Shown here: in pieces, positions 1-33,986 of the stretch | Layout: the number at the start of each line of letters is the position of its first letter | Numbering within the stretch: the stretch's first letter is position 1 | Assembly (NCBI GenBank): GCA_017935645.1 | Contig: JAGBHF010000075.1 | Coordinates: forward strand, 1-33,986 | Direction of reading: 5' to 3' | Length of the DNA stretch: 33,986 nt | Source of the DNA: Bacteroidaceae bacterium | GTDB lineage: Bacteria; Bacteroidota; Bacteroidia; Bacteroidales; Barnesiellaceae_A | Position numbers and translations under genes: made by a program | Notes under the pieces: generated by a model | Databases searched by the model: none | Seen by the model: the letters and a program-made list of their open reading frames with translations, nothing else | Told to the model about the DNA's origin: nothing

Positions 1-70
1 ATGTCATGGATGATTTTTGCTTGTCTTGATTTGCAGCACTAAGGTAAGTGAAAAATCTGACATGGCAAAA

Positions 71-97
71 TCCTGGGCAACTTTTTGTTGCTCAGGA
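71..97. promoter_or_regulatory. Inverted repeat upstream of the RND efflux operon (operator or RNA hairpin)
   Basis: Two 11-nt arms, TCCTGGGCAAC and GTTGCTCAGGA, flank a TTTTT centre. As RNA the arms pair fully, with one G.U; as DNA they are symmetric except at one position. The repeat lies about 70 bp before the first efflux gene. There is no T-run after it, so it is not a typical intrinsic terminator. TetR- or MarR-type regulators of efflux pumps often bind such dyads, but no regulator gene is inside the window. A poor -7-like box (TTGATTTG, 26-33) lies upstream. If that box were used, the repeat would fall in the 5' leader. Confidence 0.5.
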
Positions 98-165
98 ACT
101 TATAAAAATAGTTAAACTAAAGTGCTGCGGAATTAAGGAATTAATAAAATTAAATAACAAATCGA

Positions 166-1572
166 ATGAAAAACTACAAACCAATCATTTGTGCCATGGT
201 TGCCTTGCTATGCGGCATCACGCAACTTTCCGCACAAAAGTACCTTAACAATCCCTTGCCCGAAGCGTGGAACGCCGACTCTCAACTATTGTCCACTGTT
301 TCTCCTGCCGACGATATGTGGTGGCATGCTTTTGGCGACACTTGTCTCACGGCGCTTATTGAAGAGGCGGTTAACAACAACTACGACCTGTTGGCTGCCG
401 CAAAGCGTATTCAAGTGGCTAAGTCTATGTACAATAGTGCTCTGGCTACATACTCTCCCGTAATTGGTGTTGGTGTCGATTGGGTCAATAATCAAACAAG
501 TGGCAACCTCATGCCCACATCTGCCGACCCTACCTTGTCGCGTTACCTCCAAGCCAACCTATCGGTTAGTTGGGAGATTGACCTCTTTGGTAAGATTTAC
601 TTCCGCGCCAAAGAAAGCAAGGAACAATATAATGCAACCAAAGAGGAGTACAATGCCGCAATGGTTGCTCTCTGCTCGCAGTTGGCTGCCAACTATATCA
701 CCCTGCGCACCTATCAAGCGCAGATGAAAGTGGCTGAGAGCAATATCATATCGCAAATGGCTATCCTCGACATTACCGAGACTCGCTTCAATACAGGTCT
801 TGCCTCGGCTCTCGATGTCGCACAGGCCAAGACCGTATATCTCGGCACAAGAGCATCTATTCCTCAGCTCAAGGCCGCTATCGACCATCAAATCAACATC
901 ATTGCCGTCTTGTTGGGCAAGTACCCCAATGAGGTATACAACCGCTTGGCTACTCCTGCCGAACAAGTCGACTTCGTACAAATCGTCAGCGTCGGTATTC
1001 CCTACGACCTCTTGCGTCGTCGTCCCGACCTCCGTCAGGCCGAATACAACATCGCTGCACAAGCTGCTGCGGTGGGTATAGCTATCACCGATTTCCTTCC
1101 CTCTATTTCGCTCAATGGTAGTGTCGGATACGCATCAAACAACCTCGACAAGTTCTTCGACCAAGGTAGCTTGGCGTTCAATATCACACCTACATTCCGT
1201 TGGACTCTCTTCAACGGCTCTCAACGTATTCAAGCCCACAATGCTGCCAAGGCACAGATGCAAGCGGCTATCGACAACTACAACAATACCGTGCTCATGG
1301 CTGTCCAAGAGGTCGAAACTGCCATGTCCTCTTACAAAAATTCAATCAAGCAATTGGTATTCTTGCAAGAGTTGGTTAATCAAGGTCAACTTACGCTCGA
1401 CCTCTCTATCGACCTCTACAAGAACGGTCTTGTCGACTTCCAGACAGTTCTCGACGCACAACGTCAAGCCCTTTCTTACCAAAACTCTCTCGAAGAGACT
1501 CGTGGAGCTATGGTACATGCTTTAGTTAATCTTTACCAAGCACTTGGCGGTGGTTGGTCTCAAAATCAGTAA
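166..1572 (+). CDS. TolC/NodT-type outer membrane factor of an RND efflux pump
   Basis: The 468-residue product should form the outer-membrane and periplasmic exit duct of a tripartite drug/metabolite efflux pump. An N-terminal signal peptide (about residues 1-23) ends in LSA before Gln. Unlike many NodT-family members it has no usable lipobox: Cys16 sits in ALLCG, not at a lipoprotein cleavage context. The body shows the two OEP repeats rich in alanine-containing helices, with typical motifs such as SWEIDLFGK (about residues 136-144), RFNTGLASALDVAQAK in the first half and LYKNGLVDFQTVLDAQR near the end. The start ATG is preceded by an A-rich leader, normal for Bacteroidales. The membrane-fusion gene begins inside its last codons, so the two are translationally linked. 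The substrate cannot be read from sequence. Confidence 0.93.
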   Translation: MKNYKPIICAMVALLCGITQLSAQKYLNNPLPEAWNADSQLLSTVSPADDMWWHAFGDTCLTALIEEAVNNNYDLLAAAKRIQVAKSMYNSALATYSPVIGVGVDWVNNQTSGNLMPTSADPTLSRYLQANLSVSWEIDLFGKIYFRAKESKEQYNATKEEYNAAMVALCSQLAANYITLRTYQAQMKVAESNIISQMAILDITETRFNTGLASALDVAQAKTVYLGTRASIPQLKAAIDHQINIIAVLLGKYPNEVYNRLATPAEQVDFVQIVSVGIPYDLLRRRPDLRQAEYNIAAQAAAVGIAITDFLPSISLNGSVGYASNNLDKFFDQGSLAFNITPTFRWTLFNGSQRIQAHNAAKAQMQAAIDNYNNTVLMAVQEVETAMSSYKNSIKQLVFLQELVNQGQLTLDLSIDLYKNGLVDFQTVLDAQRQALSYQNSLEETRGAMVHALVNLYQALGGGWSQNQ

Positions 1573-2699
1573 TCCCTCTAATAATACATACAATTAAGAA
1601 CAATCGTATTTCCATCTCTTTATTGCTCACTGCCGCCTGCATGGTCGGTTGCCAAAACAATGAGAATAATGCCGTAAAGCCCGCAGCTCCCGATATCGCT
1701 GTAGCTACAGCCATCCAAGACTCTGTTACGCTCTACGCTACATATCCCGGTTATCTCGAGGCCAAGAATACTGTCGACCTCGTGGCTCGTGTACCCGGTT
1801 TCCAAGTTGCTTCCAACTATGTTGCCGGTCAACCCGTTGCCAAGGGCGATACTCTTTTTATCATCGAGCCTACTCAGTACCAAGATGCCGTCGAGCAAGC
1901 CGAGGCGGCTTTGGCTACCTGCAAGGCCGAACTTTACTTTGCCGAGAACAACTACAATCGCATGAAGGATGTTGCCAATACCAACGCCATCAGCGAGATT
2001 GACTACATCAAGTCCGAGGCGGCTTTCTACCAAGCCGAGGCGGCTGTGATGAATGCCGAAGCTGCCCTTCGTTCGGCTCGCACACAACTCAGCTATTGCT
2101 ACATTACGGCGCCATTCTCGGGTCGTCCCAATACCTCTAAGTATGGCGATGGCGACTATGTCAATGCTTCTTCTTATATGGCTACAATATACCAAGACAA
2201 CCAAATGTATGCCTACTTCAGCATCGACGATGCGCAATATATGAAGCTCATTCAAAATCTCAAGAACAACCGCACCACTCTCGGTCACGATGCTGTAAAA
2301 CTATCTTTCAGCGAACAGCTCCCTCACGAGTACAAGGGTTATATCGACTATGTTGCTCCCAACATTGACCTTACTACCGGTACGCTCCGTGTACGCATCG
2401 TCGTGGACAATCCTTTCAACGAGCTCAAGCATGGTATGTACACTACAGTTCACATGCCCTACACTCGTAGCGAAGATGTGATTATGGTTCGCGATGCTTC
2501 TATCGGTACCGACCAAGTGGGCAAGTATCTCTTCGTTGTCAACGACTCTAACCGTGTCGAGATGCGCCATGTCGAGATTGGCGAACTTTACAACGACTCT
2601 TTACGCATCGTTTACAAGGGGCTCAACCCCGGCGAAAAGTATGTGTCGCTTGCCTTGCAAAAGGTGCAAGAGGGTATGCTTATTAACCCCGTTGAGTGA
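1554..2699 (+). CDS. RND efflux periplasmic adaptor (membrane fusion protein), probable lipoprotein
   Basis: This adaptor links the inner-membrane RND pump to the outer-membrane duct. The HlyD/AcrA-like order is visible: a first half of the lipoyl domain, an alpha-helical hairpin (about residues 100-180, rich in A/E, ending in RSARTQLSYCYITAPFSG), then the beta-barrel region with LTTGTLRVRIVVDNPF and a membrane-proximal domain. A hydrophobic segment ending MVGC|QNN suggests lipidation at Cys33 in the numbering used here. The start is uncertain. No ATG or GTG lies in frame before the signal sequence. The given start is a TTG at 1554, overlapping the previous gene by 19 bp. An ATT codon at 1593 would give a more standard lipoprotein signal (I/M-KNNRISISLLL...). 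The 40-bp gap to the pump gene supports a three-gene operon. Confidence 0.9.
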   Translation: MVSKSVIPLIIHTIKNNRISISLLLTAACMVGCQNNENNAVKPAAPDIAVATAIQDSVTLYATYPGYLEAKNTVDLVARVPGFQVASNYVAGQPVAKGDTLFIIEPTQYQDAVEQAEAALATCKAELYFAENNYNRMKDVANTNAISEIDYIKSEAAFYQAEAAVMNAEAALRSARTQLSYCYITAPFSGRPNTSKYGDGDYVNASSYMATIYQDNQMYAYFSIDDAQYMKLIQNLKNNRTTLGHDAVKLSFSEQLPHEYKGYIDYVAPNIDLTTGTLRVRIVVDNPFNELKHGMYTTVHMPYTRSEDVIMVRDASIGTDQVGKYLFVVNDSNRVEMRHVEIGELYNDSLRIVYKGLNPGEKYVSLALQKVQEGMLINPVE

Positions 2700-2739
2700 T
2701 TTTTTCCTTTTTTCTTAATGTAACAAATAGTGATAGTAT

Positions 2740-5700
2740 ATGTTATCCAAGTTTTTTGTTAAGCATCCCATTTTTGCTACTGTATTGGCATTGGTAATGG
2801 TGTTGGCGGGTGGTATCACCCTCTTCACGCTTCCTATTGCTCAGTACCCCGATATTACTCCGCCTACCGTACAGGTTACTGCCATTTATCCCGGTGCCGA
2901 TGCCGAGACTATTGCCGAGACTGTGGGCGTGCCCATCGAGCAACAAGTAAACGGTGTCGACGGTATGATATACATGAGTTCTACCTCTTCTTCTACCGGT
3001 CAATACACCCTTACGGTTACATTCGAGGTGGGTACCGACATCGATATGGCTACCGTATTGGTGCAAAACCGCGTCAGTACGGCTCAAAACTCTCTCCCGC
3101 AGGCGGTTATTCAACAAGGTATTACCACCAAGAAGCAATCGACAAGTATCGTATTGTTCTTGGCGCTCAACTCTGAGGAAGAGGAGTACGACGGACTCTA
3201 CCTCTCTAACTATGCCAACCTCAAGATTATCGACGAGCTATCTCGTCTGCCCGGTGTTGGTGGTGTTACCATCTTCGGTGCCGACAAGTATAGTATGCGT
3301 GTGTGGCTCAAGCCCGACATCATGCGCATGCGTGGTGTCACTGCTGCCGAGGTTTACAATGCAATTGCTTCGCAAAACGTAGTGTCGCCTGCCGGTAGTG
3401 TCGGTCAGCGACCTATTTCCTCGCCCGAGGCTTTCCAGTTTACACTCAAGACCGACGGTATGATGAACGACGTGTCGCAATTCAGCAACATCATCATCCG
3501 CTCCGATGGTAAAGGTGGCTATTTGCGACTCAAGGACGTGGCTACCATCGAGTTGGGTAGTGCTTCTTACAACGTTGCTGCCAAGCTCAACGGTAAGGAA
3601 ACTGCCGCTATTGGTATATATCAACTTCCCGGCTCTAATGCGCTCGACGTTGCTCAAGGTGTTCGTGCCAAGATGGACGAGTTGCAACAATACTTCCCCG
3701 AAGGTGTCACCTACGATGTCGTTCTTGATACTACCGAGTTCGTTACAGCCTCTATCGAGGAGGTGCTCATTACTTTTGTCGAGACTACACTCATCGTTAT
3801 GCTCGTTATCCTGCTCTTCTTGCAGAATTTCCGTGCTGTGATTATCCCTTCTCTCACTATTCCGGTTTCGCTCATTGCCACATTTGCCGTTATGCAACTT
3901 ATGGGCTTCTCTATCAACACACTCACACTCTTTGGTTTGGTATTGGCCATTGCTATTGTGGTCGACGATGCCATTGTGGTGGTTGAGAATGCCACTCGTC
4001 TGCTCGACACCGGACAGTACACCCGTCAAGAGGCGGTTATCAAGGCTATGGAAGAGATTACAGGCCCCGTTATCGGTGTAGTTTTGGTATTGCTCTCGGT
4101 ATTTATCCCCACTGCATTTATCGGCGGTATTACCGGTGTGCTCTACAAACAGTTTGCCTTGACTATCGCAGTGGCTACTATATTCAGTGGTCTCAACTCG
4201 CTCACGCTCACTCCCGCGCTATGTGCTTTGTTCTTGCAACCCACTCGCGAGACCAAGTTCTGTGTTTACCGTTGGTTCAACAAGGGATTTGATGTGACGC
4301 TTGCCGGATATGTAAGCATCATCACTTCGATGATTAAGAAGCCCGTTATCGCCATGATGGTATTCTTGGTACTCTCTATCGGTGCATTCTACGGCTTTAT
4401 GAAGTGGCCTTCATCTTTCATTCCCGCCGAGGACTTGGGTTATGTTATCACTTCGGTACAATTGCCCAATGCCTCTGCATTCGATCGCACCGCCGAGGTT
4501 ACTGAGCGTCTCGAAAAGACCATTATGCAATATCCCGAGGTCGAGAATGTACTCGTTATCAATGGATACTCTTCACTCTTCGGCTCACAATCGTCCAACA
4601 TGGGTACTTTCTTCGTAGTGCTCAAGCATTGGCATGAGCGACCCGGAAAAGAACACAGTGCCGATGCCGTTGTGGCACGCATCAACCGCGATGCTGCTGC
4701 CATACAAGAGGCCATCATCTTTGCTGTCAATCCCCCTGCTATCCAAGGCCTTGGTAACACCGGTGGTCTTGAGTGGCAGCTTGAAGATGTCAACAACCAA
4801 GGTGTACTCGCTATCGAGCAAGCATTGAGATCTCTTAAGACCGACCTCAAGGATTATCCCACGATTGGTTCTGTAACCTCTTTCTTCGAAGGCTCTACAC
4901 CGCAGTACTTCATCGAGTTCGACCGCAGTCGTGTTGAACTTATGGGACTCAACATCAAGGATGTATTCCAAGCGCTCTCTTTCCAAATGGGTGCAAGTTA
5001 CGTCAATGACTTCACCGAGTTTGGTCGAGTATATCAAGTGAAAATCAGTGCCGATGCCGCCGCTCGTGCCAGCATCGACGATGTACTCAAGCTCAGTGTC
5101 AAGAATCGTGACGGACTCATGGTTCCCTTTGCTGCCTTTACCAACATCAGGTCGGTTATGGGACAAAACCTTGTCACTCGTTACAACATGTATCCTTCAG
5201 CATCCATCACAACCCTCCCCGCCGCCAATGCAAGTACTACGCAAGCTATCTTGGAGACCGAGCAACTTGTTAAGGAGCGATTGGGTAACAACTTCGCTTT
5301 GAGTTGGACCGGTATGGCCAACCAACAAAAGGAGTCCGGCTCATCGGTTACTATCATATTTGCCTTGGCTATTGTCTTGGTTGTATTCGTGTTGGCTGCT
5401 CAGTACGAGAGCTGGACCGACCCCATTGCCGTTATCCTCTCTATGCCCACTGCTATATTGGGTACAGTATTGGGTTGTTGGATTATGAACGAGTCGGTAA
5501 GTATCTACACTCAGATTGGTGTCATACTCCTCATTGCCCTCTCGGCCAAGAATGCCATTCTTATCGTTGAGTTTGCTCGCGACTATCGCAACAAAGAGGG
5601 CATGCCCATCAAGCAAGCCGCCATCGAGGCCGGTCGTTTGCGTCTGCGTCCCATCCTCATGACATCTTTCGCATTTGTTATCGGTGTATTGCCCTTGTTG

Positions 5701-5889
5701 TTTGCGTCGGGCGCCGGTGCTGCCAGCCGTATATCTCTCGGTGCTGCTGTGGTTTTTGGTATGTTGGTCAATACCATTTTAGGTACCATGTTCGTGCCCA
5801 ACTTCTGGGTTATGATGCAATCATTCAACGAAAAGTACCTCGTTGGCATGTTCTCCGAGAAGAAAACCGCCAAGAAAGACAAAGAATAA
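2740..5889 (+). CDS. Hydrophobe/amphiphile efflux RND pump, inner membrane permease (AcrB/MexB type)
   Basis: The 1049-residue protein has the normal length of HAE1-family pumps and drives proton-coupled export. It starts with the typical MLSKFFVKHPIFATVLA first transmembrane helix, followed by TLPIAQYPDITPPTV and periplasmic porter domains. The proton-relay Asp pair is Asp409-Asp410 in VLAIAIVVDDAIVVVENATR on TM4, and the partner lysine lies in ALSAKNAILIVEFA on TM10. The last transmembrane segments and a short charged tail (SEKKTAKKDKE) are intact, so the pump looks functional. It is the third gene of the operon and is followed directly by a strong terminator. There are no signs of truncation. 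Substrate range is unknown. Confidence 0.95.
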   Translation: MLSKFFVKHPIFATVLALVMVLAGGITLFTLPIAQYPDITPPTVQVTAIYPGADAETIAETVGVPIEQQVNGVDGMIYMSSTSSSTGQYTLTVTFEVGTDIDMATVLVQNRVSTAQNSLPQAVIQQGITTKKQSTSIVLFLALNSEEEEYDGLYLSNYANLKIIDELSRLPGVGGVTIFGADKYSMRVWLKPDIMRMRGVTAAEVYNAIASQNVVSPAGSVGQRPISSPEAFQFTLKTDGMMNDVSQFSNIIIRSDGKGGYLRLKDVATIELGSASYNVAAKLNGKETAAIGIYQLPGSNALDVAQGVRAKMDELQQYFPEGVTYDVVLDTTEFVTASIEEVLITFVETTLIVMLVILLFLQNFRAVIIPSLTIPVSLIATFAVMQLMGFSINTLTLFGLVLAIAIVVDDAIVVVENATRLLDTGQYTRQEAVIKAMEEITGPVIGVVLVLLSVFIPTAFIGGITGVLYKQFALTIAVATIFSGLNSLTLTPALCALFLQPTRETKFCVYRWFNKGFDVTLAGYVSIITSMIKKPVIAMMVFLVLSIGAFYGFMKWPSSFIPAEDLGYVITSVQLPNASAFDRTAEVTERLEKTIMQYPEVENVLVINGYSSLFGSQSSNMGTFFVVLKHWHERPGKEHSADAVVARINRDAAAIQEAIIFAVNPPAIQGLGNTGGLEWQLEDVNNQGVLAIEQALRSLKTDLKDYPTIGSVTSFFEGSTPQYFIEFDRSRVELMGLNIKDVFQALSFQMGASYVNDFTEFGRVYQVKISADAAARASIDDVLKLSVKNRDGLMVPFAAFTNIRSVMGQNLVTRYNMYPSASITTLPAANASTTQAILETEQLVKERLGNNFALSWTGMANQQKESGSSVTIIFALAIVLVVFVLAAQYESWTDPIAVILSMPTAILGTVLGCWIMNESVSIYTQIGVILLIALSAKNAILIVEFARDYRNKEGMPIKQAAIEAGRLRLRPILMTSFAFVIGVLPLLFASGAGAASRISLGAAVVFGMLVNTILGTMFVPNFWVMMQSFNEKYLVGMFSEKKTAKKDKE

Positions 5890-5920
5890 GACTGTGTAAA
5901 CGCTTTTATAACACACCCCA

Positions 5921-5953
5921 AGGCTCCGACACACATCCGTCGGAGCCTTTTTT
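5921..5953 (+). terminator. Rho-independent terminator after the RND operon
   Basis: A perfect 10-bp stem (AGGCTCCGAC with GTCGGAGCCT) closes an 8-nt loop and is followed by a run of six Ts, 32 bp after the pump stop codon. Confidence 0.92.
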
Positions 5954-5982
5954 ATCACCCCACCACGCCTACCACGCCACCG

Positions 5983-6026
5983 CACCCTCATTGCCCTTTA
6001 GGCCTTATAGCCCCTTTAGGCCTTAT
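5983..6026. repeat. 44-bp direct repeat, copy 1
   Basis: This segment is identical over 44 bp to 6218-6261. Inside each copy a near-repeated unit, CCCTTTAGGCCTTATAG, occurs almost twice in tandem, and a degenerate third unit follows this copy (to about 6050). The reading frames are short, so it is not coding. It may be a dispersed or slipped-strand-expanded intergenic repeat. Confidence 0.85.
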
Positions 6027-6077
6027 AGACCTTAATGCCCTTTTATCCCTCCTCATTACACCGGTCGGTAACCTTTT

Positions 6078-6122
6078 CTCCCCCTGCGAGTGTAGCGAGA
6101 TAGGGGGAGTCCCCGCAGGGGG
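6078..6122. repeat. GC-rich palindromic element with two competing hairpins
   Basis: CTCCCCCT (6078-6085) can pair with AGGGGGAG (6102-6109). The overlapping CCCCCTGCG (6080-6088) can pair instead with CGCAGGGGG (6114-6122), so the two folds exclude each other. It sits between the two copies of the 44-bp repeat in a stretch (5954-6296) that holds no gene. The sequence resembles GC-rich intergenic repeats I recall from Bacteroidota genomes, but I could not check that. An attenuator role is unlikely because no gene follows at a suitable distance. Confidence 0.65.
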
Positions 6123-6217
6123 TAGGGGTTAATATCCGGCACACGAATAAGTGCAATATCATAGCCTCCTAATGCACCCCCACCAGTGAAAATGCGTATC
6201 CACTCTATCGCCTTTAT

Positions 6218-6261
6218 CACCCTCATTGCCCTTTAGGCCTTATAGCCCCTTTAGGCCTTAT
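6218..6261. repeat. 44-bp direct repeat, copy 2
   Basis: Exact copy of 5983-6026, 235 bp downstream. It ends about 35 bp before the promoter of the acyltransferase gene. Confidence 0.85.
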
Positions 6262-6296
6262 TATTCTTCCCCCTTACATCTACCTTACCCCAACGT

Positions 6297-6328
6297 GTTG
6301 TTAATTACAAGAAATTTTCTTAAATTTG
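6297..6328 (+). promoter_or_regulatory. Bacteroidetes-type promoter for the acyltransferase/GDP-fucose cluster
   Basis: A GTTG -33 box (6297-6300) is followed by a 20-nt spacer and TAAATTTG (6321-6328), which matches the Bacteroidetes -7 consensus TAnnTTTG. This would give a leader of about 120 nt before the ATG at 6456. No comparable promoter was seen before the next genes, so it may serve the whole cluster to 14296. Confidence 0.65.
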
Positions 6329-6455
6329 TATCGACTATATACCATTGCCACCCACATGCTCTCAAGCACAGGGCGTCATCGTATATGGTTTAGCATACAT
6401 TTGCTCATAAGCTGTTTGCTTACAACGATATAACTATTAGTAACCTTGCTATACT

Positions 6456-7406
6456 ATGCTCAACAAGCGCATATACGATTACGATTTCGTAAAAGGCATT
6501 CTCATTACTCTGATGGTGATTTTTCACCTCACACTCACTTCGCAATCCTTTCTGATTGTTAAGGAGTGGGTATATGTCTTTCACATGTCGGGCTTTCTGG
6601 TACTTTCGGGTTACTTTTTCAACGACGATAGTAGCAAGTTCCTTAAGACTTTTACAGCCATCCTTTGGCCCTATTTGCTCTTCAATACACTCTACATGGT
6701 TGCCTTGAGCATCATGCAAAACTATCTCCCTACCAACAACCGCGTCGAGCCGGGCTTGCTTTCCATCCTTTCCTATGTCGCTTTCAAACCCTCCGGCACA
6801 TATTGGTATCTGCACACCATGGCATTGTGTATGTTGGGTACATTTGCGGCCTCTCGCTTGCATTGCAGCCTCTTCAACAAGATTGTCATTGCATCCACAC
6901 TCTTGTTTGTGGTTTCGCTCTTTGTCGAGGGATTTAGTTTCATACACGTCATCTACTTTATGATAGGCTACGTCATACGCAAGAGTGGCAACGACATGCG
7001 CCGTATCATATACCCCTCGCTACTCTCGCTCATACCCATTGCCCTCATTACAATGTACAGTAGCGACCTTGCTCGTACATCGCTCAGTGGTATTGCCCTC
7101 ACGTTGGCGATGCTCAGTCTCCTCTTGGCGTTATATAACTACCTGCGCCTGCCACTCCTTCGCAACACTTGTGTGTGGGTAGGGCGCAACTCTATAGCCA
7201 TTGTTTTGTTTTCACCCATATTTACCATAGCAACCAAGTTGTTTGCACCCATCTTTGCCTTCGATACTACACAGATACTTTGGTCGGTTGTCAGCACCAT
7301 ATTTGTCATAGCATCGACATTGCTGTGTGCACGCATTTGCGATAAAATAAAATTATCGGCACTTATCATGCATCGCAACATGTATGTGCCATATACACAT
7401 GTTTAA
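6456..7406 (+). CDS. Membrane acyltransferase, acyltransferase-3 / fucose 4-O-acetylase-like
   Basis: The 316-residue, very hydrophobic protein has about ten predicted transmembrane helices. Its N-terminus (YDYDFVKGILITLMVIFHL, then VYVFHMSGFLVLSGYFF) matches the start of acyltransferase-3 proteins, with the conserved His in the first helix (VIFHL). The FHMSGFLVLSGY segment is especially like the NolL/fucose-4-O-acetylase group (COG3594). Such enzymes move acetyl groups across the inner membrane onto sugars of lipid-linked or surface glycans. The GDP-L-fucose genes follow within 50 bp, so fucose is a plausible acceptor. That acceptor is inferred from context only. Confidence 0.8.
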   Translation: MLNKRIYDYDFVKGILITLMVIFHLTLTSQSFLIVKEWVYVFHMSGFLVLSGYFFNDDSSKFLKTFTAILWPYLLFNTLYMVALSIMQNYLPTNNRVEPGLLSILSYVAFKPSGTYWYLHTMALCMLGTFAASRLHCSLFNKIVIASTLLFVVSLFVEGFSFIHVIYFMIGYVIRKSGNDMRRIIYPSLLSLIPIALITMYSSDLARTSLSGIALTLAMLSLLLALYNYLRLPLLRNTCVWVGRNSIAIVLFSPIFTIATKLFAPIFAFDTTQILWSVVSTIFVIASTLLCARICDKIKLSALIMHRNMYVPYTHV

Positions 7407-7455
7407 CCTCACCCCGACAGCTTACGTGCTTGCTCGGGCTTAAATATAAAACGAT

Positions 7456-8505
7456 ATGAACAATAATAACCACGTTGTAATAATGGCCGGTGGCATTGGT
7501 AGCCGTTTTTGGCCCATGAGTACACCCGAATGCCCCAAACAATTCATCGATGTTATGGGTTGTGGTCGCACACTCATTCAACTCACTGTCGACCGTTTTC
7601 GCGGTATTTGCGACCCCCAACATGTATGGGTCGTTACCTCCGAGCAGTACGTTTCGGTAGTGCGTGAGCAACTCCCCGAGATTCCCGTCGACAATATTTT
7701 AGCTGAGCCTTGTCGTCGCAACACGGCTCCTTGCATTGCCTATGTCGCATGGAAGATTCAGCAACGTCACCCCGATGCCAATATTGTTGTCACCCCCAGC
7801 GATGCACTTGTTCTCAATACTGTTGAGTTCCAACGTGTTATTTCGCAAGCGCTCGACTTCACGGCTCAAGGCAATTCTATTGTTACCATTGGTATACGTC
7901 CCAGCCGTCCCGAGACCGGTTATGGCTATATTGCTGCAGCCAATCAACTCGACAATAGCGAGATTTGCAAGGTTGAGCAGTTCAAGGAGAAGCCCAATCT
8001 TGAGGTCGCCAAGTCTTATCTCGCTGCCGGTAACTATCTCTGGAATGCCGGTATTTTCGTTTGGAATGTCAAGACGGTTGTCGATTCTATTTCGGCCTAT
8101 CAACCCGACTTGGCTCAGATTTTCAACAACATAGCTCCTGCTCTATATACTCCGCGCGAACAAGAGGTCATTGGCAATCTCTTCCCCACATGCCCCAACA
8201 TCTCTATCGACTATGCTGTCATGGAGAAGTCGCCCTACATTTATGTACATCCCGCCGACTTCGGTTGGAGCGACCTCGGCACTTGGGGATCTTTGCACAC
8301 ACACATCGAGCACGACGAGTGTGGAAATGCAACGGTGGGCAATGTCAAGCTATTCGACAGTAGCAATTGCATCATTCATGCTCCGCAAAATCGTCGCGTA
8401 GTGGTGCAAGGTCTCGACGGTTACATCGTTGCCGAAAAGGACAATACTCTGCTCATTTGCAAGCTCGACGAGGAACAACGCATCAAGGACTTCTCGGCCG
8501 AGTAA
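7456..8505 (+). CDS. manC: Mannose-1-phosphate guanylyltransferase (GDP-mannose pyrophosphorylase)
   Basis: This cytoplasmic enzyme makes GDP-mannose from mannose-1-phosphate and GTP. The nucleotidyltransferase signature AGGIGSRFWPMS is at about residues 11-22 and the sugar-phosphate-binding FKEKP at about residues 176-180, followed by NAGIFVW. At 349 residues it is the short form: the nucleotidyltransferase domain plus a left-handed helix tail, without the phosphomannose isomerase domain of long ManC proteins. It feeds gmd and fcl directly downstream. A weak hairpin (CCCGA/TCGGG, 7413-7438) lies in the 49-bp gap before it; I would not assign it a role. Confidence 0.95.
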   Translation: MNNNNHVVIMAGGIGSRFWPMSTPECPKQFIDVMGCGRTLIQLTVDRFRGICDPQHVWVVTSEQYVSVVREQLPEIPVDNILAEPCRRNTAPCIAYVAWKIQQRHPDANIVVTPSDALVLNTVEFQRVISQALDFTAQGNSIVTIGIRPSRPETGYGYIAAANQLDNSEICKVEQFKEKPNLEVAKSYLAAGNYLWNAGIFVWNVKTVVDSISAYQPDLAQIFNNIAPALYTPREQEVIGNLFPTCPNISIDYAVMEKSPYIYVHPADFGWSDLGTWGSLHTHIEHDECGNATVGNVKLFDSSNCIIHAPQNRRVVVQGLDGYIVAEKDNTLLICKLDEEQRIKDFSAE

Positions 8506-8552
8506 GATATATATTCTCTCTTACACACAACGTATTATAAAACCCCACGATA

Positions 8553-9620
8553 ATGAAAAAAGCGCTTATCACCGGTATTACAGGTCAAGACGGCTCTTTC
8601 TTGGCCGAATTATTACTCGAAAAAGGCTATGAAGTTCACGGCATCTTGCGCCGCAGTTCTTCGTTCAATACTGCTCGCATCGAGCATCTTTACCTCGACG
8701 AGTGGGTGCGTGATATGAAAAACAAGCGACTGCTCAATCTGCACTATGGCGACATGACCGACTCTTCTTCGCTCATCCGCATCATACAGATGATACAGCC
8801 CGACGAAATATACAACCTCGCCGCCCAAAGCCACGTAAAGGTCAGCTTCGATGTCCCCGAATATACGGCTGAGGTCGATGCTGTTGGCACACTACGTCTC
8901 TTGGAAGCGGTGCGCATTTTAGGCCTTGAGAAGAAGTGCCGCATCTATCAAGCCTCTACAAGCGAACTCTTCGGCAAGGTACAGGAAATTCCTCAAAAGG
9001 AGACCACTCCTTTCTATCCGCGTTCGCCCTATGGCGTTGCCAAGCAATATGGCTTTTGGATTACCAAGAATTACCGCGAAGCCTACAATATGTTTGCCGT
9101 CAATGGTATTCTCTTTAACCACGAGAGCGAGCGTCGTGGCGAGAACTTTGTTACCCGCAAGATTACCTTGGCTGCGGCTCGCATTGCGCATGGTCTGCAA
9201 GACAAGCTCTACTTGGGCAATCTCAATTCATTGCGCGATTGGGGCTATGCGCGCGATTATGTCGAGTGTATGTGGCTCATGTTGCAGCACGACACTCCCG
9301 AGGACTTTGTTATTGCAACCGGCGAGTATCACACCGTGCGCGAATTTTGTACCATAGCTTTCCGCGAGGCAGGTATCGACCTTCGTTGGGAAGGTGACGG
9401 TGTCGACGAGAAAGGTATCGACATTGCTACCGGTCGTGTTTTGGTCGAGGTCGATCCCAAGTTTTTCCGTCCTACCGAGGTCGACCAGCTACTCGGCGAC
9501 CCCACCAAGGCCAAGACTCTCTTGGGGTGGAATCCCTGCAAGACTCCATTTGCCGAGTTGGTGCGCATCATGGTCGAGCATGATATGAAGTATGTCGACA
9601 AACAACACAACCAAAACTGA
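8553..9620 (+). CDS. gmd: GDP-mannose 4,6-dehydratase
   Basis: This enzyme converts GDP-D-mannose to GDP-4-keto-6-deoxy-D-mannose. It is an extended SDR protein of 355 residues. The Rossmann motif GITGQDG is at residues 8-14, RRSSSFNT (33-40) binds the NADP ribose phosphate, and the catalytic set is Thr136, Glu138, Tyr160 and Lys164 (STSE and YGVAK). [15 protein letters not shown], typical of Gmd, follows. The start is an ATG with a Bacteroidales-like MKKALITG beginning. Seven bases separate its stop from fcl, so the two are almost certainly co-transcribed. Confidence 0.97.
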
Positions 9621-9627
9621 TTGTACA

Positions 9628-10707
9628 ATGGATAAGAGTGCCAAGATATACGTTGCCGGACACCGTGGTCTTGTAGGGTCGGCTATTTGGAACAATCTCA
9701 TAAGTAAAGGTTACACCAACTTGGTAGGGCGCACGCATGCCGAGCTGGACCTCCTCGATGCTGTCGCTGTGCGTCGTTTCTTCGACGAGGAGTTGCCCGA
9801 GTATGTCGTGTTGGCTGCCGCACACGTGGGGGGTATCATGGCCAACAATACCTACCGTGCCGATTTTATATACGAAAATCTCCAGATTCAGCAGAACGTG
9901 ATAGGGGAGAGCTTCCGTCACAATGTCAAGAAACTCCTATTCCTCGGTAGTACTTGTATCTATCCCCGCGAGGCTCCACAACCCATGAGCGAAGATACGC
10001 TCCTTACTTCACCCCTCGAATACACCAACGAGCCTTATGCCATTGCCAAAATCGCCGGTCTCAAGTTGTGTGAGAGTTTCAATATCCAATATGGTACAAA
10101 CTATATTGCCGTAATGCCCACCAACCTCTACGGCCCGCGCGATAATTTCCACCTCGAAAACAGCCACGTTCTCCCGGCCATGATTCGCAAAATTCACTTG
10201 GGCAAGCAACTCTTCGACGGCAATTGGGATGCTGTGCGTGCCGACCTCAATCTGCGACCCGTCGAGGGATTGGATGGCTCGGCTTCGCAAGACGACATCA
10301 TTCGCATATTGGCCAAGTATGGCATTACTCGCGAGGCTGTTACGTTGTGGGGCACAGGTACGCCCGTGCGCGAATTTCTCTGGAGCGAAGAGATGGCCGA
10401 CGCATCGGTCTTTGTCCTCGAAAACATCGATTTCAAGGACACCTATGCACCCGATAGCAAGTTCATCCGCAACTGTCACATCAATATAGGTACAGGCAAG
10501 GAGATATCTATCCGCGATGTGGCATATCTTATTGTCGACACGATCGGTTACGCCGGCGAGTTGCGTTTCGATGCCACAAAGCCCGACGGTACAATGCGCA
10601 AGCTCACCGATGTATCCAAGTTACACCGACTCGGTTGGCATCATAAAATAGAGATTGACGAGGGCGTTAAGCGCCTGTATGAGTGGTATTTATTAGGTGA
10701 TAAATAA
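9628..10707 (+). CDS. fcl: GDP-L-fucose synthase (3,5-epimerase/4-reductase)
   Basis: Last step to GDP-L-fucose, using NADPH. I chose the ATG at 9628 (MDKSAKIYVAGHRGLVG) rather than the in-frame ATG at 9592, which would overlap gmd by 29 bp and add an unconserved tail. The product is then 359 residues. The dinucleotide motif is G11-x2-G14-x2-G17; the active site shows Ser108 in GSTCIYP, Tyr137 and Lys141 (EPYAIAKIAG). An insertion around residues 210-240 (rich in D and R) makes it longer than the roughly 320-residue E. coli enzyme. I believe this is common in Bacteroidota Fcl. The pathway supplies fucose for surface glycans or protein O-glycans. Confidence 0.96.
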   Translation: MDKSAKIYVAGHRGLVGSAIWNNLISKGYTNLVGRTHAELDLLDAVAVRRFFDEELPEYVVLAAAHVGGIMANNTYRADFIYENLQIQQNVIGESFRHNVKKLLFLGSTCIYPREAPQPMSEDTLLTSPLEYTNEPYAIAKIAGLKLCESFNIQYGTNYIAVMPTNLYGPRDNFHLENSHVLPAMIRKIHLGKQLFDGNWDAVRADLNLRPVEGLDGSASQDDIIRILAKYGITREAVTLWGTGTPVREFLWSEEMADASVFVLENIDFKDTYAPDSKFIRNCHINIGTGKEISIRDVAYLIVDTIGYAGELRFDATKPDGTMRKLTDVSKLHRLGWHHKIEIDEGVKRLYEWYLLGDK

Positions 10708-10741
10708 AATCTTTATACTAACCTTCTTAATGATTAATTTT

Positions 10742-12754
10742 ATGGTAAAAAAAGTATTGCTTCTCTTGTTACAATGTGTTGCTGTTACCTCATTGGTAGC
10801 ATGTAGCAACAGCAGTTCGCTCAATGTCGACAAGTGGACAATTGCCTTCGACGAGCAATCGGCATCTATCGACATCCTTCAGGGCGACATGCTTGTGGCC
10901 AACGACCTTTATGCCACTTATTGCAATGGCGAGCGTGTAGTTTCTTCGCGCGAGTACACTCATCGTTTGTTTACTCAATCGTCTGTAAATGACGTATTTG
11001 GCGCTGGTAAAGTATTCTCTGTGGTATACACTGCCGAGGGTCTTCCTACACTCACTCACTCTTTCTATCTCTATCCTGCTTTCGATTACATTCTCACCGA
11101 TTTTACCTTGCAAGGCGAAGGTGAGGTTGCCTCAAACTACATGGCGCCTGTCAATGTCGACGCTTTGCAACCTATTGACGGTGACAACAATGCACTCCGC
11201 ATGTTGTTTGTGCCTTTCGACAATGACTGCTGGATTCGCTATGCATCACACCCCGCACAATTCAACTCTCTCACAAGTTACGAGGTTACTGCCATGTTCA
11301 ACAACGACACTCGCAACGGTATCGTCGTTGGTTCGGTCGAGCATGACAATTGGAAGAGTGCCATTACCGTTACTTGCGACACATTGAACAATACCTTTGC
11401 CTCTATGCGTTGCTACGGTGGTGTTGCCGATTCGCTCACTCGCGACTCTAAGCCTCATGGCACACTCAAAGGCGCTTCTATCAAGTCGCCCAAGGTAATG
11501 TTGGGTAGTTTTACCGACTGGCGCGACGGTCTCGATACTTATGGCGAGGCAAATGCTCTTGTAGCTCCTCCCAAGGCTTGGAACAAGGCCGTGCCCTTTG
11601 GATGGAACAGTTGGGGTGCTTTGCAATTCGACCTTACTTACGAAAAGGCCATTGAAGTATCTGACTTCTACCGCGATCACTTGCAATGCAACAACTTCCA
11701 CAATGCCGACACGCTGGTTTACACAGGTCTTGACTCGGGTTGGAACAGCTTCACCGAAGACCAATTGCGTGCCTTTGTCGAGCGTTGCAAGGCCAATGGT
11801 CAGGTAGCTGGTATCTATTGGACTCCTTTCGTTCATTGGGGTCGCAATCCCAATCAATACATCGAGCACGGCGAGGGTTATCAGTTCAAGGATGTATATC
11901 TATATGCCAACGGTAAGCATCAAACACTCGACGGTGGTCGTGCCATCGACCCCACGCACCCCGCTATCGAGGCTACTATGAAATACTTCTCCGACCTCTT
12001 CACTCGTTTGGGCTACGAATACGTTAAGCTCGACTTTATGACTCACGGTGCTATGGAGGCCGACAGCTGGTATTTGCCCGAGATTCAAACAGGTATTCAA
12101 GCCTACAACTATGGTCTTAAGCTCATCGAGAAGTACTTTGGTCACATGTACATCAACTTCTCTATTTCGCCTGCATTTCCTGCTCAATACGCTCAATCTC
12201 GTCGTATCGCTTGCGATGCTTGGAACAAAATCAAAGATACCGAGTACACACTCAATGCACTCTCTTATGGCTGGTGGCTCGACAAGCCCTACCAATTTAA
12301 CGACCCCGACCACATCGTATTGCGCGATGCTACCGAGGGCGAGAACCGTGCCCGCGTTACCTCGGGTGTTATCACCGGTATCTTCATCTGTGGCGATGAC
12401 TTCAGTGCCGGAGGCGCCGAGGTCGATAAAGAGCGTGCCAAGAAGTTCTTGACGAATGCCGATGTTATCACCATTGCCAATGGCGTTTCATTCCGTCCGG
12501 TCGAAGGTTGTGGCGAGCGTAGCGAAAACCAATTCATCCGCATCGAGGACGACAATACGGCTCACTATGCCATCTTCAATTACACCGATCAGCCGCTCGA
12601 TGCTACCATCGATATGCAACGCTTAGGCCTTGATAGTTCGGCTACTTACACAATGCGCGAGTTGTGGAGTGGTGTAGAAAGCGAAGCTATCGCCACTTTC
12701 CACGTTTCGGTACCTGCGGCCGATGTCGCACTATTCCGTATTGTCAAGAAGTAA
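10742..12754 (+). CDS. Lipoprotein glycoside hydrolase of the alpha-galactosidase clan (GH27/GH36-like)
   Basis: From the ATG at 10742 the 670-residue protein starts MVKKVLLLLLQ and has a clean lipobox LVAC (Cys21), so it should be anchored in the outer or inner membrane. Starts further upstream (GTG 10697, ATG 10730) would only lengthen the signal. An N-terminal beta-rich domain precedes a TIM barrel with FGWNSWGAL, YTGLDSGWN, the nucleophile region YVKLDF (Asp431) and RRIACDAW (Asp492, probable acid/base). These are clan GH-D features. A small C-terminal beta domain closes the protein. It follows the GDP-fucose genes by 34 bp. The true substrate is unknown; alpha-galactosidase is a family-level guess. 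Confidence 0.82.
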   Translation: MVKKVLLLLLQCVAVTSLVACSNSSSLNVDKWTIAFDEQSASIDILQGDMLVANDLYATYCNGERVVSSREYTHRLFTQSSVNDVFGAGKVFSVVYTAEGLPTLTHSFYLYPAFDYILTDFTLQGEGEVASNYMAPVNVDALQPIDGDNNALRMLFVPFDNDCWIRYASHPAQFNSLTSYEVTAMFNNDTRNGIVVGSVEHDNWKSAITVTCDTLNNTFASMRCYGGVADSLTRDSKPHGTLKGASIKSPKVMLGSFTDWRDGLDTYGEANALVAPPKAWNKAVPFGWNSWGALQFDLTYEKAIEVSDFYRDHLQCNNFHNADTLVYTGLDSGWNSFTEDQLRAFVERCKANGQVAGIYWTPFVHWGRNPNQYIEHGEGYQFKDVYLYANGKHQTLDGGRAIDPTHPAIEATMKYFSDLFTRLGYEYVKLDFMTHGAMEADSWYLPEIQTGIQAYNYGLKLIEKYFGHMYINFSISPAFPAQYAQSRRIACDAWNKIKDTEYTLNALSYGWWLDKPYQFNDPDHIVLRDATEGENRARVTSGVITGIFICGDDFSAGGAEVDKERAKKFLTNADVITIANGVSFRPVEGCGERSENQFIRIEDDNTAHYAIFNYTDQPLDATIDMQRLGLDSSATYTMRELWSGVESEAIATFHVSVPAADVALFRIVKK

Positions 12755-12801
12755 TATTCTTTGATTAAACTTATTTATTTTACCACATTCGACAGCACGA
12801 C

Positions 12802-13671
12802 ATGGACTACATCAAACTTCTCAGACCCGCACAGTGGAGCAAGAATTTATTTGTCTTTCTACCACTCTTCTTTGCACACGACATCGACAACTTGCCTCGC
12901 CTATTGGCTGTAATTGTTGCATTCTTTGCACTATCGATGGCAAGCAGTTGTATATATGTGCTCAACGATATGTGCGACGTGGAGTTCGACCGTAAGCATC
13001 CCGAAAAGTGTCGTCGACCCATCGCTTCGGGCAGAGTCTCTCTGCCCGTCGCTCGGGGGATATATATTTTCTTGTTATTACTATCGGTTGTAATCGTTGC
13101 CCTCTTTATTCCCACCACTTCCATGTTTGTGGTATTGGCAACCTATTTGCTTATTAACCACGCCTATTCACTGTGGCTCAAGCATATAGCTATATTGGAT
13201 GTAATGTTGGTTGCCTTTGGCTTTGTGTTGCGCATCATTGCCGGTGCTGTAGCTGCCGAGGTCGTTCCTTCGCATTGGATTATCATCATGACCTTCCTTT
13301 TGGCACTCTTCTTGGTATTGGCCAAGCGTCGCGACGATGTTATCAAGTACGAGCGCACACAAGCTGTGGCTCGTCGCAATGTCACAGCCTACAACCGCAA
13401 CTATCTTGACCATGTCATTACATTGGTTGCGGCCATTACATTGGTTAGCTACATCATGTACACGGTCGATGAAGAGATTGTTGCTCGATTTGATTGCTCC
13501 TATGTATATGCCACCTCTATATTTGTCCTTGCAGGCATATTGCGTTACTTGCAAATTACCCTTGTCGAGGAGAAGAGTTGGAGTCCCACACAAATAATCA
13601 TGCGCGACCGTTTCTTGCAGTTATCGGTTGCTGGTTGGTTGTTGTTATTTGCCTATATCATCTATGGATAA
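12802..13671 (+). CDS. UbiA-family prenyltransferase, decaprenyl-phosphate phosphoribosyltransferase-like
   Basis: An integral membrane protein of 289 residues with about eight or nine helices. The first Asp-rich motif is N55-D56-x2-D59-x3-D63, followed by RKHPEKCRRPIASG. The second region is HAYSLWLKHIAILDVMLVAFGFVLR. The HPEKCRRPIASG form, together with LRPAQWSKNLFVFLPLFF at the start, is typical of the branch that transfers phosphoribose from PRPP to polyprenyl phosphate (mycobacterial Rv3806c-like) rather than the quinone branch. The next gene, a HAD phosphatase, overlaps by 8 bp and would remove the 5-phosphate. No DprE1/DprE2-like epimerase genes lie in the window, so the end product (ribosyl or arabinosyl lipid) is open. 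Confidence 0.85.
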   Translation: MDYIKLLRPAQWSKNLFVFLPLFFAHDIDNLPRLLAVIVAFFALSMASSCIYVLNDMCDVEFDRKHPEKCRRPIASGRVSLPVARGIYIFLLLLSVVIVALFIPTTSMFVVLATYLLINHAYSLWLKHIAILDVMLVAFGFVLRIIAGAVAAEVVPSHWIIIMTFLLALFLVLAKRRDDVIKYERTQAVARRNVTAYNRNYLDHVITLVAAITLVSYIMYTVDEEIVARFDCSYVYATSIFVLAGILRYLQITLVEEKSWSPTQIIMRDRFLQLSVAGWLLLFAYIIYG

Positions 13672-14296
13672 GCCTGTTGTTGCCCTTTTTGATTTTGACG
13701 GTACGCTTACTTTAAGCGACACACTGCCCCTCTTTATCCGCCATGCAACCGGGGTGAGTGGTCTTGCTCTATCCATGCTCTCGACACTCCCTGCTATGGT
13801 CGTTTTGGCGTGCTCGGGGTGGAAATCGGTATGGGGCATCGATGCCGGCAATACCAAGGAGCGACTCCTACGTCGTTGTTTTGCCGGCAGGTCGGTTGGT
13901 GATATAATCTCTCTTTGCAACGATTTTGTAACCAAGGTCGATGCAGTTGTAGCACAACCGGTTATAGAGCGTATGCAATGGCACAAGACGCAAGGCCACA
14001 AGGTTGTGGTAGTATCGGCAAGTATTGATGAGTGGGTGCGACCATGGTGCGAGGCGCATGGTGTCGATGATGTAATAGCCACACGCATGGTAGTCGAGCA
14101 GGGGAGATATACAGGACGTTTCGACGGACTCAATTGCAACGGACGTGAGAAAGTCAATCGTATAGCCTCACACTACAGCCCCGACGAATATCACATCGTA
14201 GCCTACGGCAACAGCTCGGGCGACTATCCCATGTTCCACTACGCCCACGAGGCATATTTGTGTACCCAAGGTACCATCTCTCCATTCAAGGAGTAA
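13664..14296 (+). CDS. HAD-IB family phosphatase
   Basis: The start was set at ATG 13664 (MDKPVVALFDFDGTLT), which overlaps the UbiA stop by 8 bp; the longer frame from 13628 would sit deeper inside UbiA. The 210-residue protein carries the HAD motifs: DFDGT with nucleophile Asp10 and Asp12, a motif II Ser in VVVSAS, and motif III/IV GNSSGDYPM. It resembles the SerB-like HAD-IB group with a helical cap. Elsewhere, HAD and UbiA domains occur as neighbours or fused. The overlap suggests it dephosphorylates the phosphoribosyl-polyprenyl product, but that is inference. It ends 21 bp from the convergent GH25 gene, with no hairpin terminator between them. Confidence 0.85.
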   Translation: MDKPVVALFDFDGTLTLSDTLPLFIRHATGVSGLALSMLSTLPAMVVLACSGWKSVWGIDAGNTKERLLRRCFAGRSVGDIISLCNDFVTKVDAVVAQPVIERMQWHKTQGHKVVVVSASIDEWVRPWCEAHGVDDVIATRMVVEQGRYTGRFDGLNCNGREKVNRIASHYSPDEYHIVAYGNSSGDYPMFHYAHEAYLCTQGTISPFKE

Positions 14297-14317
14297 GTTT
14301 CGCTGTTTTTCTTTTTT

Positions 14318-15100
14318 TTACAACGCTCTTGCGGTGGTTTTCTTAAATCGGCGCTTGAGCATGATGTCGGTTATCTCGGCGTCTTCATAGAGGGTGTTGA
14401 GGTCGACATGACCTTTTATGCCTTCCACGATGCCTCGGTTGCTGTATTGCCAGATGGTGCATCGGCGTTTATCCTCAAGCGATGGTGTGGGCTTGAATTG
14501 GTAAGCTCCATAGCGGGCTATCCACAAGATATGGTCGTCGAACGAACGTTGCAGCAGGTAGTTGTAAAATCGTTGGTGTGTGTAGATAATAGGACGTGTG
14601 CCCCATTGTGCAAGTACCATGCTTGAGAATTTGTCGAGGCTGTCACAGATTTGTTTGCTCGGTTTCCTGCCTTTTTCCTCTATGTCTATAACCGGTATGA
14701 GGTCCTGTGTAGTCAGGTCTACAAGGCTCATAAAGTTCTTATATTGTGTAGCTACAGGTACATTGGGATGGAAGTAGTGATAGCTACCCACGGCAAGTCC
14801 GGCACGACGTGCTTGGTGCGTATTGCGCACATACGTGCTATCTTGGTGTGACGACCCCTCGGTGGCTTTGATGTATACAAACTTGATGTTGGTCTCGTTG
14901 GCAACCTTTTCCCAGTCGATACTGCCTTGGTAATGCGACACATCGATACCCTGTTTGTCCCAGTCACCGCAGCTACCCACTTCGTCGGGTTGTTGTTCCA
15001 TGATAGTTAATGTCATAACGGCTACTGCTACAAAGGCCAGGCCTCCGAGCAGTACTTTTCCGAACGTATTCAACCGAAAGTTTTTTAATTCTTCTTCCAT
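14318..15100 (-). CDS. Membrane-anchored GH25 lysozyme-like muramidase
   Basis: The 260-residue protein has a short cytoplasmic head, one transmembrane helix (about residues 13-33) and a periplasmic GH25 domain that should cleave the MurNAc-GlcNAc bond of peptidoglycan. Family landmarks are GIDVSHYQG (Asp53), VYIKATEG (Glu81), GSYHYF and the catalytic pair Asp139-x-Glu141 in VIDIEE. The C-terminus is short and basic (KRRFKKTTARAL). It is the last gene of a minus-strand run and follows tsaE by 23 bp. Location next to T9SS regulatory genes raises the idea of cell-wall opening for an envelope-spanning machine, but GH25 genes also occur without that link. Confidence 0.9.
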   Translation of the reverse strand: MEEELKNFRLNTFGKVLLGGLAFVAVAVMTLTIMEQQPDEVGSCGDWDKQGIDVSHYQGSIDWEKVANETNIKFVYIKATEGSSHQDSTYVRNTHQARRAGLAVGSYHYFHPNVPVATQYKNFMSLVDLTTQDLIPVIDIEEKGRKPSKQICDSLDKFSSMVLAQWGTRPIIYTHQRFYNYLLQRSFDDHILWIARYGAYQFKPTPSLEDKRRCTIWQYSNRGIVEGIKGHVDLNTLYEDAEITDIMLKRRFKKTTARAL

Positions 15101-15123
15101 CTTCTATTATACCTGTCGGTCTC

Positions 15124-15543
15124 CTATTTTTCTATTTCTACACATCTTGTATCGTCATCGGCCACTTTGATATGTACCGATACAGCCTCCTCCGGTAGGA
15201 TGTCGGCTATATTTTCGGGCCACTCTATAAAGCAGAGGTTGCCACTATCGAAGTAATCCTGACATCCCATATCCAACGCCTCTACTATCTTGTTGATACG
15301 GTAGCAGTCGAAGTGGTATATGGTATCGCCATTGCCGGCAAGGTACTCATTGACAATGGCAAATGTGGGGCTGTTGATAACATCCTGCACGCCGAGTTCT
15401 TCGCACACAGCCTTGATAAAGGTTGTCTTGCCGGCTCCCATGTGTCCATAGAAGGCAAAGATTGTGTCGTTGCCTATGTTGTCAATAAAAGCGCGAGCGG
15501 CTTCGTGTATATGGTTGAGTTCTTTTATTTCTATTCGCAGCAT
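15124..15543 (-). CDS. tsaE: tRNA threonylcarbamoyladenosine biosynthesis ATPase TsaE
   Basis: TsaE is the ATPase partner of TsaB/TsaD in making the universal t6A37 modification of ANN-decoding tRNAs. The 139-residue protein has the P-loop GHMGAGKT (residues 33-40) followed by TF, the switch-like [11 protein letters not shown], the DCYRI motif and the late FIEWPENI segment, all standard for this family. It starts 9 bp after porX ends, so it is co-transcribed with that response regulator. No tsaB or tsaD is present in the window. Confidence 0.96.
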
Positions 15544-15552
15544 GATATTCGT

Positions 15553-17097
15553 CTATTTGGCAGTGAGTGTAACAAGGGGTATCATCATCTCCTCGAGCGA
15601 TATACCTCCGTGTTGGAATGTATCTTTGTAGTAACTGACGTAGTAGTTGTAGTTGTTGGGGTAGGCAAAGAAGTCGCGGTTGGTGGCAAAGATGTATGCC
15701 GAGCTGATGTTGGGCGAAGGGAGCCCGTACAACTTCGGGTTCTTTATCTCATACACTTGCTTGGGGTTGTAACTGAGCGACTTGCCTACTTTGTAGCGCA
15801 GGTTGGTATTGGTATTCTTGTCGCCTATTACCTTGATAGGTGTGTCGACATGTACCGTACCGTGGTCGGTGGTGAGTATAATCTTATATCCGCTGTCGGC
15901 TATTTTCTTGAATAGGTCGATAGCCGATGAGTGACGGAACCACGACTCGGTGAGTGAGCGATAAGCCGCCTCGGTCGATGCCAATTCGCGCATCATCTTC
16001 GACTCGGTGCGGGCATGCGAGAGCATATCAATGAAGTTGAGTACACACACATTCAACGGCTTGTCGGTAAATCGGGCAAAGTTCTGCAAGAGTTTGTCAC
16101 CGTAGGCGTTCTCGTTGATTTTGTTGTAGGTAAACTCGTAGTTCTTGCGGAAACGGTCGAGCTGAGTCTGTATGAGAGGTGCCTCATTAAGATTTTTTCC
16201 CTCTTCTTCGTCTTCATCTACCCACAATTCAGGGAACATTTCGGCTATCTTATTGGGCATAAGACCCGAGAATATTGCATTGCGGGCATATTGTGTGGCG
16301 GTGGGGAGTATACTGCAATACAACTCCTCCTCGGCAGTGAAATAGTTGCTGATGAGGGGTTGAATAATGCGCCATTGGTCGAGACGGAAGTTATCGATAA
16401 GGATAAAGAAGAGCTTCTCGCCCTTGTCGAGCATGGGGAATACTCGCTTCTTGAAGAGCTCGTGACTCATTATCGGATGGTCGTCGGTGGTTATCCAACG
16501 CTCATAGTTTTTCTTGACAAACTTGGCAAATGTGGCATTGGCCTCTACCTTCTGCATGCGCAGTAGGTCGTCCATGTTGGTTGTCTCGGCATGCGATAGT
16601 TGAAGATCCCAATATACAAGTTTGCGATACACTTCGTTCCACTCCTCCCATGTCGAGGCATTGTTAATGAGCATACCTATGCGGCTAAACTCCTGTTGGT
16701 AGTTGCTGGTAGTCTCGTCCGAGATTATCTCGCGGCTGTGCAAGTTCTTCTTGATTGAGAGGAATATTTGGTTGGGATTTACCGGCTTGATGAGGTAATC
16801 GGCTATCTTGTTACCGATGGCTTGGTTCATGATGTCCTCTTCCTCGCTCTTGGTAATCATCACAACGGGAATTTCGGGGTGGCGTTCTTTGATGCGACTC
16901 AACGTCTCCAATCCACTCAATCCCGGCATGTTTTCGTCGAGAATGATGAGGTCGTATTTCTCCTTTTCGCATGCTTCGAGAGCGTCAAGACCGTTGGTCA
17001 CGGTAGTGAGGTCGTAGCCCTTTTGGTTGAGAAACATTATGTGAGGCCTGAGCAAGTCTATCTCGTCATCCGCCCATAGTATCATCGGTTGCTTCAT
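15553..17097 (-). CDS. porX: PorX-type response regulator with PglZ phosphodiesterase domain (T9SS regulator)
   Basis: PorX is the response regulator that controls expression and function of type IX secretion genes. The 514-residue length matches known PorX proteins. Residues 1-120 form a CheY-like receiver: acidic pocket Asp10-Asp11, phosphoacceptor Asp54 in IILDENMPG, Thr82 in MITKS, Lys104 in LIKP. A helical linker follows, then a PglZ/alkaline-phosphatase-like domain with metal-site segments LIDNFRLDQW and TTDHGTVHVD. There is no DNA-binding domain, as expected for PorX. Its ATG lies 32 bp inside the end of porW, which suggests coupled translation. The sensor kinase PorY is not in the window. 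Confidence 0.93.
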   Translation of the reverse strand: MKQPMILWADDEIDLLRPHIMFLNQKGYDLTTVTNGLDALEACEKEKYDLIILDENMPGLSGLETLSRIKERHPEIPVVMITKSEEEDIMNQAIGNKIADYLIKPVNPNQIFLSIKKNLHSREIISDETTSNYQQEFSRIGMLINNASTWEEWNEVYRKLVYWDLQLSHAETTNMDDLLRMQKVEANATFAKFVKKNYERWITTDDHPIMSHELFKKRVFPMLDKGEKLFFILIDNFRLDQWRIIQPLISNYFTAEEELYCSILPTATQYARNAIFSGLMPNKIAEMFPELWVDEDEEEGKNLNEAPLIQTQLDRFRKNYEFTYNKINENAYGDKLLQNFARFTDKPLNVCVLNFIDMLSHARTESKMMRELASTEAAYRSLTESWFRHSSAIDLFKKIADSGYKIILTTDHGTVHVDTPIKVIGDKNTNTNLRYKVGKSLSYNPKQVYEIKNPKLYGLPSPNISSAYIFATNRDFFAYPNNYNYYVSYYKDTFQHGGISLEEMMIPLVTLTAK

Positions 17098-19867
17098 TGT
17101 TGTAAGGGGTGTAGAAGTTATTAAAAAACTCGAAGTACTCCTCCAACGTATGACCCTGTAAGAGAAGTTCGTAGTTGGCAGTACTTATCATAACCGGTCG
17201 TACACCTTCGGGTAGGACAAGACTGCTCTCGTCGGTCATTACCGAGCGGTAGTGTACAACTTCTTCAAAGGTGTTGAAGCCTTTGACTATCAGTATCGAC
17301 AGGTCATTAAATGTAACAATCTCGAGGTCGAAATCTTTCACAAGGAAGTGTGAAAAGTTCATGCGGGCTACCTCATACAGCATCAAGTTGGCCGATACCT
17401 CGCGGTTGTTGAAGGCATACAAGAAGTAATGCTCGCTCTGTGGCTCGTAAGTAAATGTGCGAACACTATCGGATGCAGCCTCCTCACCGTCACCCAATCG
17501 GGTATCCCACACCATACCGCGTGCGTTGCCACTACTGTTTACGGTGCGACCCTGAGCGATACCCTTGAGTATATTGCCGGCATATTCACTCACATCGGTC
17601 GAGGGATATTTCTCTACCAAGGTTTGTACGATCTCCTTAAACTTGTCGAAGTTCTTGTCGCCTACATACGCCATAGCGTCGAGGAACATAAACTTGTGCA
17701 TGATATCCGACAGCGGATGTTCGTTCTTGACTTGTGCAACGTAACGGTGTACGGTGGGGTTGTCGTTGTTGAGGTATGCAGCGTAGGTCTTTTGGTATAT
17801 CGAGTCCTGCAATGCACCTTCGGTACGACGCTTCTCAAGGTATTGGGGGTCGCTCAAGGCAATGGCATATTCACTATCCTTGAAGAGGGTGAGTATCTTC
17901 TTGCGGTAAACCTCAGCCTTGTCGGGCTCGTTGTTGCGCATGTGCATGAGGTAGCGGTTGTAGTAGGTTTCGAGGCGATATTGGTGGTCGGGAAATCTCT
18001 CCTCCAGCTCGTCGAATGTAGCCGATGCCGCCTCGTAGTCTTCCAAGTCATTCTTGAGGATAATACCCATGTTGTACAATCCCTCGATAATAATCTCGTC
18101 CGAGAGTTTCATCTCCTCGGGAGTGAGCGGAATTTGCTTGAGGTAGTACTCTATCTTGTGCGGGTCGTCGGCGTTGGCAAGTGCTACGCTGTCGACAGGT
18201 GCATTGCTTGTGGAGTCGGCTGCCGCCATGTCGTTGTCGACGCCTGTATCGGTAGTGCCTGTGTCGCCAAAGTCGCTGGTCGAGAAGCCCGATTTGTTGC
18301 GACGACGCCAATCGTCCTCCAACTTACGCGAGCCCCATTTCTTCTGGAAGTCCGACTTACCGGCATTGATGAGTTGTTGGTTATAGAAGTACCATGAGCC
18401 ATCGCCTGCCATTGTATTGCTTACGGGGCGATTGGCTCCACCTTGCATGTTGTTCACACCCAATCCCTCATTCTTCGCTAAGTACTCTTCTCGTTCACGC
18501 TCCTCTGCCTCTTTCTTCTCTTGTTCGATAAGGTCGTCTATAATCTTTTGTATGACGGCATTACGGTCGGCTTCGCTCATGCCGGCAAGGGTTTGCAAGC
18601 TGTCTTGCAACTCTACGTTTTGGGCATAAACGACCAACTTGTCGAGTACCTCCGAGCGACGGGTGAGCAGTTTATAATTGGGATAATCTTCTTTAAGCAA
18701 AGGTATTGCCTCGGAGTAGCAAGGTTGTGCATCGACATACTCGCTACGACCAAAGTGCAACTCGCCTAAGGTAATCTGGCACACAGCCTTTTCTATGCCG
18801 TTGCGGGTACTTTTTTCAATAGCCTTCTTGTAGTTGTTCATGGCATGGGTCGTATCGTTGTGAGCCATGTACAAGTTGCCTATTGCGTAGTATATCTGGT
18901 CATGATAGTCTTTGTTGACACTCTTCTGTGTCAATCTCTCCAGCGACTTTACCTCCTTCTCTATTTCGTCACCTGCATACACTTCGCTCATCTTGATGCG
19001 GGCATTGAACTGTGTACGGTAGGAGGGATTCATGTTTACAACCTTCTTGAATGCATTGTAAGATTGGGTAGGTTGCTTGTCGATGGCATATAGCTGACCC
19101 AATAGGAAGGTGAGGCGAGCCTTTTGCGACTTGTTGTGCTCGTCTTTGATAGCCTGCTCGAGGTAGGGGATGGCCTTGGCGTAGTTCTTGGTCTTGATGA
19201 GATAATCGGTATTTACTGCTGCAAATGTTCCGTTCATCTCGGGCGGAAGGCTGTCGTTGTTGGCTTTGTATAACACATCCTCTGCCTCGTAAATCCAGTC
19301 GAGCGCAATGTAACTGCGGGCTTGCCACAGACGAGCCTCGGCTAGCGTCTTGGGCAACCATGTGTAGTGTTGTGCCACATACATGAAGGTGGCTGCAGCA
19401 CCCAAGAAGTCACCCTTGTTGTATTGAGCCTTACCCATGAGCATCCACGCATTGTGTATAAAGGGGTTATACTCCTCGCGTTGCATATACTCCTTGTACT
19501 TGGGGTCGTTGCGCTTGCCTTGCTTGCGCTTGGGCTTACTCTTTATGCTGTGCTTTTGTATGGCGCTCTGGCACTTCTCGATAGTGCGGTCAAAGGAGCC
19601 TTGTGGCTGAGGATCCTTGGGGTTGCTATAGGCCTGAGCAGGAGCCGTATAGACGAGGTCGGTAAAGTTGTCTTCGTACTGGTCTTGTTGTAGCTTGAGC
19701 TGCTCTATATAGTTCTGCTCGGCGTTGAAGTATACGTTGTAGCGGGTGGTCATCGACTGGTAGAAGCGAGTCCATCCGGTATTCTTGGTGGTATTGCACG
19801 ACGAGAACAACACGACGGTGAGTAGTGTTGCAACGGTGTATATGTGAGTGATAATGCGCTTTTTCAT
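17066..19867 (-). CDS. porW: PorW/SprE-like TPR lipoprotein of the type IX secretion system
   Basis: A 933-residue protein starting at ATG 19867 (MKKRIITHIYTVATLLTVVLFSSC), with a lipoprotein signal and acceptor Cys24. The alternative ATG at 19909 would overlap the preceding gene and push the signal sequence inward. The conserved opening TGWTRFYQSMTTRYNVYFNAEQNY after the lipidation site and many TPR-like helices to about residue 420 fit SprE/PorW, needed for T9SS secretion and gliding in Bacteroidetes. A charged, low-complexity section (about 440-590, with EEREREEY and several Asp/Thr/Ser stretches) precedes a second helical block and a C-terminal domain. It directly precedes and overlaps porX. 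Start choice and family are firm; the exact role in this species is inferred. Confidence 0.88.
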   Translation of the reverse strand: MKKRIITHIYTVATLLTVVLFSSCNTTKNTGWTRFYQSMTTRYNVYFNAEQNYIEQLKLQQDQYEDNFTDLVYTAPAQAYSNPKDPQPQGSFDRTIEKCQSAIQKHSIKSKPKRKQGKRNDPKYKEYMQREEYNPFIHNAWMLMGKAQYNKGDFLGAAATFMYVAQHYTWLPKTLAEARLWQARSYIALDWIYEAEDVLYKANNDSLPPEMNGTFAAVNTDYLIKTKNYAKAIPYLEQAIKDEHNKSQKARLTFLLGQLYAIDKQPTQSYNAFKKVVNMNPSYRTQFNARIKMSEVYAGDEIEKEVKSLERLTQKSVNKDYHDQIYYAIGNLYMAHNDTTHAMNNYKKAIEKSTRNGIEKAVCQITLGELHFGRSEYVDAQPCYSEAIPLLKEDYPNYKLLTRRSEVLDKLVVYAQNVELQDSLQTLAGMSEADRNAVIQKIIDDLIEQEKKEAEEREREEYLAKNEGLGVNNMQGGANRPVSNTMAGDGSWYFYNQQLINAGKSDFQKKWGSRKLEDDWRRRNKSGFSTSDFGDTGTTDTGVDNDMAAADSTSNAPVDSVALANADDPHKIEYYLKQIPLTPEEMKLSDEIIIEGLYNMGIILKNDLEDYEAASATFDELEERFPDHQYRLETYYNRYLMHMRNNEPDKAEVYRKKILTLFKDSEYAIALSDPQYLEKRRTEGALQDSIYQKTYAAYLNNDNPTVHRYVAQVKNEHPLSDIMHKFMFLDAMAYVGDKNFDKFKEIVQTLVEKYPSTDVSEYAGNILKGIAQGRTVNSSGNARGMVWDTRLGDGEEAASDSVRTFTYEPQSEHYFLYAFNNREVSANLMLYEVARMNFSHFLVKDFDLEIVTFNDLSILIVKGFNTFEEVVHYRSVMTDESSLVLPEGVRPVMISTANYELLLQGHTLEEYFEFFNNFYTPYNNEATDDTMGG

Positions 19868-19895
19868 CTTTACATATAACGTTTTTTCTCGCGGT

Positions 19896-20726
19896 TTATT
19901 GTCTTGCATTTACAGCCTTTATGTGCCTTGTGTGTATTGTGTGTGCGCCCTTGGCTATGGCATACATCAAGACGAGTACCACCACGATGCAAGCTCCCGT
20001 GGGAACTGCTATGATGGCCGATATAAACAATCCGATGATGCTGCCCAAGAGGCTGATAATGCCCGATAGCAACATGATGTACTTAAATCGGGTGGTAAAG
20101 AGCTCGGCAATTATCTGAGGCAGAGTGAGTACCGACATGAGCAGCATGATACCTATGAGTCTGATAGACAACACTACACCTACGGCAATCAGTAGCATCA
20201 TGATGATGTTGATGCGATGTGTGTTGATGCCTTTGATGCGGGCAAAATCGGTGTCGAAAGCCGTATAAAGTATGGGGCGATATTGCAGTATAGTGTATAT
20301 CAACAGCACAAGGGCATATATGGCAAAGAGTGTGATGTCGCTTATGGTAATGGTGAGGATATTACCAAAAAGGAACTCCGACAAGCCCGGTGTGTAGCCC
20401 GGTGTAAGGAATATGAATATAATGCCCACAGCCATGCCTACAGCCCAAAAGAGTGCAATGGCCGAGTCCTCACGTATGCGTCGGGTGCGTGACGAAAATT
20501 CGATCCCTAAGGCAGTAATAATGGCAAATATGAGAGCCGACAGCGTGGGCGAAATTCCTGCATAATAGCCGATACCCAGCCCACCGAAAGAGGCGTGAGT
20601 GAGTCCGCCGGCTATAAACACCATGCGGCGGGTAACGATGTAGCTACCGATAATGGCCGCCACAATCGATATGAGCAGGATGCCTATGAGAGCCTTTTGG
20701 AAGAATGTATATTGCAGTATATCCAT
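19896..20726 (-). CDS. ABC-3 family metal (Zn/Mn/Fe) transporter permease, ZnuB/MntB-like
   Basis: A 276-residue membrane protein with about eight transmembrane helices. IGSYIVTRRMVFIAGGLTHA and the later LIGIMLLMSVLTLPQIIA are signature stretches of the metal-uptake ABC permease family. I chose ATG 20726 (MDILQYTFFQKALIG), because the ATG at 20759 would overlap the upstream gene by 20 bp and add a polar tail. It sits 13 bp after the small membrane gene and 28 bp before porW. No ATPase or metal-binding lipoprotein gene is adjacent, so its partners must lie elsewhere. The metal is not predictable. Confidence 0.9.
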   Translation of the reverse strand: MDILQYTFFQKALIGILLISIVAAIIGSYIVTRRMVFIAGGLTHASFGGLGIGYYAGISPTLSALIFAIITALGIEFSSRTRRIREDSAIALFWAVGMAVGIIFIFLTPGYTPGLSEFLFGNILTITISDITLFAIYALVLLIYTILQYRPILYTAFDTDFARIKGINTHRINIIMMLLIAVGVVLSIRLIGIMLLMSVLTLPQIIAELFTTRFKYIMLLSGIISLLGSIIGLFISAIIAVPTGACIVVVLVLMYAIAKGAHTIHTRHIKAVNARQ

Positions 20727-20739
20727 AATAGTCCGATGC

Positions 20740-21156
20740 TTAATGACGTCTTTCGCCAACGATGAGTAGTACTTCGTCTTTTATATCGTCGGGCAGTTCA
20801 ATGCCTCGTAGTTGCAGGCTGCGCACCCATCCGGCTACCTCGTGGCTCTGCATGGTGTATAGTACCTCGCGAAACAGTGCGCATTGTTCGTCGTCGTATT
20901 GATCCGATGGTGTTCCACGCCATTTATCCAACTCCTCATCATCGTAGTACTCGATGTCGCGACTTACTGCTACCAACAGGCTGTCCTTTTCACATACTTC
21001 GTGCTGTCCGCAACACTCCTCGGGAATTTCCGGGGCTTCCGGTTCAGGGGGTAATCCGAGTGCTTCGGCTCGTTTTTGCTTGTAGCGATTGGCTACATAG
21101 AGTATAGTACCCGTGATGGTGAGTGTGAGTATAATGATAATGGCAATTATAAGCAT
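20740..21156 (-). CDS. Small membrane protein with CCx2Hx2C motif, function unknown
   Basis: The 138-residue product starts with one transmembrane helix (residues 2-22), followed by a basic stretch and a Pro/Glu linker (PPEPEAPEIPEE). A tight cysteine/histidine cluster comes next: Cys48-Cys49-x2-His52-x2-Cys55. An acidic helical tail completes it. The start ATG 21156 overlaps the aroA stop by 10 bp; a start at 21219 would lie well inside aroA. The Cys/His cluster could bind a metal or a metal cluster, and the metal permease gene follows 13 bp later, which hints at metal handling. I do not recognise a named family. Confidence 0.8.
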   Translation of the reverse strand: MLIIAIIIILTLTITGTILYVANRYKQKRAEALGLPPEPEAPEIPEECCGQHEVCEKDSLLVAVSRDIEYYDDEELDKWRGTPSDQYDDEQCALFREVLYTMQSHEVAGWVRSLQLRGIELPDDIKDEVLLIVGERRH

Positions 21157-22400
21157 GAGTTGTTCTCCTTTGTTTCGTTGTGTGTGATAGTAAATCCTGC
21201 CATAGCAAGGTCGTTCCAAAATGTCGGATAAGACTTGCTTACAACCTGTGGGTTGTCAATCCATATCTCCTTAAAACGAAGAGCAGCAGGAGCAAACGCC
21301 ATGGCCATGCGGTGGTCGTTGTGTGTGTCGATAACAATGGGGTGGCTTACCTCGCAACGCTCACCTGTCCAAGCCAAAGAGTCGGGCTGTGGCGATGTGA
21401 AGATATATCCCAACTTGGCAGCCTCGCAGATGAGCGCTTCGATGCGGTTGCTCTCCTTGATGCGCAGGTTGGCAATACCCTCTATGCAGAAATGCTCGCC
21501 TCGCAAAGCACACGTCATGGCTATGGTTTGTGCCAAGTCTGGCTCGCCCATGAGGTTGAAGTATTGCGGCTCGTTATTGCAACTATTTGTGGAAGTTATC
21601 GTTGCACCACTGCTGTCGAACGATGTAGTGATGCCCCAGCGTGTGGCATAAGAGGCTATACGAGCGTCACCTTGCAAGCTGTGAGCAGGCAGATGAGTCA
21701 AGTGGTAACTATGGCCATTGAGGGCGGCTATTTCGTACCAATATGATGCGGCCGAATAATCCGGCTCGATGTGGTATGGAATAGGCTTGTAGGGCGAGGG
21801 TAGTACCTCGATGGTGTTGTCGTGGCGAGTCACCTTGGCTCCGTACTGTTGCATCATACTTATTGTCATGTCGATGTAAGGCAACGATAGTACCTCGCCT
21901 TGCAGGGTAATGTGTACACCTTGCATGGTATAAGGAGCAATAAGCAATATAGCTGTGATGAACTGCGAACTGATATTGCCCGGCATGGTGAGGTGTCCGC
22001 CTTGCAATGTAGAGCCTTGGATGTGGAGTGGGGGGAAGCCCTTCACGCCCAAGTATCGGATGTGTGCTCCGGCTTGTTGCAAAGCCTCGACAAGCGGTGC
22101 TATGGGTCGTTGTAGCATGCGTTGCGAACCTGTGAGGGTGATATCGCACCCCTCTTGTGAGGCGTAGTAGGCAGTGAGAAAACGCATGGCAGTACCGGCA
22201 GCACCTATATCAATCGTAGAATTGTTGCTATTGAATGCATCGATAAGTACGCGGGTGTCGTCACACTGTGCCAAGTGATGAATAGGGTGTGTCGAGTGAG
22301 CCAACGCACTGATGATGAGTGCGCGGTTGCTGATACTCTTGGATGCGGGCAACTGAATGTCGCAGGAGTGAGTGTGTGGTGCTGTAATGCAGTACTTCAA
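21147..22400 (-). CDS. aroA: 3-phosphoshikimate 1-carboxyvinyltransferase (EPSP synthase)
   Basis: AroA joins shikimate-3-phosphate and phosphoenolpyruvate in aromatic amino-acid synthesis. The 417-residue protein has the PEP/S3P-binding start LPASKSISNRALI (Lys20), IGAAGTAMRF, the GSQRMLQRP loop, GNISSQFITAIL and, near the end, LRIKESNRIEAL and DTHNDHRMAMAFA. The first codon is TTG at 22400; no in-frame ATG lies upstream. The N-terminus MKYCITAPHT aligns naturally with family members, so the TTG start is likely real. It follows ssb by 30 bp and overlaps the next gene by 10 bp. Confidence 0.96.
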   Translation of the reverse strand: MKYCITAPHTHSCDIQLPASKSISNRALIISALAHSTHPIHHLAQCDDTRVLIDAFNSNNSTIDIGAAGTAMRFLTAYYASQEGCDITLTGSQRMLQRPIAPLVEALQQAGAHIRYLGVKGFPPLHIQGSTLQGGHLTMPGNISSQFITAILLIAPYTMQGVHITLQGEVLSLPYIDMTISMMQQYGAKVTRHDNTIEVLPSPYKPIPYHIEPDYSAASYWYEIAALNGHSYHLTHLPAHSLQGDARIASYATRWGITTSFDSSGATITSTNSCNNEPQYFNLMGEPDLAQTIAMTCALRGEHFCIEGIANLRIKESNRIEALICEAAKLGYIFTSPQPDSLAWTGERCEVSHPIVIDTHNDHRMAMAFAPAALRFKEIWIDNPQVVSKSYPTFWNDLAMAGFTITHNETKENNSCL

Positions 22401-22430
22401 CGTGAGCAGTTTTGTTACTTGTAAGTGTGG

Positions 22431-22781
22431 TTAAGCGTTGTTTTCGCGACGTCCACCCAGCAGTTCCATCGAATCGGCCACAATCTCGGTACGTTGATGA
22501 GCTACACCTGCCTGGTCGTTCCATTGGCTTGTGCGCAACTTGCCTTCGATGTATATTTGAGTGCCTTTGCGAACATATTTTTCGGCAATTTCAGCCAAAC
22601 CACGCCACAATACGACATTGTGCCACTCGGTTCTGTCAGGCACTTCGGTACCATTAGCAGCGGTGTATCCGCGCTCGGTTGTTGCCATGCGCAAGCGTGC
22701 TACGCAAACGCCTTTTTCGAGGTATCTTACTTCGGGGTCAGCTCCAACGTGACCTACCAATATTACTTTATTTACCGACAT
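22431..22781 (-). CDS. ssb: Single-stranded DNA-binding protein, short form
   Basis: A single OB-fold SSB: MSVNKVILVGHVGADPEVRY at the start, EWHNVVLWRGLAEIAEKYVRKG and YIEGKLRT in the core. At 116 residues it stops soon after the OB fold (ELLGGRRENNA). It lacks both the long Gly/Gln-rich linker and the acidic DDIPF-like tip that usually recruits replication and repair partners. It may be an accessory SSB or a lineage-specific short form. A good promoter stands only about 20 nt before its start, and aroA follows 30 bp downstream. Confidence 0.93.
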   Translation of the reverse strand: MSVNKVILVGHVGADPEVRYLEKGVCVARLRMATTERGYTAANGTEVPDRTEWHNVVLWRGLAEIAEKYVRKGTQIYIEGKLRTSQWNDQAGVAHQRTEIVADSMELLGGRRENNA

Positions 22782-22806
22782 AGTTATGAGTGTTGTTTAA
22801 GAGTAA

Positions 22807-22838
22807 CAAAGGTAGTAATAAAGCGCTGAAAACACAAC
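22807..22838 (-). promoter_or_regulatory. Bacteroidetes-type promoter for the ssb-aroA-...-GH25 gene run
   Basis: Read on the minus strand, GTTG (22838-22835) is followed by a 20-nt spacer and TACCTTTG (22814-22807), which fits the TAnnTTTG -7 consensus. The predicted start of transcription is roughly 20 nt before the ssb ATG. No other promoter of this type was found before the next seven minus-strand genes. Confidence 0.7.
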
Positions 22839-22913
22839 GATAGTGATATGCTTTTTTTACTATATCGGATAGTAGTATTGGTAGGTGTGCGCGAGGAGCG
22901 CGAAAAGGCTTGG

Positions 22914-23432
22914 TTATTCGTACAACGAGGTTTCGCGGTATAGCATGCGCACGTCGTCGAGGAAGTCTTGCAACTCTTGTTCGTGAGCTTGCTCGTCGGC
23001 GAGAATTTTCTTTGCCAAGTCGCATGTAGTGAAGTCTTTACCGTCGGTCATGGCGGCAATACCTTGGTATCGTCTGATAGCACAACGTTCCGATGCGGTG
23101 TTTTGCAACAGCAATCTTGTAATCTCAAAATCGTTGTCGGGCTCTTCGTAAGCACACTCGGTATATTCAAACCAACGTTGCGGATGTAGCAGGGGCGTAC
23201 CTTCGAGTTGTATGATGCGGTCGACTAATAGCTTGGCATGTCCAAACTCTTCGAGCGCATGTTGCTCAAACTCGCGCTGAATATCGCCTCGCATGGCACC
23301 TTTCATGACCGCAGCGCCTATCCAGTATTGATAAAATGCGAGCCACTCCTCAGCCAATGCTTTGTTGAGTACATCAATTACACGATTTACATTGAGCTTA
23401 TCCTTGATGATAGCTACACTTTCTTTTGCCAT
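22914..23432 (-). CDS. Ferritin-like DPSL (thioferritin-type) protein
   Basis: The start was set at ATG 23432 (MAKESVAIIKDKLNVNRVID), giving 172 residues; the ATG at 23465 would add an unrelated tail. It is a four-helix ferritin-like protein with iron-site residues in ALAEEW (Glu28/29), REFEQHALEEFGHAK (Glu56, His58, Glu62, His65) and ADEQAHEQE near the C-terminus. Cys93 (TECAY) and Cys117 (SERCAI) match the cysteine pair of thioferritin/DPSL proteins such as the Bacteroides fragilis one. These make 12-subunit cages that use peroxide to oxidise iron. It lies 63 bp after the terminase gene and 132 bp before ssb. A peroxide- or oxygen-stress role is inferred from the family. Confidence 0.88.
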   Translation of the reverse strand: MAKESVAIIKDKLNVNRVIDVLNKALAEEWLAFYQYWIGAAVMKGAMRGDIQREFEQHALEEFGHAKLLVDRIIQLEGTPLLHPQRWFEYTECAYEEPDNDFEITRLLLQNTASERCAIRRYQGIAAMTDGKDFTTCDLAKKILADEQAHEQELQDFLDDVRMLYRETSLYE

Positions 23433-23495
23433 AGTAGTTTCAATTAAAAGGTTATACTGAAACAACGAGCGTGTTGCGATTTTGTTCAGTTGTTA

Positions 23496-25490
23496 TCAGA
23501 AAGAAGCCTCGCTGATGGGTATGCCCCTATTGTGCCGGTTGTAGTTGATGATGTTGAATGGCTCTTGGTGAGCGATGTAAAACCCGATGCAACGTGTAAT
23601 GAGTATATCATCATGCTCACCCTCTTGTGCGCCGAAGCTACCGTTGGGCTTGCGCTCAAAGACATCGAACTCGTGACAAGCGTGCTCATCGTGTTCGATG
23701 TAGTAGTTGTTGCGCAAGGCATTTATCATCGTATTGACCAGTGCCGACTTGGTGCTGCGGTTCATGTGAAAACCCCATCGAGTAGGAGGTGTTTCGGAAA
23801 TCTCGTCGCCGATGGCTTGTCGCGCATAGAGGTTGCGGTAGTGCGATGCAATGGTGTCGAGAATGTAGTTGGAGCGAGTATCGTCGCATGATGTTTCGAG
23901 CGTGTTACTCTCGATAACCAACAAAGCCTTGTTGTAGAAGGTGGCAATCTGTGCGGCCTTCCAAGCCAACAAGTCGTGGTCGATGTGTCCGCGCCATTGT
24001 GCTACGAGTTCGACCGTTTCGCCCTGAAGCATGCCTATGCGGTCGAATACGGCAATAACAGAGTAGTCGGCCTTGTGCGAGCGACCACCCACGTCGACAG
24101 CAACGATATAACGGTTGCGAATGTTCTTGTCAATGACCGGCATGTGCCACACTTGCAGTAGCCCCTGCTGCTCCTCGACAAAGCGAATGTCGAGCAGAGC
24201 ATCGCGACCGGTGAGTTGCTTGCCTGCCAAGTCGCCTACCGCTATAGGCGATGAGCAATGCTTACGCAGACGTTGCACTGCCACGGGATCGAAAATGCGC
24301 TCGCCCGAGTATGAGAAGGCTTCGTTCTCGTCGGAGGGGTATTCGGCCATCATGTCGGCATGTCGGGCATATTCGCGACGTTTGGCACGATACCAAGCAA
24401 TAGCTTCCAGTGTAGCGCCCTTGTTCCACAGCCACTCTTCGTATTGGTTTAACGACGAGGCAAACTCCTCGGGGTTGTCGATGTGCATGGCATACATCTC
24501 GATTTCGTACCAAGGGACAAAGATAGCATCTTTGTCGCTCTCGCCACGACGGGTGCGCATATATTCGCGGTGAAAGTATCCGCCTGTACCATTGGCAGTA
24601 CTCTCTATCACCACAATCGAGTAGGGAAGTAAGGCAATACTGCCGTAAATGGAGCGAATAAGACTCTCGGGCGTGTGAGCCGGAGTATCGTTCCAGAAAG
24701 CCGCCTCGCTGAGGTGCGCCATGGCGGCATCGTTGCCACGTACAGCCTCGGGAGACTCCGATGAGCAAATGGTGATTTTACAACCGCGTTGTGCAATGAA
24801 TGACGTGTTGCTTGTGCGTTCGAAGGGCTGGAAGTGAGGCTGTTCGGTCGTGTCAAGCAGCCAAGCCGGGTAGTTGTTGAGCAACTTGGTATACATCCCC
24901 TTGATATTGGCGGCGGCATCCTTGAGGTGAGCACAGATGATGCTGTTCCAATTGCGACAATGCACCAATTGAATCCATGCCATATATACTTGCGTGATAG
25001 TAGAGCCACCCCATTGACGTGCCTTGAGCATGATGATGCGTATAGGCTTGTTGCTCAGGCGTTGAGTCTCGAGCATATCTAAGTATCGGCGTTGCGGACG
25101 GTTGAGGATGAATGGAATATCCTCTTGTCCTTGCTTGTCTTTAATCTTGACAAACATGGCCGCCCAGAACTCGAAGTCGTAGCGAATACGTTCCTTGATC
25201 CACAGCGTCCAGATGTCGCTGCGAAGTCGTTGCGAGGGTCTCTTGCGAAGTCGCGTGGTGATAAACTTATCGATAGAGCCGTCTTGTGCCAGCAACGATA
25301 CCCAATGGCACTCGTCGAGCATAGGTTGAGGAATGTATTGTTGCGCGATAGGAGCATCGGAAAGTGTGATACAAGAGCGCTCGCCTTGACACCCCTCGCC
25401 TGTAGCCGGATTGTATGTCGCCACCATAGAGGCATGGCGGCGACGATTCTCGGCAAGTATCTGTTGTATATGTAACTTGTGGGTGTTCAT
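23496..25490 (-). CDS. Phage-type terminase large subunit (ATPase plus RNase H-like nuclease)
   Basis: The 664-residue protein carries both terminase domains. ATPase: LKARQWGGST (residues 155-164) is a deviant Walker A with the lysine at its start, as in many large terminases; MAHLSEAAFW (257-266) is the Walker B region with Glu262; SIVVIESTANGTGG (291-304) is the coupling motif. Nuclease: Asp466 in YIVAVDVGG, Glu527 in LLVIESNT and Asp627/628 in EGEHDDILITR form the usual acidic triad. Nothing looks decayed. A small gene ends just 2 bp before its ATG, possibly a small subunit. No portal, protease, capsid or tail gene is nearby, so this is an orphan or domesticated terminase rather than a complete prophage. 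Confidence 0.9.
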   Translation of the reverse strand: MNTHKLHIQQILAENRRRHASMVATYNPATGEGCQGERSCITLSDAPIAQQYIPQPMLDECHWVSLLAQDGSIDKFITTRLRKRPSQRLRSDIWTLWIKERIRYDFEFWAAMFVKIKDKQGQEDIPFILNRPQRRYLDMLETQRLSNKPIRIIMLKARQWGGSTITQVYMAWIQLVHCRNWNSIICAHLKDAAANIKGMYTKLLNNYPAWLLDTTEQPHFQPFERTSNTSFIAQRGCKITICSSESPEAVRGNDAAMAHLSEAAFWNDTPAHTPESLIRSIYGSIALLPYSIVVIESTANGTGGYFHREYMRTRRGESDKDAIFVPWYEIEMYAMHIDNPEEFASSLNQYEEWLWNKGATLEAIAWYRAKRREYARHADMMAEYPSDENEAFSYSGERIFDPVAVQRLRKHCSSPIAVGDLAGKQLTGRDALLDIRFVEEQQGLLQVWHMPVIDKNIRNRYIVAVDVGGRSHKADYSVIAVFDRIGMLQGETVELVAQWRGHIDHDLLAWKAAQIATFYNKALLVIESNTLETSCDDTRSNYILDTIASHYRNLYARQAIGDEISETPPTRWGFHMNRSTKSALVNTMINALRNNYYIEHDEHACHEFDVFERKPNGSFGAQEGEHDDILITRCIGFYIAHQEPFNIINYNRHNRGIPISEASF

Positions 25491-25492
25491 AA

Positions 25493-25741
25493 TCAGAGTT
25501 TCTTGAGTTGTTTTTCAATCTCGGCTACCCGTTCGTAGGTGTCGTTGAGGATGTTTTGTTTGCCACCGGCAGGGGCGATTATTGCCAACATATCCTTGCG
25601 GATGGTTTCGATACACTTCATGATAGTGGTTTCGTTGGTTGTTTCGCGCAACACTTCGAGCAAACGGTCGTAACAGATGTTGATTACTTCGTTTTGTTTA
25701 GCTATGATAGCCTCTTGTGAGATATTCATATTGGTATCCAT
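25493..25741 (-). CDS. Small helical protein before the terminase, possible small-subunit-like partner
   Basis: An 82-residue, mostly helical protein with a heptad-like C-terminus (ERVAEIEKQLKKL). It starts at ATG 25741; an internal ATG at 25729 (MNISQEAI) is also possible. Its stop lies 2 bp before the large-terminase ATG, so the two are surely co-expressed. Position and size suit a terminase small subunit, but I see no clear helix-turn-helix and no recognised family. Confidence 0.68.
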   Translation of the reverse strand: MDTNMNISQEAIIAKQNEVINICYDRLLEVLRETTNETTIMKCIETIRKDMLAIIAPAGGKQNILNDTYERVAEIEKQLKKL

Positions 25742-25784
25742 AATAGTAGTTTAAATGTTGAAAAAATCAGATTATCCTTTTATC

Positions 25785-25803
25785 GCATCATGATGCAAAG
25801 TTA
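25785..25803 (-). promoter_or_regulatory. Palindrome and -7-like box between the terminase pair and the divergent genes
   Basis: GCATCATGATGC (25785-25796) is a perfect 12-bp palindrome. Its right end touches CAAAGTTA (25796-25803), which reads TAACTTTG on the minus strand, a match to the TAnnTTTG -7 box for the terminase pair. The palindrome would then cover the transcription start, as an operator might. No clear -33 box is visible. GGTGCGA occurs twice nearby (25805-25811 and 25819-25825). Confidence 0.4.
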
Positions 25804-25855
25804 TGGTGCGACCTTTGCGGTGCGATGCTATAAAATGACAAAATGAAAAAAAATT

Positions 25856-26422
25856 ATGGTAGAAAAATTATTAGGAAGTACCTACAAATATATTGTAGGC
25901 CACGAAGCGTTGAGACGACAAAGAGCGTATCAACAGAAGTATAATGAGTTGAATAAAGCGTATTATGACAAGGAGATGCAGTATGCAACCAACTTGTTCA
26001 ATAGAAATTATTATCGCAATTACATGGATACACCAACCGCTCAACGCATGCTCAAGCAGGTGAGAGATATGTTGGGTGAGCAGACACGTTCGTTGCGCAA
26101 TACATCGACCGTGATGGGCCTTACCGGCGAGTCGCTGGCAGCGATGCAGAAGAGTAATAACAAGGCCCTGGATAGTATGGTGGGTAGCCTCTCGACAGTA
26201 GATGTGCAGGAGAAGGAGCGAGCCTTGTTGAACTATGAAAAAGTGCGTAGTAAGTTGGACAACTTCATGTTCAATGTGCGCATGGATGATGCCGTCAAGC
26301 AAAATGCCTTTGACGAACAAGAGGTGCAAAACCGACTGAATGTGTTGTCGCCGTATATCGAGGATATATTGGCGATGGCAAGTAAAAAGAGAGGAACACA
26401 GCAATATCCCCCGAAACTATAA
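25856..26422 (+). CDS. Helical protein of unknown function, divergent from the terminase genes
   Basis: The 188-residue product is almost entirely helical, charged and glutamine/asparagine-rich, without signal peptide or transmembrane helix. Aromatic-rich helices occur early (KAYYDKEMQYATNLFNRNYY), and the middle holds a flexible part with many Ser/Asn/Met (TGESLAAMQKSNNKALDSM). The composition resembles phage internal-virion or ejection proteins, but no family match is certain. A mini-frame ATG ACA AAA TGA (25835-25846) and an eight-A run lie just before the start. With one A fewer, the frame would begin MKKIMVEKLL. It heads a three-gene plus-strand group on an otherwise minus-strand stretch. 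Confidence 0.7.
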   Translation: MVEKLLGSTYKYIVGHEALRRQRAYQQKYNELNKAYYDKEMQYATNLFNRNYYRNYMDTPTAQRMLKQVRDMLGEQTRSLRNTSTVMGLTGESLAAMQKSNNKALDSMVGSLSTVDVQEKERALLNYEKVRSKLDNFMFNVRMDDAVKQNAFDEQEVQNRLNVLSPYIEDILAMASKKRGTQQYPPKL

Positions 26423-26436
26423 CAGAAGAATGAGCT

Positions 26437-26706
26437 ATGATAAAGAATATGAATCAAGCAAGTATAGCGACACAGCCGGTGTCGGGCAGCGAAAGTGAAG
26501 TGAGAAAGAGTCTTGAGGAGATGTGCAGTTGCATGCGTAAGGAGCGGCGTGTTGTACCACGCTCGCGGTTGTATCGTATGATACACTCGTGGTATGTGCC
26601 TCGTAACGAGCGTGATGCAGCGTGCTACATGAGGCGATACAGCGTGTGGCGCCTGTTGCCCGCACTTGTGGCCAAACGAATGAAAAGAGAGGAGGAAAAT
26701 GTATGA
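26437..26706 (+). CDS. Small basic protein of unknown function
   Basis: An 89-residue protein, strongly basic and tryptophan/tyrosine/arginine-rich in its second half (RLYRMIHSWYVPRNERDAA, then MRRYSVWRLL), with Cys-x-Cys in EEMCSCM. Such composition could bind nucleic acid, but no domain is recognised. It starts 14 bp after the previous gene. Its TGA overlaps the ATG of the next gene as ATGA, which strongly supports real, coupled translation. An alternative start is ATG 26449. Confidence 0.62.
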   Translation: MIKNMNQASIATQPVSGSESEVRKSLEEMCSCMRKERRVVPRSRLYRMIHSWYVPRNERDAACYMRRYSVWRLLPALVAKRMKREEENV

Positions 26707-27173
26707 AAGAGATAGAAAAAGAGTTGGAGAAAAAGAGTCGTAAAAAGCAGGTAGAAGAGCCCGGTGTATTGGAATTCTTGCAGAAGATGTTACCCCTCGA
26801 TGCAACTACCATATCGAGGGAGGCAGTGCTAAGGAATGTGCCTGTTTATGCTCTTGAAGAAGGAGCTTCGTTAGATGATATATTGGGGCGAGTCGACAGT
26901 GTACGACAAAACAAATGGATGGATAATCCACTCTTTCGATATAAAAAAGAGGGCTTGGAAGAGATAAATGTTCAACCCGAAAAGGCGATTAATATGATAT
27001 ATTATCCCGAAATACATGGAGATGTGCCTAAAGAGCAGTTGCTGAAATTCGCCGTAAGTGAGTTGCGCAAGTTGCCTCGGAAGGTGCAATTAGACGACCT
27101 GTTGAAGGATGGCAAGCTCATGCCTACGTTGTGCGAGATAGAGCAACAGCGCAAGGAGGCCGCAAAAGATTAA
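26703..27173 (+). CDS. Hypothetical protein, charged helical start, last gene of the plus-strand trio
   Basis: From ATG 26703 (MKEIEKELEKKSRKK), which overlaps the previous stop as ATGA, the protein has 156 residues. The frame is open further upstream to 26622, but that part overlaps the previous gene. A lysine/glutamate-rich helix is followed by a compact, mixed region (about residues 20-150) with FLQKMLPLDATTISREAVL and repeated VPxYAL/LPRKVQL-type strands and helices. There is no signal peptide or known motif. Its stop overlaps the end of the convergent thiamine pyrophosphokinase gene by 4 bp, so this end of the module is packed against housekeeping genes. Confidence 0.66.
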   Translation: MKEIEKELEKKSRKKQVEEPGVLEFLQKMLPLDATTISREAVLRNVPVYALEEGASLDDILGRVDSVRQNKWMDNPLFRYKKEGLEEINVQPEKAINMIYYPEIHGDVPKEQLLKFAVSELRKLPRKVQLDDLLKDGKLMPTLCEIEQQRKEAAKD

Positions 27174-27799
27174 TAAGCGACGTAAATAAGGAAAGTACCG
27201 TCGGCCGTGATTATGCAACGGTCGGCGGTTGCTTCGTTAAGAGTACCCTGCCACCAGCTGTTGAAGGGGCGAATGGGGTATTGCAAGCCTTGTGCCGAGA
27301 GTTGTGTACAGCCAAAGTTGAAGATGGAAATCTGCTGTCCGGGTCGGGTGATGAGGGTGGTATTGCCCCGGGTGGGGATGAAGATGCCGTGGTCGGTATA
27401 AATGCGAGCCATGATGCCTTGGTTGAAGTATTCGATGAGCAGGCTTATATTGCCCAACGAGTGGTCGTCGCGCTTACCAGTAGCGCCTACGATGGCTATA
27501 TCGTTAACACCCTTTTCGGCAAGGTATTTCACGGCCTTGGTCTGGTCGTTGGTCTCTTGGCACGACGAGATGATGATGCGTGAGGCGTATTGTCGGCGAA
27601 TGTCGTCGGCTATAGAGTCACCGTCGCCAATGATGATGTCGAAAGGCTTGCCTGTGGGTACATAATTGTTGGCAGCACCATCGCAAATGATAACGGAGTG
27701 AGCCTTGTCGAGCACCTCGAGAGGCAGAGCCGCCTGAGGATACTCGCCATTGCCGAGAATAACTGTTGAGGGGTATTTATAGGGGTTTATTGTGTTCAT
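27170..27799 (-). CDS. thiN: Thiamine pyrophosphokinase
   Basis: Makes thiamine diphosphate from thiamine and ATP. The 209-residue protein has the expected acidic motifs: CDGAANN (Asp40), IIIGDGDSI (Asp59, Asp61) and ETNDQTKAV (Asp85), then VGATGKRDDHSLGNI, and a C-terminal beta domain with NSWWQGTLNEA. It overlaps the upstream transporter gene by 23 bp, a sign of coupled translation. The pair would import thiamine and trap it as the diphosphate. No TPP riboswitch is visible upstream. Confidence 0.95.
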   Translation of the reverse strand: MNTINPYKYPSTVILGNGEYPQAALPLEVLDKAHSVIICDGAANNYVPTGKPFDIIIGDGDSIADDIRRQYASRIIISSCQETNDQTKAVKYLAEKGVNDIAIVGATGKRDDHSLGNISLLIEYFNQGIMARIYTDHGIFIPTRGNTTLITRPGQQISIFNFGCTQLSAQGLQYPIRPFNSWWQGTLNEATADRCIITADGTFLIYVAY

Positions 27800-28367
27800 T
27801 TTTCATGATTTTGAGCCAATTGAAGTAACCCAATATGGCAATGACGATGTAAAGGGCGTATAGTACGGCATAGAAGTATATGCCCTTGTAAATATATAGA
27901 GCCACCGATATGGCGTCGACCACAATCCATACACCCCATTGCTCGATATACTTGCGAGCGAGCATCCACATGGCTGTGACACTGAGTGCTGTAGATAGTG
28001 CATCCCATAGGGGTACGGTGCTGTCGGTGTGATATTCTAAAATGTAGTATATGATGGCAAACAGGCATATTGTAATGGCGGTAGAGTATACGTATATGCG
28101 ACGAGGTGCGTGTGTGATGGGTAACTCCACCTCACGGCGTTGCTTGTTCTTGAAAGTCCACACCAGATAGCCATAAATACCGGCAATGATGTAGTAGGCA
28201 TTGATACCCATGTCGGCATATAATCCGGCATTGTAGTATACGCCCAATGACACAGCGGGCATGATGATACCCATAACCCACAGCAGGCGATGTGCCTTGT
28301 ACTCATAATAGAGGTATATGAGTCCTATAATCGTACCGAATATTTCTAATGCCAAGTCCCAATTCAT
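27777..28367 (-). CDS. pnuC: PnuC-family vitamin transporter, probably thiamine (PnuT-like)
   Basis: A 196-residue membrane protein with about seven helices. It starts MNWDLALEIFGTIIGLIYLYYEYKAHRLLW, the standard opening of PnuC transporters, and ends with WIVVDAISVALYIYKGIYFYAVLYALYIVIAILGYFNW. PnuC proteins are facilitators that rely on a kinase to trap the vitamin. Here the overlapping partner is thiamine pyrophosphokinase, so thiamine is the likely substrate (PnuT), rather than nicotinamide riboside. It starts 4 bp after tatD ends. Confidence 0.9.
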   Translation of the reverse strand: MNWDLALEIFGTIIGLIYLYYEYKAHRLLWVMGIIMPAVSLGVYYNAGLYADMGINAYYIIAGIYGYLVWTFKNKQRREVELPITHAPRRIYVYSTAITICLFAIIYYILEYHTDSTVPLWDALSTALSVTAMWMLARKYIEQWGVWIVVDAISVALYIYKGIYFYAVLYALYIVIAILGYFNWLKIMKNEHNKPL

Positions 28368-28371
28368 TGTG

Positions 28372-29139
28372 TTATAGATTGAATAGCGTGCGTGTATTGG
28401 CTGTAGTTGCCTTATCGACCTCCTCGATGGTGATACCTAAAATGTTGGCAATGCGTGCAGCCATGTAGGGAATGTAGGCCGGCTCGTTGCGCTTGCCGCG
28501 ATGTGGGGTGGGTGCGAGGTAGGGAGCATCGGTCTCCAACAGGATGCGGTCGAGGCCAATGGCTGTGATGAGGTCGTCGAGGCGTGCATTCTTGAAGGTG
28601 ACAATGCCATTGATGCCAAAGTAGAAGTCGCCCACCTCGCGACGGATGGCAGCTACCTGCTCGGGAGTGCCTGTAAAGCTGTGGAAAACACCGCGTACCG
28701 AGTTGTAGGGGAACTGCTTGAGTACCTCGATGGTCGTGTCGAGCGCCTCACGGCAGTGGATGATGATGGGCAACCCAAGCTCCTGCGCCCAACGAATCTG
28801 CTCGGCAAAGGCAAGGCATTGTTCATGGCAATAGGTCTTGTCCCAATAGAGGTCTATACCTATCTCGCCAACGGCACAATAGCGGTGTGAGTCGAACTGT
28901 TGTCGAATGATAGCCAAGTGCTCGGCATATTGAGGTGTAACCGACGTGGGATGCAAGCCCATAGCCGCATGGCAACGAGAGGGGTATTGAGCCACGGTGT
29001 TGTGAAGCGCGTCGATGGATTCGATGTCGACGTTGGGCAGTATCATGGCGCCGACACCGTTGCTCACAGCGTGGTTGATAACCTCGTTGCGGTCGTTGTC
29101 GAACTCTTCCATGTATATGTGCGTGTGGCTGTCAATCAT
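28372..29139 (-). CDS. tatD: TatD-family metal-dependent deoxyribonuclease
   Basis: The start is ATG 29139 (MIDSHTHIYMEEFDNDRNEV), overlapping the upstream stop as ATGA; the longer frame from 29190 adds an unrelated leader. The 255-residue TIM-barrel hydrolase has its metal ligands in DSHTH (His5, His7), AVGEIGID (Glu), IIIHCREA (His), FHSFTG (His) and LLETDAPYL (Asp). These proteins act as 3'-5' nucleases in DNA repair or DNA degradation; the cell role here is by family only. Confidence 0.95.
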   Translation of the reverse strand: MIDSHTHIYMEEFDNDRNEVINHAVSNGVGAMILPNVDIESIDALHNTVAQYPSRCHAAMGLHPTSVTPQYAEHLAIIRQQFDSHRYCAVGEIGIDLYWDKTYCHEQCLAFAEQIRWAQELGLPIIIHCREALDTTIEVLKQFPYNSVRGVFHSFTGTPEQVAAIRREVGDFYFGINGIVTFKNARLDDLITAIGLDRILLETDAPYLAPTPHRGKRNEPAYIPYMAARIANILGITIEEVDKATTANTRTLFNL

Positions 29140-29834
29140 TGTTGTTTCTCGTTTTTGCGGTAGTAGTAGATGATACCATATTCGCGACACTTGTCGAGAC
29201 GTTGCTCGGCAGGAAGGTGGCTATAAAAGGCCTCCACTTGATTCCAGATGTCGAGGATGATGGCGTCAACTTCGAGACGTTGCTCGTTGAGCTTTTCGAG
29301 CGAACGTTGCATCTGCTTCTTGTATCGTTCGCGCGAGTAGCGAGCCTCGGTAAAGATGTCGTAGTGAACCTTTACCTTGGCAATGGTAGGATTGTATATA
29401 GGGGTGCCTGAGCGTCGCGCCAATCGTTCGTTTTCGCCTGCGATGATGTGCCGGCCCCACTCGATGACAGCCTGCTCGGTCGATAGGTCGGGCAGGGTAT
29501 AGTCGTCGGGTTGCAAGCCGTATAGCGACTTGTATTCGGCCTTTATCTCGTTGCGTTGTACCGTCATGTTAAGTACTTGGATAAAGTGCGAGATATACAT
29601 TCGCGCCGTCTTGCCGAGGGGCTGAAACTGCGAGTTGCACTTGGCCATCTCGTCGTAATGGAAGCGGAATTGCTTGACCGAAGCTGTAAATCGCGGAAGA
29701 ATTACCTTGGCTTGGTTGAGCGACTTGAAAGAGGCCGGTTGCCTGTCGGATGATTGTTTGATTTCCATCGCGACGGCTTTTTCGAGCGCGGCAATTCGAG
29801 CGGCATCGGTTTTGGGTAGGCGACGGTAGGGCAT
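29136..29834 (-). CDS. Conserved-looking hypothetical protein, 232 residues
   Basis: A soluble, mostly helical protein, starting MPYRRLPKTDAARIAALEKAV. Its N-terminal half holds long helices, its middle has a GRHIIAGENERLARRSGTPIYNPTIAKVKVHYDIF segment (only part of which is helical), and its C-terminus is rich in Tyr/Arg/Lys (YYYRKNEKQQ). It has no signal peptide, membrane helix or recognised domain. It begins 1 nt after the stop of the polyprenyl synthase gene and overlaps tatD by 4 bp, so it is part of a tightly linked operon. Confidence 0.82.
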   Translation of the reverse strand: MPYRRLPKTDAARIAALEKAVAMEIKQSSDRQPASFKSLNQAKVILPRFTASVKQFRFHYDEMAKCNSQFQPLGKTARMYISHFIQVLNMTVQRNEIKAEYKSLYGLQPDDYTLPDLSTEQAVIEWGRHIIAGENERLARRSGTPIYNPTIAKVKVHYDIFTEARYSRERYKKQMQRSLEKLNEQRLEVDAIILDIWNQVEAFYSHLPAEQRLDKCREYGIIYYYRKNEKQQ

Positions 29835-29835
29835 A

Positions 29836-30813
29836 TCAATGGTCTCTATTCAACAACGACTTGGCGAGAGCGAGTAGCGGCAACTTGCGATCTTCGGGAA
29901 CGAGTATTTCGTCCATGCAAGCGAGAGCTGCGTTGTAGTATGCTTCGGCTTTCTCTTGGCAGAGCTTGTCGATGCCGAGGTTGTTGTAAACGTTGGTTAC
30001 AGCCGTAACTTTCTCGCGGGGGTCAACGTCGTTGTTGCCAAGGAATTGCTTGAGCGTATCGGCATCCTTGCCTTCGGCGAGTCGAGTGGCCTCGATGAGC
30101 ATGAAAGTTTTCTTCTCGTTGATGATGTCGCCACCGATGTTTTTGCCAAAGATGATGGGGTCGCCATATACGTCGAGGTAGTCGTCTTGGAGCTGGAATG
30201 CCAAGCCCAGATTTTCGCCAAAGTGATAAAGCGAGTTGGCTTGAGCCACGGGAGCACCGGCAATGATAGCACCTATCTTGAGCGCGCAACCTAAGAGTAC
30301 GGCAGTTTTGAGTCGTATCATGTTGATGTACTCGTCGGTGGTAACGTCCTTACGCGACTCGAACTCCATGTCGAATTGTTGACCTTCGCATATCTCAAGC
30401 GCGGTCTTGAGGAATGTTTCGATAACAGCCGGCATGAAACGTGGAGGTACTTGAGTCATGAGCTGAGTAGAAATAATCTGCATGGCATCGCCCGAGAGGA
30501 TGGCGTGGTTCTCGTCCCACATTTTGTGAACAGTGGGTTTGCCACGACGCAAGTCGGACTTGTCCATAACATCGTCATGGAGGAGTGTAAAGTTGTGGAA
30601 CATTTCAAGACCGATAGCTGGATTGATGGCTTGGTTGATATCGCCACCAAAGAGTTCGCATGCCATGAGCATGAGCACGGGTCTGATGCGTTTGCCACCC
30701 AAAGCGAGTTCGTATCGAATGGGAGCATACAACGAGTCGGGTTGTTGAGGGTATTCGATGTTTTTGAGTGCGTTGTTGATGATGTCAACGTATTCCGCAA
30801 TTTTTTGATTCAT
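29836..30813 (-). CDS. Polyprenyl diphosphate synthase (trans-isoprenyl chain elongation)
   Basis: This 325-residue enzyme condenses isopentenyl diphosphate with an allylic primer. GGKRIRP (39-45) binds diphosphate; the first Asp-rich motif is DDVMD (80-84) and the second QDDYLD (209-214). Phe75, five residues before the first motif, is an aromatic at the site that limits chain length in short-chain synthases. A C15-C20 product is therefore possible, although Bacteroidota annotations vary between geranylgeranyl and octaprenyl types. It follows the coiled-coil gene by 27 bp. Products would feed quinone, undecaprenyl or UbiA-dependent lipids. Confidence 0.93.
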   Translation of the reverse strand: MNQKIAEYVDIINNALKNIEYPQQPDSLYAPIRYELALGGKRIRPVLMLMACELFGGDINQAINPAIGLEMFHNFTLLHDDVMDKSDLRRGKPTVHKMWDENHAILSGDAMQIISTQLMTQVPPRFMPAVIETFLKTALEICEGQQFDMEFESRKDVTTDEYINMIRLKTAVLLGCALKIGAIIAGAPVAQANSLYHFGENLGLAFQLQDDYLDVYGDPIIFGKNIGGDIINEKKTFMLIEATRLAEGKDADTLKQFLGNNDVDPREKVTAVTNVYNNLGIDKLCQEKAEAYYNAALACMDEILVPEDRKLPLLALAKSLLNRDH

Positions 30814-30840
30814 AATATATAGAGTAGTTAGTTAATTATC

Positions 30841-32943
30841 TTACCAAAGGCTCATTTGCGATGAGTTGTCGCGAGCGGCCTGACGCTCTTTCTCGGCCTG
30901 ACGCTCTCTCTCTTCTTCTTCACGGCGCAGTCTTTCTTCCTCTTCGCGACGGCGAGCCTCTTCTTCGAGCGTGTCGGGCACGATGGGCATCATCCAATTG
31001 AGAGCGTCGTCGAGGTCGGTGACATTCTCGAAGTTGTCGTCGTTGTCGACATTGTTGAGCTTGCTCTCGAGGATGGCGATTTGATTTTCGTAAGCCTTGT
31101 TTTGCGAGCGCAAAGTGGCTGTTTGTGAAACGAGGTCTTGACGTTGTTTCTTCAGTGCGGCAATCATGTTGTTGGCACGCTCCAACTCTTGTGTATCGAC
31201 CGAGGCCGATGCGGCTTGCGAGGCGTTGTTGCGGGCTTCAGTGAGTTGCTCTTGTGCACCGGCGAGTTGCTCTTGTGTCTTGTGTAGCTGTTCTTGCAAC
31301 GATTTGGCCTCTTGTTGGAGGGTGTTGTTGCGGTTGTTCAAGTCATTGATGTGCTCTTGAGCGTCTGATAACTCTTGTTGCAAGGCTTGTTTTTGTTGTA
31401 ACTCGTCGTTGAGTTCCCGGGCCTGTTGTGTGAGTTGTGCTATACGCTCTTGATGTTGCTTGTTGTCCTCATTGTTTTGAGTGACTTGCGAGAGAAGTGT
31501 ACCGTTCTCGTTGCGCAGTTGCGAGAGTTGTTCTTGCAAGTGTGCGACTTCGTCCTTGAGTGAAGCAATAATGCCTTCGGCAACTTGTTGTGCGTCGTTG
31601 GCAGCACCCAACTCGGCAATTTGTTGTTGAAGTTGCTTGATATTTTCTTGCAAGAGAGTATTCTCCTCGATAGATGACTCGAGTTGCTCGGCGGCCTGAT
31701 TGTAGTTGTTGGTGGCAACGTTGAGTTGCAACGAGAGGTCGTCGATGCGTTCGTTGAGCGAGGTGTTGTTTTCTTGAGCTTTCAGCTCGCTTTCGGCACG
31801 TTGTTCGGTAGCAACGTTGAGTTGTGCAGTAGTGCTGTCGAGTTGTGCTTGCAGTGAGGTGAGTTGTTGTTGCAACTGCTCGATAGTGTTCTCTTTCTCG
31901 GAAGTGGAGGTTTCCAACTGAGCTTGGAGCAGGGTGTATTGTTTGCGTGACTCTTCGAGCGATGTTTGCAACATGGCCGAGGCTTCCTTGGCGGCATTCA
32001 ATTCGGCAATTTCGCGAGTTGAATTGTCCTGTTGTGTAACCATTGTAGCAATCTCGTCGGTGAGTTGAGCGATGATATTCTCTTTCTCGGTTATCGTCTT
32101 GGCAAGTGTGTCGCGCTCGTTATTAATGGTAGCAACCGTAGTCGACAGCTCCTCCTTCTCGGAAGATAAGAAGCTGATGCGCTCTTGTAGCGCCTCGATG
32201 GCAGCGTTCTTGTCGTTGAGTTCGGCGATGGTTTCCTCGGGGATAACGGTGCTTTTCTTGAGGTCTTGTATGACACCGAGCAGGCGGTTAATCTCCTCTT
32301 GAGCGTCGTCGAGTTCTTGCTGTTTAACGCCCGAAACCTTGAGCTTGTTGATGAGGCTCTTGTTCTCGAGGTCATATTGTTCCTTCTCGGCCTCGAGCGT
32401 AGCAATGCGGTTGTCGAGTTCGTGTACCTTCTCGCTGAGAGCTCTCTTTTGTCTTTCGGCGCTGAGTTGGGCGTTTTTGCTTTCGACCTTTTGTTCCTCT
32501 AATTCGGCTGTTTTGCGGCGAAGTGTTTCCATCTCGTTCTCGAGTTGCTTACGAGCCGATGCGACGTTGGCTTGCGACTGCGAGAGAGCCGATTGGTTGA
32601 GCTCGTTGATATATTGTTGAAACGAGTCGCCCAATTGCTCGTATATGTATTTCTTTTCGCTCTCGGTGTCGATACAGTTGCGAATAAAGTCGGGGAGTGA
32701 AGCGTTAATCAACTCCACCATCTTGTCGAGCAGTGTGTGCGGCAATATCGCATTGTTGTTGTCGTTGTTGTCTGTATTGTCGTTGCTTTCGGCAGGAGTA
32801 GCGGCTACGGGCACAGACTTGTCGGGTATCGCTGTGTTGTTGCCGGTGACGTTAACAATATCCTTGGCAGTAAACGTGCGATCGTCGTTATCGTCGTCTT
32901 TGCCAAAGCCGAGAGCTCGAAGAGAGTTTTTGAAGAATGACAT
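30841..32943 (-). CDS. Large coiled-coil protein of unknown function
   Basis: The 700-residue protein has three zones. Residues 1-65 are a short basic head (MSFFKNSLRALGFGKDDDNDD) and an Asn/Asp-rich linker. Residues 66-120 form a compact helical section (LPHTLLDKMVELINASLPDF). From about 120 to 620 runs a nearly continuous coiled coil rich in Gln, Glu, Leu and Ala. The tail has a conserved-looking motif, DLDDALNWMMPIVPDTLEEEARRR, then a highly charged Glu/Arg stretch and the end SQMSLW. There is no signal peptide or transmembrane helix, so it is cytoplasmic. It might be a filament or scaffold, but it lacks the ATPase ends of SMC proteins. It appears to be the first gene of a six-gene minus-strand operon. 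Confidence 0.88.
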   Translation of the reverse strand: MSFFKNSLRALGFGKDDDNDDRTFTAKDIVNVTGNNTAIPDKSVPVAATPAESNDNTDNNDNNNAILPHTLLDKMVELINASLPDFIRNCIDTESEKKYIYEQLGDSFQQYINELNQSALSQSQANVASARKQLENEMETLRRKTAELEEQKVESKNAQLSAERQKRALSEKVHELDNRIATLEAEKEQYDLENKSLINKLKVSGVKQQELDDAQEEINRLLGVIQDLKKSTVIPEETIAELNDKNAAIEALQERISFLSSEKEELSTTVATINNERDTLAKTITEKENIIAQLTDEIATMVTQQDNSTREIAELNAAKEASAMLQTSLEESRKQYTLLQAQLETSTSEKENTIEQLQQQLTSLQAQLDSTTAQLNVATEQRAESELKAQENNTSLNERIDDLSLQLNVATNNYNQAAEQLESSIEENTLLQENIKQLQQQIAELGAANDAQQVAEGIIASLKDEVAHLQEQLSQLRNENGTLLSQVTQNNEDNKQHQERIAQLTQQARELNDELQQKQALQQELSDAQEHINDLNNRNNTLQQEAKSLQEQLHKTQEQLAGAQEQLTEARNNASQAASASVDTQELERANNMIAALKKQRQDLVSQTATLRSQNKAYENQIAILESKLNNVDNDDNFENVTDLDDALNWMMPIVPDTLEEEARRREEEERLRREEEERERQAEKERQAARDNSSQMSLW

Positions 32944-33017
32944 ATCTTAAATATAATGTATATAAAATCCTATATATAATGTTGTGAAGTACGTGTGGTA
33001 CATTCGGGTGCACATAA

Positions 33018-33029
33018 ACCACCGGTGGT
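33018..33029. promoter_or_regulatory. 12-bp perfect palindrome in the coiled-coil/gdhA intergenic region
   Basis: ACCACCGGTGGT is a perfect palindrome, 75 bp before the coiled-coil start codon and well away from the gdhA promoter. It could be an operator for the minus-strand operon. Otherwise the 469-bp stretch 32944-33412 is A/T-rich and holds no gene; apart from this palindrome and the gdhA promoter, I see nothing in it. Confidence 0.3.
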
Positions 33030-33312
33030 GAAGGATAGCTCGTCATCGGTGGGAAATGTGTTAAAAAAATTTGAGTGTAAAGTTACAACTAATTTTGCGA
33101 TTTGGCGTGAAAAAAGAGTAATATTTACAAGAATGTGATAAAAAATATCGGGGGTGTCGAAAAGAGAGGGTAAAAATAAGCGTGGTGAAATAGAAAAAAC
33201 GTATTGAGAGTATTTTTGAGAGGGGGAAGGGGCGATATGAGGGGTCAAAAAGGGGGTAATGGGAGCGAAAGCAGATACTTTAATAAATAATTAATCAAAA
33301 TTGGTAAAAAAA

Positions 33313-33986
<674 letters not shown>

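Follow-up and report, generated by a model that had tools for sequence, protein, structure and literature searches.

Why should a bacterial chromosome keep the gene for a large phage terminase among housekeeping genes, with no structural phage gene beside it? The question is raised by a small module (Table 1) within a 33,986-nt stretch of DNA, hereafter the window, from a Bacteroidaceae bacterium (Barnesiellaceae_A; GCA_017935645.1, contig JAGBHF010000075.1). The initial annotation of the window had entertained four explanations: a domesticated packaging system, a locus resembling a gene transfer agent (GTA) and split over the chromosome, a phage satellite remnant and a defence nuclease. GTAs are known mainly from Alphaproteobacteria, with a few scattered cases and lately some from gut Bacillota, and the literature searched held no report of one in the Bacteroidales, an order in which genes move horizontally at high rates.

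Table 1. Features of the terminase module and its flanks (positions in the window).
Feature	Position	Strand	Remark
Ferritin-like gene, flank	22914-23465		PF00210
TerL, large terminase, packaging ATPase/nuclease	23496-25490	-	664 aa
Small TerL partner, candidate TerS	25493-25741	-	82 aa
p1-p2-p3 promoter signal	25781-25818	+	box 1 TATCGCA 25781-25787, 25-base gap, box 2 CTTTGC 25813-25818
terS-terL promoter signal	25795-25832	-	box 1 TATAGCA 25832-25826, 25-base gap, box 2 CTTTGC 25800-25795
p1, helical protein of the virion region, probably for ejection or inside the head	25856-26422	+	profile matches
p2, small protein	26437-26706	+	position conserved in genus
p3, internally deleted	26703-27173	+	156 aa
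Thiamine pyrophosphokinase (TPK), flank	27170-27799	-	PF04263/PF21275

The coordinates and strands first assigned to these genes were correct, as were the ATGA overlap between p2 and p3, the 4-base overlap between p3 and the TPK gene and the naming of both housekeeping flanks, which family matches bear out. On the minus strand, the partner ORF stops 2 bases before the TerL start. The identity of TerL as a large terminase is confirmed by its match to phrog_2 in PHROGs (E=1e-23) and by its alignment with T4 gp17 (3ezk/3cpe). The motifs LKARQWGGST, HLSEAAF, ESTANG, VDVGG, VIESNT and HDD are conserved in 13 dispersed copies of the protein, and nearly all of them recur in four prophage TerL copies; judged by its residues, the catalytic machinery of TerL is intact. 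The 82-aa partner keeps its place beside TerL across the genus and in two further families, and unrelated proteins of 128-144 aa occupy its position in prophages. Its predicted structure comprises three helices (pLDDT 68, from which only the helical make-up was used), and this modest model, together with gene position, makes it a candidate TerS lacking a recognisable DNA-binding domain.

Across the genus, TerL is present in all nine species, at the same site in eight of them (counting at least the aroA-ssb or the TPK flank), with a dN/dS of 0.05-0.07 that is shared by its partner. Because TerL is retained so completely, mostly in one place and under such constraint, the module lies far beyond chance; it is real and more than a lone remnant. 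Indeed, it is neither missing from nor generally degraded in close relatives, and damage is confined to p3 in the window's species. A search among viral contigs by peptide pattern returned no relatives of the module.

The initial annotation had suggested that portal, capsid and tail genes of matching phylogeny be sought elsewhere in the genome, and portal, hub and capsid genes are indeed present on other contigs. The window's genome is a draft of 96 contigs, as most of the other genomes are also draft assemblies, and its particle genes fall into four loci on four contigs (TerL on C23, a tail-hub-like protein on C25, the portal on C26, and scaffold, capsid and connector on C67), each flanked by housekeeping genes. 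The portal belongs to the P22-type family PF16510, scoring over the cut-off, and the capsid matches phrog_26635/phrog_1328 and a major capsid protein in the PDB (9in6, E=4e-11). Portal, hub, scaffold and capsid genes are single-copy and unlinked to TerL. Taken with TerL, the connector and p1, they make up a set of phage-type genes for the head and for DNA packaging. Within the flanks read at the four loci, no integrase or replication gene lies beside them, and their scatter over separate contigs differs from an intact prophage, in which structural genes would be contiguous and accompanied by integrase, immunity and replication genes. With the head genes on other contigs among housekeeping genes, the module was rejected as one end of a prophage, and it is no such end in related strains either. 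A satellite remnant likewise finds no support, integrase being absent from these flanks and a near-complete set of head genes being present in trans. In the window's genus, lysis genes (lysin) and a particle regulator were not located, and the only trace of a tail fibre was a fibre N-terminus in one species (G007), which also occurs in some other families.

The dispersed genes have travelled together. Like TerL, hub and capsid occur in each of the nine species, and the unlinked portal in eight; in the ninth (G006, 85% complete) the sole portal seen is that of a prophage. In the species whose flanks were read, the loci mostly lie between the same housekeeping genes. The dN/dS of TerL, capsid and portal (0.04-0.10) indicates purifying selection akin to that on housekeeping genes, the distances of the unlinked particle genes are correlated (r 0.74-0.95), and their trees are similar, largely agreeing with one another and separate from those of P22-like prophages in the same genomes. 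These patterns point to long vertical inheritance of the particle genes under purifying selection. Beyond the genus, the capsid gene was found in six other Bacteroidales families. Dispersal can be measured directly in some assemblies: the closed genome G297 carries hub, portal, capsid and TerL at 1.132, 1.149, 1.395 and 1.427 Mb, respectively, a span of 297 kb, and all parts lie within 52 kb in the closed genome G264 and within 454 kb in G360.

A bipartite signal, TATCGCA-N25-CTTTGC, is common to the unlinked loci. It occurs at 35 sites in 720 kb, all of them at these loci, compared with 0-5 in simulated sequence, and in the window the p1-p2-p3 copy overlaps the divergent terS copy. In other families box 1 has a different look, which makes the strict signal chiefly genus-specific; three sites fitting it were found in f60 and f68. 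Additional promoter matches were seen within about 41% of the window's genome and are candidates without conservation support.

These observations bear on two explanations that need no particle. The intact nuclease domain of TerL and the lack of head genes nearby are what a defence nuclease, or an orphan packaging motor acting alone at the locus, would present; however, head, portal and hub genes carry TerL's promoter signal and co-evolve with it, and given the almost complete set of head genes present in trans we regard such solitary action as extremely improbable. A defence system as such was rejected, as PADLOC gave no match. Decay offers another account, in which an ancient prophage was split by rearrangements and its pieces are degenerating without joint function. 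The genes are phage-derived and separated, neither integrase nor lysis genes lie near them, and p3 has been internally deleted in the window's species, but genes intact in nearly every species under the selection described above, the preserved catalytic motifs of TerL and one promoter signal kept before unlinked loci, features that neutral pieces would lose, render this account quite improbable.

The three plus-strand genes are less readily placed. Family-level database searches gave no convincing match for p1, p2 or p3, in keeping with their earlier description as proteins of no recognised family, with the qualification that p3 as read there is a deleted form of a protein of 681-864 aa. The suggestion that p1 resembles an ejection or internal virion protein holds as far as homology to a protein of prophage structural regions: its profile matches L160:4342-4941 (E=4e-21) and L036:3838-4452 (E=6e-18), so that a role in ejection or inside the head is probable. 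Profiles of p2 and p3 picked up no relative among the prophages and the phage that were read, nor did p3 match anything in the phage collection. With a dN/dS of 0.14-0.42, p2 is faster evolving, and faster evolution was noted in p1 as well. Aligned with eight full-length orthologues, p3 of the window's species has lost some 550 central codons in frame, including Gly-rich and HExxGH regions, and retains its N-terminus and a C-terminal GxxMPxLxxIE motif; no second copy was found elsewhere in the genome, and the fold prediction (pLDDT 40) was left unused. The deletion could reflect decay in this species, a change of role or a fault in the assembly, and delivery may consequently be impaired there.

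Such a loss could also mean that delivery was abandoned in this species, as would suit a particle domesticated for something other than transfer, for example a capsid that kills or stores by means of packaged DNA or protein, or a device for lysis. Transfer is so far deduced from genes, and a tail fibre is wanting in most of the genus. Nevertheless, a DNA motor with intact motifs, a portal, a connector, a hub and the phage-related p1 answer the needs of DNA packaging and delivery, and a DNA-free killing tube requires neither TerL, portal nor capsid; we accordingly consider a non-transfer use unlikely.

We conclude that the module probably serves packaging and ejection in a dispersed GTA of gut Bacteroidales, whose ancestor would be a temperate P22-like podovirus. 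The split, GTA-like locus envisaged at the outset is supported by portal, hub, scaffold and capsid genes that are single-copy, unlinked, of matching phylogeny, under a common promoter signal and retained genus-wide. Because at least four far-apart pieces share that signal and have been retained for so long, the bacterium probably forms particles through which its own DNA reaches other cells. The unlinked loci would be switched on together by a regulator or sigma factor reading TATCGCA-N25-CTTTGC, scaffold and capsid proteins would build a procapsid on the portal, and TerL, aided by its small helical partner, would load host DNA by headful packaging. Where measurable the genes lie 52-454 kb apart, so a podovirus-sized particle could not carry its own gene set, and host DNA would therefore make up essentially the whole cargo. 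The connector and the hub would close a short tail, p1-p3 would probably be packed inside and ejected to bring DNA into the recipient, and release of the particle would require lysis genes. On balance, we lean towards an old GTA common to several gut Bacteroidales families and almost wholly dismantled, its terminase, portal, hub and capsid genes occupying separate sites and nothing but a dedicated promoter signal and its regulator holding them together.

If so, a system of gene exchange would be built into a large share of the gut microbiota. Particles carrying host DNA would give gene exchange in Bacteroidales a named mechanism and would reveal to what extent a phage genome can be dismantled and yet kept as one system. 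Prophage finders miss such systems because each locus resembles a stray phage gene; the promoter signal offers a simple route to the regulator, to similar systems and to the lysis and tail genes still missing.

The same kinds of genes are found in the temperate Bacteroides phages BS-TP4, BKO1-TP3 and BF1-TP2 and in prophages L036, L037 and L005, which hold the closest relatives among them (TerL 43-45%, in the phages; capsid 41%; hub 22-26%). Related TerL, capsid and hub, with a P22-type portal, argue for an origin in the P22-like podovirus lineage, and the best reading is that the GTA arose independently from a temperate Bacteroides-type podovirus. Unlike the dispersed system, these phages and prophages have their genes near one another (BKO1-TP3 fits TerL, scaffold, capsid and portal into 8 kb), along with replication genes and a larger TerL partner. 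VSH-1 is long-tailed, with head and tail genes still clustered, in contrast to the present system, which has separate loci for terminase, portal, hub and capsid and a P22-like parent. VSH-1 of Brachyspira hyodysenteriae is a divided-genome GTA (Stanton 2009, cited in PMC11841831), and the likeness is one of gene arrangement, with particle genes split over separate chromosomal sites. FpGTA of Faecalibacterium combines a 10.5-kb operon of TerS, TerL, portal, scaffold and capsid with a second operon, and its particles, with 8.4-8.9 kb DNA, have been demonstrated (PMC12946183). It shares with our system a gut bacterium as host, podovirus-like head genes, a TerS (here a candidate) without an obvious DNA-binding domain and more than one locus (PMC12946183). 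The present system differs in having at least four loci, in belonging to another phylum and in being known from its genes. RcGTA is siphovirus-like and has a core structural cluster, whereas the present system lacks such a cluster and has a P22-type portal. The TerS of RcGTA, like the candidate here, is without a specific DNA-binding domain, and in RcGTA and other alphaproteobacterial GTAs, as here, phage-derived genes are kept vertically, with accessory loci elsewhere (PMC7947584, PMC11841831).

The window's genome is a draft of 2.19 Mb in 96 contigs, and a TerL scan of genome contigs gave as its closest named relatives MAGs called Bacteroidaceae bacterium (sheep, goat and buffalo gut) and an uncultured Barnesiella. 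A gene check bore out the calls made in the initial annotation for all five genes of the terminase module, namely the large terminase (TerL) and its small partner (candidate terS) on the minus strand and p1, p2 and p3 on the plus strand. TerL is a real terminase carrying all expected motifs: a deviant Walker A with the lysine in front (LKARQWGGST), HLSEAAF, ESTANG, and nuclease acidic residues within VDVGG, VIESNT and HDD. These motifs are conserved in 13 copies of the dispersed type, whose particle genes occupy separate chromosomal sites, and four prophage copies have them with minor differences; T4 gp17 is alignable to parts of the protein.

The site of the module is old. Each of the other eight species in the genus has TerL, and the complete order aroA-ssb-(dps) / terL-terS // p1-p2-p3 / TPK-pnuC-tatD-ispA (TPK, thiamine pyrophosphokinase) was seen again in G002, G004 and G005. 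The same order runs up to the contig end in G006, the aroA-ssb-dps flank is likewise identical in G001, G003 and G008, and G007 has the block from TerL to p2 with neither flank seen within about 9 kb. Outside the genus, TerL relatives occur in 6 of 90 further genomes at different sites, for example close to genes for ribosomal proteins and tsf in G067, whereas the G075 site is between secA and rplU (names by eye). G004 has the window-type locus twice; the extra copy (L047, on contig C18) matches the G001 species at the same identity and is probably contamination of that MAG.

In genuine P22-like prophages of the same genus (L036, L037, L005 and L160), TerL, a P22-type portal, a hub-like protein (880 aa), scaffold and capsid are clustered, within the limits of the contigs. 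With prophage genes as queries, portal, hub and capsid were each found in 15/15 genomes tested; the sole portal found in G006 (85% complete) is that of a prophage, and G032 and G027 gave diverged or prophage-like matches. In the window's genome the three loci (Table) sit in plain housekeeping surroundings: one flank of the portal holds a helicase-like gene and the gene next to it, its other flank DUF1460-like and aldehyde dehydrogenase genes, the hub adjoins menB-menC-menE, and scaffold-capsid-connector is flanked by pepP-like and ligA genes (all by eye). The other species of the genus have the same neighbours. The capsid is identified by matches to phrog_26635/phrog_1328 and a profile match to the solved major capsid 9in6 (E=4e-11). 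In 8/9 species of the genus the next gene downstream of the connector encodes a protein of 459-478 aa that has a signal-peptide-like start and is not phage-like. In G007, as in several other families, fibre-like proteins with a common N-terminus are encoded beside the capsid; none of this kind was found in the remaining species of the genus. The window's genome also contains pieces of a genuine P22-like prophage (L005 on C77, L159 on C10) with portal, hub, TerL (53% identical) and its own ssb, and with the dispersed-type promoter signal absent.

Several lines of evidence tie the loci together. Across all genomes, protein distances of TerL, portal, hub and capsid, which are unlinked, show correlations of 0.74-0.95. 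Trees of TerL, capsid and portal cluster G000 (the window's genome) with G001 and G005, and G003 with G008, and separate the dispersed copies from those of prophages in the same genomes; support is low at several forks, and some branches are long. At 0.04-0.10, dN/dS for TerL, capsid, portal and terS is similar to that of adjoining housekeeping genes, the exact values being rough because dS is near saturation.

The unlinked loci also have one promoter signal in common, TCATTCTATCGCATC, then CTTTGC exactly 25 bases past TATCGCA. Allowing one mismatch, we counted 35 sites in 720 kb of genus sequence, all 35 upstream of terS, p1, portal, hub or scaffold, compared with 0, 0, 1, 2 and 5 in five simulations; the sequence was drawn from around these loci and prophages, and the count therefore measures specificity there. 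The signal is absent from the prophages read in the same genus, hub sites often need two changes for a fit, and in G007 it fits at hub and scaffold only. When 905 kb from the window's genome was scanned with a promoter profile, the five GTA-like (gene transfer agent) sites ranked top, followed by three weaker sites at 22-28 bits (Table), where simulation gave none; the HTH gene downstream of the C57 site is a possible candidate regulator. Since CTTTGC resembles the usual Bacteroidales -7 element, TATCGCA is probably the site of a dedicated factor.

Table. Positions of particle genes, promoter matches and neighbouring genes.
Feature	Position	Strand	Remarks
Portal, window's genome	C26:13913		prophage-query search
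Hub, window's genome	C25:46168		prophage-query search
Capsid, window's genome	C67:19295		prophage-query search
Promoter profile match, 27.5 bits	L174:553 (C7)	-	upstream of EngB-like GTPase gene
Promoter profile match, 23.5 bits	L222:4582 (C57)	+	about 480 bases upstream of HTH regulator gene
Promoter profile match, 22.2 bits	L173:971 (C6)	-	just upstream of MnmC-like methyltransferase gene
Protein downstream of connector	L143:10905-12290		and orthologues
Fibre-like protein	L149:8122-9030		
Fibre-like protein	L154:11778-15254		
Particle genes, G297	hub 1,132,351; portal 1,148,894; capsid 1,395,213; TerL 1,427,270		closed, single contig
Particle genes, G360	hub 478,778; portal 499,324; capsid 837,016; TerL 930,883		single contig
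Particle genes, G264	capsid 2,725,554; TerL 2,758,780; portal 2,772,576; hub 2,774,684		closed, single contig

Beyond the genus, the capsid gene occurs in 33 of 393 sampled Bacteroidales genomes, mostly as a single copy each, in families f1, f25, f28, f60, f68, f88 and f109, with prophage-like copies also in f20 and f22. TerL, portal and hub were then searched in 21 of the capsid-bearing genomes, three of which give distances on a single contig (Table); p3 of G297, at 1,156,598, is near portal and hub and away from TerL. The version in family f25 is diverged, a reduced or fast-evolving form in which portals are short and the hub is weak or not found. Five f25 genomes (G032, G145, G240, G317 and G380) have a short portal (461-598 aa frame) with the capsid adjoining it, and TerL of G240 lies about 1 Mb from this pair.

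In genuine prophages the gene before TerL encodes proteins of 128-144 aa with a repeated motif; in the dispersed set the partner is 82 aa with three predicted helices, and profile comparison detected no similarity between the two. TerS of RcGTA is without a specific DNA-binding domain (PMC7947584), as is the FpGTA TerS candidate (PMC12946183). If the 82-aa partner is TerS, loss of the same domain would explain unspecific packaging. A profile match makes p1 a homologue of a prophage protein whose gene adjoins the hub. The p3 of relatives measures 681-864 aa and includes a hydrophobic region rich in glycine as well as an HExxGH motif; the window's p3 aligns with its start and end kept and about 550 codons missing in frame, and a search of the window's genome found no second copy. 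Either the window's species may have lost full delivery, or the short form may be functional, or the assembly may have joined two places.

Taken at the level of sequence, the module is almost certainly one part of a dispersed, co-regulated and vertically kept particle system. The best explanation, and quite likely the correct one, is that this system functions as a GTA. No paper on a GTA in Barnesiella or Muribaculaceae was found in the open-licence literature, an absence that is weak evidence. A study of packaged DNA in the gut assigned GTA-like packaging mainly to Ruminococcaceae and Oscillospiraceae, and lateral transduction to Bacteroides (PMC12946183). GTAs are described as consisting of a core cluster of structural genes together with accessory loci; distances between loci can reach hundreds of kb, and a locus can contain one or two genes (PMC11841831). 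In the window-type system even the core is split.
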